Shown in pieces: positions 1 to 64,000 of a DNA stretch of 64,000 bases (positions are counted from its first letter, which is position 1; every line of letters starts with the position of its first letter). Both the position numbers and the translations under genes were made by a program. The stretch spans positions 87,733,049-87,797,048 of the forward strand of contig CM053156.1 of the NCBI GenBank assembly GCA_028571685.1, in the 5' to 3' direction. This DNA is from Heterohyrax brucei. Its lineage: Eukaryota; Chordata; Mammalia; Hyracoidea; Procaviidae. A model generated the notes under the pieces. It was not told the origin of the DNA and searched no databases. It saw only the letters and a program-made list of their open reading frames with translations.

Positions 1-489
1 AGATTTTTACTTCTTCATTGCCGATACAGATGCTGTTTATTTTTTTTTGTCTAATTGCTGTGGCTAGAATTTCTAGCACAGTGTTGAACAGAAGTGGTGA
101 GAGTGGGCATCCTTGTCTAGTTCCCATTCTCAAAGGGAATTCTTTCAGTCTTTCACCATTTAGGGTGATGAAGGCAGTTGGCTTTGTGTAGATGCTACTG
201 ATTGTGTTGAGTAGTTTTCCCTCTATTCCTATTTTTCTGAGAGTTTTAAGCATGAATGCGTGTTGAACTTTGTCAAATGCCTTTTCTGCATTAATTGACA
301 AAATCAGTTGATTCTTACCACTTGTATTATTAATGTGGTTGATTACATAAATTGTTTTTTGATATTGAACCAGCCTTGTGTCCCTGGAATGAAACCAACT
401 TGATCATGATGAATGATTTTTTTTTTATGCTGTTGAATTCTACTGGCTAGAATTTTGTTGAAGATTTTTACATCTAGGTTCATGAGTGA
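1..489 (-). mobile_element. L1 LINE ORF2 fragment (reverse transcriptase region), 3' part of an inverted L1
   Basis: Read on the minus strand this encodes broken L1 ORF2 reverse transcriptase: an '[10 protein letters not shown]'-type motif near 260-300 and a '[18 protein letters not shown]'-like motif near 70-120. The reading frame is interrupted. The element runs off the left edge of the window. Its innermost ORF2 position, at about 490, is exactly the position where the adjacent plus-strand piece stops. Confidence 0.9.
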
Positions 490-1263
490 ACCTACCAGAA
501 TCTATTGGATACAGGAAAAGCAGTGCTCAGAGGTCAGTTTATCTCTATAACTGCACACATCTGGAAAGAAGAAAGGGCCCAAATTAAATAATGAACCTTA
601 CAGCTTGAACAAATACAAAGAGAGCAACAGAAGAACCCCTCAGGCATCAGAAGAAAACAGATTATAAGGATTAGAGCAGAACTAAATGAATTAGAAAATA
701 GAAAAACAATTGAAAAAACAGAATGAAAAGCTGGTTCTTTGAAAAGATCAACAAAATTGATAAACCACTGGCTGAACTTACAAAAGAGAAACAGCAAAAA
801 ATACAAATAACCTTATTAAGAAATGAGATGGGAGTCATTACAACGGACCCAGCCAAGTGCCGTCAAGTCCCAGCTGAAATAAAAAATATCATAACAGAAT
901 ACTGTGAAAAGCTGTACTCTAACAGGATTGAAAACCTAGGGGAAATGGACAAATTTCTAGATTGATATCACTCACCAAGGTTATCACAGGAGGAGTATAT
1001 CAACTTAATAAATGTATCACAAAGGAAGAGATTGAAAAAGTCATCAAAAATCTACCAACCAAAAAATGTCCTGGCCCAGATGGCTTCACCAGAGAATTCT
1101 ACCAAACTTTTAGAGAAGAGTTAATTCTGATACTATTGAGGCTATTTCATACCATAGAAAGGGCTGGAATACTCCCAAATTCATTCTATAAAGCCAGCAT
1201 AACCCTGATACCAAAGCCAGGGAAAGATCCCACAACAAAAGAAAATTACAGACCAGTATCAGA
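490..1263 (+). mobile_element. L1 LINE ORF2 fragment, inverted 5' part
   Basis: Plus-strand translation gives L1 ORF2 between the endonuclease and reverse transcriptase: 'WFFEKINKIDKPLAEL', '[14 protein letters not shown]' and '[15 protein letters not shown]', then '[19 protein letters not shown]'. Two frames (723-965 and 962-1276) must be joined, so it is a dead copy. It ends at the 'ENYRPVS' position, directly before the L1 position that begins the minus-strand part at 489. Confidence 0.9.
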
Positions 1264-1264
1264 C

Positions 1265-1965
1265 CAGTCTTCTTAATGGCCAGGTGCTATTCTGTTGCAT
1301 GGATAGACCACGTCTCTTCATGGCTGAGTAGTATTCTATCAGATGGTTAGACCACCCTTTTCACAGTTGAGTGGTAGTCCAGTGGATGGGTATATGACTC
1401 CTCTTTGTGGCTGAGTAATATTCCTCTCCATTCATGACCGAGTAGTATTCTATTGGATGTATAGACCACTCCTGTTCACCACTGAGTAGTATTCCAGTGG
1501 ATGGACAGACCACTCCTCTTCATGGCCAGGTGTTATTTGATTGGATGGATAGAACACTCCTCTTTATGGCCAAGTAGTTTTCCATTAGATGGATAGAACA
1601 CTCCTCTTCATGGTTGGGAACTATTCCATTGGATGGATAGACTACTCTTCTTAACAGCTGAATGGGATTCCATTGGATGGATAGACCGCTCATCTTCATG
1701 GCTGAGTACTATTCAGTTGGATGGATAGACCGCTCCTCTTCACAGGCAAGTAGTATTCCATTGGATGGATAGGCCAGTCTCTTGGTGACCAGGTAGTATT
1801 TCACTGGATGGATAGACCATTCCTCTTCATGGCTAATATTACACTGGGTGGATAGACTGCTCCTCTTCATGGCTGAGTAGTATTCCATAGAATGGATAGA
1901 CCACTCCTTTTCATGGCCGAGTAGCATACTGTTGGATAGATAGACCACCTTTTGCTTATCCATCC
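1265..1965. repeat. Minisatellite of about 45 bp, roughly 15 copies, derived from L1 ORF2
   Basis: The unit reads like 'ggctgagtagtattccat' + 'tggatggatagaccactc' + 'ctcttcat' and repeats with substitutions and small length changes. Read on the minus strand, each unit encodes a version of 'EEWSIHPMEYYSAMKR', the motif close to the L1 ORF2 C-terminus. The same source sequence occurs in ordinary L1 context near 3540 and 37720. The array lies directly against the outer end of the inverted L1. Confidence 0.9.
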
Positions 1966-1989
1966 ACTAGTTGTTGGAATCTACATGGC

Positions 1990-2205
1990 TTTTGTTCGGT
2001 GATTCTCACAAACAGATCTTTCCTTCTGGTTCGTCTTAGTCTGGAAGCTCTGTGGAAACCCATTCAGTGTCATGACAACACACAAGCCTCCATGGACAGA
2101 CAGGTGGTGACTGCCCCTGAGATGCATTGATGGAGAACTGAACCTGGGTCTCCCACCTGGAGTGTGAGAGGTCTACCACTGACCCACATCTGCTCTCCTG
2201 CAAGT
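1990..2205. repeat. Interspersed repeat, probably SINE-like (unidentified)
   Basis: The stretch contains 'aacacacaagcctccatgg' and 'gaacctgggtctcccacct', followed by a short line about 'ctaccactgac'. A related sequence lies at 59430-59545 (a 'cagcaacacacaag' core). I recognise the style of an afrotherian tRNA-derived SINE or RTE tail but cannot assign a family. The rest of 1966-2424 shows no gene. Confidence 0.4.
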
Positions 2206-2424
2206 GTCAAGGAAGTGTTACAGGCTGGTCAGTGAAAAGTAAAAACTTCCTCCTTTCTACAGTCAGAAGGATTAATGGAGAACAGCTTTCTATGGTGGAA
2301 ACACAGCTTGATTTCACTCTGTATGTGAATCTCCTAAAATTATCTCCCTTTGGGGGCTCAAGACCCTCCCTGAGACCTCCACACTTTCTTTTCTTCTGTT
2401 ATTGGGATTTCTGGTGGCTTGTAT

Positions 2425-3317
2425 TTTCTTTTAAATTATGATTGAATGAAAATGTACGTTCCCATATACACTGCATGCCCACCTATATATGCAGCTCCCA
2501 CTGCTCTCCCTGCCCGGCGACAGCACACTCTTCCTCTCTACTCGGTACATGTTTTATCCTCCCAACAACCTCCTATCCTCTGTACCCACTCGCCTTCCTC
2601 CAGTAAGAGGTCAGCAGGGTGACATCCTATAGATGCACAGAACCATAAAGTGTACGCATTATATGGTCACTCTGTGTCACCAGGTCCAATCGATTCCTGT
2701 CTGAGAGTTGACTTCCATTATGATTTATGGACAGGGGCAGCATCAGGGCCAGGGGCCATGCTTCCAGGGGAACCCTGAGGCCTGTGGACCATCAATTGTG
2801 GTCTTTTAATGGAGCTCTGAGAGTGTACCCCTTTTTATTCCTGTGTTGCCAGTGAGACTCAACTTTGTGAGTTCCATCATGGCTATCACTGGTGGTGGCC
2901 AGGCATCATCCAGTTCTTCCGGTCACAAGTCGATGTAGTCACCCAGTCATGTGGGTCTCTCTGTCTTCTGGGTTCTCTTTCTCCCATGTCATTTTGGTCC
3001 TTGGTGATCACCCGTTCCTGCTGAGTTGGCACCACTTGCTGTACCCTTGGATGGCAGCTTGGCAGTTTTTAAGATCCGAGACGCCACTCACCAATGTGGG
3101 GTGCAGAGAGCTCTCTTAGCAAAAAGCTAGTTGTGCCAATTGGCCTTCGTTTCTCCTGAGAACATAGTCCCTGGCCCCCTGCCCCAGCTACTCTGTCCCT
3201 GTAATATTGGATTAAGATGGGAGGAGTAATCATGTTATGTTGAAGTCCAGTTAATCTTGATCTTCTTTCTAATGTGTCCTGTCTGATACTTCACTCAACT
3301 AAGTTTCTATCAACTAT
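2425..3317 (-). mobile_element. L1 3' UTR
   Basis: This segment lies between the ORF2 end and the T-rich start ('ttttcttttaaattatgatt') that corresponds to the L1 tail. Related 3' UTR sequence, including the 'ccaggca(t/c)catc(c/t)agtt' box, recurs at 36.57-37.64 kb, 46.65-47.11 kb and 50.94-51.66 kb. The listed short frames here (for example 2892-3119) are not genes. Confidence 0.75.
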
Positions 3318-6227
3318 TTAATATAAATCCTCCCCCTCTCGCCCTCCCTCTCTCCCCACCCTTGCAGCCACCAAAGAGTCTTCTATGGATGAATGTGTTT
3401 CTAAGTTCTTATCGTAGGGTTTCATACAATATTTGTCCTTTTGTCGCTGACTGCTTTCACTCAACATAGTGCCCTCCAGTTGAAACCAGGTTATGAGATG
3501 TTTCCTAAAATCATTGTTGTTCTTTATCATTGCACAGTGTTCCATTGACTATATATACCACAGGTTACCTATCCATTCCTCTGTTGTCAGGCATCTGGGT
3601 TGATTCCATCTTTTTGCTATTGTGGACTGTGCTGCGATAAACATTCATGTGCATGTATCGGTTAGTGTGAATGGCCTTGATTCTGTAGGATATATTCAGA
3701 GCAGTGGAATTACTGGGTCAAATAGTATGTCTAGATCGAGCTTTTTAAGGAAGTGCCTGATTCCTTTCCAAAGAGGTTGCATCATTTTGCAATCCCATGA
3801 ACAGTGTAGGAGAGTTCCAGTTTCACCACATCCTCTTCAGCATTTGTTGTTTTGTGTTTTTTTTGGATCATGGTCAACCTTGATGGGGTGAGATGGTATC
3901 TCATTGTAGTTTTTATTTGAATTTCTTTAATAGCTGATGATCATGAGCATGTCCGCATGTGTTTTTTGGCTGCCTGGATCTCCCTTTTAGGGAAGTGTCT
4001 GTCCATCTCCTTTGCCCATCGCTTCATTGGATGATTTATCTTTTCCTTGTTGATATTCTGTAGTACCTTATAGATTATGGAGATCAGGCATCAGTTTGAC
4101 TCTTAGTCATCAGTGTTTGACTCTTAGTAGTTCCCATTTATCTATTTTCTGTTGTTTGTGGTTTGTCTGACAGATTTTGAAGTGTGTCTACATTGTGTAT
4201 TAAAACTTCCATTGTTGTTTCTACTTTTTCTTGGATAAGCTTTATCGTTTTAGATTTGATATTTAGGTATTTTATGCAGTCTGAAATGGTTTTTGTATAG
4301 GGTGTAGGATATGGATCTTGTTTCAGTTTTTTGTGGATGGATATCCAATTTTGCCAGCACCATTTGTTGAAGAGATTGGTTTTTCCCCAGTTTAATGTCA
4401 TAGGGCCTTTGTCAGATACCAGCTGTTCATAGGAGGATGTGTCATCTCTGGGGTCTCAATTCTGTTCCGTTGATCTATCTGTCTCTTTTTGTACCAGTAC
4501 CAGACTGTTTTGACTACTGTGGCAGTGTAATAGGTTCTCAAGTCGGGTAGTGAGAGGCTTCCCAGTGTTCTTCTTCTTCAGTAGTGCTTTAGTGATCTGG
4601 GGCTTCTTCTGATTCCAAACAAAGTTGGCAGTTTGTTTCTCCATCTCATTAAAAAATGTCACTGGGATTTGTATTGAGATTGCGTTATATAAATACATTG
4701 CTTTGGGCAAAATAGACATTTTCACTATGTTAAGTCTTCCTATCCATGAGCAGGATAAGTATCTCCATTTATGTAAGTCTCTCATAGTTCCTTGTAGTAA
4801 AGGTTTGTAGTTCTTTTTGTAAAGGTCTGTTATTTCTCTGGTTAAATTTATTCCTAAGTACTTTACTTCTTAGGGGCTATTGTAAATGGTATTGATTTGG
4901 TGATAGTGGGTTAAGTCCCACCAATGCTAATGACAGGGTTGGCAGTTCAGATCCACCAGGCACTCCTTGAATACTCTGGGGGTCAGTTCTACCCTGGCCC
5001 CTAGGGTCGCCATGAGCCAGATCCGACTCAGCGGCACTTGGCTGGCTTGGTGATTTCTTCCTTAATAATCTCGTTGTTGGTATAAAGGAATCCTACTGAT
5101 TTACTTATGTTTATCTTGTATCCTGAGACTTTGCTGAACTGTTCTATCAGTCTGAGTAGTTTACTTATGGATTCTTTGGGATTCTCTGTGTATACAATCA
5201 TATCATCTGCAAACAGGGAGATTTTGACTTGTTCTTTGCCAGTACAGATGCCCTTTATTTCATGGTCTTGTCAAATTTCTCTGGCTAGAACTTCTAATAC
5301 AGTGTTGAATAGGAGAGGTGAGCGTGGGCATCCTTGTCTAGTTCTTGTTCTCAAGGGAAACTGTTTCAGTCTCTCTCCATTCAGGATGATGTAGGCAGTT
5401 GATTTTGTATAAATGCCCCTTATTGCACTGAGGAATTTGCCATCTATTCCTATTTTGCTGAGAGTTTTTAACATAAATAGGTGTTGGACTTTATCAAATG
5501 CCTTTTCTGCATCAATAGACAAAAATCAGGTGATTCTTGTCTTTTGTGTTATTTATGTGCTTGATCACATGAATTATTTTTCTGATGTTGAACCGGCCTT
5601 CATCCTTAGTATTAATCCAACTTAGTCATGATGGATTATTTTTTTCAATAGTTTGTTGTATTCTTTTAGCAAGAATTTTGTTGAAGATTTTTTGCATCTA
5701 GATTCATGAGTGATATTGGTCTGTAGTTTTCCTTTTTGGTTAGATCTTTCCATGGCTTTGGTACCAGGGTTATGCTGGGCTTGATAGAATGAATTTGGGA
5801 GTATTCCATCCCTTTCTATACTGTGAAATAGTCTCAGTAGTGTTGGAGATAACTCTTCTCTAAAAGCTTGGTAGAATTCTGTGGTGAAGCCATTTGGGCC
5901 TGGGCTTTTTTTTGGTTGGTAGTTTTTGATGACTTTTTCAATCTCTTTCTTTGTGATGGGTATATTAAGTTGTTCTGCTTCACCTTGTGATAATTTTGGT
6001 AGGTGATGTGAATCAAGGAATTTGTCCATTTATTCCAGGTTTTCAAACTTGTTAAGAGTACAGTCTTTCTTAGTATTCTGTTATGATATTTTTTATTTCT
6101 GTTGGATCTGTTGTGTCAGTTCCCTCTCATTTCTTATTTGGGTTATTTGTTTCCTTTCCTGTTTTTCTTTAGTAAGTTTAGCCAATGGTTTGTCAATTTT
6201 GTCAATCTTTTCCAAAAAACAGCTGTT
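3318..6227 (-). pseudogene. L1 ORF2 remnant, reverse transcriptase and C-terminal parts
   Basis: Minus-strand frames give successive ORF2 pieces. The C-terminal part is at 3545-3318, followed by 'LFNKWCWQNWISIHKKLK' at 4401-4138 and 'GRLNIVKMSILPKAMYLYNAI' at 4785-4456. The reverse transcriptase '[11 protein letters not shown]...[18 protein letters not shown]' is at 5522-5271, and 'KKSPGPNGFTTEFYQAF' is at 6029-5622. Stops and frameshifts separate the pieces. The domain order matches L1. An AfroSINE splits the sequence at 4901-5052, and the 6228-8268 block separates it from the N-terminal half. Confidence 0.9.
4901..5052 (+). mobile_element. AfroSINE inserted in the L1
   Basis: A tRNA-derived SINE with 'ggcagttcagatccacca' and 'cgccatgagccagatccg' followed by 'actcagcggcac'. 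L1 ORF2 sequence is continuous across it ('gggctattgtaaatgg' before and 'cttccttaataatctcg' after), so it inserted after the L1. Confidence 0.85.
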
Positions 6228-7785
6228 TTAGTCAGCTAGGGCTGCTTTAACACAGATACCACAGAGTGAATGGCTTTAACAAAGGAAGGCTTATTCTTAC
6301 ACAGTCTGGTTGGCTACAAGTCTAAATTCAGGATGTGCACTCCAGGGGAAGGCTTTCCCCCATGTGAACTCTAGAGGAAAGTCCAGTATTGTATCAGTCC
6401 TTGTCCAGGGAGCATTTTGGCACAGGAACTTCAGGTCTGAAGGACACACTCTTCTCCTGGTGCTGCTTTCTTGAGGTTCCCAATTCTCAGCCTGTCTCCC
6501 TTTCCTTTTATCTCTTGCAGGATGAAAGGATTAAGGGTGGGACAAGCCATACTCTAGGGAAACTCCCTTTATAGTGGCGCAGGGAGGTGATCTTATAAAG
6601 GGATTTACAGTCCCACCCTAATCCTTTAACATACAACATAGGAAAATAAAAAAAAAGGAGGACAGTCACAAGATACTGGGAATTATGGCCCAGCCACATG
6701 GCTATACATGTTTTTGGGGAGACACAATTCGATCCATGACATCCTACCCTTTGGCACCCCAAAAATCACATTATAGAAACATGTAACACCTTCATATCAT
6801 CATAGCAAAATCATGTCCATCCCACATGACAGAAGTCTTAAATCATTTCCAAGTGCAAAATATGAAAACTCTTCTACATGTGTGAAACCTAGAAGGCAAG
6901 GTATCTGCTTCCAAAGGTGCAACAGCAGAACAGACACAAATTAGACATTTCATTACAAATTGAAGAAATTGAAGGGAAATATGACATTAACGGGCAACAA
7001 ACAAATCAGCAAAACACATTACATTAGCCTTCAGAGCACTGAAAACACTCTCACATTTTCTGAGACATTTTACACAATGGTCCAGCTTTCCAGTCTGTAG
7101 GTATTGGCCAAACTCTCTGGTTTCTGAGTAGAGACCCCAGCACTGTGCTGCATCTCTGCCTTCAAGGCCCACTTGGACAAAAACTCTGCCCCATTGGCTT
7201 TAGGAGCACCCTAAGCCCAAATGAGTGGCAGTTCTACCCTTATGAATACAGAACACCCTGGTTCCACCCTTTCAAACCCCTGAGGTCATCGCCATACCTT
7301 TTGAGACTGAGGCAGCTCAGCTTTGCGTGCTGTTTGTCCTGTCAGCTTCAGCTTCCTGTGGCCACATGGCCTGGGCCTCAGGCCCACATCTGCCCTGCTG
7401 GGGCAAGTGTTCCCAAGCTCTGTAGCTCCACTGATTTAAGTGCCCGGAGGCACCCCACTCTTGCTGGAAAGCGTCCTGCCCAAAGGCACTCGGCTCTCCC
7501 TCTCTGTGGGTCAGCAAGGCCAGCTGCACCAATTTAAGTGCCCAGAGGCACCCCGTTCCATGAGGAAAACTGTGTGTGCAGGCACTCAGCTTTCTCGCTC
7601 CATGGGTTGGCTCCAGTGCTGCCTCTGGTTCTGCTGCTGCTACCACCAGTCCTCTGTTGTTTCTCACTGTCTGCACCTTCTTCGTTCCTTCTGAATCTTC
7701 TGTCCATTCACAGTTTGAAAATGGCTTCCACTTTTTAGGTATTTGCTAGAGCAGCACCCCATTCTCAGGGTACGAAATTGTCTTA
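6228..7785. mobile_element. LTR-like element with internal part (MaLR-like), inserted in the L1
   Basis: It starts 'agtcagctagggctgcttt', a style known from mammalian MaLR LTRs, and the first 510 bp recur at 57266-57732. The remainder (6746-7785) has the low-coding, GC-mixed look of a MaLR internal region, with several meaningless overlapping frames at 7145-7738. It interrupts the L1 between 'acagctgtttt' at about 6227 and 'acagctttt' at about 8270, which may be target duplication remnants. Family assignment is inference. Confidence 0.55.
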
Positions 7786-8268
7786 GGCTGGGTTTTCTAG
7801 GGAAGCAAAACCAGTAACACATGTAGGTACAAGGAAAGATTTATAATATGTATAGATAGATAGATATAGGAAACAGCTCACGCAATCACAGAAGCTGAAT
7901 GTCCCAAGTTCTGGCACAAACCTCATGTGGCCACGGAAGCTGAGGAACCCAAAGTCAGCGGGTCAGAGACCAGAGTTCTAGATCACCGGTTGTGTAGGTT
8001 GGTGAATCCCAAGCTGGTGGCGAGACAGAGCGGCAGAAGCTGGTGAACCCAGGATCAGCAGGTCAGGGAGCAGGACTCTCAAATCCAGGAACCAGACGCA
8101 GGAAGAAGAGAGCGGGAGCTCCTGGGTATGTGAGCAGACCAGCAGTAGTATTAGTAGGTCGAGAGATGAGAGCTGAGGGTGGGAAGCCGCTACAAACCCC
8201 ACCCTGCCACTTAATACAGCAGCCAAATATGGAGTAGCCAAGTTGACATAATCCTGACCACCACAACA
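7786..8268. mobile_element. LTR-like or non-autonomous element, 'ttaggctgggttttctag' family
   Basis: The element begins 'gtcttaggctgggttttct' and then 'agggaagcaaaaccag', and includes a short (gata)n tract at about 7850. A reverse-complement relative lies at 30548-31085, ending 'ctggttttgctcctct' + 'agagaagccagcctg'. The paired copies show that it is a dispersed repeat with defined ends. No coding region is recognised. Confidence 0.55.
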
Positions 8269-8269
8269 G

Positions 8270-9425
8270 CTTTTGGACTTTTCAGTTTCTTCCGTTGTTC
8301 TTCTATTCTCTAATTCGTTTAGTTCTGCTGTAATGTTTATGATATGCTTTCTTCTGGTGCCTGAGGGATTCCTCTGTTGTTCTCTCTCTACTTGTTCAAG
8401 CTCTAGGGTTAGTTCATTCTTTGATTTGGTTTCTTCCTTCCAGATGTGTGCGTTTGTGGAGATAAACTGACCTCTGAGCACTATTTTGGCTGTATCCCAT
8501 AGGTTCTGATAGGAAGTGTTTTCGTTCTCATTGGAGTCTATAAATTTCTTTAGTTCATCCTTGATTTCTTCTCTAACTCATGGCTTTTTGTGCAAGATGC
8601 TGTTCAGTTTCCATGAGTTCCACTTTCTGTCTATGTTTTTTCTGATATTGATTTTGACTTTTATGGCTTTATGATCTGAGAAGATGCTTTGCATTAACTC
8701 AGTGATATGGATTTTGTTGAGAATTGCTTTATATCATAACACATGGTCTATTCTGGAGAACTTTCCATGTGCACTGTAGAAGAAGGTGTGGTTGTCCACT
8801 GATGGATAGAAAATTCTGTATATGTCGATGAGGTCTAGTTGGTTAATTGTAATAAGGTCTTCTGTGTCTTTATTGACCTTTTTTTCTAGACTATCTGTCC
8901 AATATTGAGAGTGGAGTGTTGAAGTTTCCCACTATTATTGTGGAGTGATCTGTCTCTTTTCTGAGTGTAGTCAGTGTTTCTTTGACATATTTAGGTGCTC
9001 CAATATTAGGTGCAGAAATATTTAATATTGTTAAGTCCTATTTGTGTATTGAAACTTTCAGCAATGAATAGAGTCCGTCTTTGTCCACAATGGTGGATCT
9101 TACGTTAAAATGTATTTTATCTGAGATTAGAATTGCCACCCCTGCTCTCTTTGTTCATTGTTAGCTTGATATATATTCTTCCATCCTTTAATTTTCATTT
9201 TGTTCCTGTCTTTAAGGTGAGTTTCTTGTAGGCAACATATGAATGGGTTGTGTCTTTTGATCCAAGATGTCACTCAGTGGCTCTTCATTGGAGCGTTGAG
9301 TCCATTCACATTCAATGTAATTATTGATAGGTATGTCTTCAGTGCTGTCATTGTGATATGTTTATTTTTGTGTTGATGTTTTCTCTGTTTTTATTAATCT
9401 GTCTGGGGCATCCTTCTTTGTGAGT
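8270..9425 (-). pseudogene. L1 ORF2 remnant, N-terminal (endonuclease) part
   Basis: L1 sequence resumes exactly where the insertion at 6228-8268 ends. The minus strand encodes 'QFISTNAHIWKEETKSKNELT' (split by stops), the linker after the endonuclease, and then degraded endonuclease sequence toward 9.4 kb. The frame is broken many times. Confidence 0.8.
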
Positions 9426-10545
9426 TGGTTTTTCATGTTTTTCAGGGTTGGTTTTGTGGTTGTTGAGACTCTGTGTTACGTTTCTTGATTTGATATGTTG
9501 CATCTTTATTGTGCTTTACAGCTACCCTTATGATCCTGCTTAATAAACTATGTATAAGCCCAGTTTTAATTACTACCTGTCTTGTCAGCTTCCTCTCCAT
9601 CTGCCTTGACTGTGCCCCCTTCAATATTTCTTGTAGCTTTGGTTTGATTTTTACAAAGTCTCTGAGTTTCTGTTTATCTGCGAATGTCTTAATTTCATTT
9701 TCATGTTTGAAATATAGTTTTGTAGGATATGTAATTCTTGGTTGGAAGTTCTTCTCCTTCGAGGTTTTGAATGTGTCATGCCACTGTCTCTGTGCCAGCA
9801 TTGTTTCTGCTGAGAAATCTGACAAAAGCCTATAAGGTTACCCTCTGAATGTTAGCTTTGCTTTGAGTCTTGCTACCTTTAAGAGTTTCTGCTTAAGTTT
9901 TATTTTGTTAAGCTTGATTATAGTATATCGTGGAGTCTTTCTTTGGAGATCTATATTGAGTGGTGCTCGATATATATCTTGGATATCTATATTCTCTTCT
10001 TTCATAATTTCTGGGAAGTTTTCTGTCAGCAGCTCAGCAGCAGTCCTCCCTGTGTTCTTAGGTGTCTCACTCTGTTCAGAAACTCCAATTAATCATAGAT
10101 TGTTCCTCTTAATAGAGTCCCACATGCTTTTTAATGCTTCTTCATTTTTCTTGTTTCTTTTTTCTGATTTCTCCTCATAGATGCTAGAGTCAATAGCTCT
10201 GTCTTCCAAATCAGAAAGTCTCTTTTCCATTTGTTCCATTCTGTTTTCTTGGCTTTGCATTGAAGTTTCTATGTCTTTGATTTTGTTCTTGATCTGTTGG
10301 ATTTCAGAGTACTGATATTCCATCAGATCAAACAGCATGCTTTATTTTTCATTTTGCTCTGTTGCATTTTGTATAAGGTCTAGGAGAGCTCTATATATAA
10401 TCCTTTTGTATTCACCTTCTGATAGTCTCAGAAAAGCTTCTTCATCTGGGAAGTTGTGAGGTGCTTTCTTTGGGGGGCCTTCTGATGCCGTGGGTGATTT
10501 CTTGGTTATGGTTTTATCCAGAGTTTGTTGTTTTTTGGGCTTCAT
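9426..10545 (-). pseudogene. L1 ORF1 remnant (RNA-binding protein of L1)
   Basis: Minus-strand frames give the N-terminal part (10545-10342), then a coiled-coil-like stretch 'QQIKNKIKDIETSMQSQENR' at 10338-10093. The C-terminal domain follows at 9825-9442, including 'AQRQWHDTFKTSKEKNFQPR'. This order and size match L1 ORF1p, which binds L1 RNA as a trimer. Frameshifts separate the three pieces. Confidence 0.85.
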
Positions 10546-11640
10546 GTAGGTCAGTAGAGGTTGGGAGAGATGCCATGAGGGTGGACCACGGTTGTTTCTC
10601 TAGGCCATCTTAAAAGTAAAGAGTATCTGACGACTTCCAGTCAGTCAGGTTTTCAGGTGCATAGATCCCTCTTCCCAGCTGGCAAAGTAAGCACCTCTAT
10701 ATTGAACCCTAGCCAAGCGCCAAGTGACATCAAGTCAGATCCGACCCTGTTAATAAACTAGCTCGAAGTACAGAAAGGCTACTTCCCTGCTGGCCTCTGT
10801 TGTTGGGCCCAGCTGTGGGCGATACTGTGTAGAATTCTGCTTTTCTGCTCACAAAGCTCTCTCTTCTCATCAGGCACTACCTTCAAACCCAGGAATTAGG
10901 TCCAGCTGAGGCTTCTGTATGAGTATCCTCGCCTGTCAGTGGAACAATATGGCATCTTGCACATGCTTGCCACCCGGTTGGGACCAGGCTAGTGGCGGAA
11001 AGAGAGGCCAAAAGTGTGGAGATGCCCAGAGTCCACAGCCTTCGTTGCCAGGCCCCAGCCTTAGGGGTCACTGTGGAAAACAGCACCCTCTCTGCCAGAA
11101 AAGCACTCTCCCCCAGCAGTCGCCACCTCCCAGTCTAGGAGCCAAGTCCAGCTGGGGCTTCCACCTGGGTGTCTCCATTTCCCAATGGATCAAGATGGCG
11201 TCCTGCACAAGCTAGCCACCGCATCCTTATAGCTACCACATGGCAGAGGTAGAAAGATAGGCCAAAGGAGCTGAGATGCAGAGTCCAAAGCCAGGCTTTC
11301 AGAACAGGATGATTGCACTTACCAATCTCCCTAGCAGTGCGTCTGAGACCAGCGGCCAGTCAAGTCCCATCTCTACCTACCAGCCAACACAGGGAAAAAA
11401 AACCAAAGTGGTGAGTTACCTTTGGTCCATGCAAGCCTGCGTTCACTGAGAGTGGGGTCAGTGAAAGAGAGGAAATTTTGCATTCAGTGGTATGGAGTCC
11501 AAATTAACAGCCCTGTGCCGCATCCTGGGGCTCACTAGGTATCGAGAAAGCTCTGTTTAATTATCAGTTCAGGTTTTGGTTTCCAGAGGGGTTTAGGGAG
11601 ATGTGTGGTTTAGTTCACCATCTTGACTCTGCTGGCCTGT
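10546..11640 (-). mobile_element. L1 5' UTR with internal promoter region
   Basis: This GC-richer block lies upstream of ORF1 on the minus strand and ends near 'caccatcttgactctgct' at about 11610-11635. It carries repeated similar segments (about 10.89-11.05 kb and 11.10-11.25 kb share 'atggc(a/g)tc(c/t)tgcaca'), like the tandem monomers of some L1 promoters. That monomer reading is inference. Confidence 0.6.
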
Positions 11641-11697
11641 ATTTTCTAAGCTGGTATTTCCTCAACCTGCATAGAACTGCCCCTGGGGTTCCCAAGG

Positions 11698-11860
11698 CTG
11701 TGCTGGGAGAAACTCAGCCAGAATGCTCCTTAGAAGCAAGTGTGGTGAGACATCATCTTGTGTACTTTGGACATATTCTCAGGAGACATCAATTCCACAT
11801 CAGGCTGGGTAAAGTAGAGGGTCAGCAAAAAAGAGGACCCACTGTTCTCCAGTGAGACAT
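11698..11860 (+). mobile_element. RTE LINE 3' fragment (elephant-type RTE)
   Basis: It contains 'cagccagaatgctccttag' and 'catcttgtgtactttggac' followed by 'gtagagggtcagcaaaaa'. This box series is shared with the RTE copies at 27180-27330, 28870-29010 and 40210-40360. Confidence 0.75.
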
Positions 11861-12079
11861 ACGGTTAACCTGACTGATGCTGTCCTCAAAGCCTCTGTTT
11901 CCCACAAAATTTTCCAAACCCAAGATTAGAACTTGGACCTGTCATTCTAAAGGATTCAGTTTGGTTCATAACACTGCCATTCCTGTGTCCTCTTCAGACA
12001 GAGCTGCAGCTTGGAGTTCGCAGTCAACCTGCCAGAGTTGTATCCTTGTATTTGTAGATATTTATGTAGATATACGAGG

Positions 12080-12242
12080 ACAAACCCTGGTGGTGTAGAG
12101 GTTAAGAGCTGCGGCTGTTACCCAGAAGGTAGGCAGTTTGAATCCATAAGCATTCCTTGGAAACTCTATGGGGCAGTTCTACTCTGTTCTGTAGGGTCAC
12201 CGTGAGCCAGAATTGGCTCAACGGCAGTGGGTTTGGTTTTTT
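12080..12242 (+). mobile_element. AfroSINE
   Basis: Complete SINE body from 'caaaccctggtggtgtag' through 'gttaagagctgcggctg' to 'ggctcaacggcagtgg' and 'gtttggtttttt'. A second 3' end lies at 12265-12328. Confidence 0.9.
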
Positions 12243-12344
12243 GAGGGGGTGTATGTATGTGTAAGTGGTCACTGTAGGACTGCTAAGAGTCAGAATCAAC
12301 TGTGTGGTAAGGGGTTTGGTTTGGTTTATGTGTAGAAAGCACAA

Positions 12345-12540
12345 GGAGCTCCAGGGGAGCAGTGGTTAGGTAGGCAGCTGCTAACTGAAAGGTCAGCAGT
12401 TCAAGCCTCCTAGAGTTCCATGGGAGGAAGTGTGGCTGTCTGCCTCTGTGAGGACTGCAGCCTCGAGAGCCTCATGGGACAGTTGTGTTCTGTTCCATGG
12501 GGTCACTGTTAATGCAGCCAATTTGATGGCAGTAGTTAGA
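12345..12540 (+). mobile_element. AfroSINE (diverged)
   Basis: It starts 'gagctccaggggagcagtgg' and has 'aaaggtcagcagttcaagc' in the middle, ending in 'ttgatggcagtagtta'. It lies directly before the GT-rich microsatellite, which may have grown from its tail. Confidence 0.75.
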
Positions 12541-12544
12541 AAGC

Positions 12545-12835
12545 ATGCACAGGTATGTGAGTACACGTGTGTGTGAGTACATGTGTATGTGAGTGCATGG
12601 CTGTGTGTGCAAGTACATGGGTGGGTGTGTGAGTACATGAGTGTATGTGCAAGTACATGGGTGTGTTTGAGTATGTGTATGTGTGAGTACATGTGTGTGC
12701 ATGCGTGTGAGTACATAGATGTGACTGCATGTGTGTGTTAGTACAGGGGTGTGTGCAACTGCATGGATGTGTATGTGTGTGTGTTCACAAAGGGGTGTGT
12801 GTGAGTACCTGTGTGCATGTGTGTGTAACATAGGG
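12545..12835. repeat. GT-rich microsatellite / minisatellite
   Basis: About 290 bp of imperfect (gt)n with recurring 'gtgagtacatg(g/t)gtg' units. The long listed frames on both strands here are low-complexity artefacts. Confidence 0.9.
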
Positions 12836-12903
12836 CTACCACCCTGCATGCCTCCTCAGGAAACTTGTTTTGTCCCCCGACAGTGTTGTGGACAGCTCTG
12901 CTG

Positions 12904-13062
12904 TGTTGGAACCCTAGTGGTGCGGTGGTTAAGAGCCTGGCTGCTCACCAAAAGGTCAGCAGTTCAGATTCACCAGCCACATCTCAGAAAGCCTGTGGGG
13001 CCACTCTCCTCCATCCTGCGTGGTAACTGTGAGTCAGAACTGACATGATGGCACGTGGCAGC
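12904..13062 (+). mobile_element. AfroSINE
   Basis: It starts 'tggaaccctagtggtgcgg', contains 'aaaaggtcagcagttcag' and ends 'gtcagaactgacatgatgg'. Confidence 0.85.
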
Positions 13063-15823
13063 CACCACTCTGTTAATGTGTGTAGATCCAGCTTGCTCTG
13101 TGATCAGAGCCAGAGTCCCTTTGGGTGTGAGTGCTCTAGGTAGCCCTTTTCCTATTAATGAACCTCTGCTCCCCTCCAGTCTTCACTATTTCAAGATGCT
13201 CCCCGGGCCCACTCTGGTACCCTGGGCCCCAACATGAAGGCCCCTCTAGGAAAGATCCTGGGAAGGGGAATTGTTAGGATTTTTGCATGTCGTGTTGCGA
13301 AGTTGAACCCATGTTCCCACACCTCTCCCAACCTCTGTGCCCCCCAGTCACTCATTGGAGGACCTCCCCTTTCTTTGACCCAACAAACTTTTTTTTTAAC
13401 CCCTTCAGACCTTCCAACAGTGAGGTCTGTTCACCCCACCACCCCCAAGGGTAGGTCAGCTGCCCGTTTGGTCCCTGTGCGGGGTAGGAGTTGTCCCTCA
13501 GGGAAGAAAAGACGTGGAGGCACTATGAGACTGTCCCATGAGACTCTCTTTGTAAGTCACGGAGAAATGGCTTTCTCTTGGCCAGACTTTGGGCACTGGT
13601 ACATTCTGATGTTTTCTGAAATATTAATAGAGTTGTTCCTTTGCCGAAGCACGGCATCTTAGCCCCTTCCAAGAGGGACCCGTCACTGCAGAGGACATGA
13701 AGCCATGCAGGACCTTCTGTTCTCCTCGCCAATTTATTAGATCTGATTAGCAATTCCCCAAAAGATGAATTGATTTGTAGGCTCCTGGTTCCTGAGTACT
13801 ACTCACCACAGCTCAGGCCACCTGGGAGCCCGGGTGATGGCGGAGGCATGGTCCTTGTCACAGATGTGAGTCCGAGAAGGACTCTTCAGCCTTCTCTGGT
13901 TTAGGGGGCAGGGGTTTGGGGACCAGATGTGATGGAGGGCTTCATGAGATGCCCTTCTGGTGGGAAGGCGTGTTTGTTTTAGCCAGCTTTGGAGAGTCCC
14001 AAACAACAGCTGGGTTATTCTATGTTGACACACTGTCACCAGAGGTAGAAATTGAAACTCTGGGTATCTGTATTAGGGAGGCGTCTTCTGGTTATGAGGA
14101 AAAGTAACTCAATTCAATTCAACTTAGGCAAAAAAAAGATTCAGTATTTACTGGAACAACAAGAGTGGCTTTCGGCTTCTCTGGACCTGGAGTTTCAATA
14201 ATGTCCTTGGGGTTTGATTTCTTTCCCTCTCTTGGTTCCTCTTTTATTCTGTCTCCTTTTTATTTTTTTAAAAAATAATCTTTTATTGTGTTTTTGGCTG
14301 TGCCAGTTCCATTCTTCACAATCTGTGAACATCCTCGTTATTTCTGTTCTGCTTGTTCTGTCTTGGTCCCTATTTCTCCAGGGTCGCTGTCACTGGCACC
14401 TCTGCTGCTTGTCCAATCTCTCCAAGCTGACATGGGGATGACCACTCTTTGTGACCCAAGTCAGTCCCCACGTGTAATCTGTTGGGGTGGGTCATGTGCC
14501 TATCTTTGAAGCCATTATGTCAGGCACCTGTAAAGGGTTGGTTTGGGATGATTTTCTATCGGGGAACCACCCCTCCTACAGTGATCAAGAGTGGGGGTTC
14601 TCCAAGAGAAAAAGGGGCATAGATGAGAGGCCGACAAAGGCTGCAGTGCCCACACTGTAGCCTGGTAAACATGGCGCAGCCCCTGCTTGCTCTAGGTCGA
14701 CACAACTGGGCATGCACTCCTAGGCAGCTGGCCCCTCAAAGGTGCAGGACGGAAGATGGTGTGCAGCCTCCTCTGCAGGGGCCAAGAAGCCACTGGTGAG
14801 CCAAGGCTTCTCTGTGGCCTAGACCAGCCCCAAATGGGCTGAGGCTACCCCGCATCTAGGGGCCTGTGCAGTGTTAGCCATGTGTGGGAGCTGGAAAAGG
14901 GTGCACAGGAACGTGACAGGACCCTGTCCTTCAGGAGAGTGCAGCCAGACTGGGGGACAAGTCCTCACGAATGCGGGAAACTAGCTGATAGGATGGAGCA
15001 TCCAAGGGTGACCCCCTGACATGGCAGCTGTGTGACATGCCCTGAGTGGGCTGTGTAAATGGAGTGCAGGGAGGAGGGCTGCGCACTTCCCATGCCCCCT
15101 GGAGAGGGACTGTCCCAGGGCACCAGGCACCAACAGGTGGCCACTCTCTTTTGTTTCTTCCTCCCTCTTGGGAGCATAAAGATCCTGGGCCTCGCACATG
15201 GAGCAGCCGGGCAGTTGGCTGCGATATGCTTGTGTGTCTAAAATGTGAAGTGTGTTCCTTAACAGTCGCTGACGGAGTCCTGTAGAAGCGGGTCCCCACC
15301 TCTGAAATGCTGACCTCGATGCCGGTTTGCAGCTGGGAAGGCAAACATGGCTGCCGTGGTAACCGGGGTGCAGGCAGGGAGGTGGGGGGACAGGACTCAG
15401 CATTGCTTAGACAGAGGCTGGCACATAGCTACTTCAAAGACAGTTATCTGAGGCCCAGACCTTCCGTTGCAAACCTGAAATGGAGACTTGACTGCTGCTG
15501 AAGACTTTCCAAAAACTCCCTCCTCTGAGTTGGGAGCAGCTCAGGATGCCTGCACTTACATCATGTTCTGGGGCTGCTACCTGCGAAGTGCTGAGGCCAG
15601 GAGCTCAATGGAGTCTGCAGACAAAGCTGAAAATAAGCAAGGCTCCTGGAAACGGGGCTCCACCGGGTCAATGATACGGGGATAGAGGATGCTGAGGGAC
15701 CCTCCACAGAGTGATGGCCGGAGCAGGGCTCACATGGTGTGCCTTTCCTGTCCCACCTCTACCTGGTACCTGGTCTTCTCTAAGGCCAAGGCCCTTTGGG
15801 TTTCTGGGGCAAGTGAACTTTGG
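13063..15823. other. Unique non-coding sequence
   Basis: No SINE, LINE or coding signal was recognised. The short overlapping frames (for example 13234-13662, 14931-15403) lack splice-site support and protein-like composition and overlap on both strands. I see no gene here. Confidence 0.5.
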
Positions 15824-16620
15824 TTGCTGTTGTTAGGTGCCATCGAGTGGGTTCAGCCTCACAGTGACCCTGTGCACACAGAACCAAACGCTGCCCAGCC
15901 CTGCGCCACGCCCACAGTCGCCGTCATGCCTGAGCCTGTCATTGCAGCGGCAGTGGCAGTCCATCTTGGTACGGGTCTTCCTTTTTTCAGTGATCTACTT
16001 CGCCCAACGTGGTGCCCTGCTCCAGGGACTGACCCCTCCTGACAGCATATCCAAAGTATGTGCGATGTAGTCTCTCTGTTTTTGCTTCTAAGGAGCACTC
16101 TGCGGTTGTTCTTCTTCCAGAACAGATCTGTTTGTTCTTTTGGCGGTCCACAGTACATTCAATATTCTTCTCTTTCCCAATTGGAAGGTGTCAGTTTTTC
16201 TGTCTTCCTTATTCATTGTCTAGCTGTTGCATGCATGCGATGCAACTGAAAAAAAGTCTTTACTTTTCAGCACTTCAGTACTTTAAAGAGGCCCTTTGCA
16301 GCAGATTTTCCCAATGCAATGTGTCTTTTGCTTTCTTGACTGCTGCTTCCATGGGCATTGATTGTGGACCCAAGTAAAATGAAATCCTTGACAACCTCAG
16401 TCCTTTCTCCATTTATCACAATGTTCCCTACTGGTCCAGTCATAAGGATTTTGGTTTCCTTGATGTTGAGATGCAGTCCATACTGAAGGCTGTGATCTTT
16501 GAGCTTCATCAGTAAGTGTATCAAATCCTCTTCACGTCCAGCAAGCAGGGCTGTGTCATCTGCAAACGCAGGTTGTTGATGAGTCTTCCTTTAGGGTGAG
16601 TTCTAACTAGAATGTTAGTC
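15824..16620 (-). mobile_element. RTE LINE fragment (minus strand)
   Basis: Contains the family boxes in reverse: 'gttgttaggtgccatcgag' at the left, 'acatattcaatattctt'-like sequence in the middle, and 'cattgattgtggacccaag' near 16355. On the minus strand 16524-16267 encodes 'DFILLGSTINAHGSSSQE', the reverse transcriptase C-terminal region shared with the copy at 26.8-27.0 kb. The reading frames are broken. Confidence 0.85.
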
Positions 16621-16670
16621 ACCTCACCTGTGGTGGGCCAGAGAGGGGAGGATGTACAGGCGGACACTAA

Positions 16671-16855
16671 GGAACCCAGGGGGTGCAGTCGTCAGTTGCT
16701 CAAAGCTACCAACTGAAGGGTTGGCTATTTGAACCCCCCCAGTGGCTCCAATGGAGAAAAACGTGATTTCTTCCAGTAAACGTTACAGCCAGGAAAAACG
16801 GGTCCTGTAGCGTGGGTCACTCTGAGTTGGGTCTACTGAGTGGCACCCAACACCA
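16671..16855 (+). mobile_element. AfroSINE (diverged)
   Basis: Starts 'ggaacccagggggtgca', with 'aactgaagggttggcta' in the middle and a degraded 3' end 'actgagtggcacccaac'. Confidence 0.7.
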
Positions 16856-18129
16856 ACAACAGACTGACACCAAGTGACACTGAGTGATAATGAGAAGGCC
16901 CTTCTCTCTTTGGTGCCCTTTTAAGCCTCTTGGTGACGTCGTGAAGAATGTTCCTGTTTGTTGCTGATCAGTTGCCTGTAACATCTGCTTAAGCCTTGAC
17001 GACCCTCCCTTTTCAACCAAGAGATTTGGCCTCAGCCTCCAGCTGACACAGTTCTGTTTTTATTGCATTTATGTTCATGGTACTGCCATATTCCAGGTAC
17101 CACAAAAGCCTTCTTAGCCATCCAGCCGTGCTGCACCTAGGGTGAGCTTTCCAGAGCCAGTTCCCTGTCCCTGTATCTCTCTGCCTCCTTGGGGACAAGG
17201 TAGAGCAGGGGCAGGAGTTTCTGTCTTGGATTCAAATTCCTTAGAGCTTTGACTTCTCTTCTCACTAGTTCTTCAGGCAAAGAATGTCTCTTCTCTATGC
17301 CTCCTTCCTTTATCCATAAAGTGAGGGTACCGTTTCAGATTGCATGGGGGTCAGTTACTCTGCCCAAAGGGAGTCTCACGGGGCTCTTCTCCCGGTGGGG
17401 TTGGGGAGAGGTTCAAGTTACTAGAGGCAGAGAGTGTGAAAGGGCTGGGTCAGATGCTGTCTAGGTGGGTGGCTCTCATGGTGACAGAAGAATAGTGGAA
17501 GATGTGTTAGATGACCACCCCAGGTCTGGAGAAGACACAGCCATGTCAAAGGAATGAGCGATGAATGGTAGAATTTCATGCTGCTTGTGGGGAGAGCACC
17601 CTGATTGTTGTGGGGTGTGGTGGTGTTTGGGGGTCACTTTATGTTATGCTGCTACATGGATGTGTTGTCTGTGTTGATGAGGGACTGGCTGTGGAAGGGG
17701 AGAAGACAGGTGGCCTCTGGCCCCTCCAGTGGTACCCTCCATGCTCCAGCGCAATACCATCAGCCCCCGACAATACTCTGCTCTTCTTAGGGACACTGCC
17801 TTCCCCTAAGGGGTCCCCCGCCTTTACCCCAACTTGGAACACTGGTGAAGAGCCTGGGGAATCGACTCCAACGACCAGGATTGCTTCCTGCTTCAGCTTT
17901 TGGGGGCTTGTCCTCCAAATGCCTGTCTCACATTGTTTGCCCCCTAGGGTCGGGCGTTGGGGGAAGGTGGCCACGTGGCCATGCCGACTGTAACTTGGGA
18001 ATCTTGCCTGAGTCCATACAGCCTGGAAAAGAAATGCAGGCAGGGGCTGGAAGTTTTCCTTTTGCTAGAACTCTCCAGAATTTGGCTGGCTTATTTCCCT
18101 TCCTCCTGGAGACATGAGAAAGCAATTTT
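16856..18129. other. Unique non-coding sequence
   Basis: No element or exon was recognised. The overlapping plus and minus frames at 17565-18117 are not supported by splice sites. Confidence 0.45.
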
Positions 18130-19050
18130 TTTTGGTACCGCCCTCGGCACAGACATTAGTGGTCATTTTCCTTCATTTCCAGCTCTGCCGTCTGCGAGGT
18201 GGCACCTGTCATGCCGTGAATGGACAAAAGCCATTTTTCTGAGTAGTCGCATTTGGGATTATTAAGCATTCATTAAGCACCCCCGGGTGCAAAGCAGGCT
18301 CGGAGATGTTTGTTTCTCAATTTTCCTCAATTTCCTTATTTTTTTCCCCCGGGAGCTGAAGGCAGATTGAAAAATGAAGGCGGCAAGCGCGCATCTGAAT
18401 CACAGTTAATGTGCGACGCCCCCTCCCTGACTGCGCTGTTGTCTTCCTGCCTCCTCTGTCTCCGCTCTCATCCACTTGAGAAAGTTCTTTTCCTCTTTAA
18501 CCCCTGCTTTTAGGGATGAACTTCTGCTTTCTTCCCCACTGCTAGGAAAAAAGGAGTGCAAACGGGTGGCCACCCTCGCCCCAGGCTGGCCCCGAAGGCT
18601 GGGAGGGATGGGCAAGGGGACAGAGACTGCCTCTGTACCGGGAGCTGCAGGGGCGGCTGCTGGCCTCGGGGGGTGCCCACTCAGCCTCCAGCAGGGCCCC
18701 CACCTCTGACTGGCCTGAGAAGATCTGTGGAACCAGGACCCCACCTGCACCCCTCCTAGAACAAGCCCCGTGCCTGCAGCCCCCGCACGCGCCCTGCCTG
18801 CCCGGCTGCGTGACTCTGGGTCTGACGCCAGCAGACAAACAGCCTCTGCTGTTTTCTCTCTCTTTTATTTTTTTTTGGCAGCAACCTCACATAACCTCCA
18901 AAGTTAGCCGTGAATTTACCAAAACTCTTTATGAAACTATTTGAACCTCTGGTGGGGGTTCACAAATAAGCCCTGCAAATTTATTCCCCGGAAGCGGCTA
19001 AGCAGGGCTGTTGCTGCCGAAATCGTCTTCCAAGCTTCAAGGGGGCCCCC
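18130..19050. promoter_or_regulatory. Candidate conserved non-coding / regulatory stretch
   Basis: This is repeat-poor sequence with several islands of CpG and AT-rich homeodomain-like words, for example 'attaagcattcattaag' at about 18260-18276 and 'gaatcacagttaatgtg' at about 18398. A T-rich block at 18860-18880 is followed by 'cctcacataacctccaaag'. No open frame stands out. The regulatory reading rests only on the absence of repeats and the composition. Confidence 0.2.
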
Positions 19051-19800
19051 TAGTGGTGGCTGGCGAGAGACCTGTCGCCAGCTCCCTTCTCCCCGCTTCT
19101 CTGCAGGTGCTGGGTTCTAGCCCGACCTCTCTCCCCTCTAGGCTCTGACCCTGCCCAGATGTGTCTGTTTGGGAAGGACCCCTGCCCGGTGCCCACAGGG
19201 GGACCTGCTCTGAATACCAGGGACCCCGGGAGTGTATATTTTGGGCACCCAGGAGCTGTAGAGGCTGAAGCAAAGGGGGAAGAGGGGATTCTTCAGAATC
19301 AACTGGAGCCCCAGGAGGAGGTGACGCTGGTCACTGCCCATCAGCCCCCAGTGACCTCTGGGGTCTCACGAGCCCACCTTTTGCACGCGGTGCCTTTCTC
19401 ATGTGCTTGAGGGGAAGACAGCGTTGGGAGACAGGGGACCAGGGGACTGGAGCCCGAGCCAGAGCTGCCGAGAAGGAGGGAGGAGGAGAAGGGAGGATCA
19501 GGTGAAGGGGGTGAAAGAAGGCAAGTCCCCAAGGGGGTGGAGGGCCTGTGGGGCTCAGGGACTGCGGGGACAGGGGGCGGTGGCCACGGGTCCTGCGGCA
19601 GAGAGCTGGCTCCAGCAGGCTCCTGGTCGGTTCTGTTGGCAAGTCTGGGAGATGTTTTCATCGGTTCCCGTTTGGAGACACGCTGCTTCTCTCGCAGAGC
19701 TGGCCACGTTTTTACAGAGCACATGTAAAAAATACGAAAAAGCAAATGTTCTCAAGTAAAGGTGCCTGTGAGGGGGGAGCCCCCGGCCCCCTCTGCAGCT
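19051..19800. other. GC-rich unique sequence without recognised gene
   Basis: Open frames occur in most of the six frames (for example 19403-19759 and 19341-19745 on opposite strands), which reflects GC content rather than coding. No convincing splice-site pair was found. Confidence 0.45.
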
Positions 19801-19802
19801 GA

Positions 19803-19985
19803 GGTCGTGTGGTGTGATGGTTAGTGGCTGCCCCATCAAGGGCCACCATGCGTCAAGTCTGAGTTCTACAGCCTGTGGTCCTGTGGTCTTGTGCACATGA
19901 CTTAGTGCCTCTATACTTTCATTTGCCCATCTGTAAAATGGGGATGATGATAACAGCACCCATTTTGTAGGGTTGTTGAGCTGTC
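19803..19985 (+). mobile_element. MIR SINE
   Basis: Contains the hallmark 3' part: 'cttagtgcctctatactt' and 'ctgtaaaatggggatgatg' followed by 'tagggttgttgag'. MIR is an ancient SINE found in all mammals. Confidence 0.9.
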
Positions 19986-19999
19986 ATTTATATGTTGCA

Positions 20000-21435
20000 T
20001 ACACACACACACAGAATCTAGGCCCATGTATAATCAGCTAATTGGAGCCCTTTTGGCCACTGTGTTTCCCTATCACCCACCCCTCACCCAGGCCGCTTGA
20101 CCCAATGCCGAAACCAGTGTGGCCCCAGCCCTATGGGTGGTGGATTTGGGGAACAAACCTTTCTCTTCCTGTCCCCTGGAAAATGCAGGAGGGACTCAAT
20201 CTTAGTGCTTGCCCATCAGGAAGATTTCCAGAGCCCCAGGGGAAGTGTGGAGTCACATGCATGGTCACGGGACTACTTCCTCTCCTTGTCCTCCTCGATG
20301 GTACCCCCCCTCCAGACAAACTTGGGCTGTGCTCACCTCAGCTTTCTGCCACCTCCAAGACCTGTCAGCACTGGGGTTTTCAGGCTCACCTCGGCTTCTC
20401 GTCTGTGTTACGCGGGTGCACCTTCCTGGCTGGCTTCTCATGTGTCACTGGAACCCAACATTCTGCTTCACCAAGAAGGATGGCTGTGTCCTCTCCTTCC
20501 CAGGACATGCCCTCCTGATGTCATGTCCTCTGCCCAAGCCCTGACGACACAGCCTCCCATCTAAGACCCCGTCACTTGGAGACGTCTGCTACTCCTTGTA
20601 CATTCACTAGGTCATTTTTTTCACTCAACAACTGTCCCTGAGCTGACTGTGCACTGGACATTGTGTCTGACAAAGCAAACCAGGCAGATTTCAGAGAGTC
20701 CCCATAGTTTCCTGAAATGGGGGCCTTTAATACTCCTCCAAGCTCAGCAGAGATAACCAGCAACAGAAATGACAAGCTATACCGGTTCCTAAAGTCTCCA
20801 TGGTGGAGACAGCCCAGTTGATCTTCCTGCGCATAGATTCAGTAGAATACGGTACCAACTTGTAAAAATCCACACATTAACTGTTCCAAAGAAATTGGTT
20901 TTGCGTGTTTTCATATGAAAGCAATTATCTTCCTTATGAAAGTGCTTCCTGGGTCTGTAGAGTTTCTTTTTCCCTCTCACTCTGTAGAGCTGCTAAGTGG
21001 AGAGGCCACGACTTTTCCTCTTTCACTTATTAATCTTTATCTGCTTTACCTTCTAAAGGCCACGTTGCGTTGTGCTTAATTTCAGTTCATTTAAGTAACA
21101 TTCTATTACAGATTCACGTGGGTTGAATGCGTAGGGTTTCTAAAGATTAAAAGTGAGGAGCCTTTTCCCATCACCGAACGTTTCCATCAAAGATGCTAGA
21201 GAAGTATCTTGATCAAAACAGGGGAAAGCACAGGACAGAATTTCAAATTCTTGCAGACCCCAGACTTTCAGGAGCTGTGGAGCTAAGATGAACCCCTGAA
21301 ACTGTGGTCTCGACATTGTCCCTAAACTTTCAACTAAAAATATCTCCTGAGTTCATCTTAAAGCGGAGCAAGAGCTTAACAGTAAAAGTTATCTGCCTGA
21401 GCATTCTGCTGTTTTAAGAACTATCTATGTGAGGT
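20000..21435. other. Unique non-coding sequence
   Basis: No recognised repeat or exon. Three overlapping plus frames at 20042-20564 are mutually exclusive and none looks protein-like, so I do not call a gene. Confidence 0.45.
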
Positions 21436-21437
21436 CA

Positions 21438-21602
21438 AGGAAACCCTGGTTGCACAGTGGTTAGTGTTCCAGCTGCTAACCAAAAGGTCAACAGTTCAGA
21501 TCCATCAGGCACTCCGTGGAAACTCTGTGGGGCAGTTCTGCTCTGACCTCTTGGGTCACTAGGAGTTGGAATTGACTCGACAGCAGTGAGTGGTTTGGGT
21601 TA
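21438..21602 (+). mobile_element. AfroSINE
   Basis: Starts 'aaggaaaccctggttgca', contains 'aaaaggtcaacagttcag' and ends 'attgactcgacagcagtg'. Confidence 0.9.
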
Positions 21603-22790
21603 TGTGAGATTGACGTGACAGCAGCAGCTGGAAAGGTCGCCTAGGAAGCCTAGGGGACAGTGAGTCACGTTAACGGGGAAGAAACAACTCAGAGAAGGAG
21701 AGAGAGACAGGCTGCATGACTCCAAGGATGTCATCCCTGGCTGTCACTGAGTTGAACTTGTGGACTCTTGAAGGAATCTGTGTTTTGCTGTGTATGTTCT
21801 CAACAATAACAAAATACATAAAATAAAAACTACACCGTGGGGGGTGGGGGAGTGGGGAGCTTTTTGAGTCACTTGGCAGCCCCGTCATCAGGTTTGCTCT
21901 GAGAGTCCCTGTGTGAAGGGGGTGGAGGGGTTCTTCTTGGTCGTGTGTGTCTTGCTCAGTCCTGCTCTACCTTGTCTTGGATTTTCGGCAGCCGGTTTAA
22001 TGAGAGCAGCTTGGGTTCCGAAGCTCGAGACTTCAAGTACTACGGAGGACACAGGACATATTGCTTCTTTGCTTCTGGGTTTGCCACCCCATAAATTTGA
22101 GGAGTCACCAGACAGTCATCTGGGTAGTTAGATAAGGAAGAAAGTGGTGATTTGTCTGTTATTTGGCTTGGAAGAATGAAAAACCAGATTAATCAGTGTC
22201 AGTTGGAAATGTCCCTTTATAGAAAAGACTGGCTTCTTTCATCAAAGTCATGATTTGGGTCTCCTGTGCAAGCATGCTGGATCATTTTCCAGGGCCTGGA
22301 AGCAGGTGGGTGAGGTCTGAATTTTAAGTCTGCCATTAGGTGACGTTAGAACCCCAAACCAAAGCCGTTGCCATCAGGTCAGTCCTGCCTCATGCCTAGC
22401 CCCCTGACGTCAGGTAAATCTTTAATCCTGCTTTTACTCCGGGTTGGAGGGTGATGGGGTCATCAGGTGTCTCCTCTGGGGCATAAGGAAGCAGGTGCCA
22501 TCTCCTTCACAGTCAGGCAGATCCTTTGGTGTGGGCCACAGTACTGGGCTGCATGGAAATAAAGCCAGCTTGGAAAGACACTATGAGGAGTGTGCTGCTC
22601 ACGCAAGGAGAAGCCCAGGGCTGGGCCGGGCTGAGCACGAGGAACCAGTTGGTGTCCCTCTTCCCATCTGAGTCCGCTTCTCCCTGTGTTGCCTTCATCC
22701 CTGGGCATGGGGTGATCCTTCGTGGCCCTTGGCTGACACTCTGTCTATCTGGTAGACAGACAGCTTGGTAGGAAGAGAGCTTCATTTTCT
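21603..22790. other. Unique non-coding sequence
   Basis: No gene recognised. A short AfroSINE remnant in reverse may lie at 22350-22400 ('ccaaaccaaagccgttgcc'). Confidence 0.4.
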
Positions 22791-22794
22791 TTTT

Positions 22795-23010
22795 CTTTTT
22801 TCGTGAAACTATACACCGCCAAGGCTAGGCCATTTCACCAGTTTCTGCAGGTACCATTCAGTGACATCAGATACCTTCTTCAAGTGGTGCTGCCGTTCCT
22901 GCCCCGCTTTTCCAAATGAGACCACCACCATTCTCTTACGCTCACTGCTCCCCCCAGCTCCCATCTGGCCTTTCCAGGTGCCATTGTCAATTTGATCTCA
23001 TGGAAAGAGC
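22795..23010. mobile_element. LINE 3' UTR-like remnant
   Basis: Contains 'cccccagctcccatctggc' and 'caggtgccattgtcaattt', parallel to 'ccaagcttcccatctaacc' and 'aagttgccgttctcaattc' in the L1 3' UTR-like copy at 46.7 kb, and related to 60.35-60.6 kb. Confidence 0.5.
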
Positions 23011-23559
23011 TTCCTTTTCTTAATATTTCCGGCAAAAGTCCCAGGATTGACTCGACAGTAGTGAGGTGGAACCTCTCCTTGGCTGGGTGGGTAGAGCATG
23101 CCCACTCCTGACGTTGGGAGGTGGTGGTTAAAATCAGCCAGCTCCTGTTGGAAGGGGGTATTCCCTGAAGGAGAACTGAGGAGGGGTGGCCACTGCTGAA
23201 CAGGTCAAAGGAGAGATGTGTGTCACTATTTGCACTCGGTTGGTGAGTGGATGAGACCAAAGAGTAGCTCGGGGTCAGTAAGTTACGTTCTGTGTGCCAT
23301 GTACTACATGCAAGATAACAGTTGTAACAGCAAGTTGACACCTACCTGGTCCTCTGCGCCAGATTAGGGATAGATTGTGTGGTGCAGCTCACACTGCTGA
23401 GCTTCCCACAGGCTGAGGCTGAGGCTGGGGCTGGATTTGTGTAGATGCTGAGCCTTGGTCTTACTTCTTCCTGCTTCTCCCTGGAGCACTCCCTCAGTAA
23501 GTCACTACATAGAAACCCAAGACAGCAGTTACCTGTGGGGTGGGAAGGAGACAAGTGGT

Positions 23560-23825
23560 TTGTCACCTAAGGATTGGCAGTTCACATCCACCCAAGGGTT
23601 TTGCAGGAGGAAGGCTTGGGAAATTGCTGTGTAACAGTTGTCCTGAGGTATCGTCGAGTCAATTTCAATTCATAATGACCCCGTGTGACAAAGTAGAACT
23701 GTCCCATAGGGTTTTCTAGCTCAGAAGTTTGCACCTCTCAGCCATTCCATGGAAGAAAGATGTGGCAGTCAGCTTCCATGGGGCACTGTGAGTTGGAGTT
23801 GACTCAGTGGCGCAGGTTTTGGCAT
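23560..23825 (+). mobile_element. AfroSINE carrying a second, reversed AfroSINE
   Basis: The plus SINE runs 23560-23637 ('ggattggcagttcacatcc') and resumes 23745-23825 ('gttggagttgactcagtgg'). Between them, 23640-23742 is the reverse SINE ('cgtcgagtcaatttcaatt' and 'ggttttctagctcag'). A further degraded plus SINE follows at 23840-24020. Confidence 0.6.
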
Positions 23826-24087
23826 TGATAATTGTCAGTGGAGTAGATCACTTGGCCTTCCTCCTGGAGAACTGTTGGGTGGGCTTGATTCACCCACCTG
23901 AAGTCAGCAATTGAGTGCTGAACTGTCAGGCCAACAGCCAAGCAAACCCTGTGGAGTAGCTATCCTCCACTACACACGGCACACCGTGAGTTGAAATCAG
24001 CTCAGTGGCAACAAGTTGGCCCTTCTGTTTTCAGTCATGCAAGCTGTTCCTTAGTTTCTTAATGTGAAGATCAAAAAGGGTTCGGGG

Positions 24088-26235
24088 AATACCGATGGGA
24101 ATATTCTAGCCAGTAGAATTCAGCATTATAGATAAATAAAAATAATGCACCACAAGCAAGTGAGATTCCTGTCAGGTGTGTGGGGATTATTCACCAACAG
24201 AAAGTCAATCAACATCGTCTACCACGTAAATACAAGAGAAGAATCATGTGATCATCTAAATCGATGCAGAAAAGGCGTTCAGTAAAGTCCAACACACACT
24301 CCTAATACAACCTCTCAGTGAAATAGGGATAAAAGGGAAATCCTTCAACAGAATAAAGGACATTTATACAAAAAAAAAAAAAAAAACCCAACTTTATTCT
24401 CAATGGAGAGAAGCTGAGAAGATTCCCCCTGAGAACAGGAAAAGACAAGGATGCACTTTATCACCGCTCCTGTGTAATATTGTGCTGGAAGTCCTACCTA
24501 TAGCAAGAAAGCAAGAAAAGGAAGTAAAGGACATCTGAATTTGCAAGGTAGAGGTAAAACTATCCTTATTTGCAAACAGTATGATACCATACATGCCAAG
24601 CCTGGCCAAGTGCCATACATAGAGGACCAAAAAGACTCCACAAGGAAACTGCTGGAACTAATAGATTCATTGGAGTAGCAGGAAACAAGATAAACACACA
24701 AAAATCAGTTGGATTCCTATACACCAATAAAGAGAACTGTGAAGAGGAAATCAGGAAAGCAATACCATGTATAACAGCCCATGAAAACATAAAATACTTA
24801 GGAATAAATCTAATCAGGGATGTAAAGACCTATGCAAAGAAAACTATAAAACGCTGCTACAAGAAACCACAAGTGATCTACCTAAAAGGAAAATCATACC
24901 ATGATCATGGTGGATTCAACATAGTGATAATGTCAGTTCTACCCAGAGCAACCTACAAATACAGTGCAATTCTAATCCAATTACCAACAAACCAACAACA
25001 GTGTATAATGAGATAGAAAAACTAATTGTTAATTTATATGGAAAGGCAGGACATCCTAGATAAGTAAGTATAATTGAAGACGAACAAAACAGGAGGCCTT
25101 TCACCATCCAGCCTCAGAACCTACTATGTGCTAGGGTAATGAAAACAGTGACAGACGCATTGACTGATGGAACAGGACTGAGAACCCAGATTTAAATCCA
25201 CCCACCTAAGGTCACCTGATTTTTGACAAAGACAAAAAGTCCATTTAGTGAGGAAAAGACAGTCTTTTTAACAAATGCTGCTGAAAAAACTGCATGTACC
25301 TCTGTATAGAAATGAAATAGGACCTATACCTCACACCATATAAAAATCCAAATTCAAAATGGATCAAAGGCCTAATATAAAACCCAAAACTGTAAAAATC
25401 ATGACAGAAAAAAGACGGTCAAAGCTAGAAGTCCTAATACATGGCATAAATAGTATACAAGCCATAACTAACAACACACAAACACTAGTAAGGTAGAGAA
25501 CTGGGATCTTTTAAAAATTAAACACCAAAATATGTCACCAAAAGAGTAAAAAGAGAACCTACAGACTGGGAAGAAAAATTATTTTGGCTATGACGTATCT
25601 GACAAAGGTTTAATCTCTAACATGTATAGGGAAATCCAACACCTCTACAACAAAAAGAAATAATCCAAGTAAAAAATGCGCAAAGGATATGGACAGATAC
25701 TTCACCAAAAAAGACATTCAAGAGGCTACCAGACACATGAGGAAATACTCGCAATCACTAGCCATTAGAGAAATGCACATGAAAACTATGATGAGATGAC
25801 ATCTCACACCAACATTACTGGCATTAATCAAAAAAAGAAAAAAAAGAAAACAAATGTTGGAGAAGTTGTAGGGAGAGTGGAGCTCTTAGGCACTGCTGTG
25901 GGAATGCAAATGGTACAACCATTTTGGAAAACAGTATATAGCACTTCTGTAAAAAGTTAGAAATAGGATAGGATCCAGCAAACTCACTGCTAGCAATGTA
26001 TCGTAGAGAAATAACCATCACATGAATTAGCACATGCACACCCAGATTCATTGCAGCGTTGTCCACAATAGCAAAAAGATGCAAATAACCGTAAGTGCCC
26101 ATCAACGGACGAATGGTACACACACAACAGGATACTGCTCGATGATAAACAACAGTGATAAATCTGAGAAACATCTCACGATGTGAGTGAATCGGGAGGG
26201 TATTACACTGAGACTGTATGAGACCATTATTATAA
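24088..26235 (+). mobile_element. L1 LINE, ORF2 reverse transcriptase to 3' part (plus strand, dead)
   Basis: Plus-strand sequence follows L1 ORF2 from the 'tattctagccagtagaatt' box through 'atcgatgcagaaaaggcg' (the DAEKAF motif) at about 24260 to the 3' end of ORF2 near 26.2 kb. The catalytic FADD motif is changed: at about 24570 'tttgcaaacagt' reads FANS, so the enzyme could not work. Many stops interrupt the frame. Minus-strand frames here (24400-24790, 25824-26174) are shadows. Confidence 0.9.
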
Positions 26236-27470
26236 AAGGTTTATACACCGAAAGAGACAGCATTTGGTGATGATGAAGGAAGACTAGAAATTCAAGCCGA
26301 ATTCAGAAGAGGATGCAGAACCAGGGATTTCATTGCTGGTGACACATGGAGCTTGGCTGAAAGCAGGGTGTACCAGAAAGATGTTTTCCTGTGTTTCGTT
26401 GCCTATGCAAAGGCATTAGACTGTGTGGATCATAGCAGATTATGGCTAACATTGTGGAGAATGGGAATTCCAGATCACTTAGCTATGCTCTTAAGGAATC
26501 TGTGCATGGATCAAGAGGCAGTTGTATGAACAGAACAAGGGGACACTGCATGGTTTAAAGTCAGGAAGGGTGTGTGTCAGGGTTGTATTTTTTCCACATA
26601 CCTTTTCAATCTGTATGCCAAACAAATAATCTGAGAAGCTGAGCTATGTGAAGAATGAGGCGTCAGGATTGCAGGATGGCTCATTAACAACCTGCATCAT
26701 ATAGATAAGATTACTTTACTAGCCAGAAGTGAAGAACATTTGAAACATTTACTGATGAAGATCGAGGACCACAGCCTTCCGTATGGATTGCGCCTCAACA
26801 TCAAGATAACAAAAATCCTCACAACTAGACCAGTTAAGCAGCATCATGATAAATGGAGAAAAGATTGAGGTGGTCAAGGATTTCATTTTACTCGGTTCCA
26901 CAGTCAATGCCCATGGAAGCAGCAGTCAAGAAAAAGACACATTGTACTGGGAAACTGCTGCAAAGGACCTCTTCAGAGTATTCAAAAGGAAGGATGTCAC
27001 CTTGAAGACTAAAGTGTGCCTGACCCAAGACATGGTATTTTTCAGTCACATCATATGCAAGTGAAAGCTGGGTAATAAACAAGGAAGACAGAAGAATCAG
27101 TTCCTTTGAATTCTGGTGTTGGAAAAAAATATTGAATTTACCATGGACAGCCTAAAGGACAAACAGATTTGTTCTGGAAGAAGTCCAACTAGAGTGCTCC
27201 TTGGAAGCAAAGGTGGTGAGACTATGTCTTACATGCTTTGGACATGTCAGGAAGGATCAGTCCCTGGAGAAGGACATCATGCTTGGTAGAGTGGAGGATC
27301 AGCTGAAAAGAGGAAGACCCTTGATGAGATGGACTGACACAGTGGGCACAATCATGGCCTTAAGCATAAAAATGATTGTAGACATGGCACGAGTCTGGGC
27401 AGTGTTTTATCCTGTTGTGCGAAGTGTTGCTGTGAGTCAGAACCAACTCGACGGCACCTAATGACAAGGA
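26236..27470 (+). mobile_element. RTE LINE fragment, reverse transcriptase C-terminal half to 3' end
   Basis: Plus-strand codons match the family through 'SRLWLTLWRMGIPDH'-like text at about 26430-26480, then 'DFILLGSTVNAHGSSSQE' at 26877-26930 and a tail box 'agtgttgctgtgagtcaga' + 'accaactcgacggcac' at 27425-27460. Frames are broken (26846-27064, 27201-27461). It directly follows the L1 at 24.1 kb. The tail box resembles the AfroSINE 3' end, as expected if the SINE borrows the RTE tail for mobilisation (inference). Confidence 0.85.
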
Positions 27471-28440
27471 CAGGGAGGGGAGAAGTGGGAAGGGAAAACA
27501 CTAGGCCATATGTAATTGATAGCTTTGGTGAAGGGTAAGGCAGTACATCATACTGGGGAGGTCAGCACAACTCGGCCAAGGCAAAGTCACCGAAGCGTCA
27601 TAGACAAACCCGAACTCCTTGAGAGACTGACTTACCGGCTGAGAGCTGGAGACTATGGTCGGGGGTGGGGGGGAGCGGGACATGTAGTTCAATTGCAATA
27701 ACTCTTATAAAGAAAATGTTCTACTAATGAGTAGTGTCTGGAGTCTCAGAAGCTTGTGAGTGGCCATCTAAGATACTCCAGTAAGCCCACCCTGTTTGCA
27801 GTAAGGGAGGAAGAGGAGAATCAGAGTCATAAGGGAAATATCAGAGGACTAATGGACCACAAGGACTGCAGCCTCCACCAGACTGCGTCCGGTGTAACTA
27901 GGTGGTTCCTGGCTACCAGCAGCCGCGCTGGTGGGGATCACAACAGAGAGTCCTGGACAGAGCTCGAGAAAAATGTGGAACAAGATTCGAACACGCCCCA
28001 AAAGACCAGACTTACCTGTCTGAAAGAAACTGGAGAAACTCCGAGAATGTGGCCCCCAGACACCCTTTTAACTCAGTACTGAAATCACTCCTGAGGTTTA
28101 GCCTTCATCCAGAGACTAAATAGGCCCATAAAACAAACAATAACACATGTAGCTCAACTATGTAAATGAGACTAAATGGGCACACCAGCCCTGGGTTGAG
28201 GATGAGAAGGCAGGAGAGGATGGAAAGGCTGGCCTAATGGAAATGAGGGACTCAAGGGTGAGAAGGGGAGAATGTCGATACACCTCGGGGTTGACAGCTA
28301 ATGTCAGAAAATGATATGTGCATTGTTTCATGAAACACTGGTCTGCTCGGTCAACTTTCACCTCAAACACAATTGGAAAAAAAAGATTTTGAGGTTTGCT
28401 TAAAAGATAACACATAAAATATAGGTGAAATAGGCACATT
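27471..28440. other. Unassigned sequence, possibly an LTR-like repeat
   Basis: No coding signal was found. Words such as 'aaggcagtacatcatactg' and 'agagtcctggacagagctc' look repeat-like, but no second copy is in the window. ORFs 27756-28123 overlap and are not supported. Confidence 0.3.
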
Positions 28441-28479
28441 TGTCCCCCATGTGTCTCTCAGTTTCTTGTACTGTGGGGG

Positions 28480-29162
28480 CTTGCTTGTTGCTGTGATGCT
28501 AGAAGCTATGCCACCAGTATTTAGGTACCAGCAGGGTCACCCACAGTAGACAGGTTTCAGTGAGCTTTTGGACTAAGACAGACTACGAAGAAGGACCTGG
28601 CAGTCTCCTTCTGGAAAGAATTAGCCAGGGAAAACCTGTGAACAGCAGTGGAACATTGTCAGATACAGTGCCAGAAAAGGAGCCCCCCAGGTTGGAAGGC
28701 ACTCAAAAGATGGCTGGAGAAGAATTGCCTCCTTAAAGAAGCGTCGACCTTAGTGATATGCTTGGAGTCAAGCTTCCAGGATCTCTATTTGCTGATGTAG
28801 CAGAACTCAAAGTGAGAAGGAACAGCTGCAGACATCCATTGCCAAGAGAAATGAACAGATCTGTCTTGGAAGAAGTAAAACCAGAGTGCTCCTTCGAGGC
28901 AAGGTTGGCAAGACTACAAGTCACGTATTTTGGTCATGTTGTCAGAAAATCAGCCTCTGGAGAAGGCCATCATGCTTGGTGAAGTAGATGGTCAGCAAAA
29001 AGAGAGGAAGACCTCTACAAGGTGGGCTGCGACAGCAGCTGCCACAACGGGCTCAAGCGTCACAACAGTTGAGGGCACAACACAGGACTGGGCAGTGTTT
29101 CGCTCTGTTGTACAAAGGGTCGCTATGAGCTGGAGTCGACTCAATGGCATCTAACAAGAGGA
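28480..29162 (+). mobile_element. RTE-derived element, 3' part
   Basis: Starts with a GT-rich 'gctgtgatgctagaagcta' box and 'tgagcttttggactaagac', then joins the RTE 3' series 'accagagtgctccttcgag' and 'ccatcatgcttggtgaagt' before ending 'gagtcgactcaatggcatc'. The first half recurs at 32530-32690 ('gagcttctagactaagaag'), so this is a defined non-autonomous RTE subfamily. Confidence 0.75.
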
Positions 29163-29680
29163 ACAGACACATTCGTACCCACAGTATTTACTTTGTGAAT
29201 GTAGTTGCACTATGTATTTAAATCACACAGGACATGAAATATTAACCTTAAGACATTCTGTTTTCTGCTCGCGGCTCATGAAGCTGTGTTATCTGAACTT
29301 GGAGCAGTGTCTCAGGTGTCCTTGTCTTGGTCATCTCTAGCTGTGACCCGTTAGGTCTTAGTGGCATCTGATAGAGTTTCTTAGAGAAGAACATCTTCCC
29401 TCTCCTCCTGGCTCTTGGAGATTTAGTCCTATCAGACGCTGCATATAATCACATCCTGGCTGTTTGTTCACCACCCTAAACACCCATTCACACAACAGGA
29501 CACAGCCGCTTTCATCTCTCCTATGGGTGCTGACTTGTAGCTCCCGCAACATAAATGTGTCTTACTGGTTTTTAAGGCGACCTCTAGGAGATGTGTTTGT
29601 GACACATCCAGTGCTGTCTGTCCCTTATGCCCAGGATGATGACTACATTTGTGTTACCCACACCATTGCCCTATAACCTT
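29163..29680. other. Unique non-coding sequence
   Basis: No repeat or exon recognised. Confidence 0.4.
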
Positions 29681-29684
29681 TGTA

Positions 29685-29900
29685 AGGGGCTCTGGTGGTT
29701 CAAGAGTTAAGTAGGGGCTGCTCACTGCCATGCTGGGGTTCAGACCAGCCCAGGGGCTCCCTGGGAGAAGGGCCTGCTGGTCTGCTTCCATACAGGTCAC
29801 TGCCTGGGAACCCCATTGGATGGTGCTGTTCTGTCCTACAGGGCCGCTGTGAGTTGGAATCTCATTGACAGCAGTGAGTTGCGTTTTCTGGTTTTGGTCC
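29685..29900 (+). mobile_element. AfroSINE with an internal insertion or duplication
   Basis: Starts 'ggggctctggtggttcaag' and ends 'tcattgacagcagtgag'. It is about 215 bp, with an extra segment at 'agaagggcctgctggtctg', a long variant that also occurs at 42862-43070. Confidence 0.7.
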
Positions 29901-30177
29901 TGCTTGACTCGAGTGGGACATTCTGAACATCATATGACATTTGGCTGGATGTAGAGAAGGAATGCCTCACTTACTGTAATGTGAACAGAGGCAGAAAAAG
30001 ACACAACAACTAAATGATGAGCCAATCAAATGAGGCTACTTGGATTGTTCCTTCAGACCTTCCTCATTATGAACACCTTTAATCTTGAACTTTAGTTATA
30101 TTTGATCATTCAGTCAAATTATAATTTGTTTATACTGTTTTGTATTGTCAAATGAGAATCGTAGTAGGATAATCTTA

Positions 30178-30412
30178 GCAAACATCAGTAGAGTGTTTAC
30201 TGTGGGCTGGACACTGTCCTGAGGCTTTTGCTATCTCATAGACCTGTTTCACAGAGAGACAACTGTAGTGAAGGTGAGAAAGGAGGCATGGAAAGGTCAC
30301 ATGACTGACTGGGATTACACAGCCATCAGGTCTTACAAACCTGGGCAGTCTGGCTTCAGAGCCCAGGTTATCCAATGCTGTGCTGTCCTACATGTAGCAA
30401 GTGGGGGTAGTT
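30178..30412 (-). mobile_element. MIR-type SINE (reverse)
   Basis: Contains 'ggactgggattacacagcc'-like sequence at about 30306 and 'gggcagtctggcttcagag' at 30344, the MIR tRNA-related end in reverse. Preceding bases 29901-30177 show nothing recognisable. Confidence 0.5.
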
Positions 30413-30547
30413 ACTCCCTGGTTTGTAAACCAGTACTTTGAAAAGGATTTCATTGTTAAAAAAATCATAATAATCTTCATAAATATGTATGTTGTTGTTG
30501 TGTGCTGCTGATTCTGACTCATACCAACACTGGGTGTGATGGTTAAG

Positions 30548-31085
30548 GCTGTGTATCATCTGGGGCCAGGATTCGCACTGTTTTGGCAGTCATGTAATGT
30601 TGTGTTCACTTCCCTGTAGAGACGTGATGTGTAAGCACCACTGTGATGGGATCTGCTGTGAGCAGCTGATAAGCTGAAAGGGAGTTTCCTTGGGTGTGTG
30701 GCCTGCACCTGAACATAACAGATGTTCTGGCATGGCGTAGGGGCTTTTCTTGCTCTGGATCCAGCTACTGGCTCCTGTTTGTCTGGCTTCAAGTTCTTGA
30801 GACTTGAGCTAGCAACTTACTTGTGATCTTGCCTGTTGGTCTTGGAACTTGTTGATCTTCACAGCCTGTGAGCAAGAGCCCTGCTCTCTGACCTGCTGAT
30901 CTTGGGTTCAGCAGTCCCTGCAGCTAGGTAAATCAGGAGAAGCCTCTATGTTGATCCACAGACTTAATTCTGTTCCAACCTGTAGAAAAGTGTGAGCCGT
31001 CTCCTTGATGTAAATCTCTTTGTCTCTTTATATTTATATGGTTTACTGGTTTTGCTCCTCTAGAGAAGCCAGCCTGTTAAGACAT
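30548..31085. mobile_element. LTR-like element, reverse relative of the 7786-8268 copy
   Basis: Ends 'actggttttgctcctctag' + 'agaagccagcctg', the reverse complement of the start at 7786. The middle has recurring 'ttgatcttcacagcctg' and 'gacctgctgatcttgggtt' phrases that mirror 'ctgatcctgggttcacc' read in reverse at about 8050. Confidence 0.55.
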
Positions 31086-31087
31086 CA

Positions 31088-31605
31088 TGTCACAGAGCAG
31101 AAAGGCCCTCATGGGGTTTTCAGAGTTGTAATCTTTACAGGAGCAGATCACCAGGTCTTTCTCTTACAGGGTTGTTGGGTAGATTTGAACTGCCAGCTGA
31201 ACACTTAACCATTTGTGCCATCGCAGCACCTTGTGCTAATATATACAGATGAACACACATATATTCTTTATCAACCAAACCAAAAGTGAAACCCACTGCT
31301 GTTGAGTCAGCTCTGACTCATAGTGAACCTGTAGGACAAGAACGAACTTCCCCATAGGGTTTCTGAGGCCAAGTGTCACCTCTTCCTCTCACAGAGCAGC
31401 TTACAGGTCCAAACTCCCTGCCCTTCAGTTAGCAGCCACACACTCAACAATTGCATCCCCAGGGCTTCCCCTGGGGCTCTCCTGTCTGTGCTCATAGTCA
31501 CTGCAGACGCACATCACCATGTCTTTCTTCTGCAGAGTTGCTGTGTGAGTTCACACTTCCGACCTTTAGGTGAGCGGCTGAGTGCCTGACCTGTGTACCT
31601 GTAGG
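31088..31605 (-). mobile_element. Cluster of three reversed AfroSINE copies or fragments
   Basis: Copies at about 31088-31240 ('gtagatttgaactgccagc'), 31278-31470 ('ctgttgagtcagctctgac') and 31490-31605 ('ctgcagagttgctgtgtga') are all reversed. Confidence 0.7.
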
Positions 31606-32525
31606 ACTCCTGTCGGGAATAACACAGGTGACTAAAACATGCCTCCCCGCCTCCCATGAAGACCGGACATAGTGCAAGACAGAGAGCAGAGGCTGGCAAG
31701 CCATCTGGAGAGTTGACTTTGGAATGGGCATAACAGCCCTTCTGGATCATTCTGTTGGACAAAGTGAGCACCAGGAGCAGCTCAGACTTAAGGAAGAGAA
31801 CAGAGTCCCCACCGTTTCTCTTGCGAAAATTTATACACAAATTGTCAAGTGACATTGGTTGTAACCCGCCCCTTGTGTAGGCACTCTGCCCCTCCCCTTT
31901 CCACTCCAGGTTCTCTGTGTCCGTTCACCCAGGCTTCCTGTCCTTTCCTGCCGCTTTGCTTTTGTGTAGATGTTGCCCGTTTGGTCTCCTACACTTGACT
32001 CAACTAGGAAACATGTTACTCACATATGCTACTGTGTGATCTGTTACTGAAACATGAACTTACGGAGTGGCTTCAGTCCTGAGTTAGCAGGTCACCTGGG
32101 GACCATAGTCTCAGGGCTCCCTCCAGTCTGTCAGACCAGTAAGTCTCACCAGGAACTTTTAATAAACAACTGGTCCATTTTTTATATAACAAGGAGGCTG
32201 AGGGTGGGATGTCTGTACTGGTGCAGTTATTCACAGATATCCCTGGAGACCTGCAGCCCTTCTGTGCCCTGCTGTCCCCACCGTGTGTCTCCAGTTCTAT
32301 GGGTAGAGCCCACTGTGCAGTGCCTCTTGGCATTGCGTCTGTGTTTCAGGCAGGAAAATGAGAAAGATCTGAGGTCCAGAGTATCTGGCTGCCCCTGCAC
32401 ACATCTCATTGTCTGGAACTGGGTCAGGGGCCACCTGTGACTACCGGGAGCAGGAAGCCTGGAAGAAGAGTATTTTAAAGGTGACCTAACATTGGTGATT
32501 CAGCATTCTTTCCTTCCACGCAGGA
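31606..32525. other. Unique non-coding sequence
   Basis: The frame at 32054-32440 has no supporting splice sites, and a minus frame overlaps it. No gene is called. Confidence 0.4.
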
Positions 32526-32529
32526 GTTA

Positions 32530-32900
32530 TAGGTTCCAAATTCCCAGCCAGTGTATCTCATCTGCAGCCACTACCCACCTGTTGGTGGTGGTTTGTGTGT
32601 TGTTGTGATGGCCAAGCAGGTTCAGGGGAGCTTCTAGACTAAGAAGGACTAGGAAGAAAGGCCTGGTTGTCTTCTTCTCAAAAAAAAAAAAAAAATCAGC
32701 CAATGAAAACTCTACAGATCCCAATGGCCCAATCTGCAACCAGTCCTGGGGGCGACACAAGACCAGAGGTGATGCACGACCAGACAGCATTTTGTTCTGT
32801 TGTGCATGGGGCCCTCTTGTGTGGGGCTGACAGGGTGGCACTTCACAGAAGCAGACATCACTGGGGCTCCGCTGATAAAGAGAGAAGGTGAGAAGATAGT
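32530..32900 (+). mobile_element. RTE-derived non-autonomous element
   Basis: Shares 'gagcttctagactaagaag' and 'gaagaaaggcctggttgtc' with the 28.5-kb copy and has an internal A15 run at about 32680. The end 'agacagcattttgttctgt' corresponds to the RTE tail. Confidence 0.65.
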
Positions 32901-33037
32901 GGGTAGAAACCTGCATAGTATCTGCTCAGTGAGTGATACAAGAGTCCCCGGGAGGTAATAGATAGTTTGTTCTGAAAATGATCCTATTTTGGTGAAAAAG
33001 ACAGTTAATTAAAATTTTGTTTAATTAATAGTGCAGA

Positions 33038-33262
33038 CCAGAGGTCAGTAAACCTCTGTAAAGGGCCAGATGGCAAATGTTTTCCACTCTGATGGCCATA
33101 CAGTCTCTGTTACAATTACTCAGCTCTGCCACTGCAGTTGGAACACAGCCTCCACCGATCTGGGAACAAACGGGTATGGCTCTGCTCCAATAATGCTTTA
33201 TTTATAAAAATACAAAAACAGGCAAAGGGCCAGATTTGGTCTGCAGGCCAACTCTTGGTCCA
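33038..33262. mobile_element. hAT-type MITE (MER family DNA transposon)
   Basis: Contains 'aaagggccagatggcaaat' and 'gccatacagtctctgttac', then 'aatgctttatttataaaaa' and 'gggccagatttggtctgca'. This is the typical 'my favourite' MER palindromic-ended MITE found across placental mammals. The terminal inverted repeats are 'ccagaggtcagtaaac' at the left and its degraded complement at the right. It is a cut-and-paste DNA transposon remnant without a transposase gene. Confidence 0.8.
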
Positions 33263-35460
33263 GTTAATTTGCAGACATCACAAAATTATGAAGGCTTAGT
33301 ACTTGGTGGTTGGCAGACATGGAAAAATTCATAAAGGTTGTATAGGGATGATGACCAAAATTTAGGAAATAAGCTAAAAGTTTAGACTCTTACACTAAAA
33401 TATTTCTCATCACCGTGGTGTTAAGTATGATAAAGTTTTGGCTTCTTTTGTAAAGATTGAAAGTAGCAATGAATTAAAAATGTAAACAAAGTTTCTTTCT
33501 CTCACATTTAACCAATGGTGGTTCCATAGTGTGGTGGGGACCCAGGTTCTTTCTATCTTGTTGCTCTGTAGTCCAGGATCGCTGCTGTAGCTTCTGCCCT
33601 TGGATTATATTCCAGACAGTAATAAAGAGATAAGAGGAAGAAGCAGGTCCCCACCTTCTCTTTAAAGTTAGAGCTGGCAAGTTGTATACATCATGTTTCC
33701 TCATGCCAGAACTTAATTGGTTATGCTTGGCTGCAAGAGAAACTGGGAACTGTTATTTTTAGCAGGGTGGCAATGTGCCCTAGCTAAAGAAGAATGTACT
33801 TTTATTAAAAGACAAAAGGATCAGAAATAAGGCAGCAACACATATATTTTGCTGCAGCAGGGTGGAAATGCAGGCGAGATGAAGGCAGTCCAACATTTTT
33901 CCCTGAAAAGGAAAGCTGTAGTTAACATGTTTGTCAGTAATGCTGTTTGCCAAGTATGACATGCCAAAAGTTCTCTCTCTGCCTGGACCGTGAGCCTCTC
34001 AGTAGTAATAAAATTCAATTCATTATGCTACTCCCCAGCACAGTAAAAAGTCAAGTTCAAAGAAAAAAAATCACAAATAGAACTTTGAAATTCTAGCCGA
34101 AGGCAAACAAACAAAAAATGTTTTCTTTGATTTATCTGGAAGAAATTATATTCTTTATGAGTCTTGCTAGTCAGCAGCCACGTCAGCGTTTGCAGACGTG
34201 GTAATGTGCAAGCCTCTCCTGAGTTCTCGCCATGGGTCGGATCCAACTCTACGGCACTTGGCTGGCTGGCTCCTGAGTTCTTCGACTTGTGGATACTATT
34301 GAGTTAAGCGTTCTGCCTCCACCCCAGAACTATTGAAAGACAAGGTCCCTCTTTTGCCTGAACAATTCCAGGCACTGTGAGGGACAGAGGTTGTCAGCCC
34401 TGGCACTTTCCTGTCTGTCTGTTTTCTTTCCACAGTTGCCCACTGAAGGAGTGTCACATTATATGGTGAGCTTCATAGTAACAGTAGTGAAAACACCACC
34501 TTGCTGTTACTTACTCAGAAGGAGGCGTGAGCCTCCGTCATAACTCCATACATCTCACGGTTTCCACACCCGACACGGTCACCTGGGGGAACACACAGCT
34601 ACAGCTCTACACTCTTGAAGGAAAGGAGTCCTGGGTATATTAGAGAGAAGAGAAACTGTGACATCGGAAACACTGAGCCTGGATGGCCTTGTGACCCACA
34701 ATAAGCTTGTTTACCATGTGGGCCAGGGGCCCTACTAAAGAGGGGCTGAACGTAGTGGCCAGTTTCTTTGGCCTTTTCCTTCTTCAGATTCAGACATAGG
34801 CATGCTGCCTTCTAAATTCATATGTAGCCTTTCAGGAGAACTGTCCCTTTAAAGAAAAAAAATTCCTTGATGAATGCAAATTGATATTAAATGGTGTTTT
34901 AAAAAAATGATCAGGGTTTTTAAATATGATTATAATCAGTGAGAACAGTGCAGCAGAGTCAAATCATTATTGATCTCATTCTGGGGGCGTGAGGGCAGAG
35001 CTGCAGAGAATTAATCAGAAAAGGAGATTTTCTTTGCAGCTTGTCCAGCTGTGAGTTCTCACCGGAGTGCCCCAAGCTCTGGGACCCCCTGGGAGGCCAG
35101 CGCTGAGTTAACCCTTCCGTGACCCTCCACAGGATCCATAGGCACATTAAAAGGGAAGAAAGCATCTCCGTGCAGGGGTGGTGTACGAGATGTTGAAGAA
35201 TAAGGTGGGAAACAGCATAGGGCATGAAGTTTGGGAATCAGTTAGTCTAGATTTCATTCATGAAGTCATTCACAAAACCCAGCACATGGAAGATTCATTG
35301 ACGCAGTAGCTGGAAGAACAGTCACGTGTGGCAGTGGTTGTGGGGATGGTGTAGGACCTGGCCATGTTTTGTTCTCTTGTATGTAGGGTTCCTTCTGCTC
35401 TTGCCCTACTCCAAGAACTGGTGGTGGTGATGGTGGAATGAAAAACAGCAATAAAAATTT
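33263..35460. other. Unique non-coding sequence with one SINE scrap
   Basis: Only a 45-bp AfroSINE-like tail ('gccatgggtcggatccaac' at about 34229-34270) was recognised. AT-rich stretches at 34850-34960 look old and unconstrained. No exon was seen. Confidence 0.45.
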
Positions 35461-35461
35461 T

Positions 35462-35680
35462 CTAGGAGCGCTGGTGGTTCAGTGGTTAAACCCGCAACTG
35501 TTAACTGGAAGGCTGGTGGTTGGAAACCATCGTGGTGGCCCTCAGGGGGGAAGACCTGGTCACCTGCGTCCGCAGAGATTACAGCCAAGAAATCCCTGTG
35601 AGGCAGTTCTTCCTACTCTGTCCTGTAGGGTCACTCCCAGTCTGAATTGACTCAGTGGCACCCAGGAGCAACAGATACTG
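35462..35680 (+). mobile_element. AfroSINE (long variant)
   Basis: Starts 'ggagcgctggtggttcagt', contains 'ctggaaggctggtggttgg' and ends 'attgactcagtggcaccca'. Confidence 0.85.
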
Positions 35681-36225
35681 TCTTGAAGAAATCCAAAACC
35701 ATACCCAGGGATGACTGTGTGGGGCTGTGACCTGGACAGTGACCAGGGCGTCATCAGCATGGCCCACGTTGGGTTCAGTACTCCACTGCTGCCATCTTGG
35801 AATTCTTAGTGATTTTCAACAGCGGGCCCCCTTTTCATTGGTACCAGGCTCAGTGAGTGACGTCATTGGTCCTGGCAGGACAATACGGCAAGTGCTGCCA
35901 AGGGAAGTGACTTCTAGACTTCTTAGTCACAGGAGTTCTGCCTGTCCCTGGAGCAGTGTCCAGAACTGGCCTCTGTTCTCCTGTGCTTCTGGAAGTTTCC
36001 TTCACGAGCACCCTCTGCTTGTGGCATCTCCCCACTTCCTTCGTGATGTCTCTGTAAGGCACGGTGCAATGAGAGCTTCGGGAACAAAGTTAGTGCCAGC
36101 CTTTCTCAGAGCTTTGACATGAGACGGAGCTCACCCCAGCCTTCACACAAACCACACGTTACTGGAAAAGTAAATTATCTTTCTTTTCCTTGAGAATATG
36201 TGATAGGAGCTGCGTTACAATCCTT
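35681..36225. other. Unique non-coding sequence
   Basis: The plus frame 35727-36122 lacks splice-site support. Nothing else was recognised. Confidence 0.4.
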
Positions 36226-36560
36226 GATGAGAATATATACCCAGAACTTGTAATCAGAAGAGACATGTTACCTGTAAAAAACTAAAGAACCCTAGGGCCC
36301 ACTTCTGCTCTGAAATCTACTTTGCATTTTGTTTTTTAGCCCATACTAGTCCATCAAGTCCCATCTCTGCCTTCTGTGTTTATTAGCAGGTGGGCATGGC
36401 TCTGGCCCCGAGGGGGCCTTCGTAATAGTGGTGCACGTCTAAGCCTCTCTTGCAGGTAGGTGGTGTTCAGTGTGCAGAAATGGGTCCTCACATGGAGGGG
36501 GATATATTCTGAGATAGATTAATAATATTTTTAAAAATAGAATTCTTTTATTACTTTTTA
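36226..36560 (+). repeat. Isolated unit related to the 41.3-53.5 kb array
   Basis: The stretch 36375-36535 aligns with 41565-41740: 'tgtgtttattag', then 'cttcgtaatag(t)' against 'cttccgtaataat', then 'cttgcaggta' against 'ttcacaggta', then 'ttctgagatagattaataa' against 'atttgaggtaaaatagag'. It lies 5 kb left of the array, and an L1 and SINEs lie between. Confidence 0.5.
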
Positions 36561-36564
36561 ATTT

Positions 36565-38030
36565 TTTCTTTTTATTGTGAGTTAAGAACAATTTTACAAT
36601 CTATAGCATGTTGCCATATAACACCTAGAACTTGCACCTCTATTCTATTCTTGCTGCGCTTACCCTCACCCACCACCCACCCATATGACAGCATGCCTCC
36701 CCTTCTGTCCGGAACTTCCTGTGGCCTTTTGGGAAAGGTCTGGCCCTCCTCATCCAATCAACTCAGCTCTAGCAAAGCGTCCCTCTGACAACCTCGTGTA
36801 CATTTTTAAAGATTTGTTCGCCTCCCGTTTCACTCTGTGTTTTGCACGGTCCAGGCCAGTCTTTGTCTGGGGAGCTGGCCTGGGTGCTGGATGCAGTTTG
36901 GGGTTAGAGAGTTTGGGGGCCACGCTCACAGGGGGCCCTCTGTTCAGATGGACCATCAAGGGTGGTCTTTCAGTAGAGTTCTAGCTGTGCCCTCCATCAC
37001 CTGCTGTGTCTGGAGCTCTGTTCTGTGTACCCCATCCGGGCTGTCGTTGCTGGTGGCCGGGCACCATCTAGTTCCTCTGGTCCCGTGCCGAAGCAGGCTA
37101 TGGCTCATATGGCCCCTTCCACCTGGTGGGCTCATATTTTTCTCCTGTCCTTGATGCCCTCCATTTGCCCCAGGTCCAGGTGGACTGGGACCATTTGGTG
37201 CTATTTAGATGGCAGCTTGCTAGCTTTTAAGACCCTCAGTCACCACTCACCCGGGTGGTATGTGGGGTGATATCTTGAGAGAGGGAGAGAGAAAAACCTT
37301 AGGTATCCCAATTAGTCTCGATGTCCCCTGAGAGCATGGCCCCGCAATCTCAGACCCCATTTTTCTGTTCTTCCAAAGTGGTAGTCCAAATTAAAGGGGA
37401 AAGTTTGGTTTTGAAGTTGAATAGTTGTGGGTACCCCACTTCTAGTACATACTGTCACATCCTATACCTATCCCCAATTCTAACCACTATCTGATTGGTA
37501 AAAAATACCTCTCCCTCCCTGTCCCACCCCCGTAACCATCAATATTGATTTCCACTGTGCATAAATGATTAGTTGAATCCTTAGAATAATGGTCTCATAC
37601 AAAATTTGTCCTTTTGTGTCTTGCTAATTTAGTGCAACATGATTTCCTCTAGATGGTCCCACACTGACAAGTAATTCTCTGAGTCATCTTTGTGTCTTAT
37701 CATTGCGTAGTATTCCATTATATGAACATGCCACAGTTCGTTTAACTGTGCGTCTGTTGGTGGGCATCTAGGTGGTTTCCCAGTTTTTGCTGTTGTGGAG
37801 AGAGCTGCAATAAACACTGGTGTGCTAGGGTCTGTTTGAGTGGTTTTCTTTATTTCTTTGGGATATATTCCAGGGAACGGGTTTGCTGGATTGCATGGTA
37901 TTTCTATTTCTAGGTTTTTAAGAAAGCACGAAATCAATTTCCGTAGTGGTTGAACCATTTTACAGTCCCACCAACAGTGTAGAAGAGTTCCAGTCTCTCG
38001 ACATTCTCTGAAAAGTAGAATTCTTGAAGG
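36565..38030 (-). mobile_element. L1 LINE, 5'-truncated (3' UTR and ORF2 end)
   Basis: Minus-strand ORF2 C-terminus at 38030-37640 includes 'LLHCWWDCKMVQPLRKLI' and 'HIMEYYAMIRHKDD', followed toward the left by a 3' UTR (37640-36575) with the 'gggcaccatctagttcctc' box. The T-rich start at 36540-36575 marks the tail. It stops abruptly at about 38030, a normal 5' truncation. The long minus frame (38297-37629) combines L1 and flanking sequence and is not a gene. Confidence 0.88.
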
Positions 38031-39055
38031 TTGTTTTAGCACAGTGATGTTGAAAATGTCCTGAGCTGATGGGAAGGATATAAGATCCTGCTGTCCTTCC
38101 TGGCCAGCTGTCCACCTCTGCATAGGGTAGCCTCCTGAGTCCAGTGAAATTCCTCGTGGGTCCCTGCCTCCTTCCAGGCCTGTCAGACATCGCTCCGTAG
38201 TCAGGGGGTTCTCATGAGGTGGCTGCCCTCTCCACACGACCACCACAAGGTGGGTGTCTGTACCCTGCCCAGACAGCTGGCCTCTTGGACCAAGCATTCC
38301 TTTTCATCCTCTCTCTGTTTTCTTCTGTCGCTTCTGCCAGGTAGGGCAGGAGAGAGGAAGGTATGTAGGACGTTCTTCCTGGCTTGTTCCTCCTGTCCCT
38401 TCAGGGGTCTCTTTCACTGCGGGCTTAGGAACATTGTGCCCTCAGGTTAGTGGGAAAGAGGTGTTTCTGGTGGGGAAAACAGTCTACTCTTATCCTTCTC
38501 TGAAGTACATGCTGTTTTTATCAATCAAGGCCCAGGTTTAAAAAGAGAAGAAATGGGATTTATTCGTTTTTCCCCTCGCTTAAAAAAGTTATTGCGGGAG
38601 AAGGGTGGAGCAGCACAAAATTAGCATTTAGAAAATGTTTCCAAACCCTCGCTGGCTGGAGTCTGGCCGCCTGGCTCAGCACTGTGAGAGGCGTTGCTAC
38701 GTGACGTCCATTTTGGTTGCTACCGTCCACCTCACGCCCTTTTGTCTCTTCTGAATTCCTCAGAGGGCAGGAGCCTCTGGGGAGGGCACCTGGGTACCTG
38801 CTCGGCTGCTAACCCAGCGTTCGTGGCTTCATGTCCACCCAGGAGGCACCTCAGGCCACAGCCTTGGCCATCCATGTGGCCATCCATGTGATGTCCAGAG
38901 GCTCAGCCGTCAAAAACCCCGTGAAGCACAGTTGTACCCTGACACACGACTCTGTGGCAGCATGGCTGGCACGGCTAGCCTAGGGCTTCCCCCTAGGAAG
39001 AACCTCATGATGACTGGTTCTCCTTGGCCTTCTTTCCTGGTGATGGTGGGTTTGG
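38031..39055. other. Unique non-coding sequence
   Basis: No exon or repeat was recognised beyond the small frames at 38214-38541. Confidence 0.4.
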
Positions 39056-39057
39056 GG

Positions 39058-39245
39058 AAGAGAACCCTGGTGGTGCAATGGTTGAAGCACTCGGCTGCTA
39101 ACCAAAAGGCCGTGGGTTGGAACCCATCAGCCCACCCAAGGGAGAAAGAGGTGGCAATCTTCTGTAAAGATTCACAGACTTGGGAAGTAGGCAGTTCTAC
39201 TCTGTCTTAAAGGGTCACCGAGTCAGAATAGAACTGACAACAACG
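39058..39245 (+). mobile_element. AfroSINE
   Basis: Starts 'aagagaaccctggtggtgc', contains 'aaccaaaaggccgtgggtt' and ends 'agtcagaatagaactgaca'. Confidence 0.9.
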
Positions 39246-39364
39246 TGTAGTAGACCATTTGGGAAGAGAAGAGACAACATAGTGTGCGTGTATGTTTTAA
39301 TTTTCAAAATAGGCTTTTTGGAGATTATTTGGGCATACCTGGCCCAAACCAGACTTCCTGCCAT

Positions 39365-39505
39365 AGTGTTGCTTCTGGCTCTTAATGACACTATAGGACA
39401 GGGTGCAACCGCCCCATAGGGTTTCCAAGGAGTGCCTGGTGGATTTGAACTGCTGATCTTTTGGTTAGCAGTTGTAGCTCTTAACTAGTACACCACCTGG
39501 GGTCT
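39365..39505 (-). mobile_element. AfroSINE (reverse)
   Basis: Contains 'gcaaccgccccatagggtt', 'tggatttgaactgctgatc' and 'ttaactagtacaccacctg' on the plus strand, the reverse of the SINE body. Confidence 0.88.
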
Positions 39506-39739
39506 CCTGTTTGTGAGTGACAGTGTCAAAATTTTCTTGAAAATCATAGAAGGACTGTGGGATGCTAGTTCTCTCTGAAGATGTGTGACAACCTGGCTTT
39601 TTGTCCACTGAGCCTTTTTGGAATACCCATAATTTACTTCTCCATCAAGGGCTATGAGGCGTTCTCCACACTTGGGACATTTGCGAGGTATCCAATTGAG
39701 ACGTGGAGGTACCATCTCCCTTTCCTCAAAAGGCCATCT

Positions 39740-39927
39740 TTATTGGTGATAATGACTCATTTCTCGACGACGTCTATCTTCTCCATTGGTCGTGAGGTTG
39801 CTCACCGGTCCAGTCGTGAGGATTTTTGTTTCCTTGATGTTGAGGTGCAGTTCCTACTGAAGCCTGCGGTCTTTGATCTTCATCAGTGAGTGCTTCAAAT
39901 CCTCTTCACTTTCAGCAAGCAAAACTG
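39740..39927 (-). mobile_element. RTE LINE, inverted 5' piece
   Basis: The minus strand encodes the RTE stretch 'LAESEEDLKHSLMKIKD' and 'LHLNIKETKILTTGPV', which in intact elements lies immediately before 'DFILLGST'. That following part is on the opposite strand at 39928. Confidence 0.85.
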
Positions 39928-40510
39928 TCAGGGATTTCATTTTACTTGGTTCCACAATCAATGCCCATGGAAGAAGGAGTCAAGAAAATCAAAGGATGTA
40001 TTGCATTGGGCAAAGGTGCTGCAAAAGACCTCTTTAAGGTGTTGAAAAGCAAAGGTATCACCGTAAAGACTGAAATGTGCCTGACCCAAGCAATAGTGTT
40101 TTGATCTCTTGGGTGCGAAAGCTGGACAGGGAAGACTGAAGGAGATTTGATGCCTTTGAACTGCAGTGTTGGAGAAGAAGATTGAATGTGCCATGAACTG
40201 CCCGAACAAATCTGTCTTGGAAGAAGTACAACCAGAATGCTCTTTAGAAGCAAGATTGGAGAAACTACATCTCATATACTTGGGCTGTGTTATCAGGAGG
40301 GGTTAGTCCCTGGAGACAGATAATCATGCTTGGTAAGGTAGAGGGTCAGTAAAAAAGAGCAAGACCCTCCAGAGGTGGATGGGCACACTGGCCGTGACAA
40401 CTGTGAGCTCAGGGACAGGAGTGCGGTGAGGACAGCACAGGGCCCGGCAGGGTCTCCTGTCGTACGCAGGGTTGCTGTGAGTCTGAACCGACTCAGTAGC
40501 TAATAGCAAC
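39928..40510 (+). mobile_element. RTE LINE 3' part, following an inverted piece
   Basis: Plus-strand text begins 'DFILLGSTINAHG' at 39934 and continues 'RCCKRPL..LKSKGITVKTEMCLTQ' with a frameshift. The element ends with 'ctgtgagtctgaaccgact' + 'cagtagctaatagc' at about 40476-40507. Confidence 0.88.
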
Positions 40511-41339
40511 AGCATCACATCACCCTAACTCAGCTCTGGACCCCACAGCCACCCCAGGTGGACAGCAGAGCATGCCTGGCACTGGGGCACTAGGAGGGTC
40601 CCATGCTAACCAGTCAACCACATAAAAACTTTCCTAAGCACATTCTGTCCCCAAACCAGCTTCCCTGTCCCCTCCACCCCAAGGCCAGGAGCCCAATTTC
40701 ACATATAAAAATATAAGATACCCAGTTAAAGTTGAATTTCAGATGAACATTTTTTTAATCATGAGTATATTCCAAGTATTTCATGGGATAGACTTACACT
40801 AAAAATAATTATTTACTTATTTACTTGCTTAGCTGAAATTGAGGTAGAACGGGCATCCTGTGTCTTGTCCGGGTACCAGCCCTTCCCAAGGCAAAATCTC
40901 TAAGGCCTTTGACTGCCCTCTCTGGCCCAGCTTAAAAATTCACCCTCAACATTCTTTGAAGTCAGGTTTCACCTCTCAGTCTTGGTCCTTTGGGGGTTCC
41001 TGTTCATCCTGGTGGAGTCTGTCTGGGGCCTTTCTTACAGTTGGGCTAGTTTCTGTTGTTTTTTAAACATATAATCTGTTCCCTTTCCAGGGGGATGGAA
41101 AGCTAGTCCCTGTCCATCAGGCCATCTGGATCCAACATCCCTGGAGTTGGCTCCTTTTGATCTCTGTCTGTCTGTCTCTCTCTCCACTTTTTGGGCTTCA
41201 GTCAGCTGTTTCTCCTCTAGAGACCGACCGTGACAGCCCTCAGAGGAGAGACGGGGTGGAGATGATGTTGGGGTTGTTTGGGGCCTTCACCTATTTCTTC
41301 TCCAACAAGGAAAGGCCATACTGTTCTTTCTTCTTTTGA
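40511..41339. other. Unique non-coding sequence
   Basis: Nothing recognisable, apart from AT-rich 40700-40840. No exon. Confidence 0.4.
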
Positions 41340-42861
41340 AAAGCTAAAAAATGGAGGGAGAAGGGTTAATGTTCTTTTCTCTTTGAAATTGGTGAGGGAA
41401 AAAGCATCAAAGCCTGAATCACCCTGGCTTAGAAAATGCTCTCAGAAGCTGTAATCAGTGGAGAGACTCGATCTTATACACAGGGTACATTTCAACACTA
41501 AAACCCATTTTAAGTTGTATTATCCACCTCATTCTATTTTGTCTCCTCTCATTCTCTTCCCCTTGTGTTTATTAGAGGCTGGATATGGGTTTCTTTCCCT
41601 GAGAGAACTTCCGTAATAATGAAGTATACTCGACAGTCTTTCACAGGTAATACAGGACTGAAAGGTGTTCTGTCAGGAAAATGGGTAGCCTCGTTTTCCT
41701 CTGTGTGAGAGAAATATTTGAGGTAAAATAGAGTAATAATTTCTCAAAATGGAAGTTTTGAAGGTCATGTTTGCCTAGAGAAGTGGGAAACTCCTCGAAG
41801 CCGTAGAAGGTGCAAGGGAGATTGTAATTACCACTGCGTACCGGTCAGGCGCCCCGTCGTCTCTCCTGCTTTGCCAGCAGTCTTGGGGTTCGAGCCTCTT
41901 TGTGGTTTTCTCATGTTTTCTCAACACTGACTTCTTTGATTTTCATGGGGTGCCTGAGCGAGGGAACTCCCCAGAACCCACTCAGCAGAGCCCACCCTCC
42001 CTCTTTGATGGGTGTCTCTGCAGTTCTCTCATTATTTTTCTGTCAGCGTTCGTAGAAAGAGTGTAAGCTACTTTATTTCCCGACCACTATGTTACTGTAC
42101 TTGACAGTCATTTAAGCTGTGTATTCTTTTTTCTGATTTGACTCTAATGATAACGTATTTTTTAAAAAAGGTAAGTGTAGAAGATTTCCTGAATAAATTT
42201 TGGCTGACAGCTGCTACAGGTACAACTTTCCACCCTTCTCTCATCTCTTTTTGTGTGACCTGGGTTCTCCACACTTCATTTGGTTCTGGTTTCTTTCTGT
42301 GAGTACCATAGGTGACCTGTGACTGGGATGGTAGACTGTCTCACCGAGCTATCTCGTTTTGACTTGGCTGTCCTTCATTCAAGAAAGAAAGTAAATAGCT
42401 GAGCAGTGTGAGAGACCCCTCAGCCGCCGAGAGCCTCCCCCAGGAGTGGAGTTAGGTAATTGCCTTAAAAGGGCAGCATTTCTAAAGATTGTCTTCTCAA
42501 CCCTCTCGTGTCCAGTTTGTTTATTTATTTATTTGTTCTTATGCTGCCCCATCCAGAACCCTCTTGGCTTCTGTGTGTCGTTCGTGCAAATGTATGTGTC
42601 TGGCTCAAGATTCATTTCCCATCCCATCCTCTGTGGTTTCTCCAGGAGGAATTTTCTGGATGTACGCTATTGTTTATGTACTTGTCTGCAGTCAAGAGTT
42701 AAAGGCCACCTCCTGCTTTCTCTCATATCCTCAAGTCTTTTCCTGTATTGCTTTAGGACTGCGGAACGGACCCCTTTTGTGGACGGCAGGGTGGAAGTCT
42801 TCAGGAAAGATGGAGAGATTTTTCAAGGGGTGGACTTTTTTGATATTTTCAATAGTTGTTT

Positions 42862-43070
42862 GGAGCCCCTGAGTGGTACCAACTGTCATCCCTTTGCTTG
42901 GCTGTGAGCCAAAAGATTGGCAGTTGGCATCTAGAGGTACTCCGGGAGAGGGGCCTGGTAGTCTGCTCCCAAGAGATCAGCTGTTGAAAACCCCAGCTCC
43001 GCTCTGATGCCCATGGGTCGCCAGGAGTCAGACTCAACTGGATGGCAACTGTTTGGGGTTTGTTTTAATA
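42862..43070 (+). mobile_element. AfroSINE (long variant) inserted in the array
   Basis: Starts 'tggagcccctgagtggtac', contains 'aaaagattggcagttggca' and ends 'ctcaactggatggcaactg' before 'tttggggtttg'. Removing it brings array units at 42791 and 43728 to a spacing near 0.73 kb. Confidence 0.85.
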
Positions 43071-44033
43071 TGTCAGTCTCTGTCCTTGTAAAGTAAATCT
43101 AGAAATCAGATTTCCTGATTAGTTTGGTAGGTATCAAAAATACTTCTACAACAGCATTCTTTCTCTTTTTTTAATTCCCTCTCTTCTTGGAATTTGGCAC
43201 TGTGGTTCTTACCTGTACTTTGGGTACGCTTTGGCTTTGCGCGTAACTGAGCTTTTCAATTTTCAACGCTCTCTGAGCAGACCGATTACTTTGGGAGGAA
43301 GGTAAAAGCTGTCACTCTGAGTCGAAGAGACAGTTTCTGAAGTAAAAATTCCCATAATTCAAGTGTCACATCAGAAGAGATAGCATTTCTAAAGCTGGAG
43401 TGAGGACAAAAGAAAAACTTCGTGGACTCTGCAAGAATCGGATCTGTCTCCTCTTATTACTCTCCCTTTGTGACTGGTGGCTCAGTCCAACTCCCGTGTG
43501 ACTGTGGAGTTCAAGTCTCTTTGGTCTCCTGATAACAAAGCAGAACTAACTCTTGGTATTTTATTCCCAGCTCTGGCTGAAAGAATTCATGATTGTTCCC
43601 CTTTATTTTTCTGTCAGAACCCTTAGAAACCACATAGAGGCTTTTTGCTCAAAAAAGAAAAAAAGAAAAATATACTTGTGTTGCATTGTTCCAGGAGAGC
43701 AGTGACAGCAGCCCTCTTTCTTTTGAGGTGGAAATCTTGAGAAAAGATGAAGCCAAGTTGAAAGCATTTGAATGGTGGCATAGTCCACCCCGTTTTCTTT
43801 CAGCATAAGGAAAACCATGCTTATGAAATAAGCCAGAAAGCTTACATTCTTGAGTAAATTTTGGTAGGAAAGTTTTAAGAGGGTATTTTTGGCCAGCTTT
43901 TATGCTTTTCCCTTTATCTCAATCCCCTGGCTCTTAAATATTATTGAAGAAATACTCTTCAGTTCTGTACATAAGCAAGATTCTACATTACAGAACTGAA
44001 ATTCTCCAGTCTGGCTTCTCCACCACTTATTGT

Positions 44034-44113
44034 TCAGGAGAAATGTCTGAGTGGGAGAAAGTTTTGAATTTTCTAAACATTTGCCTTTCATCTCCAAAGC
44101 AAAAAAGAAAAGA
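44034..44113 (-). ncRNA. Weak C/D-snoRNA-like block, copy 1
   Basis: Block S on the minus strand reads 'agatgaaagg' near 44094 and a D-like 'ctga' at 44037-44034, about 60 nt apart. See the array and the 44834-44912 entry. Speculative. Confidence 0.1.
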
Positions 44114-44235
44114 GGACGGCAAAGGTAGGTGTTCCAAAGTGGAAAAAAAAAGAAAATTACCTAAGCATCACAGGAGAGAGAACATCAAAATATGTCATAA
44201 AACAGAAAAGTATCCCCACATCCTCTTTTCCTGAT

Positions 44236-44400
44236 CTTTTTTTTTTTTTTTTTTTTGGTAAAATAAAGTTTTATGAATCTGCAGATTAGGTTCCAGGGAG
44301 GAGCTGAGTGCTTCCCCACCATCTCTGTCTTCACCAAGACCGGCCTGCGGTGGTTTTCCTGGGTGGCTGGAAGACCAGAGTGGATGAGGCCAGCTCCATT
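44236..44400 (-). pseudogene. Retrocopy 3' end of an unidentified mRNA
   Basis: A 20-base poly(T) at 44238-44257 is followed by sequence that on the minus strand ends 'gattcataaaactttattt' before poly(A), so it looks like a processed transcript tail. The upstream minus sequence is GC-rich ('ccaccgcaggccggtcttg') and unlike its neighbours. It interrupts the array. Gene of origin not recognised. Confidence 0.5.
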
Positions 44401-44833
44401 ATTTTCTTTCTTGGCTCTGGTTTGAGTTTAACATCCCATTTTTTCTCCCATCAAGATTAATGAGGGAGAGAAGAGAAGATCTTGCTTCCCAGCTATTATC
44501 ACTGAAATGGATCAATTTCTTCTTTTTAAGGATGCAAATCTTGAGGGAAAATGAGCTCTCTTGAAAATAAGACCTCAATTATTTTTCAAGAAATGGACTG
44601 TCTTTTACAGACTCATTTAGTAATGAGAAACATTGAAAATAATAATTCAAAGAGTAGATACTCTTGATTTAATCCTGGCATTATAGATTTCAAATAGTAT
44701 TTTCAATAATTGTGTTATTTTTCTCTCTCTGTTCATCTCATGTCCCCATTTACTCTGTAAATTTTAGGTCCGTGCTGGTCTGGGCACAGACTTTTAACTG
44801 AAATGATTTTAAACATGTCTTTCCACTAAACAT

Positions 44834-44912
44834 CTTTCAGGGAAAAAAAGACAAAATGACCAACAACCTCTGAGAGGGAAGTCTCTTCAAGTTGATTGCC
44901 TTTCATCAAAGA
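44834..44912 (-). ncRNA. Weak C/D-snoRNA-like candidate (array block S)
   Basis: On the minus strand a C-box-like 'ttgatga' (44907-44901) and a D-box-like 'ctga' (44840-44837) are about 70 nt apart, and bases outside them ('tctt' and 'aaga') can pair to form a short terminal stem. Box C/D snoRNAs have this layout. The same two boxes recur at 44034-44094, 45522-45575 and 50070-50127 with changes in the C box, and the D box is lost at about 46347. No C'/D' boxes or guide sequence are evident. Confidence 0.2.
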
Positions 44913-46547
44913 AATAGGGAAGACCTGAGAGCCTCTATGGAAAGCAGTTTCTGAAATAAAACATATGATTACTTAAAAGAGACAGACTTTCAGGAAATTG
45001 CATTAGGATAGAGAAATACTCTGGGAAGTAGCTAGATTTTGATAAGTGTATTTTTCCATTCCTCTGGTGGGTCCTTCCACCACGTCTCTCTGAGGAAGGA
45101 GTCTGAGGTTTGCCACCGTGTTGGCTTTCCACAGGCGGTTCTGTGAGGTGGCATTTCCGTGCTTTTTCAGACGGCCCATATCTGACTCTCCAACGTGATT
45201 GCTCCTGTGGTGGGATTCATAACCCACCTCTTCTGTGGCGTTCACCACAATACTAATCAACGTGTAATTAAGGTCCTAATTTTCTTCTCTTCAGCTGCGC
45301 TGTGCACTACATCAACTACATAGAACTGAGCTTCTTAAGTTGTTAACAATAAACCTGCATTTAATTCAAGAAAGGGAGGGGGTACTTTCATTCTTTTTCT
45401 TTGTCTCATTTGCTTTCCTTCTCACTCAAATCTCTTCTTTGAATTCTGTGCATGACTAAGCTCTTAAAGACTGAAATACTTTAACTGGATTTTTTTTTTT
45501 TTTCCTTTCCTCTAACATGGTTCAGGTAAAATTCCTCTGGAGATAAAGTTATCAAAGTAACTGTCTTTCATTGAAAAAACAGAAAAGTAAAGAGAGCTGC
45601 TCTGACAGGTACATTCTGAGGTAAAAATGTACCGAATGGCTCTGAAGAGCTAGTAGACTGTCTAAATGTTACATAAGGGTGGTGACATAATTGTCTGAAA
45701 TTGAGTAGATCTGAAATTTTTTCTTTTTAGCCTTTGAATTTAGTCTGCCATGAGTGAACAGGGGGAGGAAAAGGTGGGGAGCAGAATCCTTCGGTGTTTC
45801 TGGTGCCCCATCCCTTCTGTCACAAATCACCTCAAAATATCTTCCAAGGAGAAACAAAATGGCAGCCCGAACTCCAGAATCTCCTCAACAGCTGCCTCCC
45901 TTCCCGCTCTCTCACTTGAGCTAATAGCCCTGCATCATTATTTTCCTGTCAGAATTAATAGAGAAATATTCTTTTCCTAAAGCCATTAGTTAAGTGATAC
46001 TGCTTAAAAATTGCTGAAACAAGAGAACACCTCCTTCTTCAGGGTGTAAATCCTAAGACATGATGAAGCAATTGCTTAAACACATCAGTTACATTCCAAA
46101 GTCTGAACTTTTCCTCTACAATTTTCATTTACCATTAAGAAAGTTTGGAAGTAATGAGCCATAAAGTAGATTCTCTTGACTCAATTTTGGCACTGAAGAA
46201 TTCCAGCCACATTAACAGGTTTTTTTTTCTTTCATCATTTAGGTTTCCGTCTCCCCGCCACTTGTCCTCTCTTTCCTTCAGAGCATTCTCATTGTCTGGG
46301 TTGTTTAGGCGTGGGATGAAACTTCTAACTTAGTGAAAGATTTTAGGGTACTTTCACACTAAATATGTTTTTCTGGAGAAAATGGCAAGTGAAGTGTTCT
46401 CAAACTGATTGCCTTTCATCAAAGGAAGAGAAGAGAAATGAGAACCACAGAGAAAAGTGCCTTCTGAAAAAAAGAGTTTCAAAAATGATTACTTAGAAGA
46501 GGCAAAGTTTCAAAGAACAATTAGGATAGTACAGAAATTACTGCAGA

Positions 46548-47222
46548 CAAGTTGTTGTTACGAGACGCTGTTGAGTCTGCCTTTGACTACAGAGACCACA
46601 TGTGACAGTGCAGAACTGTCTCAGCAGGTTTTCTTGGCTGTAATTTTTCTTTTTAATGAAACTATGCTCACCTTCCTTTTCTGAATTATTTCTCCCCCGA
46701 CATAAACTCATTACCCCCCAAGCTTCCCATCTAACCTTTCAAGTTGCCGTTCTCAATTCCATTGTGTGTAGATACATTTTGTTTTTATCTTTTTTAAGAA
46801 ATCTTACTTTAGTTGAAGGTTTACAGAGCAAGCTAGCTTCTCATAAAACAGTTAAATACGTCTTGTTTTATGACCTTGGCTGTCAACCCCACAACATGCC
46901 AACACTCTTCCTTTTTAACCTTGGATTCCCCATTGTCAGCTTTTCTGTTCCATCCTTGCCCCTGGGTAGGTGTGTTCCTATAGTCTTGTTTTGTTTCATG
47001 GGCCTGAACGAACAATCTCTGGCCAAAGGGTGAACTTTAGGAGAGACTTTATTAATGAGTTAAAGGGGTTTCCAGGGGCCACATTCTTACGGTTTCTCCG
47101 CTCTCTGTCACCTGGCTGTAATTTTGTGGGGGCATGTTGCTGGGTCTTTCTCCTGTGTGGGTTTAACTGCTAGGCTTTTGGTTTCCATCTGCATGCTTAA
47201 CCATCACACCACTAGGGCTCCC
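46548..47222 (-). mobile_element. AfroSINE (reverse) split by an L1 3' UTR insertion
   Basis: The SINE 5' half in reverse runs 46551-46647 and its 3' half 47113-47222 ('gtttaactgctaggctttt' ... 'accactagggctccc'). Between them is L1 3' UTR-like sequence (46650-47110, minus, T-rich start). The 13-bp 'tggctgtaatttt' occurs at 46635-46647 and at 47113-47125, a perfect target-site duplication. Confidence 0.8.
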
Positions 47223-47961
47223 TTCCAGTTGTAGTTAGGAATGGAGGAATATGTGTTTTCTTCCTTCTTCTCGTCTTATCTCTGCCCGAGAAACTAGCCT
47301 GTAGTTACTGTGAGTATCAGAACCCACCTTCCTCTGTTAGCAGTCTGCTCTGCCTCTCCAGTGAAGGAATAACGTGTCAGCACTTCCTGCTCGTGCCTGG
47401 GCACACTCTAGTGTTCTCCCCCATTATTTTCAGTGTGAATTTTAGAGCCAATATCATTATTTGTCTTTTTTCTTTCAAAACAGTAAAAGAATGCCATGTT
47501 AATGGTAACAAAGAAAGCTACACAGACACATCCTAGGAAGACCACACAATTTTCAGCCCACTGCCCACCGAGGCCACCAGAGTTAGGTTGGGACACATCT
47601 TTCCGTGCCTTTCTCCGTGTACGTACAAATGTAGACAGACAAACGGATCTTATCACATGTAGTAATCCATACCTCTTTTCTTCTGAATGTATCTCATGCA
47701 AAATTCTAGACCAATGGAGAGTATGGTTTGATCAGTGGCACGATGTGCGTACACAGCATTTACTTCCTGAACTCTTCTCCTGTGGGGGGCAGTCCTGTTG
47801 CTTCCTGTTGTGTCCCCTAGTGTGACCATTGCCACATTGAACATTCTTGTGCAGTCTCCCAAGAGATGATTGTTGGGTCAGTGGTTTTATAATTATATAT
47901 TTTATTTTATACAATGCTACTGGGTTACTTTTCAAAAAGAAGTTTAATAGGTAAAAAGAAG

Positions 47962-48165
47962 TCAGCTACTGCTGAGTTGAGTGTGACTCATGGTGACCCA
48001 TGTGTCATGGAACCCATGAACTGGTCTCCATAGAGTTTTCAGCGGTGGATTTTTTTCAGAAGCAATTCACTAGGGCTCTCTTCCAAGTTACCTCTGGGTG
48101 GACTTGAACTCCCACCCTGAGCTCAGCAGCCAAGAGTGTTTAGCATTTGCTCTACAGACAGGTTT
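47962..48165 (-). mobile_element. AfroSINE (reverse) in the array
   Basis: Contains 'actgctgagttgagtgtga', 'ggtggacttgaactcccac' and 'gtttagcatttgctctaca' on the plus strand. Confidence 0.75.
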
Positions 48166-49159
48166 ATTCTCTGGTCAGTCTTCTTCTAACCATATCTTAT
48201 AAAAGAAACTTTTCTTTAGAGAAAATGAAGATCTCAGTGAAGCCTCAAGTTTTTCAATCTGGTTGGTACACATGAGTTTATTAAATGACAAGTGGCCAAG
48301 TGGCCGTGAGCTGACCTCTCATTGGTCAGATTCAGGCCACAGATATGTTAGCTGGCAGGTTTTTTTTCTTTTTAATGTGATGTTAATTAGTCAGCAATGT
48401 TTAAAAACACATAAAATCCAGATTTCTGGACCCTCCATCCTTCTTGGCCAGCACTGGCCAGCCCTGAGGGTCACATGCCCCCGTCAGGCCCGGCATGCTC
48501 CCGGTTCACAGTGGCCTCTGCCGTCCCGGTCGCTTCCCTCACTCCCATGGTCTGCCTCACGCCCGGAGCACCGGCATTTGTGAGCTATGGTTTCATTTCA
48601 GCAGTGGCTTCTCGGCCTCGGGGCTCCTGACCCTGGGGGCCGGACCCTTCTCTGTGGTGGGAGGGCTCGGGGGGCTGTCCTGTGTGGTGCAGCAGGTTTG
48701 GCAGCATCCCTCACCTCTACCCCCTTAATGTCAGTGCCCCTACCAACTGACAAAACCAGAATTGGCTCCAGATGCCTCCCCCCGTTGAAAGCCCCTGATT
48801 TCAGCAAGGCCACCGGACAGATTTTCCACAGTACATTTTGAGATCAAGTTCTCAGAGCCTGTTCCTGGGTGGTTTTCACCGTTTCTCTTCACTTCCTTGG
48901 CCCTCGTGTTCCACTTTATGAAGGAAAACTGTTATATTGTGCGCTCAACCAAACTTTAAAGTCACTGAAATGTTTCACACCAGCCCCATTCACCTAATTT
49001 GGAGAAAATACCTAAGAGAGAACTCATCACGACTGCTTTCATTCTCAGGGACAGAAATGCAGAGAAGGTTACCATTACAGGTGGTTTCTGAAGTAAAAGC
49101 TTTACCTAGTTACACTCACACGTAAAAGGTAACATCTCTAGATGTTGTGTAAAGACAGC

Positions 49160-49400
49160 TGAATAAACCCCTGGAATAACGGGAGGCGGTGCCCTGGCTC
49201 CCGTCTGTGTCCCTCAGGGGTCTCTCTCCCCGGTTCGCCCCGGGGCCTCGGGCCAGCTGGCCTCCGACTCGGGCTCCCCCCTCCCCCTACTGCCACCCCC
49301 AGTCCTTCTCGTCGGGTATCTCTGGGGTGTCTGGGGAAACCGGAACCCGGGAAGCCGTCTCTCCAGGGCCCTCTGCTCTCTCCTGCTCTGGCGGGAGCTA
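49160..49400. promoter_or_regulatory. CpG-rich block inside the array
   Basis: About 240 bp with many CpG dinucleotides, for example 'cccggttcgccccgg', 'ctcgggccagctgg', 'cgtcggg' and 'ccggaacccgggaagccg', while most of the array is AT-rich and CpG-poor. It replaces the usual spacer between blocks T and P. The short open frames (49138-49425 on the minus strand) follow from GC content. Confidence 0.3.
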
Positions 49401-49683
49401 ATGACCTGCCTCCGTCTTTCTCCATCAGAATTACTAGAAAACGATTCGTTTTTTTTCCCTAGAGCTGCTAGTTACGTCACAGTGTTCTGAAGTTGCTCAA
49501 ACAGAATGATGTCACCTTCACTCATGGCTCTAAATCTTGAGGAAAGATGGGACGTTATTTCAGATGCACCAGTAACGGTCCTGAGGGACTGAGATGCGTG
49601 TGCGGTTCTCACTTAGCATCAAGGAAACTCTTAAGAGATTGATGCCTGGGCTTGCCAGATTCCTTCTTGCTGTTTAACATCTT

Positions 49684-49935
49684 GAATAGTCTGTTTGTCT
49701 GTCTGTCTCTTTATCTTATCTATCCATGCATCCATCCGTCCATCTGCCTCTCTCTAGAACTCTCTCTCTCATCTATTTGTCTGTCTTTCTCTGTATCCGT
49801 CTTATCTATGTGTCTGTCTTACCCATCTGTCTGTCTGTCTTGCTGTCTTTCTATGTATCTGTCAATCTGTCTTTCTGTCTTATCTGTCTGTCTTTCTTTC
49901 CGTCTGCCTTTCTATCTCTATGTATCTGTCTGTAA
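49684..49935. repeat. (tctg)n-rich microsatellite
   Basis: Interrupted 'tctgtctgtct' and 'tctatc' repeats for about 250 bp. The plus frames at 49652-50014 are low-complexity translations of it. Confidence 0.92.
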
Positions 49936-50934
49936 AACTATCTTCTTTTTTCTCTTCCATGATTTCTTAATCTTATTTTTCCTCTGTACTGTAAAGGCTT
50001 ACATTGCTTTCTAGACATGATGAAATTTTAAAGCGAGACTGTGGACACCGCTCTGCCCTAAACATAGTTTCAGGTAGAATGTTTTCTGTGAGGGGAGTTA
50101 TTCTTGTCCTGATTGTCTTTCACCAAAGAAATAGAAAAGCGATGGAAAGTGGGAAGAAAAGAGGTTACTGAAAAAAGATTGAGTTAGGATGCCTGCAAGG
50201 CAAGCTTCCAGAATTGCATCAGGACGGCCCACCAACACCCAAGGCCATGCCTAGTGCTGGACGAATCACTGTCGGACTCCTGCCGCTCTGCTCCAGAGCA
50301 TCTGATTGGAATCGGTGCCCGATGCCCCCCGGCCTGTTTGCCTGGGAGGAATAATGATGTTTTTCTTCCATCATTTTTAGCCATAATTTTGTCCCCTAAA
50401 GAGACTTTATAAACCAGATGTGTAATAGGATTGCAGAAACAAATGAAGTTACTATTAAAAGATTTTAGTGTGATGCCCGGTGTGAAATAGGGACTTTAAA
50501 ATGTTGGCTGACTGATGATATGAAGGAGTGTCTGAGACCTATCAGAGAGAAAATCCCGGGCAGCAGGTGCCCCATCTGGACGACTGGCTAGTGCGCAGGT
50601 TTCCTCTGTTCCAGAATGCTTGGGTCGCCCTGCTGTGTTCCAAACTGGGAGGCAGGCTTGGGCTCCATCTCACGCCCTCAGCGTCCTCATTCATGGTATG
50701 TAGCACATTTGCTTGGGGAATATTTTTTGTGTGATCATTTGCCTACTGAGTGTGTCTTTGCTTGGACTGTAATTTCCACAAGGCCACGACTGCCTCCTTC
50801 ACCCTGGAACAAATCCCTGTGTTTAACATCATGTCTGGCACAGAGTAACTGCTCAATAAAGACTTGAGTTAACGAGCAGATAGCAGTCACCAAGTGACTG
50901 CTTTTATACTTAATTGCCAGTTTTCCTGTGAAAT

Positions 50935-51665
50935 GCTTTTTTCTTTTATAGAATTTATTTTTTTGTCATTGATGAGAGCATACACCAGTTCAAGACTTTT
51001 TACAAGTACAATTCAGCAAACTGACGACACTCCTCAAATTGGGCAGCTGTCTCACCCTGCTTTTTCAGATTGTCCCTTTGCCGTCCATAGATACCGTCTG
51101 CACTCTACCCTCCTTTTCAAATCATCCCTTCCCCTTCCCCATTCACACACACCGTCTGCATTCTAAGGTTCTTATCTAATCTTAACTGGTTGATGTTGAC
51201 AACTTGATTTCATAATGGTAGTTCTTTAGAAGGTACTGTGCTCTAAGCAGATGTTCTTTACTAGCCAAGCTCAGTTATTTTTTGGTTTTAAGAAGACTTC
51301 AGTGGCTATTTTTGGTTTAAGGTTTCAAGATTTTCTCAGGACAGTATTTCAGGGGTTCATCCAGCCTTCATGACTCCAGAAAGCCTGGATTTGACAGAAG
51401 TTTGAAATTCTGTGCTGTATTTCTCCCCTTTGATCATGATTCTCTGTAGAATCTTTGATCAAAATTTTTAGTAATGATTGCCAGGCACCATCTAGTTCTT
51501 CTGGTCTCACGGCAGAGGAGGTGATTGTTCATAGAGGCAACTGTCCCTGCAGTCTATTTCCTCCTCCTGTTCCTGGCAAGTAATGGCAGATTGTGACTTC
51601 TAGTGTATTTGTGTTCTTCACTGGCAGTGATGTCTCTAAATAATTTCATCTCAGATCATTGAATA
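50935..51665 (-). mobile_element. LINE 3' UTR-like remnant in the array
   Basis: Contains the 'ttgccaggcaccatctagt' box also found in the L1 3' UTR copies at 2.9 kb and 37.06 kb, and a T-rich left end at 50935-50970 consistent with a minus-strand tail. Confidence 0.6.
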
Positions 51666-51829
51666 AGCTAGAAGATTGCTCTTACACTCTTGTTTACATT
51701 TGTGTTTTGCGTTAAAGATCAGGGAGGTGGCCTCACTGTAGCCCTTCTTTATAGTTCAGAATCTGTGAGATTCAAATTAACAGAGAGTTTTGGTACCTAA
51801 GAACAATCATGAAGATGGTATGGGACAGG

Positions 51830-53215
51830 CACGTTTTGTCCTGCTGTTCATGAGGTCAGTCGTTATGGGTAGGAATCGACTCAGCAGCACGTAAAACAAC
51901 AACAAAGAAATGTCTCAAATGACTTCATGTTCAGATAATATTTGAGTAATAATCGCACCCGAGTAAAATTTTGCTGAGCCAAGCCAAGTGCCGTCGAGTC
52001 AGATCCGACTCATGGCGACCTGTAATTCAAAAATGGTTGCAGCAGCACATCATCAGTGGACTGCCAGCAACTCGAGCGGGATTCAGAAGAGGGCGTGGGG
52101 TGAAGGCTATCACTGCTGGTGTCAGATGGACCTTGGCTGAAGGTAGAGAACATGAGAAAGGTGTTTGTCTGTGTGTTGCTGCCTGCGCAAAGGCATTCAA
52201 CTCTGCAGCTCACAGCAAATTGTAGATGATGCTGTGAAGAATAGGAGTTCAAGTACAGTCACTTGTGCTCATGTGGAACCTGTCACAGACCAAGAGGGGG
52301 TCCTTTGAACTGAGCATGGGGGTACAGCACGGTTTCAAAATCAGAAAGGTGTGTGTCAGCATTGTATCCCTCCCTTTACTTTACTAACTCACTGTGTGTG
52401 CTGAGCAGATAATCTGAAAAACTGGATTACATGAAGCAGAACAGGGCATTAGGGTTGGAGGAAGAGTAATCTTAAGTGTGCAGATGGTACAACGTTGCTT
52501 GTTGCAAGACAAGAAGATTTGAAGCACCTCCTGATGAAGATCCAAGTCTTCAGTACAGTGTGCATCTCAGCCTGAAGGAAACAAAAATGCTCACGAGGAC
52601 AACACCGAGGAAAAAGATGAAGTTATCAAAGCTTTCATTTTACTTGGATCCCCAATCAACATCCATGGAAGCAGCAGTCAAGAAATCAAACGATGTATTG
52701 CACTGAGCAAGTCTTCTGCAAAAGACCTCTTTCGAGTGTTAAAAGGCACAGGCATGACTTTGAGGATTAAGATGCACCTGACCCAGCCCGCCACGCCGTC
52801 GAGTCGGTATTTTCAGTGGGCTCATATGCATGAGAAAGCTGGACAATAAATAGGGAAGACCCAAGACGAATTGATGCCTTTGAATTACTTTGTTGGTGAA
52901 GAGTATGAAATATATCATAGTTTACCAGAAGAACAAACAAATCGGTATCGGGAGAAGTAGAGCCAGAATGTTTCTTCAAAGCTAGGATGGCGAGACTTTG
53001 TCTCACACACAGCAGACAATTATCTGGAGGGACTGGTCCTTGGAGATGGGCTTGATGCTCAGTACGGTAGACGGTCAATGAAAAAGAAGACTGTCAATGA
53101 GACGGCTTGACACGGTGGTTCTGACAGAGCAGAGATGGTGAGGAGGGGACAAGACTGGGTCGGGTTTCATTCAGCTGTATGGAAGGTTGTTAGGGGGCTG
53201 GACGGACCCTAACAA
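51830..53215 (+). mobile_element. RTE LINE copy in two parts, with SINE scraps
   Basis: 51830-51905 is an RTE tail ('aatcgactcagcagcacgt'). 51975-52015 is an AfroSINE-like start ('gccaagtgccgtcgagtca'). 52016-53215 is RTE reverse transcriptase text ('SSHFILLGSPINIHGSSSQ'-like at about 52640) to a tail near 53190. A short SINE scrap 'cgccacgccgtcgagtcgg' sits at 52787-52806. Frames are broken throughout. Confidence 0.75.
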
Positions 53216-53500
53216 CAACAATATGGCTTTCTCAGGATGGTCAGACCTGAAACTGCTATGGGCCATTAAATAGTCTATTCTTCTAAGCATGGTTTGGCAA
53301 TTATTTCTGAGGAAAATCAGGAAAAAAACGTAGCCATGAATCAAGAGAAGAACATAAGGGCACAGAGAACTGAGACAGTTTTTGTTTAATAAAATTCAAA
53401 TAATTGTGTAAAGGTGGCGAATCTCCCAAAATTGCATTAAGACAGTGGGATTTGTAATTTCTGAATATGTAGGAAGTGATTCATAGAGCATGATTTTCAC

Positions 53501-54415
53501 CTTAAACATCCCCATATCCTGTGCTTTACAGTCTGACCAGGAGGCTACTGAATTTTTGAAGAAGGTCATTCTTTTAAAACAAGTTAGTCTCCTTCCTTAA
53601 TAATCCAAATTGATTTAACACATTTCAGTGACATTATTTGGGTGTTTTTTTTCACAATTATCAAAGATAGCTCCTGTTCCTTTCTAGATGGGAAGGTCCA
53701 CATCAAATTAAATCCTTGAGTCCCCTTCCCTTGCCTTTTCAGATGAGTCACAAGTTATTGGTCAAATGTGCCTATGACCTTTCGGCTCGCACTGAAAAAT
53801 GTCCCAAACAATCTGTTGTGCAGACATTCGGCCAGTCTCATTATTTTCTCTATACTAATTGGTTTTCCTTCTGCAGTGGATGGAATGAATTGCCTAGTTG
53901 GGTCACTGTGGGAACACACTTACAGGGCGGTTAGTGTGCTTGGTGAGCTCCAGGCTAGAGAAATGCTTAGCATCATTACTGTTTTGTGGATGATTGTTTG
54001 TGGGTGAAAATCGATAGATCTTGAATCCATTTATTTTCTCTTGTTCTACCTTCGCTCCCTCGCTGAGCTGCCCTCACCAGGTGCCTAGACTGTCCGGTGA
54101 CCTTGGACCTGGCTTTCCTGCCTCTTCTGCCCTCCCTGCATAATTTAGTCTCCAGATAATAGAAACATGCTGTCTTTAAAATATGTAGACGCCCTACTGA
54201 AAATTTCTCCCTGGTTTCTTCATAATGAATGGAGAATAACATCTTAGTTCCTTATGACAGCCACCCATCACCCTCTAAGAGCTCAGGGCACGCCAACTTC
54301 CCAACCTTAGTTTTCCCTCGTACCGTCTTGCATGCTGGTCTCTGATTGGTTCTTCAGTCCCACAGGCTTCTACCTGGTACCCCTGGGGCCTCTGGAATTG
54401 TTCTTCTGTCTGGAA
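53501..54415. other. Unique non-coding sequence
   Basis: No exon or repeat was recognised. Confidence 0.4.
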
Positions 54416-54417
54416 TG

Positions 54418-54590
54418 GAAAGCCTGGTGGTGTAGTAGTGAAGTGCTGCCTCTACTAACCAAAAGGTGAGCAGTTCACATCTACCAGGTGCTCCTTGGAA
54501 CCTCTGTGAGGCAGTTCTGTTCTGACCTGTGGGGTCACCGTGAGTCAGAACTGACTCAGTGGCAGTGCATTTGGTTTGGTTTGACTTGGA
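54418..54590 (+). mobile_element. AfroSINE
   Basis: Contains 'aaagcctggtggtgtagta', 'aaaaggtgagcagttcaca' and 'agaactgactcagtggcag'. Confidence 0.9.
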
Positions 54591-54776
54591 TTGGGTTTGA
54601 TCTAGAGCTTTCTTCCTGAAGCCAGTCCTTTCTCACCCCGTTGGTGTTATGCAGTTTTTAGAGAAGCCTTCCTTGACTGTGTAAAACAGCCACGCCACCA
54701 TTGCTGTCTGCAGAATGCTACTATCCTGCCATCCTGTTTAATGGAATACTCTGTTTATCGTTATTTTCCGTAAGAA

Positions 54777-54920
54777 TCCAAACCAAACCAAACCCGTTGC
54801 CGGTGAGTCTAGTCTGACTCACAGCAACCCTGTCGGACAGAGTGGAGCTGCTGCATAGGGCCTTCAAGGAGTGGTTGGTGGATTCAAACTGCCAGCCTTT
54901 CGGTTAGCGGCCGTGGGAGA
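54777..54920 (-). mobile_element. AfroSINE (reverse)
   Basis: Contains 'aaacccgttgccggtgagt', 'ggtggattcaaactgccag' and 'tttcggttagcggccgtgg'. Confidence 0.9.
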
Positions 54921-55119
54921 GGGAAGTAGAAGCAGGAAAGCCAGTTCCAAGGTCACTGTACACTCTAGGAGCCTGATGAGGGCAGCTCAGAGTGCAGGTA
55001 GAACAAGAGAAAATAAATGGATTTGAGACCTATTCATTTTTACCCATGAAAAATTAGCACCCAAACCATCATTCTACTGTTTTTGCAATAGCTCCATATT
55101 TATTGTTACTCTCTAGTAT

Positions 55120-55520
55120 TGCTGTTGTTAGGTGTCATCAAGCGGATCCCAGCTCCTTGTGTCCCCAGGTGGCAGAGTGGAGTAACCCTACAGGGTTTTC
55201 TAGTCTGTAACAGTTACAGAAAGGAGCCCCGGTGGCTTAGTAATTATAAGCACCTGACTGCTGACTGAGTGGTCGGCAGTGTGAACCTACCAGGGTCTCC
55301 CTTGGAGAAGGTGTGTCAGTTGGCTTCCATAAATAGGACAGCTTTGGAAACCCTAGATGCAGTCTTCCTGCTCTGCCCTATAGGGGTTGCTGTAAGTGGG
55401 GTTCCACTGAAGGGCAGCATGTTATCTTAAAGGAAGCTTTCCTGTGGAGGCCCTGGGTAGGTTCAAACCTCCAACTTTTTGGTTAACAGCAGTTAACCAT
55501 TGCACCACCAGGTCTCCTTG
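55120..55520 (-). mobile_element. AfroSINE (reverse) containing a plus-strand AfroSINE
   Basis: The reversed SINE runs 55120-55215 and resumes 55430-55520 ('caaacctccaactttttgg' ... 'gcaccaccaggtctcc'). Between, 55225-55425 is a plus SINE ('gccccggtggcttagtaat' ... 'gttccactgaagggcagca'). Confidence 0.7.
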
Positions 55521-55991
55521 GTGTCTGTTGGAGTCCTGTTTTCCATCGTTCCCTGTCACGGTCTCTGGCTCCTGGCACTCTCTGTAATGCCCCGTTTGCG
55601 GTTGCTCCCTCCTTGTCACCCCTTCTGTGATGCCCTCACTCACCCTCACTCTCTGCAGTGTTTCCACCCTCTGGGGAGTTCCTTCTTGACCCCGCCACAG
55701 TCCAAAGTGATCGTATCTGTGTCCTTGTCTTTGCTTGAACAGAAGTTCTTGGAGGGCCAGGACCATGTTCATTTCGTTCTCTGATTCCCTGGGGCTGAGC
55801 CCGGTGCTTGGGTCACTGAAGGGGTCCAGGACGTGGTGAGCTAAGTAACAGAATACCCCAAACCTGGCTCTGGGCTGTGAGACAGTTACAGCACACAGAT
55901 GGCCAAGTGAAGACTACACGGAAGGAAAACAGTGTTCCTTTCCCAACCGTGGGACTTCCCTATGGGGTTTCACAGTTGATTTGCTTAGGAT

Positions 55992-56081
55992 CAGTGTGAC
56001 TGGTCACCCAGTGTGACTGGTCACCCAGTGTGACTGGTCACCCAGTGTGACTGGTCACCCAGTGTGACTGGTCACCCAGTG
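55992..56081. repeat. 17-bp minisatellite, five exact copies
   Basis: The unit 'cagtgtgactggtcacc' occurs five times without change (55992, 56009, 56026, 56043, 56060), followed by a partial copy. Confidence 0.97.
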
Positions 56082-56099
56082 AAGCACAGGAAGCAAGGC

Positions 56100-57264
56100 T
56101 GTTCTCGTGGTCAGGATGGAGGACGGAATACATTCACTCTTCCATTTGCCTCTAAAAACCCAGGAGAAGTTAGGAAGGGCATGTGTCTGCAGTGAAAAAG
56201 CCCGTAAACCACAAAGATCTGGACAGGAAATGATACCGTAAGTGCTGGAGCTGGAATGCGGGGGTTGAGTGACAGCTGCGCTAAGAGACCCAGGAGAACT
56301 GAATCCTGATTTGACAGTGAGGGAAGCCGTGAAACTTCAGATGTCTGTGGTGCCAGGTGGGGCCGAAAACAGACATTTCAGGACGTATAAGAGAGGGCTG
56401 TCAGAAATTAAAAACGTGAGAACAGAAATAGAAACTCCTGAGATGCAATAGCCAGTTGGAGGGCATTTCAAAAGAACTGAAGCCAAAAGACGAAGAAATA
56501 GAAAATAGGAGAGAAAAGAGAAGAAAAATAGAGGATTAGTTCAGTAACCTAATAAGAGTAGTTCTAGAAAGACAGAAAAGATAAAACAAAAGGAAAAAAA
56601 AAATCAGCAAAGTAAGTTGAGCCATCTTTCTAGAATAAAATACATGTTTGCAAAAGAGGGCACACAGAATGCCCAGAACGATGAATAAAAACAGATCTCA
56701 GAAATATCAGCAGGCTCTTGGGGCTCCTTGTGTCTCTGGATCAGTAGGCAAAGAAGGGAGCTCTCGTATCAGCTGGTGTGACTGACCCTGACCACCCAGG
56801 CAGACTGGGCCAGTGTGCCTACGGCGGTGGAGAAGACTGGGTCTAGAAGGAAGGAGATCCCTTGGGGTGTCTCTTAGTGCTACTCTGCCCTGTGATTACA
56901 GTCAGTTGAAAACTACTGTAATCGAATTCTGACCTGACTATTACAGACCCTTCAGAAATGAAGGGCTGGGTCACCCCACCAGCTGAGGTGCTTGCTGAGG
57001 GGAAGGGAATGTAGAGTAGGCTGGAAGACGGTCGTTCTAAATACCGGTTACGACCATGTGACCAGCTGCAGGAATGAAGCCTGTAATTGCTGTGAGTATT
57101 TCTTCCTTACTTGGGTGCATCAGATATTTTTGGATTTTTCACTTATAAAATACAAGGTGTAAATGGGAAAAAAGAGAAGAAAATAGACCCAAGACCCTGT
57201 GGAAACTGGGAACAGGATGAGTCTAGATGCTCTAGACAGGGAAAAACAAAGGGCCTCTTTCATG
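56100..57264. other. Unique sequence, mostly purine-rich, possibly containing one exon
   Basis: Purine-rich 56455-56620 shows no coding signal. A possible small exon is at 56164-56237 (see findings). The frame 56269-56451 has no splice-site support. Confidence 0.35.
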
Positions 57265-57265
57265 G

Positions 57266-57732
57266 TCAGCTAGGGTTGCTCTCCAAAAAATAGCACAAGT
57301 GGATGGCTTTAATGAGGAAAAGCTTATTCTTACACAGTCCAGTAGGCTACAAGTCCAAATTCAGAGTGTCTGCTCCAGGGAAGGCTTTCCCTCTTTGCTA
57401 ACTCTGGGGAAGATCCCTGTGTTGTATCCATCCTTGATCAGGGGATGTCTTGGCGCAGGAACCTCAAGTCAGAAGTGAAGCACACGCGTCCTGCTGCTGC
57501 TTTCTTGGTGGTGTGAGGTTCCCAGTTCCCTCTGCTCACTTCTCCCCTTTACACCCCACAAGCTTGTAGCTGGGTTCTGCCTGACCAACACCACTGCTGC
57601 CCACTCTCCCTCCTCAGCATCTCAGAGGCAGGATTTACAATCCATGGGAGGAATCACGCCACAGTGGGACTCATGGTTGAGCCAAATGGATCCACGCATT
57701 TTTGAGGGGACACAGTACAGTCCGTAACAGTC
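57266..57732. mobile_element. LTR-like element, second copy of the 6228-6740 type
   Basis: 'gtcagctagggttgctct', 'cttattcttacacagtcc', 'ggaaggctttccctctttg' and 'ggcgcaggaacctcaagtc' match the series at 6230-6440 ('gtcagctagggctgctt', 'cttattcttacacagtctg', 'ggaaggctttcccccatg', 'ggcacaggaacttcaggtc'). It stands alone, without the internal part, as expected for a solo LTR. Confidence 0.6.
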
Positions 57733-58435
57733 TCTTGTAAGGATCCTGAGCAGTTTTTTAAGTATAGCAACATCTTTAGCTCTGAAGGAAAAAGATTTCC
57801 AAATCAGAATGTTATACCCAGACAAGCTACCAATTAAACTCTGAACAATTTTATCTCAGATATCCTTTCATGTGAAGTTACTGACATTTTTGTGGTAGGA
57901 AGATAAGAGCAAAGCAGGTCAGAGGAAGCCACAAGGGTCCAGGAACCAAGGAAGATGGAGGAATCAATACAGTGACAGTGCAGAAGACCTCAGGAGCACC
58001 ACGTGCTGCGGCCCAGAGAGCGCAGGTCAGAACGTGCCAAGGGAGAGGTTTGTAAGGCAATGAAACTTGCAGAGACCTTAGACAGTCGGGTAGGTTTGGG
58101 GGATGGTTTTAGTAGTAAGTCTGCAGAAATCCAAGCAAAAGAAAAGCCAGACTATTAACTCAAGAGAATACAAAGTTGTGCAAGAAAGACCAGCTTCCCA
58201 GCACACTACACGGCTGAGGCGCAGGGGAGGCAGGTGCATAAACATGACAGTGGAAACAGCAAGCCTTCACCTAATGGAAACGAGGGCGCCATCTTTGGGT
58301 AGCTGTTAGGAGGCTGGAGGGGGAGGAAGTGTGTGTCTGTGGTTGGTGATGGGGTGTGGGCCAGGGGAGGCTGCACTCCAAACAGGGAAAACCGAGGAAT
58401 AGCACTATGAGCATGTTGTTAGACGTGGGCTGAAA
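57733..58435. other. Unique non-coding sequence
   Basis: Nothing recognised. Confidence 0.35.
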
Positions 58436-58650
58436 GCTAAACCCAAGCCCATTGACACTGAGTTGATTCCAGCTCCCAGTGACCCTGTAGGTCAGGATAG
58501 GACTGCCCCAACAAGTTTCCGAGGTTGTAAATCTTCACAGAGGCAGACGGCCACGTGGTTCTACCATGGAGCAGCCGGTAGGTTTAAGCTGCTGACCTTT
58601 CGGTTAGCAGCCAAGCACTTTAACCACGGTGCTACCAGAGCACCTTTGTT
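58436..58650 (-). mobile_element. AfroSINE (reverse)
   Basis: Contains 'attgacactgagttgattc', 'taagctgctgacctttcgg' and 'cactttaaccacggtgcta' on the plus strand. Confidence 0.88.
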
Positions 58651-59259
58651 AGAAGTGAAGGAGGTCAATGTGAAAGGCATCCAAAGTGGCTGCCCAAGAA
58701 AAAGACGGGTAGGGGGACAGGGAGTTCTGTGTTTCTTAAGACGTGAGAAGGGGTTGACTTTTCCCACTTCTGTGCATGTGTCACTTGAATCAAAACAGTA
58801 ACCAATGTCAAAATGGGTCTGGTGCTCCTCAGTGATAGAGCCGCTTGAGAGGCTGTTCTCATCTCCTGAAGCCGTCTTTCCTGCCTACAGTCCTTAGACC
58901 TTGTGACTTGGAACCCAGGCCAGTATTATACCACGGAATAGAGAAGAATGATGAGAGAGAGGTGGCCCAGAGAGACACTGTTCTGTGACAAGGCTGGTTC
59001 TCAGTCCCTCCTCTCACCTCCGCGGTCCCAACAGCAGCCACCCCAGCAGAGCCATAGCAGAAGCAGCAGAGAGGCCGGACTCTCACCCTGCTCTGCAGTG
59101 CTCTACTGGAGGCTGATTAGCTAGTTGTCTGTGGGGCTCACACACATGGCACCCATGTATCATGATCCTGCACATCGCCTGGTTTTGTGCCACCTTTGTG
59201 ACCACCGGTACACCCAAGTCCGTGGTTGTAGCTGCTGTGTGTGTTGAATGCCTTCCAAC

Positions 59260-59550
59260 CAGGGGCCTCATCTTCCAGCACTAAAAAACAGCTGCTGGGA
59301 AGGCCATTCTGACTCCTGGTGGCTTCGTGTGTATTGCACTGTAACTCTGCTCCATAGGTTTAGGGTTTTCAGTGGCTGGCTTTTTTGGGGAAAGATCACC
59401 AGTCCTTTCTTCCTAGTCTCAGTAGGGCACTCTTCTGAAATCTCTGCACCCTGGACGACTCAGCTGGTATTTGAAACACTGGTGGCAGAGCGGCCAGCAT
59501 CACAGCAACACACAAGTTGTCACAGTAGGACACACCGCGGACACTGAGCC
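59260..59550. mobile_element. Tailed SINE-like repeat
   Basis: Contains 'ctgactcctggtggcttcg', 'ttgggggaaagatcaccag'-like words and 'cagcatcacagcaacacac'. The last part is shared with 1990-2205. Family not identified. Confidence 0.4.
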
Positions 59551-59899
59551 TGGCTTATCAGTAGGTGATACAGGGTGACATGCCTCCCGCAGAATCCAAG
59601 CCTGTCTGAAATTTATCTAAAAAAATATGATGAGGAAAATGAGTTTGCTGAAAAAAGTCAACATGTGATATTTTCATACTTAAGAGTAATGTAGGGACTT
59701 TTCTACTCTCTAAATTGGTTTTACCATTTCTTCCCTTTGGAGGAGTGGAGACATTTTATTTGAGTGAGTGTGGACTGGTTCGAGGTAAACTGAGTTCTTG
59801 TACAGATGGTGCAGGGCAAGGGTTAATGAGCTCAGCGTCAGTCATGAAGACACAGACACTCTCCTAGCAAATTACTCTCTGCTCATTCTGTAATTTCAG

Positions 59900-60087
59900 G
59901 TGTATATAAATGTGCCTGCACCCTTTTAGGTCTGAATCCACATGGAGAGTCATCTGGCGCCACCTTGGAACCATCTCATTGCTGTGGGAACGAAGAGAAG
60001 AAGGAGGACGATGGCAGAGGAGTCTCAGTGACACTTGCTCCCAGTACAAGTCCAGGAAGCGTCAGGGAAACAGACGTGGCTGTGAAG
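59900..60087 (+). CDS. Probable internal coding exon of the unidentified 3' gene
   Basis: The sequence 'attctgtaatttcag' at 59885-59899 is a good splice acceptor, and 'gtggga' after AAG at 60087 is a plausible donor (GT at 60088-60089). The frame is open throughout. It starts by completing a codon with two bases (GT) and ends with a complete codon, so it can join the phase-0 start of the terminal exon at 61602. The encoded text is Ser/Glu/Lys-rich and includes 'GNEEKKEDDGRGVSVTL'. A second acceptor, 'cccttttag' ending at 59929, would give a 10-codon-shorter exon in the same frame, so the start is uncertain. I do not recognise the protein. Confidence 0.45.
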
Positions 60088-60339
60088 GTGGGAACTGTGG
60101 TGTCACATGTCTAGACCGATGGATGCTACTCCTGACGTTGTTATCAAGTGAGCAAAACTCACTCTGCTCACCTCCCGAAGCTTCAGGCTCCCCAAGCCCA
60201 TTAGGCAAACAAGCATTGTCTGCTGCGAAAACAGCTGCTTGGGCTGGAAAGGCCTTGGGCTGATCCCTGGCGGTTAATTGAAAACCCTGTCGTTAATTCA
60301 CGGTCATACAGAGTAGATTGGCTGTCCTGTTTTCTTTCA

Positions 60340-60600
60340 GCTTTCTAATTTTTAAAACTATTATGTGTTGTTGTTGAGAATATGCACCACAGAACATACA
60401 GCAATTCAGCGGTTCCTACTGTATAATTCAGTGTCCTTGTTCAGGGCCTGCCTGCTTTCTTCCCACTGTGCAGCCCGTCTCACCCTCCCTGCCCCCCGGC
60501 GGTTCCTCTCCCATTAACGTGACCGCACTGCTCCCTAAGTTTCTTACCTGGTCTGTTGAGTTGCTGTGGTCAGTCTGATCCCATAGACTGTATTTTTACT
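60340..60600. mobile_element. LINE 3' UTR-like remnant
   Basis: Contains 'agcggttcctactgtataa' and 'cctccctgccccccggcgg', related to the 22.8 and 46.7 kb remnants. It lies in the intron between the two proposed exons. Confidence 0.45.
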
Positions 60601-60889
60601 CAAATGGTGTTTGCCTTCTGTTTGTTTCCCAGCCTCTTGGAGGAGGGAGTGGTCGGCAAACAGGTGTAGGAGGTATTTGCGTAAAAATACAGTTCTGTGA
60701 AACTTTGGAAAGCTGAAATGTGAGTAAGACAGAAATCTGCCAGAGAAGGGAAACTTCTGAAATTTTTTCCACTAAAAGAGTGATAGAGCAATGGCAAGAC
60801 TGCACCCTTCCCGAGACGGAAAACGTTCCAGACCCGGAGAAGCAAGGCAGTGAGTTGAGTCCCTGCTCACAGGCTTCAGTGGAGACAGT

Positions 60890-61240
60890 TCTTGAAAGAG
60901 CCCAGCACTCAAGGCAGGCACTCTCTCCTGGTATGCTGAACTACAGCTTGGTTTCAAGAAGCCTCTGGGGGATGAGATCCAGAAGCCGCTGCCAGCTGAG
61001 ATCACCCCCCAGTAGATGGTGGGGTCACAAGTCGAAATACTCGTCAACACTAAAGTGTTCCTCTAGACCACACTCTGGAAATGCCAACCTAGACTGACGC
61101 AGTGGCTGCCACAGTGTGCTCTGGCATGGGGATGACTCTGGGGATGGCACAGGATTGGGCAGTGGGCTGGCTGGTTGCACACAGAGTTGCCATGAGTTGG
61201 AACTGACTGAAGGGCACCTCACAGCAACAGCAATCTAGAG
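60890..61240 (+). mobile_element. RTE LINE 3' fragment
   Basis: Ends with 'agttgccatgagttggaac' + 'tgactgaagggcacctc', the RTE tail. It also lies in the proposed intron. Confidence 0.6.
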
Positions 61241-61601
61241 AAAACTTTTAATACATAGTACTGTCAAATAGCAGATTTGCCTCCCTGACAGCGGTGGCTT
61301 AAAACAGAGAGCTCAGGACTAGGGGAAGGACTGAGTGGTTTTGCTTTAACAAAGGCTGATAAAAGCACCCAGCAGTCTCAGCAGTGTGTTCTGCAGCAGC
61401 ATGGGGCTTCACTCAGGTTAATGCACCAATTAGTTATTAATGGAAATTTATTGAGGACATCAGATTGGAGTTCACGAGTGGTAAACAGTCATTAAGACCC
61501 CGAGACCTTGTATTCATCGAGAACCGTATTTCTGCCCATAGTTTTTTTGGTACCAATTAACCTTTTATTCCCCATTTCTTTTCCTTTGCACTTTGCTGCA
61601 G

Positions 61602-62450
61602 GATCTCTCTCCATCTGCCGGTGAACTTGGTAACTGTTCTTCCCAACTGTCTCCGCAGTCTGACCCCTGTCTGGCAGCAAGTGAGGACCACTTTCTGCTA
61701 CGTGGCAAAGGTCTTGGTGGTGGATCTCTTGAGAGCCAGCTTCTGCTCCCCACGGAGCACCTCTCAGCAGACCCTACGCTGGGCATTTTTGCAGATGCTC
61801 AGGAGCCCTCTTCCTCTGACTTCAAAGGAACCTTCCCCCGCCATGTCTTCGCTACCTCTGTGGCTGCCACTGGTTCTTCTCAAGGGGTTAGAGCAGACCA
61901 CGTGACCCCAGGACTTCCCAGTGTGGAGCCACAAGGCCGTAGCTGGGGAGCAGAGGAGACTCGGCCACGAAATCCTCCCGGCAGCAAGGCTACAGCAGGA
62001 GGCGCGTTTCCATCATCCTTACCAGAGGAACAGTCATGTGGACAAAGGATGCCAGCTATAGCCCCACTGGGGTCAGTGGAGAAAGCTCAACTTGAAATGC
62101 CAGCTTCAGGACAAAGTCACACTAATTCACACCAAGACGAAGGGAGTCACAAAGTATTTTCTCCTTCTGGGGGCCAGCACAAGTGTGGAGACAAGGTCAT
62201 CCCTTGCTGCCCTTTGGGTCACGAAAGTGAGCAAGGTCAGGTAGCCGGATCCCCTGCTCTGAAGGATTGTATAGGGGGTCCTTGCAACCCTGGGCAGCCT
62301 GCAGACGTCCCCGGGCAGCCTGCAGACGTCCCCGAAGCTACTTCTAAAACCATCAAGAAGAGGAGTCTGGAAGGAATGAGGAAACAGACTCGACTGGAAT
62401 TCAGTGACAGCAGTAGTGATGACGAAGACCGACTGGTTATAGAAATATGA
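61602..62450 (+). CDS. Terminal coding exon of an unidentified, Ser/Pro-rich nuclear-type protein
   Basis: The start is chosen from the splice acceptor: a pyrimidine-rich tract from 61562, then 'ctttgctgcag' ending at 61601. The exon begins at codon GAT in phase 0 and runs open for 282 codons to TGA at 62448-62450. The protein is rich in Ser, Pro, Gly, Gln and Glu and probably disordered, with no recognised domain. Near the end are 'TSKTIKKRSLEGMRKQTRLEF' in pieces (basic), an acidic Ser patch 'SDSSSDDED' and the final 'RLVIEI'. The hydrophobic tail next to an acidic/Ser patch resembles a SUMO-interaction motif (inference). An exact 21-bp duplication lies inside. It is the only long host-type coding exon in the window. 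The gene family is not identified, and the rest of the protein is upstream. Confidence 0.75.
   Translation, partial: DLSPSAGELGNCSSQLSPQSDPCLAASEDHFLLRGKGLGGGSLESQLLLPTEHLSADPTLGIFADAQEPSSSDFKGTFPRHVFATSVAATGSSQGVRADHVTPGLPSVEPQGRSWGAEETRPRNPPGSKATAGGAFPSSLPEEQSCGQRMPAIAPLGSVEKAQLEMPASGQSHTNSHQDEGSHKVFSPSGGQHKCGDKVIPCCPLGHESEQGQVAGSPALKDCIGGPCNPGQPADVPGQPADVPEATSKTIKKRSLEGMRKQTRLEFSDSSSDDEDRLVIEI
62292..62333 (+). repeat. Exact tandem duplication of 21 bp in the coding exon
   Basis: Two identical 21-bp copies (62292-62312, 62313-62333) encode GQPADVP twice in frame. Confidence 0.98.
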
Positions 62451-63720
62451 AGCTTCTGGCAAAGACAGCTCTGCCGGCCGAGACTGTTGCGGCTCCGGAA
62501 GTCCGTGTCTTTGGGCGAGCTAGAGAAGGGAACTCCACTGATGGAGCACCTGAAGATCCGGAAAGCCTTTTGGGGATCTTGCCACCCCGAGACCAAGCAA
62601 CTCTTAAGTTCCCCACTGAGCCATACTCTTCCAGCACGCCCTTGGGCATGGCGTGCTCCCGTCCACGCGGCATCTGGTGGGGAAGGGAGCCAGCGAAGCA
62701 GGCCGGGGACACTTGACACACACAGCAGCTCTGCCTTGATGCCCAGCCTTATCCCTCTTCTCTCTCTGCCTCAGGCCCCTGATGCCTGGCTCCGAGCTGT
62801 GAGACCAGCACGTTTGCAAGCATGCATTCCATGGAGTCGAGGCTACTGACTGTCCCATTGATAAGCTGAAGGTTTGCTTCCAAGGTCATATAAGTACTTA
62901 GGATAATAGAAGTAGCTTGAAAGGGACACGGAGGATGAATTGGGTCCCAAGATACTTCTTGTATATTCTGAAAACAAAATCCAGATTTATTAAAAAACTG
63001 GTTTGTTCAGAATAATTTGCTCTCTTGTGGAATTGTAAATATACTTTCAGTGTCTATGATCTGATGAAATGCTGATTATTTTTAAATGTTGTACCAATGG
63101 TCACTACTTTTTGGGGCTAAGTGACAAGTGTGTTTTGCTCTTGTGCCTGGTGCCTTTTCTGTGGAGCCCTCTGGAACCCTGATTTTTCTAGCTCTGCTAA
63201 AGGAACGCTGTGTTAAAAGTTAATAGAACAGCCTCTCACTCATGAGTCATCTTTTTTTTTTAGAGGAAAAATTCACTTATTTTCCTCTGATTCTTTTTGT
63301 CATATTGTGCTCTGAGCAATTTCAATTAGAGGGTTACATTTTAGTAATCTCTGCAGCTTAAATTGATGCCTGCTCATCGTGACGTGAACCTTTTCAGATT
63401 TCCTCCAGAAGCTTCAAGGATACAAAACTAATTGGAGTTTTGACGCTGTTTTACATCTCGGTAATTTTATTTTGGGGGCTTGGTGTTACTTTGCTGTCAA
63501 ATTAAATCAGCCTCTATGCTGTATAAGTCAGAGCAGTGCCGATAAAATTCCCCAGAATTCTGAGCCAGCGCACCCAGTGCTGGGGAAAAGAGCAGAACCA
63601 CATCAGCCAGCCCAGGGAGCCAAGCCTTAGGTTCACTGCTTTCCTCTTTCCCCTTCAAGGGAAGAGGGGAAACTTAGAGAGGGTCACACTGCTGCATTTC
63701 AATAAAATTTTATGCTTGCT
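62451..63720 (+). other. 3' UTR of the unidentified gene
   Basis: Sequence after the TGA has no repeats and turns AT-rich after 62.9 kb, as in 3' UTRs. Candidate polyadenylation signals are ATTAAA at 62989 and 63501 and the canonical AATAAA at 63701-63706, followed by T/G-rich 'gcttgcttttggtatgatt'. The reading frame of the gene stays open past the stop to 62849 (see findings). Confidence 0.6.
63701..63706 (+). terminator. Canonical polyadenylation signal
   Basis: AATAAA followed within about 20 bases by a T/G-rich downstream region. Likely the distal 3' end of the gene that ends at 62450, though nearer ATTAAA sites could be used. Confidence 0.5.
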
Positions 63721-64000
63721 TTTGGTATGATTTTGTACAACTCGAAATGTATAGCTGAGCTCTTTTGAGTTAAGTTGGGTGTAGTGGTGTTGAGATGACA
63801 TCTTGTTCTTCAGAGACGAGGCAGCGATACCAAGCATCTCACACCTCTGAATGCACTTTAATAGATCCACTCATGACTAAGCAGTCAAATTTCAAGTATC
63901 TTCCTGTGACTTTCCCAGTTTTAGGGTTAGTCCCAGGAAACTGCCTGTGCAACCAGCTTCTCCCACTTGCTTAGACTGCATCTGTGGCCATTTCACATAC

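Follow-up and report, generated by a model that had tools for sequence, protein, structure and literature searches.

An old, much-interrupted tandem array of about 0.75-kb units in a putative ZNF831 intron of Heterohyrax brucei

The locus and its repeated units

The array described here was studied in a window of 64,000 nucleotides of the Heterohyrax brucei genome (contig CM053156.1). Judged from synteny, it appears to sit in an intron of a gene that we take to be ZNF831, adjoining EDN3. Open frames with splice-site-like borders predict 3′ exons of the host gene (Table 1), in which no Pfam match was found. A first assignment to SLX4IP, with JAG1 downstream, was dropped when visual inspection of the translated 80 kb beyond the window showed no such gene and an endothelin exon was identified.

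At least nine units (U1-U9) follow one another head to tail on the same strand across 41,964-53,447, in one order and with a roughly regular spacing of about 0.67-0.85 kb between neighbours. A further unit likely occupies 41,330-41,963, and fainter traces at 36.1 and 38.5 kb suggest that the array may have stretched to 17 kb. U2, U7, U8 and U9 are all interrupted by inserts, among them repeats that are found in the flanks as well: the U2 insert has 7 matches there, and the 2.7-kb insert that separates the two halves of U9 has 33 and holds a fragment that is RTE-like by eye. The tail of U6 (about 46545-46640), by eye and by a match in the flank, looks like an inserted SINE.

Table 1. Units of the array, possible upstream copies and predicted host-gene exons (positions in the window)
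Feature	Position	Strand	Evidence
B1, possible far-diverged upstream copy	36100-36560	+	blastn 36222-36547 vs 41423-41759, 59%, E 6e-8; profile
B2, possible partial upstream copy	38530-38800	+	profile match 38537-38792
U0/B3, diverged unit	41330-41963	+	model R2 match 41546-41789, E 0.0026; 0/200 shuffles
U1, shortened unit	41964-42500	+	0/200 shuffles; 41964-42056 vs 45869-45962, 64%, E 0.9
U2, broken by dispersed repeat at about 42881-43065	42700-43535	+	3′ part E 1e-4; 42716-42838 E 4e-5 outside training set
U3	43536-44235	+	E 4e-16 vs two-unit model
U4	44380-45110	+	self-comparison, E 3e-24 to U6
U5, 5′ half strongly diverged	45111-45875	+	3′ half E 4e-10; 5′ half 5/200 shuffles
U6	45876-46640	+	self-comparison
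U7, pieces 47300-47520, 48190-48260, 48860-49200	47300-49200	+	3′ piece E 0.004 before iteration; 5′ piece 0/200 shuffles; middle piece placed from the alignment alone
U8, split by TCTG-rich simple repeat 49691-49935	49335-50290	+	E 2e-16 and 9e-13
U9, 5′ trace 50291-50560 and 3′ part 53278-53447	50291-53447	+	3′ part E 1.3e-5 outside training set; 5′ trace 1/200 shuffles
Predicted host-gene 3′ exons, about 59930-60088, 60758-60929 and 61604-62450 (last, with stop)	59930-62450	+	open frames; splice-site-like borders by eye

An earlier note, made from the letters alone, had described repeated units in one direction and proposed a self-comparison. This gave parallel off-diagonal matches on the + strand, between 44519-45017 and 46031-46538 (60% over 535 columns, E 3e-24), 45861-46142 and 49335-49626 (E 4e-13), and 44869-45008 and 50085-50224 (E 2e-7). 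A profile trained only on 44400-45100 and 45900-46640 and searched in 224 kb recovered further copies on the same strand, at 43564-44187 (E 4e-16), 49382-49631 (2e-16) and 50047-50234 (9e-13), followed by 45395-45692 (4e-10), 43330-43511 (1e-4) and 48874-49104 (0.004). Tandem Repeats Finder did not report the array, but the longest period allowed was 500 bp.

Two short blocks of the earlier note, S and T, were located by a best-match search at 44894, 46407 and 50111 (S) and at 43334, 49085 and 53304 (T, the last with 3 substitutions); this setting passes over others, such as a T at 44948 with one substitution. Read directly, the S and T spacings are about 815, 665 and 848 bp, and a double unit measures 1614 bp; the values first given differ from these by no more than about 2 bp. 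The far end proposed in that note is upheld by the 3′ part of U9; its start may be too late, in view of a related trio of profile matches, B1 (36141-36556), B2 (38537-38792) and B3 (41333-41770). Aligned to the main units, B1 did no better than chance (176/200 shuffles) and neither did B2 (36/200). The B2 piece was itself part of the profile's seed alignment, and its support independent of the seed is a 46-column match (76%, E 0.33). Since the counts in control stretches were 158/200 at 20.0 kb, 2/200 at 57.0 kb, 10/200 at 35.4-36.1 kb and 57/200 at 53.5-54 kb, a low shuffle count alone is weak evidence. In an earlier nhmmer version of this test most pieces, B3 among them, were unscored, and only the 3′ part of U9 was clear (0/200).

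Search for copies elsewhere

When 206 kb of surrounding sequence were searched at a threshold of E 1e-3, none of the 11 unit pieces tested had a match, whereas seven of nine spacers did. A 638-base consensus compared with the whole 3.49-Gb genome hit four places, U6, U4, U8 (5′ part) and U3, the lowest identity being 65%, and genome searches with U4, U6, U3 and U0 returned nothing outside the array. The sensitivity of these searches is given by the recovery of a copy with 65% identity along some 560 bp; the consensus picks up four of at least nine units, so that it would also overlook copies at other places that have diverged as far as the remaining units. The RTE-like fragment served as positive control in the neighbourhood of the array, and the SINE-like U6 tail was excluded from the flank-piece and consensus queries. 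Within this sensitivity no copies were found at unlinked places, and the array looks like one confined to a single locus.

The earlier note had itself raised the possibility that the blocks belong to one dispersed element, inserted independently; their common direction would then be due to chance. Very old copies of the unit could have escaped the genome searches, and the two-unit profile did have a match beyond 42-51 kb, the best at -13,913 on the minus strand (E 0.0065, and 2e-10 once the profile was iterated). Yet this match is to the U6 tail, which is SINE-like and not common to the units. With no copy of the unit body found elsewhere, while most spacers match flank repeats, we regard independent insertion as highly improbable.

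Conservation, structure and coding potential

The units had been thought to carry either selected small elements or the residue of decay. Of these the residue fits better, in view of neutral simulations in which the replicates were matched for identity and realigned in the same way as the real units. For the 3′ half, which includes S and T, six of the eight aligned units were used (U1 and U2 were left out). The real 16- and 30-column maxima were reached by 24/82 and 12/82 neutral replicates at rate 0.33, by 25/62 and 7/62 at rate 0.28, and by 14/46 and 3/46 at rate 0.38; replicates with a 30-bp block evolving at a quarter of the rate equalled or exceeded these maxima in 149-150 of 150 cases at each rate. 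The 3′-half profile is compatible with neutrality, and because the neutral simulation matches the conservation and would reveal a 30-bp slow block, selected small blocks in this half are not supported. In an earlier simulation at the matching rate, only about 6% (of 80) had attained the maximum over 30 columns, and site-rate variation in the 3′ half improved the fit by 2.5 lnL, nominally significant in a likelihood-ratio test, with a slightly worse BIC.

The 5′ half, for which four of the five units aligned there were used, shows more unevenness than neutral simulation on one measure: its 16-column standard deviation was reached by 2/69, 1/53 and 2/41 matched neutral replicates and by 91, 104 and 100 of 150 slow-block replicates. 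Its maxima are not extreme (16/69, 8/53 and 6/41 neutral replicates). This unevenness is of the kind that slow-block simulations produce, and it would suit units that carry small regulatory elements, some under selection, and form an array of enhancers serving ZNF831 or EDN3. Block S, which U4 and U6 preserve without change over 18 bp and U8 with 2 substitutions, would suit it too, and contains an ATCAAAG core that, we presume, resembles a TCF/LEF motif. On the other side, the remaining five units of the eight-unit alignment have a more altered S, and the half that holds S and T has an ordinary profile in a test with power; we consider such an enhancer array unlikely. Very unlikely, in our estimate, is the wider proposal that the array predates placental mammals and has been kept in this intron across many orders, including human, as a regulatory cluster beside EDN3 in a blood-pressure and pre-eclampsia locus. 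Human variants at ZNF831/20q13 are reported to be associated with both traits (PMC7688949), but no evidence connects them with the array.

SNORD115/SNORD116 and SNORD113/114 clusters consist of tandem units in transcribed regions, and the earlier note had drawn an analogy of architecture with SNORD and placental miRNA clusters, which the similar size of the tandem intronic units would suit. The analogy did not hold in the tests made: no Rfam family reached the gathering score in the whole window, and when 40-52 kb was searched with E up to 10, the 13 Rfam matches included no family that occurred in more than one unit. RNAalifold gave no consensus structure for the 3′ half and eight weak pairs for the 5′ half, one with two-sided change. 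In a hairpin scan with shuffles, z fell below -3 in 20 of 1148 windows (control stretch: 14 of 1148) and below -4 in 2 (control: 3). No snoRNA or miRNA hairpin recurred from unit to unit. The array differs from the SNORD clusters in locus, snoRNA family match and conserved RNA structure, and we consider a small-RNA cluster extremely improbable.

Age and origin of the array

Pairwise identity among eight units is about 35-66% in the core alignment, far from the homogenised, near-identical monomers and long arrays by which satellites are generally recognised. The units could still be a fragment of a once larger satellite, for instance an ancestor of the sirenian centromeric satellite TMAsat. TMAsat has a similar monomer length (about 684 bp) and is found chiefly as two alternating parts; elephants and hyraxes are reported to have divergent tandem sequences resembling it at a small number of sites (PMC8421680). 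The likeness lies in monomer length, and the present array is single, intronic and not homogenised. In favour of such an origin, U4/U6/U8 stand weakly apart from U3/U5/U7 in the unit tree (support 31-60); with support at this level, dimeric higher-order structure was set aside. Against a satellite origin, which we think scarcely probable, the consensus found no other array in the genome. CENP-B-box-like sites with up to 2 mismatches were not in excess in the window (54 vs 74 expected), and a centromeric satellite was likewise set aside.

Five unit pairs gave K of 0.38-0.47, and two RTE-like copies in the same intron, one of them in the insert that splits U9, gave 0.37 with the same aligner. 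This yardstick is rough because other repeat pairs gave 0.43 and 0.20, and local alignment lowers the K of diverged pairs. We hold it about three-in-four probable that the array arose by an old tandem duplication within the intron, before one of the repeats now inserted in it arrived, and that it has been decaying mostly neutrally; the old duplication series proposed at the outset is borne out. A segment of about 0.75 kb in the large intron would have been copied head to tail into at least nine and perhaps twelve copies, with recurrent unequal exchange or slippage during replication as the probable mechanism. Homogenisation would then have ceased, and the units would have gained substitutions and indels and taken in dispersed repeats as well as a simple repeat. 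S and T would be the parts that by chance changed least, selection on them not being detectable. The duplication would date to or before the afrotherian or placental radiation, with the whole unit presumably neutral. The copying is real and very old, and no finding here indicates that the copies do anything.

Among local intronic tandem duplications and decayed low-copy, (macro)satellite-like arrays of mammals, the array has counterparts that are head to tail, at one locus, in one direction and broken by repeats; it differs from them in its identity range and lack of homogenisation. Arrays of this kind that are usually catalogued are apparently younger. Papers on ZNF831 and tandem repeats do not, by title and opening lines of the abstract, concern such an array, and a literature search for ancient arrays of this type in introns found none, which does not prove that it is unpublished. 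The array is a clear case of tandem duplication, very old and apparently at a single locus, whose units can be read despite much sequence change; its host gene belongs to a human blood-pressure locus. Drifting copies can mimic conserved small elements by eye, and neutral simulation with realignment separates the two. If the array occurs in other placental orders, it would provide a set of paired intronic clocks, paralogous and orthologous.

A coding or exon array was also considered and rejected: codon usage was scanned along both strands of 224 kb, and of the 70 candidates three, with low scores, fall inside the array; each is on the minus strand, and their places in the units do not correspond. 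Separately, a splice-acceptor-like sequence, TTTTCTGTCAG, is retained in some units.

The array and its host gene

The tandem duplication is real and old. Self-comparison of 36-56 kb gave plus-strand off-diagonal matches at ~42-51 kb, and a two-copy profile found four further matches in three units (E 4e-10 to 2e-16), as well as two weaker ones (E 1e-4 and 0.004), in the 224 kb neighbourhood, bearing out the old tandem array proposed in the earlier note; the block spacings given there also held on direct reading, within about 2 bp. The best profile match outside 42-51 kb (E 0.0065, minus strand) was to the tail of unit U6, which is SINE-like by eye. Iteration sharpened the same list, added 42744-42826 and brought the flank match to the U6 tail to E 2e-10, E-values at this stage being partly circular. 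Sequence-only models of the 3′ and 5′ unit halves recovered, outside their training sets, 53278-53447 (E 1.3e-5), 42716-42838 (E 4e-5) and 41546-41789 (E 0.0026); in 160 kb of flanks, the half-unit models matched at E 0.009, 0.013, 0.12 and 0.46.

The window corresponds to 87.73-87.80 Mb of contig 17. An open stretch of 1296 codons between -44.1 and -40.3 kb, which we take to be ZNF831, carries C2H2 zinc-finger matches (best E 4.5e-7, all below curated cut-offs). The endothelin exon at window 113,718-113,999 (Pfam Endothelin, E 2e-17) presumably belongs to EDN3, judging from sequence and human gene order; a second putative EDN3 piece (134,817-135,107) had no Pfam match. For the zinc-finger gene, the final exons are predicted at about 59.9, 60.8 and 61.6-62.45 kb; if the prediction holds, the array therefore lies within an intron, on the coding strand. 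With a probability of about three in four, we read it as an old tandem duplication within a ZNF831 intron, apparently restricted to a single locus and in mostly neutral decay. Degenerate repeats of ~ten residues (type CGDVKTPV) follow one another in the large zinc-finger exon (L006:5856-9743), a possible lineage-specific expansion in ZNF831. One report (PMC7688949) associates human ZNF831/20q13 variants with blood pressure and pre-eclampsia; nothing among the present results links the array to these variants.

Array units (U1-U9, head to tail) and upstream pieces (B1-B3, a mutually related set and possible farther copies); unit cut points were partly set by eye
Feature	Position	Remark
U1	41964-42500	
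U2	42700-43535	
U3	43536-44235	
U4	44380-45110	
U5	45111-45875	
U6	45876-46640	
U7	47300-49200	in pieces
U8	49335-50290	in pieces
U9	50291-50560 + 53278-53447	basis: half-unit model match, shuffle test
B1	36141-36556	upstream of U1, same direction as units
B2	38537-38792	upstream of U1, same direction as units
B3	41333-41770	upstream of U1, same direction as units

B1 aligns to B3 at 59% identity (E 6e-8). Against the main units, 0/200 shuffles were as good as B3 (which received no score in a previous version of the test), but B1 and B2 showed no match beyond chance (176/200 and 36/200), so that an extension of the array to 36 kb hangs on B3 as the link. Control stretches gave 158, 2, 10 and 57 of 200; counts of a few in 200 are therefore weak. 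An earlier period of two units is hinted at by the unit tree (U3-U8, 42330-50235), in which U4, U6 and U8 separate from U3, U5 and U7 at a support of just 31-60.

Copies elsewhere and age

Independent insertion of a dispersed element at each unit is very improbable. In the neighbourhood outside 36.0-53.5 kb, none of the 11 unit pieces tested had a blastn match at E <1e-3 (a count that omits the 5′ portions of U2, U7 and U8, the whole of U9 and the U6 tail), and 7 of 9 spacers did, one spacer being a simple repeat. Across the whole genome (3.49 Gb), queries with U4, U6, U3 and U0 (B3, taken as 41,330-41,963) returned array members only, each missing most of the remaining known units. With a 638-base consensus that excluded the U6 tail, the search found four places, namely U6, U4, U3 (65% identity) and the 5′ part of U8, and nothing further genome-wide at E up to 10. 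Because this search misses U1, U2, U5, U7 and U9, similarly diverged copies could exist elsewhere.

Five unit pairs gave K 0.38-0.47, and the same aligner gave K 0.37 for two RTE-like fragments of the same intron; for two pairs of SINE-like pieces, K was 0.43 and 0.20. One RTE-like fragment sits inside the insert splitting U9; provided that the weak 5′ trace of U9 (1/200 shuffles) is real, the array therefore predates this insertion. The RTE-like family is possibly confined to Afrotheria; if so, the array could be at least as old as that group, and remnants would be expected in manatee and hyrax, perhaps human.

Selection, drift and RNA

The array most likely decays neutrally. In the 3′ half (6 of 8 aligned copies, U1 and U2 omitted; mean identity 0.52), windowed conservation peaked at 0.688 over 16 columns and 0.660 over 30. 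Neutral simulations (star tree with indels, realigned by the same program, replicates of matching identity counted) reached the 16-column maximum in 25/62, 24/82 and 14/46 replicates at rates 0.28, 0.33 and 0.38, and the 30-column maximum in 7/62, 12/82 and 3/46; an earlier simulation (80 replicates per rate) gave 39% and about 6% at the matching rate. With a 30-bp block at quarter rate, 149-150 of 150 simulations reached the real maxima. For the 3′ half, a gamma model added 2.5 lnL (BIC 3539.2 with gamma vs 3538.7 without). Since neutral simulation produces the 3′-half pattern, selection on its small blocks S and T, which the earlier note had considered conserved, is not needed. The 5′ half (4 of 5 copies) exceeds neutral unevenness, its 16-column sd being reached by 2/69, 1/53 and 2/41 neutral replicates and by 91-104 of 150 slow-block simulations; its 16-column maxima are not extreme against the neutral simulation (16/69, 8/53 and 6/41). 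Weak constraint, chiefly in the 5′ half, is possible.

The suggested likeness to small-RNA clusters found no support. No Rfam family reached its gathering score in the 64-kb window, and consensus structure was absent from the 3′ half and amounted to 8 pairs, one with two-sided change, in the 5′ half. Stable hairpins at z < -3 numbered 20 in the array vs 14 in the control stretch (20.0-28.6 kb), and 2 vs 3 at z < -4, among 1148 windows each.

Neighbouring features

A match to mir-1302 at 40753-40805 (minus strand) scores 36.2 bits (E 0.0037), below the gathering score of 62; this family reportedly derives from MER54 repeats. A 44-bp unit with an L1-like motif (LINE label by eye) recurs in about 12 copies (74% matches) at 1431-1948, perhaps a LINE segment amplified in tandem. 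A perfect, presumably young 17-bp minisatellite of 5.3 copies (100% matches) occupies 55992-56081, between the array and the final exons.
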